A stretch of DNA of 63,413 nucleotides. Origin: an uncultured Sphingomonadales bacterium. GTDB taxonomy: Bacteria > Pseudomonadota > Alphaproteobacteria > Sphingomonadales > Sphingomonadaceae. The position numbers were made by a program, and so were the translations under genes. The notes beneath the pieces were generated by a model. It worked only from the letters and a program-made list of their open reading frames with translations. It did not search any database and was not told the origin of the DNA. The stretch covers positions 1 through 63,413 of the forward strand of contig CAIPUN010000154.1 of assembly GCA_903868245.1 (NCBI GenBank), written 5' to 3'. This document shows positions 1-63,413 of this stretch, piece by piece; the first letter of the stretch is position 1, and each line of letters starts with the position of its first letter.

Positions 1-2102
1 CCACTTTCGGGGTGAACGCCGACGGTGCGTGGCAACGATAGCAACTTCACCGCCCATTCAAGGCCGATATCCTCTGCAGGAATATCCTTGGGGATAGAGG
101 CACGTTTGACGTTGGAGCCTTCACCCATTTCGAAATAAGGACCAAAACGTCCCGTCTTTCTGCTGACTTCTAATTGTGTTTCGGGGTGCTGGCCAAGTAC
201 TTCTGGGCCGGTATCTTCCCCACTCTCCCCGCCGGGCTGCGCAAATTTTCGAGTATATTTGCAATCGGGATAATTTGAGCAGGCGACAAAGGCGCCGAAC
301 TTTCCGCCACGCAGTGCCAACCTACCTTCACCACATTTTGGGCAAATGCGGGGATCGGTGCCATCTTCGCGCTCTGGAAAGAGATAAGGCGACAGGAAGA
401 TATCAAGTTCTGCGGTCACCTCAGACGGCTTCTGCTCCATAACCTCAACGGTCTTTGGTTTGAAATCGCGCCAGAATGCCTCCAAAAAGGACTGCCAATC
501 GGCGCGGCCACCGCTGATTTCATCCAACTGATCTTCCAGACCAGCGGTATAATCATACGCGACATAGCGTTCAAAAAAGCGTTCAAGAAATGCTGTAAGA
601 AGTCGTCCGGATTCCTCTGCAAAAAAACGATTTTTCTCGACGCGAACATAAGCGCGATCTTTCAGAACTTGAATGGTCGATGCATATGTCGACGGACGAC
701 CGATACCCAATTCTTCCAGACGCTTGACCAAGGTCGCTTCCGAAAAACGCGGTGGTGGTTGTGTAAAATGCTGGGTCTTTTCGGCTGCGTGCTTGGCCGG
801 CGTGTCGCCAATGGCCAAAACTGGCAAAATGGCGCCATCTTCGCCCTCGTTATCATCTAATCCTTCTTCATATACCGCAAGAAATCCGGGGAATTTCATA
901 ACTTGACCGGTCGCGCGCAATCCGGTTTGTCCGGTGCCGTCGAGCAGATCGACAGTTGTGCGCTCCATGCGCGCCGAAGCCATCTGGCTGGCCATAGCGC
1001 GTTTGAAAATCAGGTCATACAAGCGGCCATGGTCACCTGATCCGGCCTTATCCTTACTAAAATCGGTTGGGCGGATCGCCTCATGCGCTTCCTGCGCATT
1101 TTTTGCTTTGCTTTGATATACGCGGGGTTTTTCGGGCAAATAGCCACTGTCAAACCGATCCGAGATGGATTTACGCGCAGCGGAAATGGCGCTGTGATCC
1201 ATTTGCACGCCATCTGTTCGCATATAAGTTATCGCGCCATCCTCATACAGGCCCTGCGCAATGCGCATAGTGTGGCTGGCGGAAAAGCCCAACTTACGTG
1301 CAGCTTCTTGTTGCAACGTCGATGTCGTAAATGGTGGTTGCGGGTTGCGGGTCACTGGCTTGGTCTCGACGGTTTCGACGGTGAATTTGCCTGTCTCAAC
1401 CGCAAGGCGGGCTTGCTCAGCTTCGGCCTCGGTTTTTAGGTCCATCTTGTCGAGTTTCTTGCCAAGATATTGGATCAAACGGGCATCAAATTTTTGCCCC
1501 TTATGTTCCATTCCGGCCTTCACAGACCAATATTCCTGCGCACGAAACGCCTCGATCTCGCGTTCACGTTCGACAATGAGGCGTAACGCAACGGATTGAA
1601 CACGACCAGCAGACTTTGCGCCAGGCAATTTTCGCCACAGCACGGGCGACAGCGTAAATCCTACCAGATAGTCCAACGCACGACGCGCGCGATATGCGTC
1701 AATCAGATCGATATCTAAAGCGCGCGGATGCTGCATGGCATCTGTTACAGCCTGTTTAGTAATCGCGTTGAATGTCACGCGGCCTACTTTGGCCGGCAGA
1801 GCTTTTTTCTTCGCAAGCACTTCTTGCACATGCCAGCTAATCGCTTCACCTTCGCGATCAGGGTCGGTCGCAAGTATCAGGCCATCGGCTTTTTTTGCTT
1901 CGTCGGTGATAGCCTTTAGCTGCTTCGCTTTATCGGCATAATTATCCCACAGCATTTCAAAGCCATTGTCTGGATTAACCGAACCGTCCTTAGGAGGTAA
2001 ATCGCGGATGTGGCCATATGATGCCAGCACCTTGAAACCAGGACCCAAATATTTCTCGATTGTCTTAGCTTTTGCAGGTGATTCAACGATAACTAATTGC
2101 AT
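1..2102 (-). CDS. topA: DNA topoisomerase I, C-terminal part cut by the window edge
   Basis: Minus frame starting at the CAT at 2100-2102 reads MQLVIVESPAKAKTIEK; near the window start it reads LEWAVKLLSLPRTVGVHPES. Absent from the ORF track, probably because it has no stop inside the window. Confidence 0.93.
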   Translation of the reverse strand, partial: MQLVIVESPAKAKTIEKYLGPGFKVLASYGHIRDLPPKDGSVNPDNGFEMLWDNYADKAKQLKAITDEAKKADGLILATDPDREGEAISWHVQEVLAKKKALPAKVGRVTFNAITKQAVTDAMQHPRALDIDLIDAYRARRALDYLVGFTLSPVLWRKLPGAKSAGRVQSVALRLIVEREREIEAFRAQEYWSVKAGMEHKGQKFDARLIQYLGKKLDKMDLKTEAEAEQARLAVETGKFTVETVETKPVTRNPQPPFTTSTLQQEAARKLGFSASHTMRIAQGLYEDGAITYMRTDGVQMDHSAISAARKSISDRFDSGYLPEKPRVYQSKAKNAQEAHEAIRPTDFSKDKAGSGDHGRLYDLIFKRAMASQMASARMERTTVDLLDGTGQTGLRATGQVMKFPGFLAVYEEGLDDNEGEDGAILPVLAIGDTPAKHAAEKTQHFTQPPPRFSEATLVKRLEELGIGRPSTYASTIQVLKDRAYVRVEKNRFFAEESGRLLTAFLERFFERYVAYDYTAGLEDQLDEISGGRADWQSFLEAFWRDFKPKTVEVMEQKPSEVTAELDIFLSPYLFPEREDGTDPRICPKCGEGRLALRGGKFGAFVACSNYPDCKYTRKFAQPGGESGEDTGPEVLGQHPETQLEVSRKTGRFGPYFEMGEGSNVKRASIPKDIPAEDIGLEWAVKLLSLPRTVGVHPES

Positions 2103-2193
2103 GATATTTTGTGCTTTTCTAAAATCTCTCGCGTACGCGTATAGGCTGACGGGGTAAGACCATGCTCGTCAAGACGGAAAATGAAGGTGTGAT

Positions 2194-3294
2194 TTATGCC
2201 GCCAAGCGGACCTTTCCGCCCGCACCGCGTTCCAATTTTCCGGCCAGCTCGAATTCAAGTAGGACCATCTGGACCGTTGCCGCACTGCTACCTGATTGGC
2301 GAACTAATTCATCGATAGAGACATAGGTCATACCCATAAGGTCAATTACCGCGCTCCGTTCTGCATTGCTTCCTTCATCGCTTGTGATGTTAGTAGATGG
2401 TTCGAATTTAGCCGCAGGCGCAAGCATGCGATTGTCCAAGGGAGAAATAAGCTCAACGATTTCCGCCGCGTTCTGCACCAAAGTTGCGCCTTCACGAATA
2501 AGCTGGTTGCAACCCCGTGACCGTGGATCGAGCGGAGACCCGGGAATAGCCATAACCTCACGCCCCGCCTCTGCCGCAAGCCGCGCAGTAATGAGCGATC
2601 CCGACTTTGGCGCAGCTTCAATAACCAAAGTACCTGCCGAAGCGCCAGCGATGATGCGGTTACGATACGGGAAATGCCTTGCGCGCGGTTCAGTGCCCGG
2701 CGGTTGTTCCGCAATTAAAAGTCCGCGCTCGGCAATGGCCTCCTGAAGTGCACGATTTTCGGGCGGATAAACTACGTCGATACCACCAGCGATAACCGCG
2801 ATAGTTCCGTTTTCGATGGAGCCCGCATGCGCGACCGAGTCAATGCCGCGGGCCAGACCCGACACAACAGGCAACCCCATTTGGCCGAGTTCAAACGCCA
2901 ACTGCCGCGCAAATTGACAGGCACCTGCCGATGCATTGCGCGCGCCGACGATTGCCACAGTAGGTTGCGCCAGTAATGCAAGATTGCCCTTTACGCAGAT
3001 TACGGGTGGGGCATTGTCCATATGCGACAGCAAATAAGGATAGTCCGCATCGCCGATGAAAACATGGCGCGCACCAAAGGCTTGAGCAAACTTAAACTCT
3101 CGCGCAATATCTGCCTCATTGGCCAGCAACACCTGCTTTCCACCGCCACGACGTATGAGATCAGGTAAAGCCTCAAGCACGGCCCGCGCGCTGCCAAAAC
3201 GCGCCATGAGTTGCCGATAACTTACGGGACCTATGTTGGGAGAGCGGATCAGGCGGAGTTTATCCATTTGCTTTTGGCTGCCTCCCATCACCAA
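2194..3294 (-). CDS. dprA: DNA-processing protein DprA
   Basis: ORF with Rossmann motifs such as VAIVGARNASAGACQFARQLAFELGQ, VVSGLARGIDSVAHAGSI and EQPPGTEPRARHFPYRNRIIAG. Confidence 0.95.
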   Translation of the reverse strand: MVMGGSQKQMDKLRLIRSPNIGPVSYRQLMARFGSARAVLEALPDLIRRGGGKQVLLANEADIAREFKFAQAFGARHVFIGDADYPYLLSHMDNAPPVICVKGNLALLAQPTVAIVGARNASAGACQFARQLAFELGQMGLPVVSGLARGIDSVAHAGSIENGTIAVIAGGIDVVYPPENRALQEAIAERGLLIAEQPPGTEPRARHFPYRNRIIAGASAGTLVIEAAPKSGSLITARLAAEAGREVMAIPGSPLDPRSRGCNQLIREGATLVQNAAEIVELISPLDNRMLAPAAKFEPSTNITSDEGSNAERSAVIDLMGMTYVSIDELVRQSGSSAATVQMVLLEFELAGKLERGAGGKVRLAA

Positions 3295-3296
3295 TA

Positions 3297-3899
3297 TCAG
3301 CTTTTGCTTTTACCAATTCGCGGTTCAGTGCCGTCCATGAGATTTTCGATATTGGCTCTATGTTTCCAAAAGACGAGCAATGTGCATGCCGTGAGCAATG
3401 CGACCAGTTCATAATATCCGAAAATGGCGGCAGCTAAGGGCGCACATAGGGCGGCGACCAAGCCAGCCAGGGAAGATATTCGTGATATCAGCAATACCCC
3501 TATCCAAGTGGCCGCGTAAACCAAGCCGCCCTGCCAAAATAGGCCAAACATGATACCCGCATAGGTTGCCACACCCTTGCCGCCCTTGAATTTAAGCCAA
3601 ACTGGAAAAAGATGGCCGAAAAATGCTCCAGCTGCCGCAAAAATTTCCCCGCCGGGAAGGTAAAGTGCCGCAAGCCAGGCGGCAAAAAAACCTTTAAGCA
3701 GATCAAGAAGCAAGGTAAGCGCAGCGAGCCCTTTACGCCCTGTGCGTAACACATTTGTCGCGCCAATATTGCCTGACCCAATGGACCTAATGTCGCCGCC
3801 GCCAGCGAAACGCGTGAGCAACAAGCCGAAGGGGACGGAGCCAAGCGCATAACCAAGCAACAGCCCCGCAGCCATATTGAACCAAAGATCACTCACCAC
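3297..3899 (-). CDS. plsY: Acyl-phosphate:glycerol-3-phosphate acyltransferase PlsY
   Basis: GYALGSVPFGLLLTRFAGGGDIRSIGSGNIGATNVLRTGRKGLA and FKGGKGVAT motifs. Confidence 0.95.
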   Translation of the reverse strand: MVSDLWFNMAAGLLLGYALGSVPFGLLLTRFAGGGDIRSIGSGNIGATNVLRTGRKGLAALTLLLDLLKGFFAAWLAALYLPGGEIFAAAGAFFGHLFPVWLKFKGGKGVATYAGIMFGLFWQGGLVYAATWIGVLLISRISSLAGLVAALCAPLAAAIFGYYELVALLTACTLLVFWKHRANIENLMDGTEPRIGKSKS

Positions 3900-4152
3900 A
3901 CGAATCCCCCCTAAATATCTGTATTATGTAGCTGTTTTGTTCCGCATGCTCAAGCTAGTCTGGTTATTAGTTCATCCGCCGACTTTATTTTCTTTCGGCG
4001 CAGCGCATATTAAATCACTCTAAGCGAAAATATCGCAATAGCGGAACCGGATTGACGCTTATTGCAAGTCGTTCGCGCTGGATTTTTGCCTTTCCCGCGA
4101 TTATTGGGCGTCATCATATCGCATTGACGGTACCAACTCGGGGTTAATATCC

Positions 4153-5373
4153 GTGAATTATAACGCTGTTTTTGATAAGGCAATTGACCGGCTTCATGCT
4201 GAGGGCCGCTATCGCGTATTCATCGATATCCTTCGGAACAAGGGTAATTACCCCAACGCACGCTGCTTTGCTGGACATAATGGTCCAAAAGACATCACAG
4301 TATGGTGCTCTAACGATTATTTGTGCATGGGCCAGCATCCAGACGTTATCAGCGCGATGGAAAATGCTTTGCATGATGTGGGCGCCGGATCTGGTGGAAC
4401 ACGCAACATTGGCGGTAACACCCATTATCATGTCGAGCTTGAGCAGGAACTTGCGGACTTGCATGGCAAAGATGGTGCACTGCTGTTTACGTCGGGCTAT
4501 GTTTCGAACGACGCGACTTTGTCGACGCTCGCAAAGGTCTTACCGGGCTGCATCATTTATTCGGATGAATTGAACCACGCGTCCATGATAGCAGGCATTC
4601 GCAACGCAGGATGCGAAAAGCGCGTTTGGCGGCACAACGACCTTGCGCATCTTGAAGAGTTGCTGGCCGCCGATGATGCAGAAGCGCCAAAGCTGATTGC
4701 ATTTGAAAGCGTCTATTCAATGGACGGAGACGTCGCACCTATTGGCGCGGTCTGCGATCTAGCAGAGAAGTATAACGCGCTTACCTATTGCGATGAAGTT
4801 CACGCCGTGGGCATGTATGGCGCGCGTGGCGGTGGTATTTCAGAGCGCGACGCGGTGGCGGATCGTGTAACCATTATCGAAGGCACGCTTGGCAAGGCAT
4901 TCGGCGTTATGGGTGGCTATATCGCAGCGGACCAAAATATCATTGATGTGATACGTTCTTATGCACCGGGCTTCATCTTCACGACATCCTTGTCGCCCGT
5001 TTTGGTTGCAGGCGTATTGGCAGCTGTCCGCCATTTGAAGGCGTCCAATGTTGAGCGTGATGCGCAGCAAGCGAATGCGGCGATGTTGAAAAAGCTGTTT
5101 GCTGAAGCAGGTCTTCCTGTGATGTTAAGCAACACGCACATTGTGCCGTTGATGGTGGGCGATCCCGTCAAGGCCAAAAAGGTCAGCGATATATTGCTCG
5201 CCGAATATGGCGTATATGTACAGCCGATCAATTATCCGACAGTTCCACGTGGCACGGAACGGCTGCGTTTTACCCCCGGCCCGCAACATGATGAGGGCAT
5301 GATGCTTAATTTAACGGCGGCGTTAGTAGAAATCTGGGGCCGTATGGAAATGCCCGTCGCTCAGGCGGCCTGA
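4153..5373 (+). CDS. hemA: 5-aminolevulinate synthase
   Basis: Class II PLP aminotransferase fold, with [41 protein letters not shown] and [16 protein letters not shown]. Confidence 0.95.
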
Positions 5374-6347
5374 GCAAGCAACTTCACGAACAGTTCCCGA
5401 TCCACGTTTCCACCAGACAAGGTTACTGCGGTAACAGCTTTTGGCTGAATTTTACCGGCAAGCACCGCAGCCAGTGCAACCGCGCCACCTGGTTCTACCA
5501 CGAGGTGCAACTTTTCAAACACCACGCGCATCGCGGTCGCCACTTCGTCTGTAGTGACAGAAGTACCCTGACATACGCGATGGCGCAAAATTTCAAAATT
5601 AACTGGATAAGTTTGCGGCGTCTGTAATGCATCGCAATAGGTTGGGTGCGTCAGGTTTTTGACAGGTAAAATTTCACCCGCAGCAAGCGAACGAATGATA
5701 TCATCCCAACCCTCTGGTTCAACAATGGCGATTTCTGCATCCGGACATGCCAGCGCAAGACCGGATGCCAAACCACCCCCGCCGCAGCACGAAACAATCA
5801 TATCTGGCCCCGACAGGCCTAAATTATGCAGTTGTTCAGTAATTTCTATTCCAGCGGTCCCCTGCCCTTCAATAACCCATGGATCGCCAAAGGCGTGTAC
5901 TAATGTCGCGCCACTTTGGGCAATCAACCCAGCGGCGACTTCTTCACGTGACTCCGTGGCGCGGTCGTAAAGAACCACATTTGCGCCAAGAGCCTTCGTC
6001 GCCTCTAGTTTCATCCGCGGTGCATTGGATGGCATCACAATAGTTGCAGATATTCCAAGCCTCTTGGCGGCCCAAGCAACGCCCTGAGCATGGTTTCCGC
6101 TAGAAACGCCGACAACACCGCGCGCGCGTTCGGCTTCATCAAGGTCCGAAAGCCGATGCCACGCACCGCGTATCTTGAAAGCGCCTATAGGCTGAAGCAT
6201 TTCAGCCTTGCACCAGATAGTTACACCGTCCACCTCGAGTGGTAGCAATGGTGTTTTAGGAAGAATATCGGTAATTTTGGCCATCGCCCGCAGCACGCCC
6301 TCATGCGTTGGCATTTTGTGGGCCGCAGCCAATTCTTGTTCTGTCAT
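5361..6347 (-). CDS. Threonine/serine dehydratase, PLP-dependent
   Basis: [35 protein letters not shown] and [11 protein letters not shown] motifs. Confidence 0.9.
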
Positions 6348-6401
6348 AAAAGGCCCCTATATGCGTGCGCTGAACGAATCTCTGATAAGAGGAAACAGAA
6401 G

Positions 6402-7610
6402 ATGAGCAAGATATTGGTTATTGGCGCTGGCGGCGTCGGTTCGGTTGCAGTCCATAAGATGGCCATGAACCCAGATATCTTTAGCCATATCAGCCTCGCG
6501 AGCCGCACCAAGTCCAAATGCGACGCGATTGCCGTATCGGTCAAGGAGCGCACTGGCGTCGATATCGACACTTATGGCCTTGATGCCGACGATGTGCCTG
6601 CGACCACTGCTTTGCTGAACCAGATTAAGCCAAGCCTCGTCGTAAACCTTGCTTTGCCATATCAAGATCTCAACATCATGGACGCGTGTCTGGCCGCTGG
6701 TGTGCATTATATGGACACCGCAAATTATGAGCCACTGGATGTGGCGAAGTTCGAATATCATTGGCAGTGGGCTTATCAGGATCGCTACAAGGACGCGGGT
6801 CTTACAGCGTTACTCGGTTCAGGTTTTGACCCCGGCGTTACTAGCGTGTTTACGACATACCTGAAGAAGCATTATTTCGATCGCATCGACACGCTCGACA
6901 TTCTCGATTGCAATGGCGGTGATCATGGTCAGGCTTTTGCCACTAACTTTAACCCCGAAATCAATATTCGCGAAGTCACCGCGGTAGCGCGGCATTGGGA
7001 AAATGGTGCCTGGGTAGAAACCCCACCCATGTCTGTGAAGCAAAACTTCGACTTTGAAGCCGTTGGCCCCAAGAACATGTATCTGATGTATCATGAGGAA
7101 ATCGAAAGCCTCAAAACCCATCTGCCCGAAATCAGACGTATCCGTTTCTGGATGACCTTTGGCGATGCGTATATCACGCATCTGAACGTGCTTCAGGCAG
7201 TCGGTATGACGCGGATTGATCCGGTTAACTATGAAGGCAAGGAAATCATTCCGCTTCAGTTCTTAAAGGCTGTATTGCCTGAGCCCGCGTCACTTGGCCC
7301 AACGACCAAGGGCAAGACCAACATTGGCTGCATCGCCACGGGCCTTGGCAAGGATGGCAAAGAAAAAACGCTCTACATCTATAATATCTGCGATCATGAG
7401 GACGCTTTTGCCGAAACTGGTAACCAAGCCGTCAGCTACACAACCGGTGTTCCTGCTATGATTGGCGCGGCGATGCTGCTCACGGGCAAATGGTCCGGTG
7501 CCGGCGTTTGGAACATTGAACAGTTCGATCCCGATCCCTTCATGTACATGCTCAACGCGCATGGTCTCCCATGGCAGATCAAAGAACTGGACGGGCCTTT
7601 GGCGTTCTAA
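6402..7610 (+). CDS. Saccharopine dehydrogenase family protein, probable carboxynorspermidine/carboxyspermidine synthase
   Basis: MSKILVIGAGGVGSVAVHKMAMNPDIF at the N-terminus; followed by a carboxynorspermidine decarboxylase. Confidence 0.88.
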   Translation: MSKILVIGAGGVGSVAVHKMAMNPDIFSHISLASRTKSKCDAIAVSVKERTGVDIDTYGLDADDVPATTALLNQIKPSLVVNLALPYQDLNIMDACLAAGVHYMDTANYEPLDVAKFEYHWQWAYQDRYKDAGLTALLGSGFDPGVTSVFTTYLKKHYFDRIDTLDILDCNGGDHGQAFATNFNPEINIREVTAVARHWENGAWVETPPMSVKQNFDFEAVGPKNMYLMYHEEIESLKTHLPEIRRIRFWMTFGDAYITHLNVLQAVGMTRIDPVNYEGKEIIPLQFLKAVLPEPASLGPTTKGKTNIGCIATGLGKDGKEKTLYIYNICDHEDAFAETGNQAVSYTTGVPAMIGAAMLLTGKWSGAGVWNIEQFDPDPFMYMLNAHGLPWQIKELDGPLAF

Positions 7611-7636
7611 AAAGAGACGGAACAGTAAAATTTATA

Positions 7637-7726
7637 CGTCACCCTGAACTTGTTTCAGGGTTCATTTTTTCTCTCCATCCTTCGGTCATTGTGGCACGAT
7701 GGATGCTGAAACAAGTTCAGCATGAC
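7637..7726. repeat. REP-like inverted repeat pair
   Basis: CTGAACTTGTTTCAG (7644-7658) and its exact reverse complement CTGAAACAAGTTCAG (7706-7720) flank an inner CATCC/GGATG pair. Confidence 0.8.
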
Positions 7727-7757
7727 ATCGGTGGTTTGGCAAAGCGGTGATGATGAT

Positions 7758-8912
7758 ATGGAAACCAAAGCAGGCGATCCTGGGGCATTTGCCCGTTTTG
7801 ACCTTCACCGTGTGCCATCACCTGCCTTTGTGGTGGATGAGGCGGCTTTGCGGCGGAACCTTACCATTTTGGCAGACGTTAAAGAAAGATCCGGTGCCAA
7901 GATTTTATGTGCCATGAAGGCATTCTCCATGTGGAAGGTCGCACCGATCATTGGTGAATATCTGGATGGCGTATGTAGTTCGGGTCTCTGGGAATCGCGA
8001 TTGGCGCGGGATTATTACAAGGGTGAAATTGCCACTTATTGCGCAGGCTATAAAGAGGCCGACATGGCCGAGATCGTCGCCATTTCCGACCATGTCATTT
8101 TCAACAGCCCATCACAGTATCGCCGTTTTGCATCGTTCCTGAATGACAGTGTCGATGTCGGCCTACGGATCAACCCAGAGCATGCCGAGGGCGAAGTAGC
8201 AAAGTATGATCCTTGCTCGCCCGGATCGCGGCTTGGGTTTCCAATTAGTCAGTTAAAAGCAGAGCATCTCGAGGGAGTTTCAGGTCTCCACTTCCATACG
8301 CTGTGTGAACAGGATTTCGAACCGCTTAAACGCACATGGGACACGCTGAAGCCACATATTGCTCCATATTTTGGCCAATTGCGCTGGCTGAATTTCGGCG
8401 GTGGCCACCATATTACACGCGCAGATTATCAGCGGGATGAACTTGTTACGTTCATTCAAGGCGTTCGCTCGGAAACGGGCCTAGACGTCTATCTCGAACC
8501 CGGCGAAGCGATCGCGCTCGATGCCGGGATATTGATTGGCGAATTGCTCGATGTTTTTGAGAACGGCCTTCAGGTCGGTATCACTGATATCAGCGCGACC
8601 TGTCACATGCCTGACGTCATTGAGGCGCCCTATCGCCCTGCCATGCTCGGAGAGCGCCCAGAAGGCTCTCCTGTGCGCCTGGGAGGGCCATCTTGTCTCG
8701 CCGGTGATATCATTGGGGATTATGTCTTGCCCGTGGCAGCAGAGCCAGGAGCGCGTTTCGCATTCTTGGATCAGGCCCATTATTCCATGGTTAAAACCAA
8801 CACCTTTAATGGCGTGCCTTTGCCATCACTCTGGCTATGGAATAGCGATACGGATGCACTTGAATGCGTGCGTTCTTTCGATTGGACCGCGTTTCGTGAC
8901 CGGCTGAGCTAA
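7758..8912 (+). CDS. nspC: Carboxynorspermidine decarboxylase
   Basis: Alanine-racemase-fold decarboxylase with VPSPAFVVDEAALRRNL, LCAMKAFSMW, FHTLCEQDFEPL and LNFGGGHHITR. Start moved from 7722 to 7758 to exclude the repeat. Confidence 0.88.
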   Translation: METKAGDPGAFARFDLHRVPSPAFVVDEAALRRNLTILADVKERSGAKILCAMKAFSMWKVAPIIGEYLDGVCSSGLWESRLARDYYKGEIATYCAGYKEADMAEIVAISDHVIFNSPSQYRRFASFLNDSVDVGLRINPEHAEGEVAKYDPCSPGSRLGFPISQLKAEHLEGVSGLHFHTLCEQDFEPLKRTWDTLKPHIAPYFGQLRWLNFGGGHHITRADYQRDELVTFIQGVRSETGLDVYLEPGEAIALDAGILIGELLDVFENGLQVGITDISATCHMPDVIEAPYRPAMLGERPEGSPVRLGGPSCLAGDIIGDYVLPVAAEPGARFAFLDQAHYSMVKTNTFNGVPLPSLWLWNSDTDALECVRSFDWTAFRDRLS

Positions 8913-9003
8913 AAACCAAACGAATCGCTTTACAACACCCCCAGCTTTTCATAAGGCGCTCGTCCGCTGCCCCAGGGGGACTTCCAATAACCGCAAGGCA
9001 GCC

Positions 9004-10257
9004 TTGTTGTTTAATGTTATCTTTTGGGGGTCCCTTGAATTGTACGAGAACACTGACGCACTTGCTGTAGTCCGCGCCCTCCGCCCGGACGAACCAATCA
9101 CGCTACTCCGCCCACATGCTGCTGCGCGCGCGGCCCGTTTCTTCGTAGAGAAGTTTCAGGGTAAGTCGCTTTATGCTGTCAAAGCGAACCCAACACCTGC
9201 CCTTCTGGAAATCCTGTGGGGCGCTGGCATCACACATTATGATGTAGCATCCTTGGGCGAAGTTCGGCTGGTTCATAAATTTTTACCAGATGCGAAGCTT
9301 TGCTTCATGCATCCGGTCAAGAGCGAGCGTGCCATTGCGCAAGCGTATCATAACCATAATGTCCGAACATTCAGCCTCGACAGTATCGAAGAGCTGGACA
9401 AGATTGTGCGCGCAACTGCCTTAGACGGCGTTGCTGCAACGGACCTTGAGCTATGCGTACGTATTCGCGTGTCGTCCGAGCATGCAAAATTAAGCCTGTC
9501 TTCAAAATTTGGTGCGGATCCATCTGAGGTTGCCGATCTATTGGTTGCAACGCGTCAGGTTGCCGATAGCCTTGGTATTTGCTTTCATGTCGGTAGCCAG
9601 GCTATGACGCCAGCGGCCTATGCCGATGCGATGGAACATGTCCGCGCCGCGATTGTCGAGGCGTCGGTCACGGTTGACATCGTAGACGTTGGCGGCGGTT
9701 TTCCCTCCGTTTATCCCGGCATGGAGCCTCCGGCACTAGATGGCTATTTCGATGTTATTCATAACTGCTTTGAAGATTTGCCGATTAGCTACTCCGCGGA
9801 GCTTTGGTGCGAACCTGGCCGTGCATTGTGCGCCGAATATGCATCTCTGCTCGTGAAGGTCGAAAAACGGCGCGGTAACGAACTATTCATCAATGATGGT
9901 GCGTATGGTTCTTTGTTCGACGCCGCGCATGTTGGCTGGCGCTTCCCTGTGGCCCTGCAAAGGTCGGAAACGTCTATTGGGACCCAGATGGCTGAGTTCA
10001 GCTTCTACGGGCCTACCTGCGACGATATGGACCATATGGCGGGGCCATTCATCCTTCCCGATGATGTCCAGGCGGGCGATTATATCGAAGTTGGAATGCT
10101 CGGTGCTTATGGCTGTGCCATGCGGACCGAATTTAACGGCTTTGGCGAAACTGAAACGCTAGTCGTGGCGGATGAACCAATGGCAACGCTTTATGGCTGG
10201 GCTCCAGCCAATGACATTGGTGTTCGGGCAACGCGTTCGCAAAGCTCAAACGTTTAA
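9004..10257 (+). CDS. Ornithine/lysine decarboxylase, alanine racemase fold
   Basis: FFVEKFQGKSLYAVKANPTPALLEILWGAG, SSKFGAD, FHVGSQAM, VDVGGGFPS and CEPGRALCAE motifs. Start codon uncertain. Confidence 0.87.
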   Translation: MLFNVIFWGSLELYENTDALAVVRALRPDEPITLLRPHAAARAARFFVEKFQGKSLYAVKANPTPALLEILWGAGITHYDVASLGEVRLVHKFLPDAKLCFMHPVKSERAIAQAYHNHNVRTFSLDSIEELDKIVRATALDGVAATDLELCVRIRVSSEHAKLSLSSKFGADPSEVADLLVATRQVADSLGICFHVGSQAMTPAAYADAMEHVRAAIVEASVTVDIVDVGGGFPSVYPGMEPPALDGYFDVIHNCFEDLPISYSAELWCEPGRALCAEYASLLVKVEKRRGNELFINDGAYGSLFDAAHVGWRFPVALQRSETSIGTQMAEFSFYGPTCDDMDHMAGPFILPDDVQAGDYIEVGMLGAYGCAMRTEFNGFGETETLVVADEPMATLYGWAPANDIGVRATRSQSSNV

Positions 10258-10322
10258 GTTCGGTTTGACAAATTAGCTGAGCTGCACCACCCTTCCCATC
10301 TAATTATGGGGAGATTTGATAT

Positions 10323-10751
10323 ATGAATATGCCTATTTTGGCGCCAGCAGCGGCATTAGTGCTGTGGTCAGTTTTCATGATGTTTTGGCTGATGGCGGCG
10401 CGTCTGCCCGCTATGGCCAAAATTGGCATAGACCTTCGCAAGGCTGCGCCTGGTGGGCGCGGACAAGACATTGATCCCAATTTGCCACCACCTGTGGCTT
10501 GGAAGTCGCATAATTACGCACATCTTATGGAACAGCCGACGGTATTTTATGCCGCGGTTATCATCTTGGCTATTTCCGGCGGGGCAACCGACCTTTCGGT
10601 ATATTTGGCTTGGGGTTATACGATTTTGCGGGTGCTCCACAGTATCTGGCAATCGACGGTCAATATCGTCAGCATCCGTTTTGTGTTGTTTGTGTTGTCA
10701 TCATTGTGCCTGACGGTTTTGGCCGTACAGGCTGTGATGGCAACCATTTAA
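10323..10751 (+). CDS. MAPEG family membrane protein
   Basis: About 142 aa with several hydrophobic segments and HLMEQPTVFYAAVIILA / LRVLHSIWQ. Confidence 0.8.
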   Translation: MNMPILAPAAALVLWSVFMMFWLMAARLPAMAKIGIDLRKAAPGGRGQDIDPNLPPPVAWKSHNYAHLMEQPTVFYAAVIILAISGGATDLSVYLAWGYTILRVLHSIWQSTVNIVSIRFVLFVLSSLCLTVLAVQAVMATI

Positions 10752-10763
10752 AGGGGGAGTAAT

Positions 10764-11207
10764 ATGGAAAGCAGTATTTTAGGGCCTGTCGTCGCGCTTG
10801 CGGCGTGGACGATGATTATTTGGATATGGATGTACGCGACGCGCTTACCAGCTATGGGCCGCGCAGGCATTGACGGAACCAAGATTGTTGGTTCCTCCGC
10901 CGGTGCCTTGCGCGATGCGCTGGCTGCCAAGGGCGAAGAAAAAGCGTCGTGGGTTGCAGATAATTATAACCACTTACATGAAGCACCTACGGTGTTTTAT
11001 GCGGTCTGTTTGACACTTGCCATGGTTGGCCAGGGCGACAATCTGAATGCAACGATCGCTTGGGTCTATGTGGGCCTTCGTGTCGCACATAGCTTGGTTC
11101 AAATTTTGTCGAACCGCGTTATCATTCGGTTTGGACTGTTTGCATTGTCGTCACTGGCACTCATGATGCTCGTCGCACATGCCGTAATGGCGGTGCTTCT
11201 TCACTAA
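10764..11207 (+). CDS. MAPEG family membrane protein, tandem paralog
   Basis: Same architecture as the preceding ORF: HLHEAPTVFYAVCLTLA / LRVAHSLVQ. Confidence 0.8.
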   Translation: MESSILGPVVALAAWTMIIWIWMYATRLPAMGRAGIDGTKIVGSSAGALRDALAAKGEEKASWVADNYNHLHEAPTVFYAVCLTLAMVGQGDNLNATIAWVYVGLRVAHSLVQILSNRVIIRFGLFALSSLALMMLVAHAVMAVLLH

Positions 11208-12433
11208 CGGCCGAAATGCCCAACCAGCTCGATATGGGTTGACCAGCGGAATTGCCCAACAGGCCAAATCCGCTGCAACCTATATCCGGCGGCCACCAGC
11301 ATCTTTGCATCCCGCGCAAAGCTGGCGGGGTTACAACTTACATACGCAATATTCGGCACATTCGATGCAGAAAGCTGGGCGACTTGTTCTTTGGCGCCTG
11401 CGCGTGGCGGATCAAGCACCACCGTCTGGAATTTGTTGAGTTCTTCTGCCGAGAGAGGCCGCCGGAACAAGTCGCGATGTTCTGTGAATATCGTTCGGCC
11501 TGTGCGCCCTGCTGCTGCTTTAAGGGCAAGGCTGGCCTGAAGATCAGCTTCACCTGCATAGACCTTACAATCTGGCCCCATGGATAAGGCGAAAGTCCCA
11601 GAACCTGCAAACAAGTCCGCCACGATGGTGTAGTTACCAATGATGGAATTGACGGCCTCTACCAACGCCGCCTCACCATCCTCAGTGGCTTGCAGGAAGC
11701 CGTAAGGCTGATAACCCACAGCAACACCGCCAAGCGTTACCGTAACAGGCTCAGGCTCATAAAAGGGTACAGGACCATAGCCTTCATCCAACGAAAGGCG
11801 CGCAAGATTATGGGTTTTCGCAAATTCCGACAAGGTCTCATGCGTATCGAGATCATTCGCGATCCAGTTTTCAATCAATACGTCAACGCCTTGATCGACC
11901 ATCGCCAATTTGATCTGAACCTGACGCGCACGGTTAAGCCGAGGCTCCAGCAGGCTGCGCAGTGGCTTAAGCAGCGCAAATAGCTCTGGCGCTACGACAT
12001 CACATTGTCGCAAGTCTAAGATACGGTGACTTTTTTCGGTGCTGAAGCCCAGTTGAAACTGCTTCCCTGCCCATGCCGAACGGACCGCAATGCGCCGGCG
12101 GGTGGCGGGTGGAGACAAATGGACGGGCATCACTTCGCCGATGCTTACCTGTTGCGTCGCAAGGGCGTGCGTTACGCGTTCGGCAATGAATAGCCTCAGA
12201 CTGTCCTCGTCGAGATGTTGCAATTGGCAACCACCGCACAAAGGAAAATGCTGACATGGTGGTGCGACGTGGTGCGGGCCGTGTATTAGCCCGCCCGATG
12301 GGTCTACAATATCGCCCGGTGCTGCCAAAGCCACATACCGACCATTTGCAGTGACGCCATCACCGCGCGCGGCCACCCTGATAATTTCTTCTGTCAAATC
12401 CATACCGCCCCATGCCCGTGAAGAGGCACGCAA
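11204..12433 (-). CDS. Class I SAM-dependent RNA methyltransferase, TrmA/RlmD-like
   Basis: CQHFPLCGGCQLQHL, ADLFAGSGTFAL, VVLDPPRAGAKEQ and IAYVSCNPASFARD. Confidence 0.92.
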   Translation of the reverse strand: MRASSRAWGGMDLTEEIIRVAARGDGVTANGRYVALAAPGDIVDPSGGLIHGPHHVAPPCQHFPLCGGCQLQHLDEDSLRLFIAERVTHALATQQVSIGEVMPVHLSPPATRRRIAVRSAWAGKQFQLGFSTEKSHRILDLRQCDVVAPELFALLKPLRSLLEPRLNRARQVQIKLAMVDQGVDVLIENWIANDLDTHETLSEFAKTHNLARLSLDEGYGPVPFYEPEPVTVTLGGVAVGYQPYGFLQATEDGEAALVEAVNSIIGNYTIVADLFAGSGTFALSMGPDCKVYAGEADLQASLALKAAAGRTGRTIFTEHRDLFRRPLSAEELNKFQTVVLDPPRAGAKEQVAQLSASNVPNIAYVSCNPASFARDAKMLVAAGYRLQRIWPVGQFRWSTHIELVGHFGR

Positions 12434-12445
12434 TCAACCAGCGAC

Positions 12446-14167
12446 TTAGATATCAGCGAATACGTGGGTTTCTTTGGCACCACCAGGATGCGTTACCGCC
12501 CCCTTATAAGCAGGACCAACATTCTGGGCATAACGCCATATCGCGCCAGATTGATAATCCGTTTGACGCGGCTTCCAGCTTTTACGACGCTCTTCAAGGA
12601 CTGCCGGAGCGACATTGAGATCTATTACACCCGTTTCGGCGTCGATCATGATTTCGTCACCATCCTCGATCAAAGCAATGGGCCCACCCAAAGCAGCCTC
12701 TGGCCCAACATGGCCGATGCAGAATCCACGTGTGGCTCCAGAGAACCGTCCATCGGTAATGAGAGCTACTTTCTCACCCATCCCCTGCCCGTAAAGAGCC
12801 GCTGTGGTCGACAGCATTTCGCGCATGCCGGGACCTCCCCTTGGTCCTTCATAACGGATGACAATGACCGATCCTTCACGAATTTCTCTTGCCTCAACGG
12901 CAGCAAAACAATCCTCTTCACAATCATAAACCTGTGCAGGACCAGTAAAGGTCAATCGATCCATGCCCGCAACTTTCACAATTGCGCCTTCTGGAGCCAG
13001 TGTACCGCGAAGCCCAACCACGCCGCCAGTCGGCGTTATAGGAGCTGTCGCAGGATAAATGACCTTTTGATCAGGGTTCCAAGTTATTTGATCGATATTC
13101 TCACCAAGTGTTTTGCCCGTAACTGTCATGCAATCACCGAACAATAATCCCTCTGCCAGCAAGGACTTCATAAGCATATACACGCCACCGGCATCATACA
13201 TGTCGCGCGCGACAAACTGACCGCCGGGTTGGAGATCGGCCATATATGGCGTGGTCTTAAACGCATCTGCCACATCGAATAGATCGAATTCAATACCAGC
13301 CTCATGGGCCATGGCCGGCAAATGCAAAGCGCCGTTGGTTGATCCCCCAGTTGCGGCAACAATTCGTGCCGCATTAACAAAAGCTTCACGCGTACATATG
13401 TCACGCGGACGGATATTTCGTGCGAGCAAATCCATCACTTGGACGCCGGCGGCATGCGCAATTTGGTCACGGGTTGAATAAGGTGCTGGCGCCATGTTGC
13501 TGTTTGGCAACGAAAGACCAATCGCTTCTCCAACACAGGCCATGGTGTTCGCGGTATATTGTCCGCCACATGCGCCATGGCCGGGACAAGCCACGCGCTC
13601 AAGCTCTTCCAATTCCGATAAAGGGCACGCGCCCGCAGCATATTTGCCGACGATTTCGAAAACATCCTTGACCGTGACGTCTTTGTTATTGTGACGGCCA
13701 GGAAGGATGGAGCCGCCATATACGAAAATCGAGGGCACGTTTAAACGCAACATCGCCATCATAATGCCTGGCAGGGATTTGTCGCAGCCCGCAAAGCCCA
13801 CAAGCGCGTCATAGCAGTGACCGCGCACCGACAGTTCAACCGAATCCGCGATAACTTCGCGGCTAACCAAGGAAGATTTCATCCCTTGATGCCCCATGGC
13901 AATACCGTCGGTTACGGTGATAGTATTGAAACGGCGCGGCATGCCGCCACCCTGCTCCACGCCGACACGCGCGATATCGGCTTGCGCATCTAGCGTTGTG
14001 TTGCACGGTGCGCTGTCATTTCCAGCGGACACCACGCCTACAAATGGCCGTGCGATTTCTTCAGCGGTCAGGCCCATAGCGTAATAATAGCTGCGATGTG
14101 GGGCACGTTCTGGCCCTACAGACACATGGCGGCTTGGCAATTTGGACTTGTCGAACTGGTTTGGCAT
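12446..14167 (-). CDS. ilvD: Dihydroxy-acid dehydratase
   Basis: [34 protein letters not shown] and [23 protein letters not shown]. Start placed at MPNQFDKS (14167). Confidence 0.95.
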
Positions 14168-14202
14168 ACTGACCTCCGTTAAGCCTTGCGCTTTAAGCCA
14201 TT

Positions 14203-14940
14203 TTATATGGATAAGCCAAGCTGTTCCGAAACAAAATGGCACATATCTGCCAATGTGCGTGCGTATCTTGCTTGTCCATCGAGACCACTTGATAGATCCT
14301 GCCGCATCTCAATTCCGATATAGGGGATGTTATTGGCTTCGGCGTGGCGGTTCATGGTCGCATTAAGCAGCTTGCCGGAATAAGGGAGTTGGTCGCCAAC
14401 GCAATAACCGGCATCCTCCAGAAACGGTATGGCCAATTTGGACGCCGCTTCCTGTTCATTATACAGCACCCCAACCTCCCAAGGCCGCGCCTCATGTGGT
14501 TTGCTCTCTAAGGATGGTGTAAAGCTGTGTAGCGATAAAATCAGGGCCGGGCGGTGCTGAGACAGCAATTGCTGCAAATGGTCGTGATAGGGCCTGTGAA
14601 AGCGTTCCAGTCTTGCCTGTTTGTCCGTCAGGCTGGTAATGTTACCGGGAATAATTATCCCATCGCTTTCGCTGGGGATGGCGGCAGGATCACTTTCATC
14701 TCTGTTTAAATCGACAACAAGGCGCGAATAACCGCCTAGATAGGCCGCAAAGCGCGCATCTTGTGTGATCAAGCGCACAACCTCTACAACGCCAATGTCC
14801 CAAGCAATATGCTCGCGAAGGAGCGCAGGGTAGATCCCTAGATCAATATCATCGGGAATGCGGTTCGACGCGTGGTCCCCGATGATCAGGAACCCGCCTT
14901 GCCGCGGCGTTCCTAATATTTCGAACGGCGCATCCGTCAT
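14203..14940 (-). CDS. N-formylglutamate amidohydrolase family protein
   Basis: [36 protein letters not shown] and ILSLHSFTP motifs. Confidence 0.88.
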
Positions 14941-15764
14941 CTCAGCATACTGGCCATGGACCACCAATCTGGGTCAAGTGTTGCTCTTGCTGACTCAAGG
15001 GTTTCTGCATCGTCAAACAAGGCAAAGCATGTCGCCCCAGAACCGGACATGCGAACGAACGCTGGTTTTGCGAGCGAAAGGCGGTCAAGAATATCGGTAA
15101 TGACCGGACAAATCGCTGCAGCAATCGGTTCAAGGTCGTTTTGCCCTTTAATCGCAGCGTCCCATATATCGCCGCGATGAACTGCGCCGCCATCAATGCC
15201 TTTCCATGCCTTAAATATCGCTGCTGTAGAAACGGATTGCAGAGGGTTGACGAGTAACACATGTCGCGCGGCGATCTTGCTATCGTCCAAAAAAGACAGT
15301 GCAGTTCCAGTTCCGCTACCGAAACTTGGGCGGCTGTAAACGCAAGCGGGAATGTCTGCACCTAATGGGGCAAGAATATCTGCCAGTTCGTGCTCGGTCG
15401 CATGTAAGTCCCAAAGCTGGTTAAGCAGCCTTCCAGTGGCCGCAGCGTCGGCCGACCCTCCACCTATACCAGATGCAATAGGCAATCTTTTGTCGAGCCG
15501 GATCGCGGCACCTTGCGAAACTCCGTAATGTGCCTTCAAGGACAAAGCTGTTTGTAGCACCAAATTGCTGTGATCCGTCTTTAATCCCGTTCCAAAGGGG
15601 CCAACAATCTCAAGGCTCAATGCATTTGTTGGGCACGCAGTTAGGATATCGCCGTCCTGCACAAAGGCGAACAGCGTTTCAATGTCATGATAGCCATCGT
15701 CCCGCCGTTTCCTGACGTGCAAGGCGAGATTTATCTTTGCAAAGGCTATTTCAGAATGTTCCAC
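14937..15764 (-). CDS. ispE: 4-diphosphocytidyl-2-C-methyl-D-erythritol kinase
   Basis: AFAKINLALHVRKRRDDGYHDIETLF, LPIASGIGGGSADAAATGRLL and RMSGSGATCFALF. Confidence 0.95.
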   Translation of the reverse strand: MEHSEIAFAKINLALHVRKRRDDGYHDIETLFAFVQDGDILTACPTNALSLEIVGPFGTGLKTDHSNLVLQTALSLKAHYGVSQGAAIRLDKRLPIASGIGGGSADAAATGRLLNQLWDLHATEHELADILAPLGADIPACVYSRPSFGSGTGTALSFLDDSKIAARHVLLVNPLQSVSTAAIFKAWKGIDGGAVHRGDIWDAAIKGQNDLEPIAAAICPVITDILDRLSLAKPAFVRMSGSGATCFALFDDAETLESARATLDPDWWSMASMLR

Positions 15765-15808
15765 GACACAACCTTAACCCCGGGGTGGCGACCGAACCGC
15801 CACCCGCA

Positions 15809-17449
15809 TTACATATTGGGGTAGTTAGGCCCACCGCCGCCCTCTGGCGTCACCCAATTGATATTCTGGTTCGGGTCTTTGATATCGCAAGTCTTACAAT
15901 GAACGCAATTTTGCGAATTGATTTGATAGCGCGGGTCCTTGCCATCTTCTTCAATCCACTCATACACACCCGCGGGGCAATACCGCGTTGATGGACCCGC
16001 AAACTCCATAAACTCGCTGTTTTTCTGAAGGTCCATATCTTTGACCTGCAGATGAATTGGCTGGTCTTCGGCATGGTTGGTGTTTGAAAGAAAAACCGAA
16101 GACAGACGGTCAAAACTGAAAATTCCGTCTGGCTTTGGATATTCGATACGTTCGGCGCCCTTCTTCTTTTTTAGTGCCTTATGGTCCGGATGATGCTTCA
16201 TCGTAAATGGCATGCGAATTCCAAAATTCTCTAGCCACATATTGACACCAGCAAGTGCGCTGCCCAGCAAGTTGCCGTATTTTTCTACCAGCGGAAGGAC
16301 GTTGCGCACCATACGCAATTCTTTGTAAATCCAGCTATTTTCATAGGCTGCTTGATAGGAAGTAAGCGCGTCATGTTCGCGGCCCGCAGCGAGGGCTTCA
16401 ACAGCAGCTTCAGCCGCCAGCATGCCCGACTTCATCGCAGTATGCGTGCCCTTGATACGCGGCACGTTTACGAAGCCTGCCGAACACCCAATCAAAGCGC
16501 CGCCAGGGAATGCGAGTTCAGGTACTGACTGCCAACCACCGTCGCTAATTGCACGGGCGCCGTAGGAAACACGACGTCCACCAGCCAATATTTTCTTCAC
16601 CTCTGGATGGGTTTTCCAACGCTGGAGTTCTTCGAATGGCGACAAATAGGGGTTGGAGTAATTCAGCCACACAACAAAACCCAAGGCAACCTGGTTGTTG
16701 GCCTGATGATATAGAAACGCGCCGCCATTGGCATCGGTCAGCGGCCAGCCTTGGCTATGGATCACCCGGCCAGCAGCGTGTTGCTCTGGCGGAATATCCC
16801 ACAATTCCTTCAAGCCGATGCCGTAAACCTGCGGCTCGCAATCCTTATCCAGTCCAAATTGGGGCTTAAGCAACTTGGTGAGGTGGCCGCGCACGCCTTC
16901 TGCAAAGAAGGTGTATTTTGCATGCAATTCCATACCGCGCATATAATCGTCTTTATGGCTGCCATCGCGGGCAATGCCCATGTCGCCAGTTGCGACCCCC
17001 CTAACTGAGCCATCGCTGTTGTAGAGAATTTCTGCGGCCGAAAATCCGGGAAAAATTTCAACACCTAGATTTTCTGCCTGTCCTGCCAACCAGCGGCAGA
17101 CATTTCCGAGTGAGCCGGTGTATGTACCCTTATTGTGCATGAAACCAGGCGTCAGGAAATGCGGCATATTGAACTTGCCAGTCTTGGTCATGATCCAATG
17201 CTGATTGTCATTCACGGGCGTATCGGCCAGCGGGCAACCCATGTTCTTCCAGTCAGGCAGCAACTCATCCAAGGCCTTTGGATCTATGACTGCACCTGAT
17301 AAAATATGCGCGCCCACTTCGGAACCTTTTTCAAGGACGCAGACGCTGGTGTCAGGGGACAATTGTTTTATGCGGATTGCAGCCGAAAGTCCTGCTGGCC
17401 CGGCACCAACAATCACAACATCATAGGGCATCGACTCACGTTCACTCAT
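15809..17449 (-). CDS. Electron transfer flavoprotein-ubiquinone oxidoreductase
   Basis: DVVIVGAGPAGLSAAIRIKQ, C-terminal ferredoxin-like NCVHCKTCDIKDPNQNINWVTPEGGGGPNYPNM. Confidence 0.95.
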   Translation of the reverse strand: MSERESMPYDVVIVGAGPAGLSAAIRIKQLSPDTSVCVLEKGSEVGAHILSGAVIDPKALDELLPDWKNMGCPLADTPVNDNQHWIMTKTGKFNMPHFLTPGFMHNKGTYTGSLGNVCRWLAGQAENLGVEIFPGFSAAEILYNSDGSVRGVATGDMGIARDGSHKDDYMRGMELHAKYTFFAEGVRGHLTKLLKPQFGLDKDCEPQVYGIGLKELWDIPPEQHAAGRVIHSQGWPLTDANGGAFLYHQANNQVALGFVVWLNYSNPYLSPFEELQRWKTHPEVKKILAGGRRVSYGARAISDGGWQSVPELAFPGGALIGCSAGFVNVPRIKGTHTAMKSGMLAAEAAVEALAAGREHDALTSYQAAYENSWIYKELRMVRNVLPLVEKYGNLLGSALAGVNMWLENFGIRMPFTMKHHPDHKALKKKKGAERIEYPKPDGIFSFDRLSSVFLSNTNHAEDQPIHLQVKDMDLQKNSEFMEFAGPSTRYCPAGVYEWIEEDGKDPRYQINSQNCVHCKTCDIKDPNQNINWVTPEGGGGPNYPNM

Positions 17450-17563
17450 TGCCTTTATCCTTTACCCGGCATATAGTTCCAGCCGTCCCATTATATGAAC
17501 TGCCTGTGGTAATTGCCATGCCAAGCAATTGACCCCGCCGTCAACTGGTGACTGAAGGGATTT

Positions 17564-18316
17564 ATGGAGGATCGGGGAAAAACTGCTGCTTTTGTTGCTG
17601 TTGAGTCATTATCTGGTTGGTGGGAGCTTGCTGGGGTTGATTCGGCTGTGCATGAGAGCGCTGTGGATTTGCTAGCCCAGCATGCCGTTGATACATCCTC
17701 GAACATGTCGGTCCTCTCCCTATCCGAAAAAAAACAGACAGAGGCGCAGGCAACGCCTACCGTAATCTGGCCTAATGATATTGTGACCCTTCGCGAGATG
17801 GTAGTCAGTGGCGCGCCCCTACCGGGCAACACTTATGGCCCTGTTCGCTCTCCGTCCGTTGGTCCGATAAGTAGCGACGTGATGGTTGTCTCGGATCTAC
17901 CGGACATAATGCCTATGGCTGAGAATAGGACGTCTTTGAATGTAGAACTGCTGCATCGGATGCTTGCGGCAATCGGGATCGATACCGCGCAGTGTCATTG
18001 CACATGGTTAGCGACGAGCATGCCGCCAGCAGGAGAGATTCCCGCAACGGACTTGCCCGAACTCGCCCACTTTATGTTGCACCAAATGCAGCTGATTAAA
18101 CCCAAATCGCTTGTGATACTTGGTTCCGCGGCATGCAAGGCTCTGTTGGGCGAAGAACTCATGCATGCACGGACCGAGTTACGTAACATTGTCCATGATG
18201 GCCTTAACATACCAACGCTGGCGACATTTCATCCACGAACGCTTATTGCGCGACCTGCAATGAAGAAGCAGGCATGGATAGACTTGCAAATGTTCGCAAA
18301 AATGGTGGTGCTATGA
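17564..18316 (+). CDS. Divergent uracil-DNA glycosylase-like protein
   Basis: C-terminal LIKPKSLVILGSAACKALLG and TFHPRTLIARPAMKKQAWIDLQ match the family 4/5 UDG C-terminal half; the N-terminal motif is degenerate. Confidence 0.7.
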   Translation: MEDRGKTAAFVAVESLSGWWELAGVDSAVHESAVDLLAQHAVDTSSNMSVLSLSEKKQTEAQATPTVIWPNDIVTLREMVVSGAPLPGNTYGPVRSPSVGPISSDVMVVSDLPDIMPMAENRTSLNVELLHRMLAAIGIDTAQCHCTWLATSMPPAGEIPATDLPELAHFMLHQMQLIKPKSLVILGSAACKALLGEELMHARTELRNIVHDGLNIPTLATFHPRTLIARPAMKKQAWIDLQMFAKMVVL

Positions 18317-20067
18317 AAATAACAACCCACAAGCTACGCTGGATGGCCTTTGCTTTAGCTTTTGCTCCTTTTGCGACGGCTCAGGCGAACACCAACGGCG
18401 GATTTCGTAATATTGCTTCAACCCAGCCAGCCCCCAAAATCCTGAATACGCAAGAAAAAGCTTCTTTCGCTGCGATTTTCGACGCTATCCGGGCAGAAAA
18501 ATGGGATGAGGCTTCAGGCATGATTGATGCGGTGCCCCAGGGACCAATGTCCGCGATGGCACGCGCAGAATTATACGTTGCACCCAATAGCCCAAAGGTC
18601 GAGGCCGCGCAGTTACAAGCACTACTTGAGGTAGCACCTTATTTGCCGCAGGCTGAGCAATTGGCGACTATGGCACGTAAGCGCGGTTTGGAAATGCTGC
18701 CTGATCGGCCGGGAATCCGTCGCTTTTCCTGGCTAGGAGGGGCGCCTAAAAGAGATCTTCCCGCCAATAAGGCCAGTGATAGCATACGCGCCGAACTGCA
18801 AGTTTTTATAAAAAATGACCAGCCTTTTGCCGCAGAACAATATCTGGAAAGCAAATCCTTAGAATTGTCACCCGAGGCGCTGACGGAGTTACGCTATCGT
18901 GTGGCTTGGTCTTATTATATCGAGAATGACGATGCATCAGCAAAGCGAGTTGCTGCTGTCGCGCAAGTTGCGGGTGGAGCCTGGGGCACGCAGGCTAGCT
19001 GGGTGCTTGGTCTCGCTTCTTGGCGGCTCGGTGATTATGACTCTGCTTACAATGCCTTTGACCATGTGGCCCGCTTGGCAAGCAACGATGACTTAAGGGC
19101 CGCAGGGCTGTTTTGGGGCGCACGTGCTGCCATGGCAGCCAAACAGCCGCAATTCATTCAGCTCAAGATGCAAAAAGCAGCGCAGCTATCGGAAACCTTT
19201 TACGGCTTGCTCGCTAGCGAGGCACTTGGAATGGAACCGATCGCGCGCAAAGTAGCAAAAGTAGTTAAACTTGATTGGGCAAGTTTGCAAAACCAGCCGA
19301 ACGCCGTCTTGGCGGTGTCGCTTGCCGAAATTGGCCAGAATAAGTTAGCGGATGAAGCTCTGCGCCATCAGGCGAGAATTGGAGATGCAAGGCAACACGC
19401 AAACCTTGCACAGTTGGCGGGCGCGTTAAACTTAGCATCAACGCAATTTTGGTTCGGCCATTATGGTCCCTCGCGTGATCAGAGTAACGTCACAGCACGT
19501 TACCCCCAGCCCAATTGGGAGCCCACCGGTGGTTGGCGTGTCACACCATCCTTGATCTATGCACACACGCTGCAAGAATCCAATTTTCGCACTGATGTAA
19601 TCAGCCCTGCTGGTGCACGTGGCCTCATGCAGGTACGCCCCGGAACTGCTCAGGACCTCGCGCGCGCGCGCGGTGCGTTTTTTTCAGCATCAGATTTGGA
19701 CCGTCCGGCTGTCAATCTGGAATATGGGCAATCCTATTTGGAAAAACTGCGCGATCTTCCCACAACGGGCGGACTTTTACCCAAGGTGATCGCTGCCTAT
19801 AATGCGGGCCCTTCTCCGGTGGCACGCTGGAACAGTGAGATACGCGACAATGGCGACCCATTATTGTTCATTGAATCCATCCCATTTTGGGAAACGCGTG
19901 GCTATGTGGCAATCATTCTACGAAATTACTGGATCTACGAGATGCGCGAGAACAAGGCTTCGGGAAGCTTGAAGGGCTTGGCCCAATATATGTGGCCCAA
20001 ATTTCCGGATGCTAATGGCACCGTCACAACACGCAGGATCACAGGAGGCGTCATTGCCGCTCGATGA
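18313..20067 (+). CDS. Lytic transglycosylase, Slt-type
   Basis: Signal-peptide-like start, TPSLIYAHTLQESNFRTDVISPAGARGLMQVRPGTAQDLA and AAYNAGPSPVARW. Start overlaps the upstream stop (ATGA). Confidence 0.92.
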   Translation: MKITTHKLRWMAFALAFAPFATAQANTNGGFRNIASTQPAPKILNTQEKASFAAIFDAIRAEKWDEASGMIDAVPQGPMSAMARAELYVAPNSPKVEAAQLQALLEVAPYLPQAEQLATMARKRGLEMLPDRPGIRRFSWLGGAPKRDLPANKASDSIRAELQVFIKNDQPFAAEQYLESKSLELSPEALTELRYRVAWSYYIENDDASAKRVAAVAQVAGGAWGTQASWVLGLASWRLGDYDSAYNAFDHVARLASNDDLRAAGLFWGARAAMAAKQPQFIQLKMQKAAQLSETFYGLLASEALGMEPIARKVAKVVKLDWASLQNQPNAVLAVSLAEIGQNKLADEALRHQARIGDARQHANLAQLAGALNLASTQFWFGHYGPSRDQSNVTARYPQPNWEPTGGWRVTPSLIYAHTLQESNFRTDVISPAGARGLMQVRPGTAQDLARARGAFFSASDLDRPAVNLEYGQSYLEKLRDLPTTGGLLPKVIAAYNAGPSPVARWNSEIRDNGDPLLFIESIPFWETRGYVAIILRNYWIYEMRENKASGSLKGLAQYMWPKFPDANGTVTTRRITGGVIAAR

Positions 20068-20581
20068 AAACAGGACGTTCAAACCGGTAAATATTGCACT
20101 CCTTACTGTGTCCGACACCCGTGGCATCGAGAACGATACCAGCGGCGATATTTTAGCCGAAAAGATAGTCGCCGCCGGGCACATAATCGCTGAGCGCGCC
20201 ATTTTGCGAGACGATACTGCGTTGATCACGACGCGTTTACAAAACTGGATTGATGACGATCACATCGATGTTGTTATTTCAACTGGTGGCACCGGACTCA
20301 CCGGGCGCGACGTTACACCTGAAGCGCTTGACCGCGTAAAGACCAAGGATATTCCAGGTTTCGGCGAACTGTTCCGTTGGCTAAGCTTCGCCAGCATTGG
20401 GACATCCACAATACAGTCTCGCGCCTGCGCTGTGCTCGCAGGCGGTACATATATTTTTGCCCTTCCCGGCTCAAATGGCGCGGTTAAAGATGGTTGGGAC
20501 CAGATATTGGTCCACCAACTCGACAGCCGCCACCGCCCCTGCAATTTTGTTGAATTGATGCCTCGTTTACGCGAAACTTAA
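20054..20581 (+). CDS. moaB: Molybdenum cofactor biosynthesis protein B
   Basis: NIALLTVSDTRGIENDTSGDILAEKI and VISTGGTGLTGRDVTPEAL. TTG at 20054 preferred because AGGAGG lies just upstream; the tracked ORF begins at 20009. Confidence 0.9.
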   Translation: MPLDENRTFKPVNIALLTVSDTRGIENDTSGDILAEKIVAAGHIIAERAILRDDTALITTRLQNWIDDDHIDVVISTGGTGLTGRDVTPEALDRVKTKDIPGFGELFRWLSFASIGTSTIQSRACAVLAGGTYIFALPGSNGAVKDGWDQILVHQLDSRHRPCNFVELMPRLRET

Positions 20582-20591
20582 TTTAGGATGC

Positions 20592-20621
20592 CCGCGCCCC
20601 CTTTATAACATAGGGGCGCGG
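20592..20621. terminator. Possible bidirectional terminator hairpin between convergent genes
   Basis: CCGCGCCCC (20592-20600) pairs exactly with GGGGCGCGG (20613-20621). No clear U-tract. Confidence 0.55.
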
Positions 20622-20629
20622 CGACGGCC

Positions 20630-22231
20630 TTAATTATCTAACACAAAATCCTTAAACTGCGCTCGCAGCGCAACCTTCTGGATTTTACCTGTGCCTGTGT
20701 GTGGCAATTCATCTACAAACAGCACTCGGTCTGGCATCCACCATTTCACGATGCGTTCCGCCAAATAAGCCTTTACCGTCTCTTCATCGACTTCCGCTCC
20801 GGGTTTCTTCACGGCAATCAGAACGGGGCGCTCATCCCATTTAGGATGTGGAATGCCGATGGCGCCTGCCTCAGCAATGCCAGGACAACCGACTGCGATA
20901 TTTTCAAGCTCAACTGAACTTATCCATTCGCCGCCGGACTTAATAACATCTTTCACACGGTCTGTGATCTGCATCGTGCCGTCGGGATGCAGCACAGATA
21001 CATCCCCAGTATCAAACCACTGATCCGCGTCCACGGCATCCGCCTCGGCCTTGAAATAGCGCTTTATGACCCATGGCCCGCGAATTTGCAGCGCGCCAGA
21101 TGTCACGCCATCGCGTGGTGCGACATTGCCGTCCTTGTCGATTACGCGCAACTCAACTCCAAATGGCGTGCGGCCTTGCTTACACACAATGTCGATTTGC
21201 TGCTCCAGCGACAAATCATCCCAGTCGGGTGTCGGGGCTCCCATAGTACCAATAGGCGATGTCTCGGTCATGCCCCATGCGTGCGATACGCGGACGCCAA
21301 GCTTCATCAAACGCTCAATCATGGCGCGCGGGGCGGCAGAGCCGCCAATTGTAACTAAGCGCAGCTTGCCTAGCGTCGCGTCACGTCCTGTTGTTGCTTC
21401 TGCGTCCAAATGCGCGAACATCGAGAGCCAAACTGTGGGCACACCGGCGCTATGGGTGACGCCTTCTTTGAGCATCAGACTATGCAAGGTTGGAGCATCA
21501 TTGGTCGTAGAAAATACAAATTTTACGCCAGCAGCGGCGCCTGCAAAGGGTAGGCCCCAGCTTGCCGCATGGAACATGGGAACAATGGGCAGCAGCACCG
21601 ATTGTGGGCTGAGGTCGAAAATGGCGGGAGCTATTTCTGCCATCGCATGCAACATCGTCGAGCGATGTTGATATAGCACACCTTTGGGATTGCCCGTTGT
21701 TCCACTCGTATAACAGAGCATACAAGCATCGCGCTCATCGCCTGTTGCCCATTCATAATTACCATCTTGTGCTGCGATAAACGCGCCGTAGCTGTCATTG
21801 CGATCAAATATCACATAATGCTCAACAGTCTTCAGGTGCGGCTTCAGCCGGTCGATTATCGGTTGGAACATTGCGTCATACATCAACACTTTATCTTCGG
21901 CGTGGTTCATGATGTAGATCAGGTCTTCGTCAAACAGCCGCACGTTCACCGTATGGATGACGCCGCCAAAACCAATCGCACCATACCAAGCTGCCAAATG
22001 CCGGTGATGATTCATCGCAAAGGTGGCAATCCTGTCACCCTTTTGTAGACCTAAACCGGCAAAAGCTTGCGCCAATTTGCGCGCTTCGGTGGCTACACCC
22101 GACCAATTCGTTCGCTCAATGGTCCCGTCGGTCCAACGCGTCACAATTTCGCGCGTACCATGTTCACGCGCCGCGTAGTCGATCAAACGTGGAACGCGGA
22201 GGTCCCAATCTTGCATGGTACCGTGCATCAA
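20630..22231 (-). CDS. Fatty-acid/acyl-CoA ligase, AMP-binding
   Basis: [55 protein letters not shown] and [12 protein letters not shown]. Confidence 0.93.
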
Positions 22232-22296
22232 AATCTCTCCCTCTTACCCCGCTGCAGGATACTGCAGACGCAATTTCTGTCTACGATTTTCGCAGT

Positions 22297-25200
22297 TCAG
22301 CGCACCAATGCCAAAACAGGACCCAATGGTGCAAGCTCTACATTTTCTATACCGTCAATATTGCGCACTTGGTCCAACAAGGATGTATCAATCTGGAAGT
22401 GTCGACCAAGAGCGATATGAACCCAGCGACCATCGACGGCACGGGTTTTAATAACCAATTCGCTGCGGCCGCCATCCAATGGCGCGACTAAGTGCGCCAG
22501 CTGCGTTATTGCGGTTTCATGGGTCACATCCAACTGCAATTTCAACCGCGACACGCTGGTTAGACCAGAAAGGGGTTTGGCGCTCTTCACTGTAAAACTG
22601 GGCGTCTCATCGCTTAGGCGCATGTCCATTTCACAATGAAGCAAAAGGCATTCCGCGCCTTTTGCCCACTCGGCAAGTTGTATGCCTATTGCTTCGTCGA
22701 AACATCGCACTGAAAACTGGCCGCTATAGTCAGAGAAATCCGCAACCATAAAGCGCTTACCTTTGCGCGATTCTCGCCAGCGGACGCCTTCTATCAATGC
22801 GGACATGGTTGCGGATCGGCGAACACCTTCGGGTATTGGTCCGCTATCGAGCCAGACAGCATAAGGCTTTGCACCGTGGCTACTGGCTAACGCATCATAT
22901 TGTGAGCAAGGATGTGCCGAAAAGTAGAAACCAAAAGCGTCTTTTTCTTGGTTCATTTGTTCGCCAGGTGCCCAATGCAGACTACTGTCAATCCTTAGCG
23001 AGGCCATGTCGGATCCCCCCTCAGCAAACAGACCGCCCTGACCGCTTTCACGTGAATCGCGAGCTGATTGTGCTGCTGCCAAAAGCGTTTCTGCCGCTGC
23101 GTGCACTGCGGCACGGTTTGGTTCCAAGGCATCAAAAGCACCAGCAGCAGCGAGATTTTCAAGGCTTCTACGGTTGATTTGGCTTGGGTCAACGCGGTTG
23201 GCAAAGTCATCAAGGCTTTTGAACATTCCCGCCGCCCCGCGTTCGGCGACAAGAATCTCCATCGCCCGTTCTCCGACATTTTTAATGCCGCCCAACGCGT
23301 AACGCACAGCGTGCTCCCCATCCGCATTGGTCTCTACGGTAAATTCGGCTTCGCTGCTGTTGATGTCCGGAGCCAAACAAGTAACCTCCAGGCGGCGCAT
23401 GTCGTCCATGAAAACCGCAAGCTTGTCAGTCTGATGCATGTCAAAACACATGGACGCGGCAAAGAATTCCTCGGGATGATGTGTTTTTAGCCAAGCCGTT
23501 TGATATGCTAGTACCGCATAAGCGGCTGCATGACTCTTGTTAAAACCATAGCCTGCAAATTTATCTATTAAATCAAACAGTTCATTGGCACGGCTAGCCG
23601 GAATCGCGTGCGTAGCGCAGCCCGTGACAAAACGTTCGCGCTGGGCATCCATTTCGGCTTGAATTTTCTTACCCATGGCGCGGCGCAGCAAATCTGCTTC
23701 CCCAAGGCTGTAGCCGGCCAAAATCTGCGCGGCTTGCATGACTTGTTCTTGGTAAACGAAAATCCCGTAGGTCTCGTATAATACCGGCTCTAGCAATGGG
23801 TGAGGATATTCAATGCTCTCCTCCCCATTTTTGCGACGGCCAAACATCGGTATATTGTCCATTGGACCGGGACGATACAGCGACACGAGCGCGATAATGT
23901 CGCCAAAGTTGGTCGGCTTCACCGCCGCGAGCGTGCGGCGCATGCCTTCGGATTCCAGCTGAAAAACGCCAACCGTGTCCCCCCTTTGCAGCAGTTCATA
24001 AACGGCGGGATCATCATGCGGCAGCAAATCGAGATTGATCTCTACGCCGCGCTTAGCAAGCATTTGACTGCCCTTTTGCAGGACCGACAGCGTTTTTAAT
24101 CCCAAAAAGTCAAACTTAACAAGGCCAGCACTTTCCACATATTTCATGTCGAATTGCGTGACCGGCATATCAGAACGCGGATCGCGATATAAAGGCGCTA
24201 ATTCCGAAAGTTCGCGGTCGCCGATCACAACACCGGCGGCATGTGTCGAGCTGTGCCGCGGAAGGCCCTCCAGCTTCATCGCAAGATCAAATAAGCGCTT
24301 AACCTGGGCATCGCGCCGATATTCTTCGCGTAACTCAGCCACGCCAGACAAAGCGCGCTTCAAGTCCCACGGGTCAGCGGGCAGATTTGGGACTTGCTTG
24401 CAAAGTCGGTCCACTTGGCCATAGCTCATCTGCAGCACGCGCCCAGTGTCGCGCAAAACTGCGCGCGCCTTCAGCTTTCCAAACGTGATAATCTGCGCAA
24501 CTTGGCGCGAACCATATTTTTTCTGCACATAACGAATGACTTCGCTTCGGCGCGTTTCGCAAAAGTCGATATCGAAGTCAGGCATCGAAACACGGTCTGG
24601 ATTGAGAAAACGTTCGAAAAGAAGGCCAAGCTTAATAGGGTCAAGATCGGTAATTGTGAGCGCCCAAGCGACCAGAGAGCCTGCACCCGACCCGCGGCCT
24701 GGCCCGACGGCAATATCCTGTTCCTTCGCCCATTTGATAAAATCGGCAACGATCAGGAAATAGCCCGGAAAACCCATGTCGCAGATGACATCGGCTTCAA
24801 ACTTCAACCGGTCAAAATAGACTTGCCGCTCCGCAGGATCCGTTATGCCCGCTATCTCAAGTCGCCTTTCTAGGCCAAGCCGTCCATCCTCACGCAACTG
24901 CGCGTCCTCTGCGGTTCGGTCACCGGCAAGGCTTGGTAAAATCGGGCTTCGATAGGGTGCCAGAGCGGTGCAGCGTTGGGCAATCACTAAAGTATTGGCC
25001 AATGCTTCGGGGACATCGGCGAACAGCTCCGCCATTTGCTTACCCGATTTAATCCATGTGTCGCGGCTGCTCCGGCGGCGATCTACGCTTTCGATATAGG
25101 CACCATCCGAGATGCAGAGCATCGCGTCATGCGCGTCGAAGAAATCGGGTTCCGCAAAAAAGGCGGGATTTGTGGCGACTAACGGTATGTTGCGGGCGTA

Positions 25201-25773
25201 AGCAAGGTCGATTAGCGCGTCTTCAGCTGCTTCTTCACTCGCGTCGTTGCGCCTGCTGAGTTCGATATACAAACGGTCGGAAAACAGCGCCTCAAGACGC
25301 GTTAGGTAGCTGGATACGGCATCATGTTGCCCCTCGCTTAGTAACCGAACCAAAGCGCCCTCTGCACCACCTGTAAGGGCAATCAGACCGTCCTTATGAT
25401 CCGCAAGCTGTTCTAACGTTACATGTGCGTCAAGGTCCTCTGGACGGTCCAGATGCGCCATGGACACTAATCGGCACAGATTATTATATCCGCCTTCGTC
25501 TTGCGCAAATAAGGGCAACCAGTCGCGGATGAACTTTCCGTCGCTCGTCGGTCGCCTAATTCCAAGCAACGCGCCGATAATCGGTTGCACGCCGTAAGAT
25601 TTCGCGCCGTCCTGAAACGGCATAACGCCATAGAGGCCGTTACGGTCACAAATAGAGATCGCTGGAAAACCAAGCTTCTTTGCGGTTTCGCCAATAGCCT
25701 TGGGTTCAATTGCGCCTTCCAATATGGTGTACGCAGAATACACGCGGAGAGGGACGAAGGGAACATAAGCCAT
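22297..25773 (-). CDS. dnaE: DNA polymerase III subunit alpha
   Basis: 1158 aa; VGPGRGSGAGSLVAWALTITDLDPIKLGLLFERFLNPDRVSMPDFDIDFCE and GYGFNKSHAAAYAVLAYQTAWLK. Confidence 0.96.
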   Translation of the reverse strand: MAYVPFVPLRVYSAYTILEGAIEPKAIGETAKKLGFPAISICDRNGLYGVMPFQDGAKSYGVQPIIGALLGIRRPTSDGKFIRDWLPLFAQDEGGYNNLCRLVSMAHLDRPEDLDAHVTLEQLADHKDGLIALTGGAEGALVRLLSEGQHDAVSSYLTRLEALFSDRLYIELSRRNDASEEAAEDALIDLAYARNIPLVATNPAFFAEPDFFDAHDAMLCISDGAYIESVDRRRSSRDTWIKSGKQMAELFADVPEALANTLVIAQRCTALAPYRSPILPSLAGDRTAEDAQLREDGRLGLERRLEIAGITDPAERQVYFDRLKFEADVICDMGFPGYFLIVADFIKWAKEQDIAVGPGRGSGAGSLVAWALTITDLDPIKLGLLFERFLNPDRVSMPDFDIDFCETRRSEVIRYVQKKYGSRQVAQIITFGKLKARAVLRDTGRVLQMSYGQVDRLCKQVPNLPADPWDLKRALSGVAELREEYRRDAQVKRLFDLAMKLEGLPRHSSTHAAGVVIGDRELSELAPLYRDPRSDMPVTQFDMKYVESAGLVKFDFLGLKTLSVLQKGSQMLAKRGVEINLDLLPHDDPAVYELLQRGDTVGVFQLESEGMRRTLAAVKPTNFGDIIALVSLYRPGPMDNIPMFGRRKNGEESIEYPHPLLEPVLYETYGIFVYQEQVMQAAQILAGYSLGEADLLRRAMGKKIQAEMDAQRERFVTGCATHAIPASRANELFDLIDKFAGYGFNKSHAAAYAVLAYQTAWLKTHHPEEFFAASMCFDMHQTDKLAVFMDDMRRLEVTCLAPDINSSEAEFTVETNADGEHAVRYALGGIKNVGERAMEILVAERGAAGMFKSLDDFANRVDPSQINRRSLENLAAAGAFDALEPNRAAVHAAAETLLAAAQSARDSRESGQGGLFAEGGSDMASLRIDSSLHWAPGEQMNQEKDAFGFYFSAHPCSQYDALASSHGAKPYAVWLDSGPIPEGVRRSATMSALIEGVRWRESRKGKRFMVADFSDYSGQFSVRCFDEAIGIQLAEWAKGAECLLLHCEMDMRLSDETPSFTVKSAKPLSGLTSVSRLKLQLDVTHETAITQLAHLVAPLDGGRSELVIKTRAVDGRWVHIALGRHFQIDTSLLDQVRNIDGIENVELAPLGPVLALVR

Positions 25774-25835
25774 GCCCCATCGTTAGAACACGCGCTTGAT
25801 TCGACAAACTCTGTTTTCGGCTAAGCTGTGGACAA

Positions 25836-26324
25836 TCAGGCCGACTGGGCGAGCAATTTCTCAATGTCCTTGACCAGCGCCTCAGGCTTCACCTGTGGGC
25901 CGTGGCGGGCGACGACATTGCCTTTGCGGTCGACAAGGAATTTGGTGAAATTCCATTTGATACCGCGTGAACCCAATAGACCTGCCTGCTGTTGTTTCAG
26001 ATAATGCCACAACGGATCTTCATCCGTTCCGTTCACATCAATCTTCGCTGCCAATGGAAAGGAGACATCATAGGTCAGTGAACAGAAATTCTGAATTTCT
26101 TGTGCGTCGCCAGGTTCTTGCGCACCGAACTGGTTACAGGGAAATGCGAGGATTTCGAGACCTTGGTCCTTATACTGACGATAGAGTGCCTCTAGACCCT
26201 TATATTGCGGCGTGAAGCCACATTTTGACGCGGTGTTCACCACCAGCAGCACCTTGCCTTGATGGACGGCCATGGCCTCGGTTCCGCCGCTAGGCATTTT
26301 AACCGTAAAATCATAAACTGACAT
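25836..26324 (-). CDS. Glutathione peroxidase
   Basis: LLVVNTASKCGFTPQYKGLEALY, FPCNQFGAQEPG and IKWNFTKFLVD. Confidence 0.95.
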   Translation of the reverse strand: MSVYDFTVKMPSGGTEAMAVHQGKVLLVVNTASKCGFTPQYKGLEALYRQYKDQGLEILAFPCNQFGAQEPGDAQEIQNFCSLTYDVSFPLAAKIDVNGTDEDPLWHYLKQQQAGLLGSRGIKWNFTKFLVDRKGNVVARHGPQVKPEALVKDIEKLLAQSA

Positions 26325-26339
26325 ATCGCGTCCCCAACT

Positions 26340-27011
26340 TTAGCCTAATTTACCATCATGCAAACGCACAATGCGGTCCATCTTGGCTGCCAAACGTTCA
26401 TTATGGGTGGCAACGATAGCAGATGATCCCACTTCACGCACCAGCGCCATAAATTCACCGAGAACGATATCGGCCGTGTGCTCGTCCAAATTACCTGTAG
26501 GTTCATCTGCCAACACCAGCTTTGGCCGGTTCGCCAGTGCCCGCGCCACAGCAACCCGCTGCTGCTCACCCCCTGACAGTTTTGACGGCCTATGATGCAG
26601 CCGTTCAGACAGGCCCAGCTGCGTCAGCAAATAGGTCGCGCGATCCTGCGCAACATCGGGCGCAACATCGGCAATCAACTGTGGCAAAATCACATTTTCC
26701 AACGCGTCAAAATCCGGCAGTAAATGATGGAATTGATACACAAAGCCGAGCTTCTGACGGCGGATATCCGTTTGGCGATCGACACCCGCTGTGCTGACTT
26801 CTTCACCGTCCAGTTTTATGGACCCCGAAAACCCACCTTCCAATAAGCCAACAGCTTGAAGCATGGTCGATTTGCCGGAACCCGATGGGCCAAGCAACGC
26901 CACCAATTCACCCTTGCCAACAACAAGATCGACGCCGCGCAGGACTTCGATTGTTACATCGCCTTGCACAAATTTGCGTTTAACATGAATGAGTTCCAAG
27001 ACATTATTCAT
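26340..27011 (-). CDS. lolD: Lipoprotein-releasing ABC transporter ATP-binding protein LolD
   Basis: [57 protein letters not shown]; adjacent to a LolC/E-type permease. Confidence 0.92.
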
Positions 27012-28254
27012 AACGCAGCACCTGAACTGGGTCCGTACTTGCCGCCTTTAGTGCGGGGTATAAGGTCGCAAGAAAGCTGAACAGCAAAGCTAGCCCGCAG
27101 ATTGCCAGAACTTCAAACGGGTCTGTGCGCGACGGCAATTCTGTCAAGAACCGGATCGATGGGTCCCACAAATTCTGCCCTGTCACAAATTGAATAAAGT
27201 TCACGACGGACTGCCGGAAATAGAGAAATATCGCCCCCAATATCATGCCCAAAACAATGCCGGACGAACCAATCAACAAGCCAACTGTCATGAAAATTTT
27301 AAGCAAAGATTTGCGGGATGCCCCCATGGTCCGCAATATGGCAATGTCCCGTGTTTTGGCGCGCACCAGCATGATGAGTGACGACAAGATGTTGAACACT
27401 GCAACGAGAACGATGATTGAAAGCACGACAAACATCGCAACCCGTTCAACCGCCAAAGCCTCGAATAAGGACGCATTCATGCTTTTCCAGTCGACAATCT
27501 GGCCCTTATTCTCAAGCTTGGGCAATAAAGGCCGAAGTATCTCGTTTACCTTGTCCGGATTTTCCGTCTTAATCTCGATCATGCCGATTTCATCCCCCAT
27601 CAGCATGAGGATTTGCGCACGCTCAATGGGCATGATGACAAAAGCCTTGTCATAATCATACACGCCCACCTCAAAGATCGCCGCGACTTCATAGGATATC
27701 TCACGCGGCACGGTACCAAATGGCGTGGTGCGACCGGCGGGGTTGATAATCGTGACGCTCTGCCCGACCTGGACCCCAAGATTTTGGGCAAGCCGAGAAC
27801 CAATCGCAACCTTGTCTTCATCGGGGCTTAACCTGCGCAAATCGCCCGCTACCGTCTTCCCCTCTAATGTATCGTTTTTTAGAATATCATTGACGGACAT
27901 GCCACGCGCCAAAATGGCCTCAACCCTGCCATTAAAGGTCGTTAGCAAGGGTTGCTCAATCAACGCGGTTGCATCGGTCACGCCGTCTGTCTGTTTCACA
28001 TCGGTGAGGATTTCACGCCAATCTTGCAAACGACCGCTATAGCCCTGAATGACCGCATGCCCGTTTAGGCCAACGATTTTATCAAATAATTCGGCGCGAA
28101 AGCCGTTCATGACGCTCATCACAATGATCAACGCCGCAACACCTAATGCAACCGCGACCAGGCTGATGCTGGCGACAAGGAATATAAAGCCCTCGCCTTT
28201 ACCGGGAAGCAGATATCGCCGTGCGACCATGCGTTCATATCGCGACAATATCAT
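27004..28254 (-). CDS. Lipoprotein-releasing ABC transporter permease LolC/LolE family
   Basis: [57 protein letters not shown]-terminal permease domain. Confidence 0.92.
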
Positions 28255-28304
28255 GTGCGGACATTCATATATGATTTTGGCATAGGCATTACTTAGGTTC
28301 CGCC

Positions 28305-28481
28305 ATGAAGGCTGGCAAGCATTGTTGCTGGGACGCAACAGCTTTTAAAAAAGCGTTTGCGAGAGTCGGGTTCCATTTGCAAAGCGAAAAGCAAAAGATG
28401 ATGCAGAGTAGGAACTTTTCGAAAGCCCGTTTTGGCCGATGGTTCAAGGAGAAAATCAGACACGCCGGTGGGGACCGGTAG
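28305..28481 (+). CDS. Candidate 58-aa basic small protein
   Basis: ATG...TAG reads MKAGKHCCWDATAFKKAFARVGFHLQSEKQKMMQSRNFSKARFGRWFKEKIRHAGGDR. Below the ORF-track length cutoff; followed by two hairpins. Confidence 0.4.
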   Translation: MKAGKHCCWDATAFKKAFARVGFHLQSEKQKMMQSRNFSKARFGRWFKEKIRHAGGDR

Positions 28482-28517
28482 AGATCTGAAACCACGCGGC
28501 AGAAAAGCCGCAGCGCG

Positions 28518-28552
28518 AGGCCGTTCGGAATATCCGAGCGGCCTTGTTTCTT
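28518..28552 (+). terminator. Rho-independent terminator
   Basis: AGGCCGtTCGGA-ATA-TCCGAgCGGCCT stem-loop followed by TGTTTCTT. Confidence 0.8.
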
Positions 28553-28595
28553 ATGCGCTCAGTATTGCTTATGATTTTTCTTCTGCCTTTTTGCT

Positions 28596-28624
28596 CTTGC
28601 ATTTTTTTGGGCACATCCCATCTT
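28596..28624 (+). promoter_or_regulatory. Putative RpoH (heat-shock sigma factor) promoter for hsp20
   Basis: CTTGCA (28596-28601) and CCCATCTT (28617-28624), with 17 nt between CTTG and CCCAT. Confidence 0.6.
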
Positions 28625-28631
28625 GCCAATC

Positions 28632-28716
28632 GGAGGCCGAAAGGCTCCAAAACAAACATGCTAATCGCTGCACATGCGGGGTTAGCGAAGAACCAAATTG
28701 CTTGATGGAGAATTTG
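28632..28716 (+). promoter_or_regulatory. Putative ROSE-like RNA thermometer in the hsp20 5' UTR
   Basis: Three stem-loops: 28632-28648, 28660-28686 and 28694-28716. The last (CAAATT-g-CT-TGATGG-AG-AATTTG) occludes the GGAG ribosome-binding site. Confidence 0.6.
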
Positions 28717-28718
28717 AA

Positions 28719-29204
28719 ATGAACCGTTTTGATTTTACACCTTATCGCCGGAATACCGTAGGTTTTGACCGCCTATTCGAGCTGCTAGAAACCACAGGTC
28801 GTGCCGCGCAAAATGAAAATTACCCTCCATTCAACATCGAGCGTACGGGCGAAAATGACTATAAGATCACTGTTGCCGTCGCCGGGTTCAAGACCGATGA
28901 GGTCGATATCGTGGCGCAGCAAAATCTGCTAATTGTAACAGGCAGCAAGCAAGCTGAAGGCAATGATAATCGTGATTTCTTGCACATGGGCATTGCGAGC
29001 CGGAACTTCGAACGTCGGTTTCAACTCGCCGACCATATCCATGTGATAGATGCAGACATGGCCGACGGCCTTTTGATCATCAATCTCGTGCGTGAAGTAC
29101 CCGAAGCGTTGAAGCCGCGCAAAATAGCGATTGGCCCGAAAACGGCTTCCACGGTGATTGAACATGATGACGCGTCCACAAAAAAAGGACCGCGCGCGGC
29201 CTAA
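28719..29204 (+). CDS. Hsp20/alpha-crystallin family small heat shock protein
   Basis: MNRFDFTPYRRNTVGFDRLFELLE, YPPFNIERTGENDYKITVAVAGFKTDEVDI and GIASRNFERRFQLADHIHV. Confidence 0.95.
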   Translation: MNRFDFTPYRRNTVGFDRLFELLETTGRAAQNENYPPFNIERTGENDYKITVAVAGFKTDEVDIVAQQNLLIVTGSKQAEGNDNRDFLHMGIASRNFERRFQLADHIHVIDADMADGLLIINLVREVPEALKPRKIAIGPKTASTVIEHDDASTKKGPRAA

Positions 29205-29214
29205 GCCTTAGACA

Positions 29215-29246
29215 TTGGGGCGGACGATATAATCGCGCCGCCCCAA
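29215..29246. terminator. Terminator hairpin between convergent hsp20 and pyrG
   Basis: TTGGGGCGG (29215-29223) pairs with CCGCCCCAA (29238-29246). Confidence 0.65.
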
Positions 29247-29262
29247 ATTAACCCTTTTCTTA

Positions 29263-30897
29263 TTATACCAGCCGGCTTTGCTTCACCGCGGCCTTCACAA
29301 AGCTTGCGAACAAGGGATGCGGCGCAAATGGCCGTGATTTCAATTCCGGATGGAATTGCACGCCAATGAACCAAGGATGGTCTGGACGTTCGACTATCTC
29401 GGGCAGTTCCCCGTCGGGTGACATGCCGCTAAATACCAGGCCACCCTGCTCCAGCGCATTCTTATAATGTACATTCACCTCATACCGGTGACGATGCCGC
29501 TCGGATATCTCTTGAGTGCCGTAGATGGACGCAACATGGCTGTTGCCGGCAAGCACGGCATCATAAGCCCCAAGGCGCATAGTGCCACCCATATCACCGC
29601 CTGTTTCGCGCTTTTGAATGCCCTCTTGGCTCATCCATTCGGTGATGATGCCAACAACAGGTTCACTTGTGGGGCCAAATTCGGTGCTAGACGCGCCCGA
29701 CAGCCCTGCGGTGTTCCGCGCGCCTTCGATGCATGCCATTTGCATGCCAAGGCAAATACCGAAAAAGGGCACCTGACGTTCACGCGCGAATTTGACCGCA
29801 GCAATCTTGCCTTCGGAGCCGCGTTCGCCAAATCCACCAGGGACCAAAATGGCGTTCATGGGCTCCAGCGCGGTGGCAATGTCATCTTCGGATTGTTCAA
29901 ACAATTCGGCGTCAATCCATTTGATGTGGACCTTCACGCGGTTTGACAGGCCGCCATGCGTCAACGCTTCGTTGAGTGATTTATACGCGTCGGCAAGGCC
30001 CACATATTTGCCGACAACGCCGATGGTCACTTCGCCTTCGGGGTTTGATTGGCGGTCAATAATATCGTCCCAACGGCCAAGATCAGGCTCACCTTCCGAT
30101 TCAAGGCCGAAGGCCCGTAATACTTCATTATCAAGCCCTTCGGCATGATATTGCAGAGGAACAGCATAAATACTCTTTGCGTCCAACGCAGGAATAACTG
30201 CTTCTTTACGCACATTACAGAATGCCGCGATTTTCGCCCGCTCTGTTTCCGGCAACGGATGTTCGCAACGACATAGCAACACATCGGGTTGAATACCCAA
30301 GGATGTCAATTCGCGCACGCTATGCTGCGTGGGCTTGGTCTTCAATTCGCCGGCAGCAGCGATATATGGGACCAAGGTGACATGCACGGACAAGGTCCGT
30401 TCACGGCCCAGCTCGTTCCGCAACTGGCGAATGGCCTCAATAAACGGCAGCGATTCGATATCGCCTACAGTGCCGCCGATTTCGCACAGAACGAAATCCA
30501 AATCCTGTGTCTCGGCCTTGGCGAATTCTTTAATAGCGTCGGTGACATGCGGGATGACCTGCACGGTTGCACCCAGATAATCACCGCGGCGCTCTTTTTG
30601 GATAATCGTCTGATAAATCCGGCCAGATGTAATATTGTCCGACTGACGCGCCGAAACACCGGTGAAGCGTTCATAATGGCCCAGGTCGAGATCAGTCTCG
30701 GCCCCGTCATCTGTCACATAGACTTCGCCATGTTGATACGGCGACATCGTGCCTGGATCGACATTGAGATAAGGGTCGAACTTACGGATACGAACGCGGT
30801 AGCCGCGCGCCTGCAGAAGGGCCGCAAGCGATGCCGCCATAAGACCTTTGCCAAGCGAGGAGACCACGCCACCGGTGATAAAAATGAACCGTGTCAT
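29263..30897 (-). CDS. pyrG: CTP synthase
   Basis: [78 protein letters not shown]; glutaminase [11 protein letters not shown]. Confidence 0.97.
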
Positions 30898-30996
30898 GGG
30901 AGAAAAGGCCTAAGCTATCTTTTCACCAAAAGACAAGCGCGCGAATCCGGCAGATGCAAATTAACCTGTGTAAAACGGTTTTTCCGACCGAGCTGA

Positions 30997-31362
30997 TTAT
31001 TTGTCGAGTGGGACTTCGTTTGCGGGCGCCGGGACCGCAGGCGTCGCCGCCGCCGGAGCATTCGTAACTGGCGCAGTCGGCGCCGCAGGTACTTCAGTAC
31101 GTTGCAAGCTATTATCGATTTCACCGCTACCGCCCTTTTTTGCGGCAACAAAGGCCAGTGATATCGACAGAAGTATGAAGACGGTCGCCAAAATCGTGGT
31201 TGTCCGCGTCAAAAAGTCTGCTGCGCCGCGGGCAGACATCAGGCCAGATGGGCTTCCCCCCATGCCCAATCCGCCGCCTTCGGAACGCTGCATCAAGATG
31301 ACGCCAACAAGCGATGCCGCAACAATTGCCTGAAGGACTATGAGGAAATGAAAAATACCCAT
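30997..31362 (-). CDS. secG: Preprotein translocase subunit SecG
   Basis: VGVILMQRSEGGGLGMGGSPSGLMSARGAADFLTRTTTILATVF followed by an Ala/Pro-rich tail. Confidence 0.9.
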   Translation of the reverse strand: MGIFHFLIVLQAIVAASLVGVILMQRSEGGGLGMGGSPSGLMSARGAADFLTRTTTILATVFILLSISLAFVAAKKGGSGEIDNSLQRTEVPAAPTAPVTNAPAAATPAVPAPANEVPLDK

Positions 31363-31441
31363 GACAGAAATTCCGAATTTGAAAGGCAAAGCGCCAATGA
31401 TTATCGCGCCCACATAGCGAGCGCATAACAATTCTTCAATG

Positions 31442-32188
31442 CTATTCGCCCTTGGCTTGGGCCGCAGCCAATATCGGTTGGAATTTAGCGGCAGTCAGGC
31501 TCGCCCCGCCAATCAATCCACCGTCAACATTTGGCACTGCCAATAATATCGCGGCATTGTCGCCGTTCATGGAGCCGCCATATAAAATGCGGATCTTTTG
31601 TCCTTCCGTGCCAAAACGCGCAACCAGAGAAGCGCGAATGGCGGCATGCATTTCTGAGACATCGGCGGGTTCCGCAACACGGCCCGTTCCTATGGCCCAT
31701 ACAGGTTCGTAGGCGACACTAAGCCATCCGCCTGCCGAAGTATCGGGTAAGGAATGCGCAACTTGGCCGAGGACAATTTCCAACGCTTTGCCAGATTCGC
31801 GTTCCTCAAGCGTTTCGCCGACGCACACAATAGCCTTCAAACCCGCTGCCTGCGCCGCTTCAGCTTTGGCGCGAATGTCGCTATCCTGTTCCTGCTGCGC
31901 TGCGCGACGTTCGCTATGACCAATAATGGTCAGCACAGCCCCTGCATCGGATAACATGTCGCCAGAAACGCAGCCGGTATGCGCGCCAGATTTCTGCATG
32001 TGGCAATCTTGGCCACCGATCGGAAACGCGCCAACGGCTGTAACGGCACGCGCGATAAGTGTAGCTGGAATACACAATGCCGAATCCACCGATGGATGAA
32101 GCTGCGCCACGGCAGAAATTGCCGCTATTTCGTCCAGATCACTGGACAAGCCGTTCATTTTCCAATTGCCGACAATGAACTTACGCAT
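31442..32188 (-). CDS. tpiA: Triosephosphate isomerase
   Basis: MRKFIVGNWKMNG, IIGHSERR, VAYEPVWAIGTG and ILYGGSMNGDNA. Confidence 0.96.
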   Translation of the reverse strand: MRKFIVGNWKMNGLSSDLDEIAAISAVAQLHPSVDSALCIPATLIARAVTAVGAFPIGGQDCHMQKSGAHTGCVSGDMLSDAGAVLTIIGHSERRAAQQEQDSDIRAKAEAAQAAGLKAIVCVGETLEERESGKALEIVLGQVAHSLPDTSAGGWLSVAYEPVWAIGTGRVAEPADVSEMHAAIRASLVARFGTEGQKIRILYGGSMNGDNAAILLAVPNVDGGLIGGASLTAAKFQPILAAAQAKGE

Positions 32189-32341
32189 CTGACACCCCTT
32201 ATAACCCTGCGGTACGAATCTTTCTTGGCTATCCATGCTTTCCGCCATTTGGGCAAGTCTATCCCTTGATTGCCAGCGCCTTGCCGCCTAAAGCGGCACG
32301 CAGAAGGCTTTTAGCGCCGTAAACGCAGGAAATCGTAGTTC

Positions 32342-34282
32342 ATGATTAGCTCCATCCGTTCGCTCATTAATTCAAAATTCGGTGCGATTTTCGCGCTTTT
32401 ATTCATTGGATTAATCGCCATTGCCTTTGCCCTTGGCGATGTTAGCGGCTCCGGTAATTTTGGCGCATTAAGCGGCGGTAACGTTGCCCGCGTGGGCGAC
32501 AAGAACATCAGCTTAAGTGAGCTGAATGACTCTCTTGAAAACCAATTGAGGGCGGAGCGTCAGAACACTCCCACATTGGACATGACACAATTTGTCGATG
32601 GCGGCGGGCTGGATTCCACTTTGGAACAATTAATTAACCGCTATGCCATAGCCGTTTTTGGTGAAGAATATGGCATGGCAGTAAGCAAACGCCTTGTAGA
32701 TTCCGAAATACGCAAAATCCCTGGCGCTATGGGGCTTGATGGAAAATTCAGCGCCGACGCGTTTCGCGCCTTTGCCCAACAAATCGGCGTCAGTGAAAAA
32801 GCAATTCGCGACGATTTGACACAAAATTTGTTCGCACAGCAGATTTTACCCGCAGCCGCCAGCGGACCAGCCGCGCCTGACGGCATGGTTTTGCCTTATG
32901 CTTCTTTAATGTTGGAGCAACGGATCGGACAGATTGCGTCCATTCCGGCGACAGCATTCTTGCCAACGCGTGCGCCAAGCGAGGCTGTGCTGGCGAAGTT
33001 TTACGGCGCAAATGCCGTAAAATTCACCATCCCGGAAAAACGGGCTGTCAGCTATGCTATATTTGGGCGCGACATCATTGCACAACGCGCCAAACCAACC
33101 GAGGCGGACATTGCAGCTTATTATAAAGCAAATGCCGCGCAGTTTGCAGCCTCTCAAACACGGAACATTAGCCAAATGATTGTGCCAACGGAGGCCGCGG
33201 CAAAATCTGTCGTCGCGCAGGTTGCTGCGGGTAAGGCGCTATCGGCGGTTGCTGAAGAGCTAGGTCTATCGGTGACGACATCGATAAACGTCAGCAAAGA
33301 CAGTTTGACGAGCTTAACAACGTCAGCAGTAGCCAATGCGGTATTTGCCGCGACACAGGGCAGCATTGCAAAGCCTGCGCGTGGCAAGCTCGGTTGGACG
33401 GTGGCCCGTGTCGACGCCATCAACAATGTGGCGGCAAAGTCTTTGGCAGCGGCGCGCGCCGACATTGAGAAGGAATTGCTCAAAACGCGCAGCGAAGAAA
33501 TGCTGACAGAAATGACGTCCGAGATCGAAGATGCGTTCGCGGACGGCGCAACCATTTCCGATGTGGCAAAACAAAATGGGTTAACAATCAACACTTCGCC
33601 TAAGTTGCTTGCGACTGGGCAGGACATCAGCAATCCCGCCTATAAACCAATCCCAGAAATGGCAGCCATGTTGCCTGCAGCATTTCAGATGGAAACTAGC
33701 GGCGAGGCCCAATTGATTGAGCTGATTCCTGGTGAAAAATTCGCCATGATTGCAGTTGCGGACTTCGAAGAAGCGGCACCACCGCCTTTGAATAGCGTTC
33801 GCAGCATTGTTCAACAACAATGGGCGTTGTCGGAAGGCGCAAAGGCCGCTCGTGCCGCAGCGGATGCAATGCGCAAGGCCGTAGATGCGGGCCGGCCGCT
33901 TCAGTCAGCGCTTACCGCCGCAGGTATCAAGGGCGCTCAAGTTGAGCGCCTTAACGGTACCCGCGCGGATATTTCACGCAATGGTCAGCCTGCTCCACCA
34001 CCATTGTCAATGATGTTCGCTATGAAAAAGGGCACGGCAAAAATTCTTGCGGCGAGTGGAGATCGCGGTTGGTATGTGGTACATCTTACCGACGTGATAA
34101 AGGGTGATGCGGGTGGTAACGCGCCCATGCTGATGGCCCGCAAGCAAGAGCTGACAGGTATTTTGCAGCAGGAATATGCCGCACAGATGATTGTATCTGC
34201 AGCGAAAAATGCTGGTGTTGAAAAGAATGAGGGCGGGATAGAAGAACTCCGCACCCGCCTGACAAATCGTGACGGCAACTAA
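32342..34282 (+). CDS. PpiD-like periplasmic folding chaperone (SurA N-terminal/PPIase domains)
   Basis: MISSIRSLINSKFGAIFALLFIGLIAIAFALGDVSG, then a SurA-N-like region and a rotamase-like region. Confidence 0.87.
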   Translation: MISSIRSLINSKFGAIFALLFIGLIAIAFALGDVSGSGNFGALSGGNVARVGDKNISLSELNDSLENQLRAERQNTPTLDMTQFVDGGGLDSTLEQLINRYAIAVFGEEYGMAVSKRLVDSEIRKIPGAMGLDGKFSADAFRAFAQQIGVSEKAIRDDLTQNLFAQQILPAAASGPAAPDGMVLPYASLMLEQRIGQIASIPATAFLPTRAPSEAVLAKFYGANAVKFTIPEKRAVSYAIFGRDIIAQRAKPTEADIAAYYKANAAQFAASQTRNISQMIVPTEAAAKSVVAQVAAGKALSAVAEELGLSVTTSINVSKDSLTSLTTSAVANAVFAATQGSIAKPARGKLGWTVARVDAINNVAAKSLAAARADIEKELLKTRSEEMLTEMTSEIEDAFADGATISDVAKQNGLTINTSPKLLATGQDISNPAYKPIPEMAAMLPAAFQMETSGEAQLIELIPGEKFAMIAVADFEEAAPPPLNSVRSIVQQQWALSEGAKAARAAADAMRKAVDAGRPLQSALTAAGIKGAQVERLNGTRADISRNGQPAPPPLSMMFAMKKGTAKILAASGDRGWYVVHLTDVIKGDAGGNAPMLMARKQELTGILQQEYAAQMIVSAAKNAGVEKNEGGIEELRTRLTNRDGN

Positions 34283-35744
34283 GCCGCAGCTCATTTGGCG
34301 AAAGCGCATCGCCGACACCGAAACACCGGTGTCGGCTGCACTGAAATTATTTGAGGCAGAGCGCGGCGATTTTATTTTGGAATCGGTCGAGGGCGGCGAA
34401 ACACGCGGTCGCCATAGTCTAATCGGAATAGCACCTGACCTTGTGTTCCGCGCCGCTGGCGACAAGGCAGAAATCAACTGCCAATGGATGACCGATCGGG
34501 AAGCGTTCGTCCCCTCCCCACTGCCGTCGCTCGATGCCTTGCGCGCCTTGGCGGCGGAATGTCGGATGGATGTTCCCGAAGAACTGCCACCTGCCCTTGC
34601 CTGTCTTGTCGGCTATTTCGGCTATGAGACGATTGGACTTGTTGAAAAACTTCCCCGTGCGCCGCAGTCGGCGTTGGAATTGCCAGACATGTTGTTTGTG
34701 CGGCCAACCGTCATTCTTTTGTTTGATCGTTTGAAGGACGAAATGTTCCTCGTGTCGCCAGTCTGGACGGGTATGGCGGACACGAACGCCGTTGCGCGCG
34801 CGCATGAGCGTTTGGATGAGGCAGAACGGCTGCTCGATGCGGGACATGTTGCCCAGGCAGAGCCAATGGCGCAGAACGATGGGCAAGAGCTGAAGCTGCA
34901 ACCTGTCCTTCCCGCCGGACGCTATGCAGACATGGTCGCTGCCGCCAAGGATTACATACAGGCGGGCGACATATTCCAAGTGGTACTAGCGCAAAGATTC
35001 ACCGCGCCCTTTGATCTACCTCCTGTACATCTCTATCGCGCATTGCGCCGGATAAACCCTTCCCCATTCCTGTACTTCATAGACCTTCCGGGTTTTGCGC
35101 TTATCGGTTCAAGCCCGGAAATATTGGTGCGTGCGCGTGGCGGAGAAGTGACGATCCGTCCCATTGCGGGAACACGGCCGCGCGGCAAAAGCAGCATTGA
35201 AGACGCGGAAAACAAGGCCTCCCTGCTGGCCGACCCCAAGGAGCGGGCCGAGCACCTCATGCTGCTCGACCTTGGTCGCAACGATGTGGGCCGGGTGACC
35301 AAGGGCGGCAGCGTTACGGTTACCGACAGCTATATGGTCGAGTTTTACAGCCATGTGATGCACATAGTATCCAATGTTGTGGGCGAGCTTGCCGATGATA
35401 AAGACGCGATTGACGCCTTATTCGCTGGCTTTCCCGCAGGCACAGTGTCCGGCGCACCCAAAGTTCGCGCGTGCGAAATTATAGCCGAGCTGGAGTCTGA
35501 AACCCGCGGTGCTTATGCCGGCGGGGTCGGCTATTTCTCCCCCAATGGGGACATGGACAGCTGCATCGTTTTGCGCACAGCGGTGGTGAAAGACGGCATC
35601 ATGCATGTGCAGGCTGGCGCTGGAATCGTTGCCGACAGCAACCCTGAATATGAACAGCGCGAATGTGAGGCCAAGGCTGGCGCACTCATCGCCGCCGCAC
35701 GCGAGGCCATTCGCGTCGCCGGTGAAGCGAAGTTCGGGCAATAG
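34269..35744 (+). CDS. trpE: Anthranilate synthase component I
   Basis: GTG start; GDIFQVVLAQRFTAPF, IGSSPEILVR, RPIAGTRPRG and FPAGTVSGAPKVRACEII. Confidence 0.96.
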   Translation: MTATKPQLIWRKRIADTETPVSAALKLFEAERGDFILESVEGGETRGRHSLIGIAPDLVFRAAGDKAEINCQWMTDREAFVPSPLPSLDALRALAAECRMDVPEELPPALACLVGYFGYETIGLVEKLPRAPQSALELPDMLFVRPTVILLFDRLKDEMFLVSPVWTGMADTNAVARAHERLDEAERLLDAGHVAQAEPMAQNDGQELKLQPVLPAGRYADMVAAAKDYIQAGDIFQVVLAQRFTAPFDLPPVHLYRALRRINPSPFLYFIDLPGFALIGSSPEILVRARGGEVTIRPIAGTRPRGKSSIEDAENKASLLADPKERAEHLMLLDLGRNDVGRVTKGGSVTVTDSYMVEFYSHVMHIVSNVVGELADDKDAIDALFAGFPAGTVSGAPKVRACEIIAELESETRGAYAGGVGYFSPNGDMDSCIVLRTAVVKDGIMHVQAGAGIVADSNPEYEQRECEAKAGALIAAAREAIRVAGEAKFGQ

Positions 35745-35785
35745 TGCCTCTTCCACCCACGCGGCAAAGTCGCTAGGTACGCCGC

Positions 35786-36385
35786 ATGATCTTAGTCATC
35801 GACAATTATGACAGCTTTACTTGGAACCTTGTCCATTATCTTATGGAGCTTGGCGCTGAGGTAGAAGTTGTCCGCAATGACGACATTTCCGCAGGGCAAG
35901 CTTTGTCATCGGGCGCGCAAGCGTTCCTGATTTCACCCGGACCAAAAACGCCAAATGAAGCGGGCGTGAGCCTTGATCTTGTTGCCGCATGCGCTGATGC
36001 CGGAAAGCCGTTGCTGGGCGTCTGCCTTGGACACCAGACCATTGGGCAACATTTTGGCGGCACCGTCGCCCGTGGCGGTTTAATGCACGGCAAAACCTCG
36101 CCAGTCACGCATGATAATAGCGGCCTGTTCGCAGGATTGCCCTCGCCGTTTCAAGCGACGCGCTATCATTCGTTAATCGTCGAGAATGTTCCCACAAGCT
36201 TGGTTGTAAATGCCACCAGCGACGACGGCCATGTCATGGGCTTTCGCCATACCAGCTTGCCGATTCACAGTGTGCAGTTTCATCCCGAGAGCATTGCGAC
36301 TGAACATGGGCACGCCATGTTGGCAAATTTCATGCGCATTGCGGGTTTGGCGGTCACCGACAAATTCCAAAGAGATTATCCGTGA
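35786..36385 (+). CDS. trpG: Anthranilate synthase component II (glutamine amidotransferase)
   Basis: [36 protein letters not shown] and SVQFHPESI. Confidence 0.95.
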
Positions 36386-37377
36386 GCGCCTTTGTCAGGC
36401 TACCCGACCCGCGTAGTCCGTTTGACCATGACGAGGCCGCGCAGGCCTTTGCCGATATATTGGATGCGCGTGCGTCAGATGATGAAATTGAAGCCTTTCT
36501 AATTGCACTGACTGCGCGTGGCGAGACGATGGTAGAAATTGCGGCTGCGGCGCAGGCAATGCGTGACCGTTTAATCCCCATAGACGCACCAGAGGGTGCA
36601 ATAGACGTTTGTGGTACGGGTGGTGATGGTCATCATACGTTGAATGTCTCCACCGCCGTATCTTTGGTCGTTGCGGCTTGTGACGTGCCTGTCGCCAAGC
36701 ATGGCAATCGCGCGGCATCATCCAAGGCTGGGGCAGCTGACACGTTGGAAGCGCTTGGCCTGAACATGGAACGCGCGGGACAGAATGCGGAGGAAACATT
36801 GAAGGACTTGGGCATCTGCTTCTTGTTCGCTGCCAATCATCATCCCGCGATGAAGCGTATCCAGCCGATCCGTCAGCGTATTGGGCAACGCACGATTTTC
36901 AATCTGATGGGTCCTCTCGCCAATCCGGCACGAGTTAAGCGGCAGCTTATAGGCATTGCGAACCCCGCTTATGTTCCTGCTTATGCAGAGGCGCTGCATC
37001 ATTTGGGCACCGAGCATGCGCGGATCATTTCCGGCGAAGAAGGCTTAGACGAATTGAGTCTTGCTGGCGGCAATGCCGTTGCGATCGTTGAACCCGACGG
37101 CGTTCGCTACCAGCGCACAACGGCGGCGGATGCCGGCCTTCCCTCTTACCCCGTCGAAGCCATTCGGGGCGGTGATGCGCAGTATAATGCGCTTGCGTTG
37201 CGCAGGCTGCTTCAAGGCGAGCATGGCGCCTATCGGGACGCCGTCTTATTCAACGCCGCAGCCGCCCTGATCGTCGCGGGTGTCGTCAAAACGATGCCAG
37301 AGGGCGTGGAAGAAGCAGGGGAAGCCATAGACAAAGGGCTTGCTAATGCACTTCTTAATTGTTGGGTGGCCTATTGA
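36382..37377 (+). CDS. trpD: Anthranilate phosphoribosyltransferase
   Basis: [45 protein letters not shown] and [12 protein letters not shown]. Confidence 0.96.
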
Positions 37378-38159
37378 TGTCGGACAAGCTTGCAGAAATT
37401 TGCGCGACCAAGCGGCTCGAGGTTTCAGAACGCAAGCCAAAAGGCTTGGCACATTGGCCAACGCCGTCGGCCCCTCGCGGGTTTGAGGCAGCTTTGCGCG
37501 CCAAAAGCCAGGCCGGTATTGCGTTGATTGCGGAGATCAAGAAAGCTAGCCCCTCCAAAGGCCTAATCCGCGCAGATTTCGACCCAGCGGCGCATGCAGC
37601 GGCTTATCAGGCAGGTGGCGCTGCCTGCCTGTCGGTGCTTACCGATGCACCATATTTTCAGGGGCATGAGGATTATCTGATCGTGGCGCGCGGCGCATGT
37701 GACCTTCCCGTGATCCGCAAGGATTTCATGGTGGACCCATGGCAATGCGCCGAAGCACGCGCAATGGGTGGCGATGCGATTTTGATTATCGTTGCGGCGT
37801 TGGACGATGTTGAGATGATCGAGATTGAGGATGCCGCGCAGCAGGAAGGCCTCGATGTTCTGGTGGAGGTCCATGACGAGGCCGAGCTGGAACGTGCGCT
37901 CAAACATCTGAAATCCAAGCTGGTCGGCGTGAACAACCGCAATTTGAAAACCTTTGAGGTAGACTTGGCGACAACAGAACGTCTGGCAAAACTTGTGCCG
38001 GATGACATTTTACTTGTCTGTGAAAGCGGCATTTCAACGCACGGCGATTGCCTGCGGATGGCACAGGCCGGCGTAAATACCTTCCTTGTCGGGGAGAGCC
38101 TGATGCGGCAGGATGATATTCAATCTGCAACAGAAAGGCTTTTGTCGGGTCATGACTGA
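37377..38159 (+). CDS. trpC: Indole-3-glycerol phosphate synthase
   Basis: [35 protein letters not shown] and [19 protein letters not shown] shares one base with the trpD stop. Confidence 0.96.
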
Positions 38160-38619
38160 TCTTACGCATCTCGACGCCGACGGTGGGGCGCATATGGTCG
38201 ATGTATCAGCTAAGGCAGACACCGCGCGGGAGGCTGTTGCCGAAGGGCGTATTAGCATGTCCGCCGAGGCGCTTGCGGCAATACGCGCGGGTAATATGAA
38301 AAAAGGCGATGTATTGGGCACAGCGCGCATCGCTGGCATTATGGCGGCGAAGAAGACCAGTGACCTTATCCCTTTATGTCACCCACTAATGTTGTCCAAA
38401 ATCAGTGTTGAATTTGCATATGAGACATCGGCCATTCGTGTGGAAGCGCGGGTGCGGTTGAATGGCCCGACGGGCGTCGAGATGGAGGCGTTGACCGCCG
38501 TTACCGTCACCTTGCTCACCCTTTATGACATGGCCAAGGCGCTCGATAAATCGATGATCATTTCGGACGTGCGCTTGCTGTCCAAAACTGGCGGTAAATC
38601 GGGCGACTATCGCGCATGA
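38152..38619 (+). CDS. moaC: Cyclic pyranopterin monophosphate synthase MoaC
   Basis: [40 protein letters not shown] and [20 protein letters not shown]. Confidence 0.95.
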
Positions 38620-39797
38620 TCTCGGTTGCAGAAGCGCAGGCCAGATTACTGGCTTTGGCCTCTCCTTTACCCCCTGTTGAACGCGAATTAATGCAGGCCG
38701 TGCGGCATTATTTGCACGCACCGTTGACTGCCATGCGCACACAACCAGCGGCCGATCTGTCCGCCATGGATGGATATGCCATCGCCGTGGAAAATTTTCC
38801 CGGTCCATTGCGCGTAATTGGTGAAAGCGCCGCGGGGCACCCCTTTGCTGGCGCGTTGCAAAAGGGCGAGGCTGTCCGCATTTTTACCGGCGCACATGTG
38901 CCCCAAAATGCGGATAGCGTTCTCATACAAGAAAATGCCTTGCGTGACGGTGATGTTTTACGCGCTACGGTTGACCGCGCGCCTACGCTCGGCGCAAATA
39001 TCCGGCGCCTCGGAAGTGATTTTCAGGTCGGCAATACCGTTCTACCAAAGGGCACATATTTGGACGCAGGGGCCATTGCCGTAGCCGCGATGGCGGGGCA
39101 TGCCAGTCTTCATGTAGGCGGCGTACCACGCATTGCGATTGCCGCCACTGGCGACGAATTGGTTCCCGCTGGTGCAGCCGCTGGTCCAGCCCAAATCCCC
39201 TGCTCCAACAGCCCTATGTTACAAGCTATGCTGGTGGGTCTTCCCTGCGATGTCCATGACGCAGGTATCTTGCGCGATGATTTGGCCGCGCTTGAGACCA
39301 GCCTGCTGGCTCTGTCCGAGAAAGCGGATATCATCGTCACAACAGGCGGCGCGTCGGTTGGCGATCATGATCTGGTGCAGACCGCGTTGTTGAACATCGG
39401 GGCGCAGATGGATTTCTGGAAAGTTGCGATGCGGCCCGGAAAACCTTTGATGGCTGGCAAGATTGGTAATGCGGTTGTCCTTGGCCTGCCCGGCAATCCA
39501 TCTTCTGCTTTCGTCACAGCATTTTTGTACCTGTTGCCGTTAATCCGTCACATGGCGGGCAGCATTTTGCCGCTTCCTGAATTGTTTGAGGCGGCGACCG
39601 CGACTAACTTACCAACAGGCGGAGATCGCGCCGAGTATTTGCGCGCGACGGTTGAAGGTGGGTATATCACCCCGCTTATGATGCAGGACAGCGGCCTAAC
39701 ACGCACTTTATCTCAAGCCAATGCGCTGCTCATTCAGCAGCCTCATGTCCCGCCAAGACCCAAAGGCTCAATGGTCCAATATATACGCCTGTCGTAG
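38616..39797 (+). CDS. moeA: Molybdopterin molybdotransferase MoeA
   Basis: [49 protein letters not shown] and [14 protein letters not shown]. Confidence 0.93.
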
Positions 39798-39825
39798 AAT
39801 CTGGACACAAGATGTGCGATTGTTC

Positions 39826-39868
39826 TTGACTTAACCTGTTTTGTTCTCTAATCGTTCCATTCATGTTC
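39826..39868 (+). promoter_or_regulatory. lexA promoter with three GTTC half-sites (alphaproteobacterial SOS operators)
   Basis: TTGACT (39826-39831)-N17-TAATCG (39849-39854); GTTC at 39843, 39854 and 39865, each pair separated by exactly 7 nt. Confidence 0.8.
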
Positions 39869-39888
39869 AACAGGATGGAACCCTGAAT

Positions 39889-40572
39889 ATGCTCACAGCG
39901 AAACAGCACGAACTGCTTCTATTCATTAACCAGCGACTGGATGAAAGCGGCATCTCTCCCTCTTTTGAGGAGATGAAAGCAGCGCTTGATCTGAAGAGTA
40001 AATCCGGGGTGCACCGTTTGATTGGTGCGTTGGAAGAACGCGGCTTCATTCGGCGGTTGGCCAACCGTGCGCGGGCGCTTGAAGTTATGAAAATGCCCGA
40101 AGGCGGGAACTTGGGTGGTAACAATGTGGCACGCTTTGCCCCTGCAAAGGAAACCAAGCCGCATATTCAGATTCCTGTTGCCGCCAATGACGTCATGGAA
40201 ATCCCACTCCATGGCAAGATTGCCGCTGGTGTGCCGATTGAGGCGCTTGAAGGTCAAAATTCATTGTCCGTGCCGATGGCATTGTTGGGTGCTGGAGAGC
40301 ATTATGCGCTTGAGGTGTCCGGTGACTCGATGATTGAGGCGGGAATATTGGATGGCGATTATGCCCTTATCCGTAAGGCAAATACCGCGCGCGATGGCGA
40401 AATTGTGGTGGCGTTGGTGCGCGGTGAGGAAGCAACGTTGAAATATCTGCGCCGTGAAGGTCAGCAGATCCGTCTTGATCCCGCCAATGGCAGTTATGAA
40501 CCGCAATATTATGCGCAGCACGAGGTTGAGGTGCAGGGTAAGCTGGCCGGACTGCTTCGCCGATATCATTGA
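39889..40572 (+). CDS. lexA: LexA repressor
   Basis: [58 protein letters not shown]-terminal peptidase with [15 protein letters not shown]. Tracked TTG start at 39841 lies in the operator region. Confidence 0.96.
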
Positions 40573-42719
40573 CGGGATGTATCCGCCGCGCGCGCGGCAT
40601 GCGCAGCCTGAACCCAGGGTAAATGACGGCTATTTTCATTCGCGGTTACCACGCGTTGCGCGTCCAGATAAAAGGCCAGGCCGCCCGTTTGTTCAAGCAA
40701 TCGGCGGTCCGCCTTTATCCATTTTGGATTGCATGATTTCGGCAACCATCGGTCGCTGACGACGATATCGACACGTTTACATATTGCGGCCATTTCCATG
40801 GACGGTATTGGGTTACGTGTTCTAGTGGCAAGTAATGTCCATGAACGCTCCTCCCCCGTCAGGACAACCACGCAATTGTCGGCCGTACAGTGGACACCAG
40901 GCCAATCTTCAATCTGTGTCGCTTCTGTATCGCTTCCGGCTTTTTCAGAAATCATCCCCCGCATAAACTCCCCCGCCCTGCCGCGCAGCAATGCAACATC
41001 TCCATCTGTACTGACCAAAGCCAAATGCTTGCCATCGCCCGTCACCAAAATATCCGGACGTGGCGCCAGCAGCATTGCGATAATGCCAATCGCGCATATC
41101 GGAACACCTAAAAAGCGGACGCCAGTTTTCAGCAATCCAAATAACAACGCACCTATAACAAAGGCTCCAAAGGCCCATATCGGCATCGCAGGCATCATCG
41201 TGACCGCACCGGGCAGGCTACTGACAGCATGCGCGAGCGCCAATATCGCCACGATACCCTGCCCCGCCATCCACCAAAATGGTTGACCCAAGCCAACCAC
41301 GTCAAAAACCAGCGCTAACGCTTCCAACGGCATGATAATGAAGGTCGTCATCGGAATGGCCGCGACATTAGCCAAGGCCCCGTAAAGTCCGGCCTTATGG
41401 AAATGAAATAAGGCAATGGGGGTCAGGACAATCTCAATTGCAACACCCGTGATTATAAGCGACACCAACGCCCGTAAGGCCTTTTTGAAAAAGCTTTCGT
41501 CACGCCTTTCAGTAAAGCGTTTAACAACTGGCAGATCATGCATGATCACAATTGTCGCAACGGCGGCAAAACTGAGCTGAAAACTGGGGCCAGCCATCGC
41601 TTCGGGCCAGAATATCAGCACTGTTAACGCGCCAAAGGCCACTAATCGAAGCGTTAGCGCGTCCCGCCCTAAGGCCAGTGCAATCAAGATAAGGATAGCC
41701 GCGATGCAAGAACGAACCGTTGGCACTTCTGCTCCTGTGAACAACGTATAAGCAAGTGCACCCAAAGCTGCCGTTGCTGCGGCAACGACGGGAATGGATA
41801 TCCGCAGTGCCAGCCATGATGACAAAGACAAAAGGCGGCTGACGGCGATAAAAATGAAACCGACCACCGCCGTTACATGCAGGCCGCTAATCGATAAAAG
41901 ATGTGCCAAACCGCTGTCGCGCATAGCCTGTGCATCGGTGGGGCTGATATGCCCCTGATCACCGGTAGCCAGTGCTGCGCCTATTGCGCCGCTCCCTTGC
42001 GGCATGGATACCAATATATGTTCGGTCAATGCGGCGCGCTGCGTCGCAAACCTTGCGTCGCCATCAGCTTTTTGAAAAAGTTGCACCTCTCCCAAAGCCG
42101 TTCCTGTTGCACCAATCTGTTGAAACCACGCGCGTCTGGCAAAGTCATATCCGCCCGGCAAGCTGGGCCCAGCTGGTGGCAGCAGACGCGCGCGCAACCG
42201 AATTATCGCACCAGGTTGAAAATCGTCTTGATATTGTTCCGGCGACAGGTTCACACGCACAAAAGGTGGCAAGTCCGAACTGCTGCCTGTCGCGAGCCTT
42301 AGCCGATAGACATTACGCGCAGAGATATTTTCGACAGCTTCAATCTGTCCATAAAACTCCCCAATCCATATTTTTCCTAAAACTGGTTGGGCGACGGTTG
42401 CTGACCGGAAGGCAATCACGGAAAAGCCTATCAATATTGTGATTGCAGCCATGCGGGCCAATTGTCGCAACAGGCTAAATGGCGGTGCCAAGTTCCCGAA
42501 AAACATCAAGGAAGCGCATGCCATGGCCAATCCGGCCCAAGCAGAGGTGCCAAAAAACTGCCAGAATGCGACGCCGAATCCGATACCAACGGGAAGCCAT
42601 AAGGGTGTTTGATTGCGTTCGCGGTCAAGCCAGTTTTCGATAACCACAAACAACGTTCTTCGCGTAGTTAACCGGGCATCTTTGCCCGCGGTCAATCTGC
42701 AAAATTCCTGTTCCACCAC
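40566..42719 (-). CDS. comEC: ComEC/Rec2 family competence membrane protein
   Basis: [43 protein letters not shown]; multiple transmembrane segments. Confidence 0.92.
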
Positions 42720-42968
42720 AGATATTTAGCACCATCAGGCGAAAGAACAATCTATCCACGAAGAAGAAGCTATTGTTTGCCTTGACGCCCGTCAAATTTC
42801 CTATCATTGGGCTAGGCAACGACATAGCCATTTTCTCCCCATGAAATAGTGGCACTTAAAGGGCCTTAGATTGTCGTCACGGGCGTCTCCCGCGTACCGT
42901 ATTATTTAAAGAACATGCCTTTCTAAAGGGCAGCCCGGTAAATTGCTTAGTAGATTTGGAGTTTGAAA

Positions 42969-44255
42969 ATGGCCGATAAAAACGCAACGCTCACCGTTGG
43001 CGACAACAGCTATGACTTGCCCATCATGCAGGGTTCAGAAGGCCCTGACGTGATCGACATCCGCAAGCTCTATGCGGCCTCAGACCATTTCACCTTTGAT
43101 CCTGGCTTCACCTCGACTGCAAGTTGTGAGTCAGCCCTGACGTTTATTGACGGCGACAAAGGCATCCTTCTGCATCGCGGATACTCGATCGAAGAGCTCT
43201 CAGAGCAGTCTAGCTTTATGGAAGTGTCCTATCTGCTGCTGAACGGCGAACTGCCGAACAAAGAGCAACTCGACAATTTCAGCCACACAATCTCGCGGCA
43301 CACCATGTTGCATGAGCAATTGGCAACTTTTTACCGTGGCTTCCGCCGCGACGCGCACCCCATGGCCATCATGTGCGGTGTGGTCGGTGCGCTTTCGGCC
43401 TTTTACCACGACTCGACCGACATCAGCGACCCAACCCATCGGATGATTTCAAGTCATCGCTTGATCGCAAAGATGCCGACAATTGCCGCCATGGCGTATA
43501 AATATTCGGTTGGTCAGCCATTTGTTTATCCTGACAACAACTTGTCTTACACTGGCAATTTCCTGCGTATGACCTTTGGTGTTCCAGCAGAAAAATATGT
43601 CGTAAATCCTGTCATTGAACGCGCAATGGACCGGATATTCATCCTCCATGCTGACCATGAACAGAACGCTTCTACGTCGACCGTCCGTCTAGCCGGTTCG
43701 TCAGGTGCCAATCCCTTCGCATGCATCGCTGCAGGTATAGCGTGTCTTTGGGGCCCTGCCCATGGCGGTGCAAACGAAGCGGCATTGAACATGCTGCGCG
43801 AGATTGGCACGCCTGATCGCATCCCGCATTATATTGAGCGGGCGAAGGACAAAAATGACCCATTCCGCTTAATGGGTTTTGGACATCGCGTTTACAAAAA
43901 TTATGACCCGCGCGCTTCGGTCATGCAACAGACCGTGCGTGAGGTTCTTGCCGAACTGAATATCAGCGATCCTATTTTCGACGTTGCGATGCAGTTGGAA
44001 GAAATGGCGTTGAATGACCCCTATTTCATCGAAAAGAAGCTGTTCCCGAACGTAGATTTCTATTCCGGCATCATCCTGTCGGCCGTTGGTTTCCCTACGG
44101 AAATGTTCACCGTGTTGTTTGCGCTATCGCGGACCGTGGGTTGGGTTGCACAGTGGAACGAAATGATTTCGGATCCAGCACAGAAAATTGGTCGCCCGCG
44201 ACAATTGTATACCGGACCAAATCATCGTCCTTATCCAAGCTTAGACGCGCGCTAA
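42969..44255 (+). CDS. gltA: Citrate synthase
   Basis: [73 protein letters not shown] and [13 protein letters not shown]. Confidence 0.96.
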
Positions 44256-44342
44256 AATTTAGTGGAAGGCGGGGCGTAAAGATTGCGCCTTCGTCTTCTA
44301 CAAACAAATATGGCTTGATAGGGTGTTAATTACGCTTTCAAT

Positions 44343-45566
44343 TTAGTTGGACTCTTGGCCTTCGGCATGACGCTGCATGCTTGCGATAATCAGGACGCTC
44401 AACTGCAATACCATCAGCCATTGTAACGCCGCCGTTATCCCAACGGTCGCGGCCCCAATGATAGCAAGTAACGCTAAAGAGGCGGGTGAATGCAACACTT
44501 GTTTCGCCCAGCCAGTAATGGCCATTTTGTCGGCCAGATAAGCGAGCGAAGCCACGGCAAACGCCGCAAATAGGCCATTGTCATTATAAGACGTCGCCAC
44601 ATAAACGCAGCTGAACATGGCCAATATGATCAGTGCCCATGTGATAACAGACAGGCTTTGTACGTTGTCACTACCATCTGGATCATCTGTAACCGCCAAA
44701 CGTAGCGCGTTCGCCGCGATGGATAACAATGCCGCAACACAAGCGGCTGTGGCAAAGTTTCCAAAGCCCAATGCAACGGCCGCTAACGCTATAACAGCGC
44801 TTGCAAATTTGGTCGCAGTTACCGCTGCCGGGCTTTGCCAGATAAGCGGAACAATAAGGGAAAGGATAGGCCCGAACACATAAACCTCAACATACCCTGC
44901 CCTGTTCGCCACACGACGCCGTAGTATCTGGCGATTGAGTTCCGAAAAATCCTGCGCGCCCGTCAGGACGGTCAGCGTGCCATTTTGAACATGCTGTTGC
45001 GACAGGGGACGGAACGGAACTTTTGCGAGCAAGGCCTGCCGTAGCAGCGATGACATAATGCTCCAATCTTCTGGCAGATCACGCAGCATAGCAATAGCAT
45101 CATATCCAACAACCGAGACACCTGCCCATCGTGTATTGATATCTATACGCTCAAACGCGCGATTTTCGTCTCGGCCATCGATTGTTGCGATGAAATTCTC
45201 GCTGGATTTCAGAAGCGTTTCAATCAAAGCCAGCTGCACATATAACTGCCCGGATTGCACCCATATGCGGTCATCGACATCTATGTGGTGAAGGATATCC
45301 GCGCCCGTTTGGACAAAATCGACTGTCAGTTTACGCAAACGGCAACGGTCGGCCAGCGCGATTAACGAACCGTCGATATTTTCCACTTCAATCAGAAACT
45401 GTTGGATCCCGGCACGCGCAAGCATCATTATCTGATATTCAATCAAGGACAGACCGGCCAAGTCGGGACGCCCGACACCTTTTGACGCATCCTGTTCAAT
45501 ATCATCATTGCCCGCGACCGAGAGCAACGCGATTGTAGGTAAGTTCGGATTTCGAACGGAGAGCAT
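44343..45566 (-). CDS. Membrane protein resembling a degenerate nucleotidyltransferase / CDP-alcohol phosphotransferase fusion
   Basis: Start placed at MLSVRNPNLP (45566); soluble N-terminal half, then a linker and several hydrophobic segments. No intact catalytic signature seen. Confidence 0.6.
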   Translation of the reverse strand: MLSVRNPNLPTIALLSVAGNDDIEQDASKGVGRPDLAGLSLIEYQIMMLARAGIQQFLIEVENIDGSLIALADRCRLRKLTVDFVQTGADILHHIDVDDRIWVQSGQLYVQLALIETLLKSSENFIATIDGRDENRAFERIDINTRWAGVSVVGYDAIAMLRDLPEDWSIMSSLLRQALLAKVPFRPLSQQHVQNGTLTVLTGAQDFSELNRQILRRRVANRAGYVEVYVFGPILSLIVPLIWQSPAAVTATKFASAVIALAAVALGFGNFATAACVAALLSIAANALRLAVTDDPDGSDNVQSLSVITWALIILAMFSCVYVATSYNDNGLFAAFAVASLAYLADKMAITGWAKQVLHSPASLALLAIIGAATVGITAALQWLMVLQLSVLIIASMQRHAEGQESN

Positions 45567-45770
45567 GTTCCCGATATGAATGTTAAGACCGTTTTGCCAA
45601 CAGAAATATGAGATACCTGCCAATACACAGGCGCTAAAGTGTTCAATTTCGTTAATCGCTTTGTGATCTCCGGGGCAAAATACGCCTGAGGTGACCATCA
45701 TTTCATTTCCGGTTCCGCAATATGATAAGTTTGCGTTTCTCTCGCCGAATAATGTGTTAAATGGGACTTT

Positions 45771-48056
45771 ATGACTACACGCTCCAAAATCGTCGGCCTG
45801 AACCGCGAAATCACTGAAACCGATCCAGAAACGGCTGTACCGCCTGTCAGCAGCCATGCGGAAGGCGCCGACGAAGATGATTACGCAGCGGAAAATTATG
45901 ATATTTCCGACGAAGCGCTGCACCGCATGGGTACTGGGCGTTATCTTTCCCCTGCGCTGTTGTTGATCGCGTTTGCAGCATGGTCGACATTTTTTGGCAT
46001 GACTTATTGGTCTGAAGCGCAATTCAGCATGACCAATGATCGGATAGTCACCCTGATTGTGACATGGGTCATTCCTGCGCTTTTAATTGCGGTGCTGTGG
46101 TTGCTTTCCATGCGCAATAGTAGCCGAGAGGCCGTGCGTTTTGGCAAGGTCGCGAGAATGTTGCGGGCCGAGAGCGATGCGCTTGCAATCCGGATGCGGA
46201 CGGTGAACGAAGAAATATCGCTCGCACGTCAATTTCTATCGCAAAATGCGCGCGAACTGGAAACATTAGGACGCCAGTCTTCAAAAAATCTCGTGGATTC
46301 CGCACAGATGCTGTCGGCGGCTCTTGCCGATAGCGATGAAAAGGCAAAGACACTGGAATCGGTGAGCAACGCCGCCAATATAAATTTGGAACAGCTCCGC
46401 AAGCATTTGCCTGTTGTGACCAGCGCCGCGAAAGATGTTAGTAACCAGATTGGAAGCGCTGGCAATGATGCGCAGGTTCAGATTAAGGCGCTGATTGCAG
46501 CCCTTGAACGCGTAAGTGAAGCAGGCAAGTCGGTAAGCGAATATGTCGAAAATGTTGAAACGCGCGCTGATGCCTTGTCCGTCCGGCTCGAGCAGTCGTT
46601 GGGCAACAGTGTGCAGCTGCTTGACGACAAAAGCGCCGACGCACTTGACCGGAGCACTGAAATGGTCACGCTCATGGACAAGGCCGCGCAGACAATTTCC
46701 AATGGCATCGCCCAGTCATCAACCGATATCGATGCGCTCATTACCCGCAGCAACGCGAAGATCCTGTCTAACCTTGCCGATTTACGTCGGGCCTTGGGTA
46801 ATATTGAAGCGCAATCCAGTCAGGAAGAAGCGCGCATTCAGGCTATGATTGCGAATATTAGCACGCATATTCAGAGCAGTGCAGCGCAGATTTCAGAGAT
46901 TGACCGCGCAGCCAGCGATCAAACGGCAAAACTCGCCCTTGCGGTGTCAGCCTTGGGCGACAGCACGCGTTCAGTAGGAAGCGCACTTTCCGATAACCAA
47001 TTAACCACCGCTAACTTACTGGATCAATCGGAGCTATTAATTAGCTCGCTCAGCACGGCAAATCTAGAGATTGGCCATAAGATTCCTGCCGCCATGGACA
47101 GCGTAAACGCGCGCATGACACAGGGCATAGAGCAAGTGAACGCGGCGCTGGCCGCCGCAGAATCGCTCAACAATATCAGCGACGGAACGCTGGAAAAGCT
47201 TAACAACATTGAGCAAGTAATCGCCGCACAACATGACGCAGTTGGCGCGCTAATGGCCGAGAGCGATGCACATTTTGCTGCACGTCATGAGCAAGCGGAC
47301 GCCCTTGGCGCTGCGCTGAAACAGACGCAGGCTTTACTGCGGGATATGTCAGATGAGGCAAATGGCAGTTTGGTTACATCTTTGCTTCGTGTGCGTGAAA
47401 CAACGCGCGCTGCAGCAGAAAACAGCCGCAAGATCCTCGACGAGGAACTGGCGCATATCGCCGATCAATTGACCGAACAAAACCGCGTCGCATTGGCCAA
47501 TGCGTTGGACGCGCAGGTCGCATCCATGAATGAAGCGGTGCAAGAAGCGATCTCGCGTAATATCGAACTGTCGGAAACAGCATCTTCCTTAGTCGCCAAG
47601 CAACTCGGTGAGCTCAACGAAATGACGACGACCCTTGAGAGCCGTATTGCAGATACCGTCAACAGTTTTGAATCTGTGCAGGATGAGAGCTTTGCGCGCC
47701 GCATGGTGGTTTTGACCGAATCTTTGAACTCCACCGCTATCGACGTTACCAAAATACTGTCCAACGACGTGACCGACACCGCTTGGGCAGCTTATTTAAA
47801 GGGCGATCGGGGCGTGTTTACCCGTCGCGCCGTGCGCTTGCTGGATTCACGTGAAGCAAAGATTATTGCCAAGCATTATGGTGATGACAGCGCGTTCCGC
47901 GAACATGTAAACCGTTACGTGCATGATTTCGAAGGTATCATGCGCCTGTTGCTCAGCACGCGCGACGGCAACGCCATTGGCGTTACCTTGCTATCGTCCG
48001 ACATTGGCAAGCTTTACGTCGCGCTAGCGCAGGCCATTGAGCGGCTGCGTAAATAA
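45771..48056 (+). CDS. Large coiled-coil membrane-anchored protein of unknown function
   Basis: Two N-terminal hydrophobic segments, then about 500 aa of Ala/Ser/Glu/Gln-rich helical sequence and a C-terminal globular region (AKIIAKHYGDDSAFREHVNRYVHDFEGIMRLLLSTRDGN). Confidence 0.8.
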   Translation: MTTRSKIVGLNREITETDPETAVPPVSSHAEGADEDDYAAENYDISDEALHRMGTGRYLSPALLLIAFAAWSTFFGMTYWSEAQFSMTNDRIVTLIVTWVIPALLIAVLWLLSMRNSSREAVRFGKVARMLRAESDALAIRMRTVNEEISLARQFLSQNARELETLGRQSSKNLVDSAQMLSAALADSDEKAKTLESVSNAANINLEQLRKHLPVVTSAAKDVSNQIGSAGNDAQVQIKALIAALERVSEAGKSVSEYVENVETRADALSVRLEQSLGNSVQLLDDKSADALDRSTEMVTLMDKAAQTISNGIAQSSTDIDALITRSNAKILSNLADLRRALGNIEAQSSQEEARIQAMIANISTHIQSSAAQISEIDRAASDQTAKLALAVSALGDSTRSVGSALSDNQLTTANLLDQSELLISSLSTANLEIGHKIPAAMDSVNARMTQGIEQVNAALAAAESLNNISDGTLEKLNNIEQVIAAQHDAVGALMAESDAHFAARHEQADALGAALKQTQALLRDMSDEANGSLVTSLLRVRETTRAAAENSRKILDEELAHIADQLTEQNRVALANALDAQVASMNEAVQEAISRNIELSETASSLVAKQLGELNEMTTTLESRIADTVNSFESVQDESFARRMVVLTESLNSTAIDVTKILSNDVTDTAWAAYLKGDRGVFTRRAVRLLDSREAKIIAKHYGDDSAFREHVNRYVHDFEGIMRLLLSTRDGNAIGVTLLSSDIGKLYVALAQAIERLRK

Positions 48057-48065
48057 GCCATGGAA

Positions 48066-48338
48066 TTAAACGGGCGGGTTAAACAGCCCGTCAAAGCTGT
48101 GCCGCGTTATCCAGCCATTAACGTAATTGGCATAATATAAAGCGAACAAGGCTGCAGAGAGCATTGTCGTTCTCAGCAAAATCTTCCGTGGTTGAAAATT
48201 ACCTGGCGCGCTATCCGCCTGGCCAGGTGTCTTTGGAAGGCCGAGTTCGTCATGCGTGCGCACGCCGATGGGCAAGATAACGAATGCCGTCATCACCCAA
48301 AACAGCAAATAAATGGCAATAATCGAGGTCCAGGTCAT
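48066..48338 (-). CDS. DUF1467 family small membrane protein
   Basis: [33 protein letters not shown]...PGQADSAP, typical of the family. Confidence 0.82.
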   Translation of the reverse strand: MTWTSIIAIYLLFWVMTAFVILPIGVRTHDELGLPKTPGQADSAPGNFQPRKILLRTTMLSAALFALYYANYVNGWITRHSFDGLFNPPV

Positions 48339-49978
48339 GCTGTCTCCACTACTAAAACATCAACGATCGGTTTTTTACCTGTCCAGTTAACCGCAACACG
48401 GCGCACAGCCAAACGCACCGTTTCGCGCAACTTGTCATAATCACCGCGATGGTCATTTACCGCTTTAACAGCAGCGGCCGTGGCTTCTTCCAGAAAATCC
48501 TCAAGATCTTCTTCAATCGGCACACCGTGCAAACGAATCTCGGGGTTGCCCAGCATCCGGTCTTTTGCGTCCAAAGCGAAGGCGACGGAAATCAGACCAT
48601 ACCATGACAGGCGGCGGCGTTCGTTCAATGTTGCGCCGTCCGCGGCGATGATGGTGTCTCCATCGAGAATCAAACGGCCTGTGCGTTCCTTGCCGATGAT
48701 TTTTGGCTCTCCCGGCGCAAGCCGCACCACATCGCCATTGGATTGAACGACCGCTTTGGGAACGCCATGCGCCCGCGCAAAACGCGCCTGTTCAGCCATG
48801 TGGCGGCGTTCGCCATGGACGGGAATAAGAATTTCAGGTCGAACCCAGTCATAAAGCGCGGCAAGTTCCGGTTGCCCAGGGTGACCGGAGACATGCACAT
48901 GTGCTTGCTTTTCGGTCACTGTCAGGATGTTGCGTTCCGCAAGTTTGTTCATGATTACACCAATGGCAATTTCATTGCCCGGTATCTGCTTGGACGAGAA
49001 AATTACCGTGTCGCCTTCTTGCAGCTTCACGGGGTGATTGCCCTCGGATATGCGCGCCAAAGCGGCGCGGGCTTCTCCCTGCCCGCCAGTCGCGACCACC
49101 ATAACATCGTGTCGTGGAAGACTATCGACGCTCTCCATATCCACGGTTTTGGGCATGTCTTTCAAATAGCCATTGGCCTGTGCGGCTTCAATAATCCGGT
49201 GGAGTGAGCGACCTGCAAAACATAAGGTGCGCCCGCTCTCACGCGCTACTTCTGCTAAAGTCTGCAACCGCGCAGCATTAGAGGCAAAGGTTGTGACAAC
49301 GACCCGGCCCTTGGCAGCCTTGACGGACTTCAGCAGGTCATCTTTAACACTGCCTTCGCTGCCGCTAGTTTCAGTATTGAACACATTAGTCGAATCGCAA
49401 ACCATCGCCAGCACGTTACTGTCGCCAATCGCGGTTAGCGCTTCTTGCGTTGATGGCGCCCCCAATACGGGGCTCGGGTCCAGTTTCCAGTCGCCCGTAT
49501 GGAAAATCTTTCCATAAGGCGTGGTGATGAGACAGGCGCTCATCTCAAGGATAGAGTGCGCTAAGGTGACGAATTTGAAGTCAAACGGCCCCAAGGAAAA
49601 GGCACCTTCCATAGGGATCACATTTAGCTCCACAATGTCAGCAATGCCTTCTTCTTCCAACTTGCCGCGAATGAGGGTTGCCGTGAACGGTGTGGCATAA
49701 AGTGGAACGCCCAAGTCGGCGGCAAAATAGGCGACTGCGCCAATGTGATCTTCATGGCCGTGGGTCAGCACAATACCCAGAAGGTCCTTTTTGCGCTTTT
49801 CAATAAATTCGAGATCAGGCAGGACAAGGTCAATTCCGGGATACTCCGAATTCGCAAATGTAAGGCCCAAGTCGACCATCACCCACTTGCCCTCGCAACC
49901 GTATAAATTGACGTTCATGCCAATTTCGTTGGACCCGCCAAGGGCGAGGAAGAGCAGTTCATTTTTTGGGGTCGTCAT
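48335..49978 (-). CDS. Ribonuclease J
   Basis: [45 protein letters not shown] and [12 protein letters not shown]. Confidence 0.94.
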
Positions 49979-50760
49979 GAGTTACTATCTCTATTCCTAT
50001 ATAAAAGCGCTAGCCCCCGCAGCGTCAAATCGGGCTCTACCCGGTCAAATAAATGGCCATGTTGCTGAAACAAGATAGCCAAACCGCCGGTTGCAATGAC
50101 CGATACTGGTTCGCCAATTTCAGCTTTCATCCGTGCGAGGATCCCTTCGATCATCGCCACATAGCCCCAATAGATGCCAATCTGCATTTGTCCAACAGTC
50201 GTTGTCCCAATGACGCTATCATTTGGTGGTGGTTCGATTGCAATTCGCGGTAACATCGCTGCCGCAGCATACAGCGCATCGAGGGACAAATTAACACCCG
50301 GTGCAATGCTGCCTCCGCGATACGAACCATCGGATCCAATATAATCAAATGTTGTGGCTGTACCAAAGCTGATGACGACTTTGTGCCCTTCGGCTAATGA
50401 ATGTGCCGCAATAGCATTGACCGCGCGATCCGCGCCGACGGCATGCGGCTCCGCCACACGCAATGGAATACCCCAACCAACGGCCCCGCGTCCGGCAACC
50501 AAGGCTTCAGTTCCAAAATAACGTGTCGCGAGCAACTGCAGATTGTGCAAGGCGCGCGGCACAACGGTCGCAATAATGACCGCTTTTATATCTGTGCGGT
50601 GAAAGCCAGCCATCTGAATCAATTGATCCAACCAAACCGCATATTCATCAGCCGTACGCCGTGCGTCGGTCGCTATGCGCCATCGCTGCACTATTTCACC
50701 GGCGTCATTGACCAATGCAAATTTCACATTGGTGTTACCTGTATCAATTGCGAGCAGCAT
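49975..50760 (-). CDS. coaX: Type III pantothenate kinase
   Basis: [44 protein letters not shown] and [16 protein letters not shown]. Confidence 0.96.
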
Positions 50761-50772
50761 AGCCGTTCCCTG

Positions 50773-51519
50773 CTAGATTAGAAAAACATCGGCCGCGTGA
50801 ATGGCACGAATTGAGCCATCCGCCAAGCGAAGGTGCAACGCACCATCATCATCTAGCCCAGCATATAGGCCATCGACTTGCGCGCCATCAGGTAGTTTCG
50901 CCGACAAGGCTGTACCGAGAGGATGAGCGTTCGCTTCCCAATGCCGGACAATGGAACCCAAGCCCGACATCCGCCAGACATCAAGATAGCGGGTGAACGC
51001 TTCGGCTAAGATCTCCAGTGCCGTTTGCGCATCGGGCGGCGTTGCGCCAAGCGTGCGCAGGTCGGACACCTTCCGCTCCAAATTTTGAGGGTGCCAGACA
51101 AGGTTCAGGCCAATACCCACAATAACTGCGTCAGACGCGCGCTCCAACAATATCCCGCATAATTTCGAACCATCATGCGCCATAATGTCATTGGGCCATT
51201 TCAGGAATATATCCACTTGCGGCGCCATATGTCGGACGGCGTCATAGGCAGCAACCGCGGTTACAAAAGCTAGCCCCGCGGGCGAAGGATCTGTGTCGCG
51301 CAAGCGCACAATAACGCTAGCAAAGAGGTTGCCCTTTGGGCTTTCCCAAATACGGCCAAGTCTCCCACGGCCACCATCTTGCGCGTCGGCACGAAGCCAT
51401 AACCCTTCGGGAGCGCCTTGCGCCGCCCGTATCAAGAGATCCGCGTTCGTTGACCCAGTGAGCGCGACTTCTTCAAAGATGGGTGTCAGAACAGCGCCCT
51501 CGCGGCATAAGCCGTCCAA
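50773..51519 (-). CDS. birA: Biotin-[acetyl-CoA-carboxylase] ligase
   Basis: TGSTNADLLIRA, DGGRGRLGRIWESPKGNLFASVIVR and FLKWPNDIMAHDGSKLCGILLE. Exact start uncertain. Confidence 0.93.
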   Translation of the reverse strand: MDGLCREGAVLTPIFEEVALTGSTNADLLIRAAQGAPEGLWLRADAQDGGRGRLGRIWESPKGNLFASVIVRLRDTDPSPAGLAFVTAVAAYDAVRHMAPQVDIFLKWPNDIMAHDGSKLCGILLERASDAVIVGIGLNLVWHPQNLERKVSDLRTLGATPPDAQTALEILAEAFTRYLDVWRMSGLGSIVRHWEANAHPLGTALSAKLPDGAQVDGLYAGLDDDGALHLRLADGSIRAIHAADVFLI

Positions 51520-52934
51520 ATGCCAAGCGCAGGTATCGTCAAATAGCCAATCGGTGAATTCGCAGCTGCCAAAACGCCGCCCGTCCAGACGAGAACCTTA
51601 TCATCGCTTTCGACAATCACATCCGCCGCATCATCAAAATACATGACTTTGACGACCTTCAGATAATAAAATGCGCCAATCACCGATGCTGTAATGCCGA
51701 TGACGGCCAGAGGCAGCAAGCCAGCAGCAACAGCGGCGTTAAATACCACAAGCTTGCCCCAGAAACCGAATAATGGCGGAATGCCAGCTAGGCTGAACAT
51801 AAAAATGGCCAACGCGGCCGCCAAGCCGGGACGCGTTTTGGATAGGCCGGATATGTCCGCAAACTCTTCACGATAGCCGCCTTCCTTATCCTTCAACTGC
51901 ATCAGACAGATGAAGCTGCCTAAGGTCATGGCAACATAGATGATAAGATACACCAGCATTGCTGAAATGCCCTGCTCCGTTCCCGTCGCAAGACCAATCA
52001 GAATGAAACCAACATTGTTGATCGAGCTATAGGCCATCAATCGCTTCAAATTTTGCTGCCCAATGGCACCGACGGCGCCGATGATAATCGACATCAACGC
52101 AACGGCGATAATGATTTGCTGCCACACCAATATTTGCGAGCCAAATGCCTCAAGCACAATGCGGATAGTCAGCGCAATCGCCGCAACCTTTGGCGCGCTG
52201 GCAAAGAATGCGGTGACAGGTGTTGGTGCACCTTCATACACGTCCGGCGTCCACATGTGGAAGGGCGCAGCGCTTATTTTAAACGCAAGGCCCGAGAGAA
52301 TAAACACGATGCCGAAGATCAAGCCCAAGCCAACCTCGGTATCCATAGCCACGCCGATAGCCGCAAAGCTTGTGGATCCAGCAAAGCCATAAACCAACGA
52401 TGCACCGAACAAGAGCATGCCACTGGCCAACGCGCCAAGAACGAAATATTTAAGCCCGGCTTCGGCTGAACGGCCATCAGAGCGTACAAAGCTTGCAAGG
52501 ACATAGGCGGACAAGCTTTGCAGCTCTAGACCGATATAAAGTGAAATCAGGTCCGTTGCCGACACCATTACGGCCATGCCAATGCAGGACAATAAGATAA
52601 GCACCGGATATTCGGCGCGCATGGCACCGGCATTTTCCAGGAAGCGAGGCGCAATCATCAAGGAGATTGCTGCCGCAATGAAGATCAGAATCTTTGAAAA
52701 ATTGCCAAATGCATCATTGATTAAAAGACCATCAAAAGCCGATGCATCTGTGGCATGCATCATTGAACTGATTACAAATGCAGAGGCTGCACCAAGCGCC
52801 GTAACTGCCAATATGCTAATCAAGCGACCGGCCTGCTCACGCCACGCAGCCAAAAGTAGCAGCGCGAGCGCAGAGAAGGTCAAAATGATTTCCGGACGGA
52901 GTAATACGAGAGAAGCGTTCAGTTCCATTATCAA
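51486..52934 (-). CDS. nuoN: NADH-quinone oxidoreductase subunit N
   Basis: LISLYIGLELQSLSAYVLASF, AAPFHMWTPDVYEGAPTPVTAFFA and LKRLMAYSSINNVGFIL. Confidence 0.95.
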   Translation of the reverse strand: MIMELNASLVLLRPEIILTFSALALLLLAAWREQAGRLISILAVTALGAASAFVISSMMHATDASAFDGLLINDAFGNFSKILIFIAAAISLMIAPRFLENAGAMRAEYPVLILLSCIGMAVMVSATDLISLYIGLELQSLSAYVLASFVRSDGRSAEAGLKYFVLGALASGMLLFGASLVYGFAGSTSFAAIGVAMDTEVGLGLIFGIVFILSGLAFKISAAPFHMWTPDVYEGAPTPVTAFFASAPKVAAIALTIRIVLEAFGSQILVWQQIIIAVALMSIIIGAVGAIGQQNLKRLMAYSSINNVGFILIGLATGTEQGISAMLVYLIIYVAMTLGSFICLMQLKDKEGGYREEFADISGLSKTRPGLAAALAIFMFSLAGIPPLFGFWGKLVVFNAAVAAGLLPLAVIGITASVIGAFYYLKVVKVMYFDDAADVIVESDDKVLVWTGGVLAAANSPIGYLTIPALGIWTAYAARALF

Positions 52935-54490
52935 TGGCTCCCCTCAGCCATGTTTTTTTCTGCATCGTGCACAACGCGGTAACGAGCGGTAGTTGGGTCG
53001 ACTAATTTCAGCTTGCTGTCACCAACCGGTGCAGCACGTTCAATGCGGGCGACAATCGTTGCCACGTCGCGGCGGATGGGTGCCAGAAATGTTTCAGGAT
53101 AAACCCCCATCCACAAAACCACGACAGCAATAGGCGCCAAAAGCCACATTTCGCGGCCATTCACGTCCGACATCGCAGCGGCATCGGCATTGACCTGTGG
53201 CCCAAATGCAATGCGGCGGTAGAGATACAGCATATAGCCAGCGCCAAAGATAATACCCGTAGTCGCAATGAATGTGGCCCAGGTAGAAACCTTATACGCG
53301 CCGGCGAGACTCAAAAACTCACCTACAAATCCGCTGGTGCCGGGCAAGCCAACACTCGCCATGGTGAACAGCATGAACATTAAAGCATATTTGGGCATGT
53401 TGACGCTCAGTCCGCCATAACGGCTGATCTCACGCGTATGCAGGCGGTCGTAGATGACGCCGACGCATAAGAAGAGCGCGCCCGAAACGAGGCCATGGCT
53501 CAACATCACGATAATTGCGCCTTCAATGCCTTGTTGATTGAAGGTGAACAGGCCAACAGTTACAATCGCCATATGCGCGACCGATGAATAAGCGATGAGC
53601 TTTTTCATATCCTGCTGCACCAAGGCAACAAGCGAGGTGTAGACCACCGCGACCATCGACAGTCCAAAGACCAACGGAATCAAGTCGGCGCTCGCCTCCG
53701 GGAACATAGGCAAAGAGAAACGTAAGAAGCCATAGCCACCCATTTTCAAAAGAACACCCGCCAAAATCACGGAACCAGCGGTAGGCGCCTGAACGTGGGC
53801 ATCAGGCAACCATGTATGCACTGGCCACATGGGCATCTTTACCGCAAAGGATGCGAAAAAGGCGAACCATAGCCATTTCTGCGCTTCTGCAGGGAAATCA
53901 GTGTTCAGCAATGTTGGAATATCCGCAGTGCCCGCAAACTGGATCATCCACAGCATCGCGATCAGCATCACAAGCGATCCAAGCAGAGTATAGAGGAAGA
54001 ATTTGTACGATGCGTATATGCGGTCCTGCCCACCCCAGATGCCAATGATAAGATACATTGGGATTAGGCCAGCTTCAAAGAAGATATAAAACAGCAACAA
54101 ATCCTGCGCTGCAAAAACGCCAATCATCAGCGTTTCCATCAGCAGAAATGCCGCCATATATTCGCCGACGCGTTTCTGAATGGACGTCCAGCTTGCACCA
54201 ATACAAATCGGCATGAGGAACACCGATAACATGATCAACGTCAGCGCAATACCGTCAATGCCAAGGCGCCAGCCAATGGGCCCAAAGAGGTTAGCGCTTT
54301 CGGTAAACTGCCACTGCGCGCCCGCTGGGTCATAATTGAGCCAGAGCAGTACACCAAGAAGCAGATTCAATAATGTTGCCGATAATGCAATGATGCGCGC
54401 AAGTTCAGCGCGTACAAAAAGGCACAAGGCAGCTGCCGCCACCGGAATGGCCAACATGATCGAAAGGACAGGAATATCTGCGGCGTTCAT
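52931..54490 (-). CDS. nuoM: NADH-quinone oxidoreductase subunit M
   Basis: LLFYIFFEAGLIPMYLIIGIWGG, HTWLPDAHVQAPTAGSVILAGVLLKMGGYGFLRF. Confidence 0.96.
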   Translation of the reverse strand: MNAADIPVLSIMLAIPVAAAALCLFVRAELARIIALSATLLNLLLGVLLWLNYDPAGAQWQFTESANLFGPIGWRLGIDGIALTLIMLSVFLMPICIGASWTSIQKRVGEYMAAFLLMETLMIGVFAAQDLLLFYIFFEAGLIPMYLIIGIWGGQDRIYASYKFFLYTLLGSLVMLIAMLWMIQFAGTADIPTLLNTDFPAEAQKWLWFAFFASFAVKMPMWPVHTWLPDAHVQAPTAGSVILAGVLLKMGGYGFLRFSLPMFPEASADLIPLVFGLSMVAVVYTSLVALVQQDMKKLIAYSSVAHMAIVTVGLFTFNQQGIEGAIIVMLSHGLVSGALFLCVGVIYDRLHTREISRYGGLSVNMPKYALMFMLFTMASVGLPGTSGFVGEFLSLAGAYKVSTWATFIATTGIIFGAGYMLYLYRRIAFGPQVNADAAAMSDVNGREMWLLAPIAVVVLWMGVYPETFLAPIRRDVATIVARIERAAPVGDSKLKLVDPTTARYRVVHDAEKNMAEGSH

Positions 54491-56520
54491 TATGCTCTCA
54501 CCATCATCCAGCTAACCGCGATGACTAAGCCAAGAAGCATCACAAGCGCATAAGTATAAAGATAACCCGACTGCATCCGCACAGCCAATTTGCTGCCGAA
54601 GGACACCAAAGCAGCCGAACCATTGGGGCCAAAGCGGTCAATGATCCCGATGTCACCTTGCTTCCAGAACAGGCGGCCGAACCAGAATGCGGGGCGCACG
54701 AACAAGAAGTTGTACAGCTCGTCAAAATACCATTTGTTCAGGAAGAAACGGTAAATCGGCGCAAAGGTCGTGGCCAGACGTTTTGGTGCATCATTCGAAC
54801 GTTGATACATGAAATAGGCCGTCGCCAGGCCAATGAGCATGGCCACGGTCGACGACAATTTTACCCATAACGGCACTTCGTGCATCGCATGCATCAAATG
54901 CGTGTTGAAATAGAGCGTGCTGTTTGCCCAGAATGCCGCGCCTGCCTCCGCATAAATAAACGCATGACGGAAGACAAAGCCAGCAAATACGGCACCTATA
55001 GTCAGCAATGCTAGAGGTATCAGCATCGGCCATGGGCTTTCATGCGGATGATAGCCCGCCGTTCCGTCACTGGACGTATCATGAGCATGAGCGTCATGTG
55101 CATGCTCATGATGTTCATGCACTGCGTGCTGGATATGCTCGGATTGCTCCCAGCGTGGTTTTCCAAAGAATGTCAGAAACATCAGGCGCCAGCTATAGAA
55201 GCTGGTGAGCAATGCTGCGATCACGCCGATCGCAAAGCCATACATATGATAGGTAGATTCACTCGCGAACGCAGCCTCTATGATGGCATCCTTAGAATAA
55301 AAGCCCGCAAAGCCACCAACACCAAGAATACCAACACCGGTAATCGCCAGTGTCCCGGCCATCATAGCCCAGAATGTCAGCGGGATATGTTTCCGCAAAC
55401 CACCATAATAACGCATATCCTGTTCATGATGCATCGCGTGGATGACTGAGCCCGCGCCCAAGAACAGCAGCGCCTTAAAAAAGGCGTGCGTGAACAGGTG
55501 GAACATCGCGGCACCATAAGCGCCGGTACCGGCAGCAAAGAACATATAGCCCAGTTGTGAGCAGGTGGAATACGCGATGACGCGTTTGATATCGGTTTGC
55601 ACGAGGCCAACCGTTGCAGCAAATAATGCGGTCGTCGCACCAACTATTGTAACCACGTCCAACGCGAACTGGCTCGTTTCAAACAAGGGCGACAGACGGC
55701 ACACCATGAATACGCCTGCGGTCACCATGGTCGCCGCATGGATCAGCGCCGAAACAGGCGTTGGCCCTTCCATCGCGTCCGGCAACCATGTGTGCAGGCC
55801 AAGTTGCGCCGATTTGCCCATCGCACCGATAAACAGCAAAATGCACAGCAAGCTCATGGTATCGACGCGCAGCCCCAAAAAGCCGATGCTTGAACCGACC
55901 TTATCCGGTGCGGCCGCCAATATCTCCGGGATCGACACGGTGCCAAACAACCAGAATATGCCGAAAATGCCGAGCATGAAACCAAGGTCGCCAACGCGGT
56001 TGACGACGAATGCTTTGATCGCCGCCGCATTTGCGCTGGGTTTCTTGTACCAGAAACCAATCAGTAAATAAGACGCAAGGCCGACGCCTTCCCATCCAAA
56101 GAACATTTGCACCAAATTATTGGCCGTCACCAACATTAACATCGCAAAGGTAAACAACGACAGATAGGCAAAAAAGCGCGGTTGATCGGGATCTTCCTCC
56201 ATATAGCCCCAGCTATAGAGATGGACGAGCGCCGACACGCTGGTGATGACCACAAGCATGATTGCTGTCAGCGCATCAACGCGCAATTCCCAGTCAAAGG
56301 TCAGATCGCCAGACTGCACCCATGTCATCACGGGTTGTACATAAGCGGTTTCAGTGCCGTTCAGGAAACCAATGAAAATTGGCCAGCTCAGGAACGCGGC
56401 AATAAACAGACCTAGGGTGGTAATTGTCTTTGCTGCCAACGCGCCAATGAAACGCTGCCCAAGCCCAGCTATAAGTGCAGCAAGAAGCGGTAGGAAAACA
56501 ATGATATGGATTGCGGTCAC
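54490..56520 (-). CDS. nuoL: NADH-quinone oxidoreductase subunit L
   Basis: [29 protein letters not shown] and [30 protein letters not shown]; His-rich loop near the C-terminus. Confidence 0.96.
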
Positions 56521-56526
56521 TGGATG

Positions 56527-56832
56527 TTACCCCTTCATCCGGTTGACGTCGTCAACGGCAATGGTGCCACGACCGCGGAAATAGATAACCAATATCGCAA
56601 GACCAATCGCGGCCTCACCCGCCGCAACGGTCAACACGAACATGGCGAAGATTTGCCCCGTTAGGTCGCCCAAAAATACGCTGAACGCCACCAGGTTGAT
56701 ATTCACCGCAAGCAGTATGAGTTCAATCGCCATCAGAATGATGATGACATTTTTCCTGTTCAGGAAAATGCCAAGGACGCCCATCACGAACAGGATGCTG
56801 CTGACCACGAGATAATGTTCGATACCAATCAC
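56527..56832 (-). CDS. nuoK: NADH-quinone oxidoreductase subunit K
   Basis: [50 protein letters not shown]. Confidence 0.96.
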
Positions 56833-57449
56833 AGCTCAATCCCCTGCCCGCTGGGCTGATTAACATTGCGCGTTGCGTCTTCTGGACGGCGCTGAACCTG
56901 GCTGCTGATATTTTGGCCGCGTGTGCCGTGGCTGCGGCGGTGCGTCAGGACGATGGCACCAACCATCGCAACCAACAGGATCAAGCCTGCCGTTTCGAAT
57001 AAGAAGACATATTTGCTATACAGCAAGGCGCCAATCGCTTCGATATTCGGCACTGTCGCTGATACGGAAGCTGCCCCAGCCTCAGGCGTGCCCAGCTTCA
57101 CAGCACCAGCCTGATACGCACCGATACCCAGCACCAGTTCAGCCACCAATACGATTGCCAGTAACAACCCAAGCGGTACATTTTTGATGAACCCTGCACG
57201 CAATTCGGCAAAATCAATGTCGAGCATCATAACCACGAACAGGAACAACACGGCAACCGCGCCGACATAGACAATGACTAATAACATCGCGATGAACTCT
57301 GCACCGATTAGTACCATAAGCCCTGCTGCGTTAAAGAAGGCAACAATCAACCAAAGCACGCTGTGTACCGGATTGCGGGCAAATATAACCATCGCGGCTG
57401 ACGCTATGACGATGCTTGCGAAGATATAGAAAGAGACAAGTTGGATCAT
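56829..57449 (-). CDS. nuoJ: NADH-quinone oxidoreductase subunit J
   Basis: [53 protein letters not shown]. Confidence 0.95.
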
Positions 57450-57475
57450 ACCAACACCTCACATAGTATCAAAGC

Positions 57476-57558
57476 GTCGCACCAGCGTAGGCTGCTGCCT
57501 ATCTCGCCTCGCGTTCTCGACGGACATACGTAATGGTCCCCAGCCTGCGCTGGGGCGA
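57476..57558. repeat. 83-bp dispersed palindromic repeat, copy A
   Basis: CGTCGCACCAGCGTAGGCTG...GGTCCCCAGCCTGCGCTGGGGCG; colinear with copy B at 62604-62686, about 14 mismatches in 83 by eye. Confidence 0.85.
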
Positions 57559-57605
57559 CGATATTTTTGTTTATGCAGGTCAGCCCTTGAGTCATGCCAG
57601 CGCCC

Positions 57606-58094
57606 TTAACGAGAGGGTGCATCGGCGGCAAGGTTCGCGGCAATCGCCCGTTCCCATTTCGCGCCGTTGTCGAGGAGCTTGGCCTTGTCATAGAGCAATT
57701 CCTCACGCGTTTCTGTTGCGAACTCTAGGTTCGGACCTTCTACAATGGCATCGACTGGGCATGCTTCTTGGCAAAAGCCGCAGTAAATGCACTTGGTCAT
57801 ATCAATGTCATAGCGCGTGGTCCGACGGCTGCCGTCGTCGCGTGGTTCGGACTCGATAGTAATGGCCAAAGCGGGACAAACCGCCTCACATAATTTACAC
57901 GCGATGCAGCGTTCTTCTCCATTGGGATAACGACGCAGCGCATGCTCGCCACGAAAACGCGGGCTCAACGGGTTCTTTTCAAACGGATAGTTGATCGTCG
58001 CCTTACGCTTGAAGAAATATTTCAAGGTCAGCATGTGTGCCTTGACGAATTCCCACAAAGTGAAGCTTTTGATGAGATGCGTGATCGTGGTCAT
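57606..58094 (-). CDS. nuoI: NADH-quinone oxidoreductase subunit I
   Basis: Two 4Fe-4S motifs [13 protein letters not shown] and [21 protein letters not shown]. Start placed at [10 protein letters not shown]. Confidence 0.95.
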
Positions 58095-59137
58095 GCGAAA
58101 TGTCCTGTGAACATAAGATAGCCGCTCACCAGGAATACCCAGAAGAGCGAGATTGGCAGGAACACTTTCCAACCCAGACGCATCAGCTGATCATAACGGT
58201 AACGCGGTACAGTTGCCTTTACCCATGCGAAGATGAAGAACATCAGCAGGATTTTGGCAAAGAACCAGATAATGCCTGGGACGGCGTACAATGGCGCCCA
58301 GTCAACCGGTGGTAAATATCCACCCCAGAACAGGATCACATTCAGCGCGCACATTAACAGGACGTTGGCATATTCACCCAACCAGAACAAAGCAAAGGCC
58401 ATGGAGGAATATTCAGTTTGATAACCGGCAACCAGCTCGCTTTCCGCCTCTGTCAAATCGAACGGCGCACGTGCCGTTTCCGCCATCGAACTGATGAGAA
58501 ACATCACCGCAATCGGGAACAACAAGGGGTTAAACGCATAAGCGTTGATAAAGTCAAAAATGTGTCCTCGTTGCCCCTCGACAATACCGCCGACGTTGAA
58601 CGTACCCGCCCAAAGGACGACGCAAATCAAGATGAAGCCAATGGACACTTCATAGGAAATCATCTGCGCAGCGGCGCGCATAGCCGAATAAAATGGATAT
58701 TTGGAGTTGGATGCCCAGCCCGCAATAACCACGCCATAGACACCAAGGCTGCTGATCGCGAGGATATAGAGCAAGCCAACATTGATGTTGGACAGCACCA
58801 CGCCGTCGGCGAACGGAATGACGGCCCAAGCCATCAAAGCGACGGTGAAGGTGATGATCGGCGCAATCAGGAACAAGCCACGGTTCGATGCGCTTGGGAT
58901 AATGGTTTCTTGCAAGAACACCTTCAAACCATCGGCGAAAGATTGCAATATACCGAAAGGTCCGACGACATTGGGCCCCCGACGCAGTGCGAAAGCGGCC
59001 CATAATTTACGTTCCGCATAAATGATAAGCGCGACGGCCAGCATCAGCGGCAATGCAATAAGCAAAATGCCCGCAATAGTAGCAGTGAACCATGCAGCTT
59101 CGTAACTCATGCCAAGGTTTTGGAAGAAGGATGTCAT
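58091..59137 (-). CDS. nuoH: NADH-quinone oxidoreductase subunit H
   Basis: [40 protein letters not shown] and [40 protein letters not shown]. Confidence 0.96.
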
Positions 59138-61134
59138 TCCGCCGCCTCCAAAAATTGCGTGCCGTGCACCAATTCCGCAGAGCATTTCTGCATCGTTTCG
59201 GACGCGCGGCAAATGGCGTTGGTCAGGTAGAAATCCTTGATCGGATAATCAGCAATCTTGCCACTTACGTCAGAAGGCAGCGATGGCTCCGACCACCCAT
59301 AATCTGCAAGTCCTTCAACACCCAAAGCAGGTACAGCCTTCGCCATTTCCGCGCGCAAAGCATCCAGGCTGTCAAATGGAAGGCGCTTGCCCAACACATC
59401 TGACAAAGCCCGGAATATGGCCCAATCTTCGCGCGCATCGCCGGGCGGGAATACCGCGCGCTCGCCACGCTGCACGCGGCCTTCCAAGTTTACATATGTG
59501 CCCGATTTTTCGGAATAGGCTGCGCCTGGTAATATAACATCGGCATGATGCGCGCCATTGTCACCATGGTGACCGACATAGACTTTGAAACTGTCGGCAA
59601 ACAGGCTGTAATCCACCTCGTCTGCGCCAAGGAAAAACGCTAGCTTCGGCTTCTCAGCGGCTAGTTTCTTGATGCCGCCATCATGCGCATAGCCGAGCAT
59701 GAGGCCGCCCATACGGGCTGCGGCAAAATGCAAAACGTTGAAACCGTTCCAATCATCGCGGACCAGTTTATATTTTTTAGCAAATGCCAACGCCGCGCCG
59801 TGGACACCAGCATAACGCAGCGCACCACCGCCGACGATAATCGCTGGACGTTCCGCCGTCTTCAACGCATCCGCCAAAGCCTTCGGCGTTTTAGTCAGCG
59901 CGCTCAGATCATCACCGAGCCACTCTACCTTATAGGTCAGATCGGTCACGGGGCCGATGGCAAACACCTTTGCCCCACGCTTGCGAATGGCCTTTTGTAT
60001 GCGCGTGTTCACCAATGGTGCCTCACGGCGCAAGTCGCTGCCGACCAGCAGGATGACATCCGCATTTTCAATGCCAGATATCGTCGTGTTGAAATTCACC
60101 GCAGACAGCGACGATGTATCATAAGCCAAGCCAGTCTGGCGGCCTTCGAGCATCGACGTGCCAGCCAATTCGCGCGCGGCGAACATGGTTTCGCAATCGA
60201 CCTGATCACCCGCCAGTACCGCAGCTGCGCCAGTCCAGTGCGCCTTGATTGCATCAAAGGCTTCGGCCCAGTCTGCTGCGACCAGCCTTCCATCCTTGCG
60301 GATATAGGGCTTGTCCAAACGGCGGTGCGTCAGGCCGTCAACGGCATGGCGTGTTTTATCCGACGCCCATTCTTCGTTCACATCATCATTGATGCGCGGC
60401 AATGCCCGCAAAACGGCTCTGCCACGGCTGTCGAGACGGATGTTGGTGCCCACGGCATCCATCACATCGATGCTTGGGGTCTTTTTCAATTCCCACGGCC
60501 GCGCCTCAAAAGCATATGGCTTCGCGGTCAATGCACCCACAGGGCATAGATCAACGACATTGCCCGAAAGCTCGCTTTGCATAGCATGCTCAAGATAGGT
60601 CGTGATTTGCATGTTTTCGCCGCGACCAATCGCGCCAACTTCTTCGATACCAGCGACTTCTTCGGCAAAACGGACGCAGCGTGTGCACTGAATGCACCGC
60701 GTCATCGCCGTTTTGACGAGCGGCCCCATATATTTTTCCGTAACCGCGCGCTTATTTTCCTCAAAGCGCGAGGCACCACGTCCATAAGCAACGCTTTGGT
60801 CCTGCAAATCGCATTCGCCACCTTGGTCGCAAATCGGGCAATCGAGCGGGTGGTTGATGAGCAGAAACTCCATCACCCCTTCACGTGCCTTTTTGACCAT
60901 TGGCGTATCGGTACGGATGATCTGACCTTCCGTGGCTGGCAGTGCACATGATGCCTGTGGCTTTGGCGGACCGGGGGCAACCTCGACCAAACACATGCGG
61001 CAATTGCCGGCGATGGACAGACGTTCATGATAGCAAAAGCGCGGAATTTCCTTCCCCGCCATCTCACACGCCTGCAACACAGTCGCGCCTGCAGGGACTT
61101 CGAGTTCTAATCCGTCTACGGTGACTTTAGGCAT
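59134..61134 (-). CDS. nuoG: NADH-quinone oxidoreductase subunit G
   Basis: CYHERLSIAGNCRMCLVE, LLINHPLDCPICDQGGECDLQDQ and MTRCIQCTRCVRFAEEVAG. Confidence 0.96.
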   Translation of the reverse strand: MPKVTVDGLELEVPAGATVLQACEMAGKEIPRFCYHERLSIAGNCRMCLVEVAPGPPKPQASCALPATEGQIIRTDTPMVKKAREGVMEFLLINHPLDCPICDQGGECDLQDQSVAYGRGASRFEENKRAVTEKYMGPLVKTAMTRCIQCTRCVRFAEEVAGIEEVGAIGRGENMQITTYLEHAMQSELSGNVVDLCPVGALTAKPYAFEARPWELKKTPSIDVMDAVGTNIRLDSRGRAVLRALPRINDDVNEEWASDKTRHAVDGLTHRRLDKPYIRKDGRLVAADWAEAFDAIKAHWTGAAAVLAGDQVDCETMFAARELAGTSMLEGRQTGLAYDTSSLSAVNFNTTISGIENADVILLVGSDLRREAPLVNTRIQKAIRKRGAKVFAIGPVTDLTYKVEWLGDDLSALTKTPKALADALKTAERPAIIVGGGALRYAGVHGAALAFAKKYKLVRDDWNGFNVLHFAAARMGGLMLGYAHDGGIKKLAAEKPKLAFFLGADEVDYSLFADSFKVYVGHHGDNGAHHADVILPGAAYSEKSGTYVNLEGRVQRGERAVFPPGDAREDWAIFRALSDVLGKRLPFDSLDALRAEMAKAVPALGVEGLADYGWSEPSLPSDVSGKIADYPIKDFYLTNAICRASETMQKCSAELVHGTQFLEAAE

Positions 61135-61136
61135 GT

Positions 61137-62432
61137 TTACTCCGCCGCCTCCAGCATATTGTCGCCCTTGGCGTCGTTAATCCGGCGCTCCATCTCTGGG
61201 CGGAAATGCTTGATCAGCCCCTGGATCGGCCAAGCCGCAGCATCGCCCAGCGCGCAGATGGTGTGACCTTCGACCTGTTTCGTCACATCGTATAATGTGT
61301 CGATGTCGCCAATGTCGGCATCGCCGGTGCGCATCTTTTCCATCACGCGCCACATCCATCCTGTGCCTTCACGGCACGGTGTGCACTGGCCACAGCTTTC
61401 ATGCTTGTAAAAATATGAAAGTCGCGAAATCGCGCGTACAATGTCGGTGGACTTGTCCATAACGATGACCGCGGCTGTGCCGAGGCCAGAGCCGACTTCT
61501 TTACAGCCGTCAAAATCCATCGGCACATCCATCATCATCGCTGCAGGGACCAATGGCACCGATGAACCGCCGGGAATGACAGCCAAAAGATTGTCCCAAC
61601 CACCTCTTATACCGCCGCAATGCTTCTCAATAAGTTCGCGGAAGGGAATGCCCATTTCTTCTTCGACAACGCATGGTTTTTCAACATGGCCGGAGATTTG
61701 AAACAGCTTTGTGCCGTGATTGTTTTCGCGACCAAAGCTTTTGAACCAAGCTGCGCCGCGCCGCAGGATCGTTGGCACGACCGCAATGCTTTCGACATTG
61801 TTGACCGTCGTCGGACAGCCATATAACCCTGCACCTGCTGGGAATGGCGGTTTAAGGCGGGGTTGCCCTTTTTTGCCTTCTAGGCTTTCAATCATCGCGG
61901 TTTCTTCACCGCAAATATAGGCGCCAGCGCCACGATGGACGAAGACGTCAAAGTCATAACCAGACTTTGCTGCGTTCTTGCCCAACAAGCCTGCGGAATA
62001 GGCCTCCGCAACCGCCTTTTCGAGCACTTTGGCTTCAAAAATATACTCGCCGCGAATATAGATATAGGCTGCACGCGCGCGCATCGCGAAACCGGCAATC
62101 AAAGCGCCTTCAATCAACTTATGCGGGTCATGACGAATGATCTCGCGATCCTTGCATGAACCGGGCTCGGATTCATCGGCGTTAATAACGAGGAAATTCG
62201 GTCGCTCTGGCGTCGGCGATTTGGGCATGAAGCTCCACTTCATTCCCGTCGGGAAGCCTGCTCCACCACGACCACGCAGGCCGGAAGCTTTGACTTCCTC
62301 AATAATCGCATCCTGCCCGATCTTCATCAGGTTAGCAGTCTTGTCCCAATCACCGCGTTTCTGCGCCGCTTTCAGGGCAAAGTCCTGATAGCCGTATAGA
62401 TTGGTAAAAATGCGGTCTTTGTCAGCGAGCAT
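61137..62432 (-). CDS. nuoF: NADH-quinone oxidoreductase subunit F
   Basis: [53 protein letters not shown] and [19 protein letters not shown]. Confidence 0.97.
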
Positions 62433-62569
62433 CAGCCCAAACCTCCAAGAAAAAACCAAGCTGCTCCAGCGATGAGCAAACCAATGACGGCGAGCTTAAT
62501 GACGCCCTTGAGCAATTTCCACGCGACGAACGCTGCGATGAGGATGCCAATGAGGGGAAGAAATTCCAT
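62432..62569 (-). CDS. Small 45-aa hydrophobic protein between nuoE and nuoF
   Basis: [45 protein letters not shown]; its TGA shares a base with the nuoF ATG (TGATG). Confidence 0.6.
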
Positions 62570-62603
62570 TAGATCCACCCCCCAAGCGCACCAAAACTCG
62601 CCA

Positions 62604-62686
62604 CGTCGCAACAGCGAAGGCTGGTGCATATCTCGCCTGTCGTTCGTGACTTAGAGAGGTAATGGGCCCCAGCCTGCGCTGGGGCG
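62604..62686. repeat. 83-bp dispersed palindromic repeat, copy B
   Basis: CGTCGCAACAGCGAAGGCTG...GGGCCCCAGCCTGCGCTGGGGCG; same length as copy A at 57476-57558. Confidence 0.85.
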
Positions 62687-62714
62687 GCGGAGTTGGATGC
62701 GGCAGAGGCGAACA

Positions 62715-63383
62715 TCAATATTCCCCCCGATAGTCATGGTTTTTGTCAACCATCGCATGCAGGGTCGTTGCGCCACCATAAGGTTCTACCGTGTGACGCC
62801 CTGGCAATTGTGTTCCAATTTTCGGTTGCTTGCCCTCAGCCAAGTCGTTGAGGATCGCGGTCATGCTGCCATAATCCAGATCTTCGTAATTATCGTCGTT
62901 GATCTGAACCATCGGTGCAGACGCGCAATTGCCCATGCACTCCACCTCGTTCAGCGTGAACAGGCCGTCGGGTGTTGTAGCACCTTTCACAAGGCCACGC
63001 TTCTTGCACGCGGCAATGATATCATCCGACCCGCGCAACATGCATGGCGTCGTCCCGCACACTTGCACATGATAGCGGCCCACGGGCGCGAGATTGTACA
63101 TGGTGTAGAAGGTTGCGACTTCATAAGTGCGCATATAGGGCATGCCGAGGTAGCTCGCGACATATTCGATTACCGGCACTGGCAACCAACCCTGTGTCTG
63201 TGTTTCTTCGCCGACCTGACGCTGCGCCAAGTCCAGCAACGCCATCACCGCCGATTGCTGACGTCCGGCGGGGTAGCGACCGACATACATCTCGGCCTTT
63301 GCTTTATACTCAGGTGAAAAGGCAAAGCTGCCCCATTTGGCGCGGGCTTCTGCCTCATCCGGGATGTTTACTGCGTCAGCCAT
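62715..63383 (-). CDS. nuoE: NADH-quinone oxidoreductase subunit E
   Basis: VCGTTPCMLRGSDDIIAACKK and LNEVECMGNCASAPMVQINDDNYEDL. Confidence 0.95.
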   Translation of the reverse strand: MADAVNIPDEAEARAKWGSFAFSPEYKAKAEMYVGRYPAGRQQSAVMALLDLAQRQVGEETQTQGWLPVPVIEYVASYLGMPYMRTYEVATFYTMYNLAPVGRYHVQVCGTTPCMLRGSDDIIAACKKRGLVKGATTPDGLFTLNEVECMGNCASAPMVQINDDNYEDLDYGSMTAILNDLAEGKQPKIGTQLPGRHTVEPYGGATTLHAMVDKNHDYRGEY

Positions 63384-63413
63384 GTGCTTCTTTCCGTCCC
63401 CAAATCCGCCCGA

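Follow-up and report, generated by a model that had tools for sequence, protein, structure and literature searches.

The window, by which we mean the whole 63,413-nucleotide stretch of DNA analysed, contains an ibpA-like small heat shock protein gene (hereafter hsp20) whose start codon lies at 28719-28721 and whose leader is filled by three hairpins (Table 1). This gene was the single match when the assembly was searched for the HSP20 family. IbpA is the best NCBIfam family for it, but the score is under the equivalog cut-off of that family, and the closest hsp20 relatives place the source of the window among Sphingorhabdus-type Sphingomonadaceae. An RpoH gene was found in the same genome. ROSE thermometers sit in the 5' UTRs of small heat shock genes, and the three hairpins have the same position.

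Table 1. Features of the hsp20 locus in window coordinates
Feature	Positions	Strand	Basis
RpoH (sigma-32)-type promoter, CTTGCA - 14 bases - TCCCATCT	28596-28623	+	sequence pattern
Hairpin 1: GGAG-g-CC / GAAA / GG-CTCC, G28636 unpaired	28632-28648	+	sequence, predicted fold
Hairpin 2: GCTAATC-g-CTGC / ACAT / GCGG-GGTTAGC, G28667 unpaired	28660-28686	+	predicted fold
Hairpin 3: CAAATT-g-CTT / GATG / GAG-AATTTG, G28700 unpaired	28694-28716	+	predicted fold
ROSE anti-Shine-Dalgarno motif UUGCU	28698-28702	+	motif in 81/81 leaders
Shine-Dalgarno GGAG, of which GAG is paired in hairpin 3	28707-28710	+	sequence, predicted fold
hsp20, ibpA-like, encoding 161 aa	28719-29204	+	Pfam HSP20, E 1.3e-17

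Between a lolC/E-type gene and hsp20 there is also a conserved, apparently non-coding stretch on the forward strand (28305-28552), which is closed by a strong terminator at 28515-28547. The wider stretch 28251-28720 is about 75-82% identical in the close genus, and roughly 28292-28552 is about 70-73% identical in four of the loci compared; elsewhere in the family, only short terminator-like pieces of 28305-28552 were found. That this stretch is coding is unlikely because single-base length changes occur in an A run, and it resembles a small RNA gene without a name. Nothing in Rfam matched 28305-28552 above threshold. Sub-threshold Rfam matches to ncS01, RcsR1 and BASRCI414, which lie upstream and mostly on the terminator, were dismissed.

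A first-pass annotation of the sequence had placed three hairpins in front of hsp20, and all three are present at these positions both in the sequence and in the fold predicted at 37 °C. The bulged G and the GAAA loop ascribed to hairpin 1 were recovered in that fold. For hairpin 2 the position held, but the base predicted to be unpaired is G28667 and not T28665. The annotation had also buried GGAG in hairpin 3, three bases before the ATG. In the predicted fold CUU (28701-28703) pairs with GAG (28708-28710), which places the leading G of GGAG in the loop (pairing probabilities along GGAG of about 0.14, 0.87, 0.86 and 0.92 at 37 °C), and the distance from GGAG to the ATG is actually eight bases (28711-28718). 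Its reading of TTGCT as the anti-Shine-Dalgarno strand with an unpaired G proved sound: G28700 is unpaired in the fold, and an unpaired G is found here in all 43 aligned sphingomonad leaders. In ROSE and ROSE-like elements, as described in PMC3669281 and PMC11342760, the last hairpin pairs a U(U/C)GCU strand imperfectly with the Shine-Dalgarno and leaves a G unpaired; hairpin 3 has this arrangement. The window has 2668 ATG triplets, counting both strands, and just 7 of them are preceded by a hairpin that carries T[TC]GCT and leaves its G unpaired.

At 37 °C, ViennaRNA gives -7.4 kcal/mol for hairpin 1, -12.9 for hairpin 2 and -3.4 for hairpin 3. ROSE elements have two to four hairpins, the upstream ones being more stable than the last, and the three hairpins of the window are predicted to follow the same order; hairpin 3 is presumably the temperature-sensing one. 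When the last hairpin was compared with that of rhizobial ROSE under the same model at 37 °C, -4.5 kcal/mol was obtained for hairpin 3 versus -4.1 kcal/mol. The folding energy of the leader gave a z of -1.67, with 13 of 200 shuffles equally good. Folding between 25 and 45 °C, one of the checks proposed in the first-pass annotation, did not return an opening of the Shine-Dalgarno, the predicted pairing of which stayed nearly constant. Nearly the same weak predicted melting was seen with the rhizobial ROSE controls. Neither folding energy nor predicted melting is a strong enough signal to decide the question.

Conservation was analysed in 81 leaders, that is, 80 relatives plus the window. The anti-Shine-Dalgarno motif is present in every one of them (UUGCU in 75, UCGCU in 6); among random 45-base stretches the share is 9.5%. 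In the close genus, pairing is retained in 99.3% of pair cells versus 31-53% in slid controls. The changes in pairs are mostly G-U there, and hairpin 3 is invariant; its covariation therefore derives from more distant relatives. A MAFFT alignment of diverse leaders misaligned the stems of hairpin 1 and was rejected, and covariance-model alignments were chosen for this reason. A model built from the genus gave 43 matches among 71 loci, every one of them in an hsp20 leader, and these 43 sphingomonad leaders make up alignment A3. Although pair counts are biased towards the structure to which such alignments are fitted, 18 of the 26 pairs in A3 show compensatory change, a value reached by none of 500 shuffles; 178 cells carry changes on both sides versus 43 in shuffles, and 96.8% of cells are paired versus 34-57% in slid controls. 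Compensatory change is seen in 5 of 6 pairs of hairpin 1, in 7 of 11 of hairpin 2 and in 6 of 9 of hairpin 3, where 98.7% of cells are paired. With the close genus removed from the leader set, the count is 20 of 26 pairs. In addition, a leave-out covariance model was trained on sphingomonad hsp20 leaders from outside the close genus, the window being left out as well, and the window site was its sole match in the genome (56.3 bits, E 5.9e-9). Because the effect is large and the leave-out search succeeded, alignment bias is unlikely to explain the covariation. The search for compensatory changes suggested in the first-pass annotation has thus returned strong covariation; the alignments show a structure conserved by such changes, as in ROSE elements, the genus itself being uninformative for hairpin 3. 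Among genomes of Sphingomonadales, 84 of 201 had matches to a sphingomonad-leader model.

The Rfam ROSE model (RF00435) aligns over its full length with 28630-28723 at 26.4 bits (E 0.087 in the 701 bases searched, E 0.059 in the genome), and this is its only match in the genome. The gathering cut-off of RF00435 is 45 bits, and a search of the window with Rfam at gathering cut-off gave no match. The ROSE scan that the first-pass annotation had called for was thus successful in aligning the full length but not in passing the cut-off, and we therefore term the element ROSE-type rather than a curated member of RF00435. The Rfam ROSE cut-off was passed by none of 61 sphingomonad genomes (that of the window and 60 relatives) and by none of 20 chosen sphingomonad loci. 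The Rfam search itself works, because the Rhizobium, Agrobacterium and Paracoccus plasmid controls reach 53-66 bits. A sphingomonad-only model, R2, was tested in the other direction on 32 loci, nearly all from other alphaproteobacteria. It gave 31 matches at E up to 5; of these, 30 were at E up to 0.33 and lay at Rfam-detected sites or hsp20 leaders, and one extra match had E 0.5. A sphingomonad plasmid copy among the 32 loci had no R2 match. Kinship with Rfam-detected ROSE is therefore supported both ways, since Rfam aligns the window and R2 finds ROSE loci. That the element falls short of the Rfam cut-off is most probably due to its having diverged from the Rfam consensus. End-to-end alignment and covariation together uphold the original suggestion of a ROSE-like thermometer in the hsp20 leader. 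Separately, two R2 matches each were observed in eight sphingomonad genomes, which suggests more than one candidate thermometer-controlled gene in them.

In each sphingomonad hairpin an unpaired G is followed by a conserved C-G pair. For hairpin 1 the unpaired G is present in 41 of 43 sphingomonad rows, and in 26 of 27 rows of other alphaproteobacteria in a separate alignment (A7); for hairpin 2 it is present in all 41 sphingomonad rows that have a letter there. Single-sequence folds gave exactly two such unpaired Gs 5' of hairpin 3 in 32 of 42 sphingomonad leaders, and other alphaproteobacterial elements have mostly one such upstream G and some of them two. The upstream unpaired Gs are not confined to sphingomonads, but they are much more regular there. 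The Rfam consensus shows no unpaired G in hairpin 2, and the upstream hairpins of four loci indicate that this G is sometimes present in other alphaproteobacteria. The module recurs while the surrounding stems vary. The hairpins might have a common job, for example as a repeated surface for binding Hsp20 in a switch that joins thermometer and feedback, or they might descend from one duplicated hairpin, although we consider such a reading unlikely.

The sigma-32 consensus is CTTGAA-N13/15-CCCCATNT, to which the putative promoter upstream of hairpin 1 is similar. Of 81 hsp20 upstream regions, 44 carry the RpoH-type promoter pattern, for which shuffles give a mean of 0.22 of 81 (maximum 2), and 74 carry CTTG[ACT]A, versus 7.9 in shuffles. 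A sigma-70 scan gave no promoter on the + strand. From the position of the pattern, the transcript would start at about 28629-28631, just 5' of hairpin 1; with an RpoH-type promoter at this place, the transcript is not likely to begin beyond 28694.

ROSE elements were reportedly predicted in alpha- and gammaproteobacteria in a 2005 survey by Waldminghaus and colleagues, which may already include some sphingomonad candidates. A survey of this kind is cited in PMC3669281. Searches of open-access literature gave no paper that deals with RNA thermometers of sphingomonads. The founding member of the ROSE family RF00435 is ROSE1, which belongs to hspA of Bradyrhizobium japonicum. The window has in common with that family the small heat shock gene downstream, the unpaired G before C-C/G-G in hairpin 1, and the U(U/C)GCU of the last hairpin with its unpaired G facing the Shine-Dalgarno. 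It differs in the extra unpaired G of hairpin 2, which is an insertion against the Rfam consensus, and in the last hairpin, which is AU-rich (the first-pass annotation had rightly allowed for a short AU-rich variant) and stops two bases short of the AUG, across which pairing runs on in the Rfam consensus. The short ROSE-like element of Pseudomonas ibpA also has a short Shine-Dalgarno hairpin with U(U/C)GCU, and it resembles the window in its ibpA gene, in a start codon predicted to be unpaired and in sigma-32 control, to which a promoter of this type points in the window; it has two hairpins instead of three, and its core is flanked by G-C pairs where the window has A-U pairs (PMC3669281). ROSE-like elements before ABC transporter genes likewise carry UUGCU with an unpaired G facing the Shine-Dalgarno, but they control other genes, and no upstream hairpins in common with the window are shown for them (PMC11342760).

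Taken together, the leader is very probably a ROSE-type RNA thermometer controlling the RpoH-driven hsp20/ibpA gene, and the element is a genuine, conserved and ordinary member of the known ROSE class. During heat stress, RpoH would transcribe the hsp20 message from a start near 28630. The leader would be folded in its three hairpins at growth temperature, with hairpin 3 holding the Shine-Dalgarno against a UUGCUU strand broken by the unpaired G, so that translation would be low. Upon heat shock the weak hairpin 3 would open and hairpins 1 and 2 would remain folded; the ribosome could then bind and the chaperone be made. Heat opens the equivalent hairpin of the Pseudomonas element but not its first one, and control there requires no more than the last hairpin (PMC3669281). 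By analogy, hairpins 1 and 2 may aid folding or stability.

A simple possibility is that the hairpins are chance structures without function. The folding z-score is low enough in magnitude to allow this, but the matches of the genus-built model lie exclusively in hsp20 leaders, no leader lacks the motif, the leave-out model singles out the window site, and the covariation, with or without the close genus, refutes it; its probability is negligible. The leader might instead be a conserved structured 5' UTR that affects mRNA stability or occludes the start site but does not respond usefully to temperature, with RpoH alone providing the heat control. The promoter pattern and the weak predicted melting would fit this explanation. 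However, it does not account for a ROSE anti-Shine-Dalgarno motif in all leaders with an unpaired G facing the Shine-Dalgarno in every aligned row, the rhizobial ROSE controls show equally weak predicted melting, and closely similar Pseudomonas elements are heat-responsive (PMC3669281). It therefore seems highly improbable.

A different proposal is that the leader chiefly serves to bind Hsp20 itself, which would repress its own synthesis as E. coli IbpA does and would sense temperature via its titration onto unfolded proteins. E. coli IbpA represses itself via its 5' UTR, for which R93 is needed, and good conservation of R93 and Y34 is noted among alphaproteobacterial IbpAs (PMC10474464). The window protein has an apparently matching pattern (R95, R99, R100 and Y35), although the match is one of pattern and spacing and not of direct alignment with E. 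coli IbpA. Self-repression alone also leaves the anti-Shine-Dalgarno motif unexplained. We regard it as unlikely to be the main function of the leader; it can coexist with a thermometer.

The role of the upstream hairpins of ROSE elements is incompletely understood (PMC3669281), and the unpaired G common to the three hairpins turns it into a concrete mutational question. The results also reveal a gap in the public RNA library, in that Rfam ROSE misses sphingomonad elements which a model built from leaders finds, and the sphingomonad alignments could be used for extending the Rfam ROSE family. At the sequence level, the results support ROSE control of hsp20 across much of Sphingomonadales.
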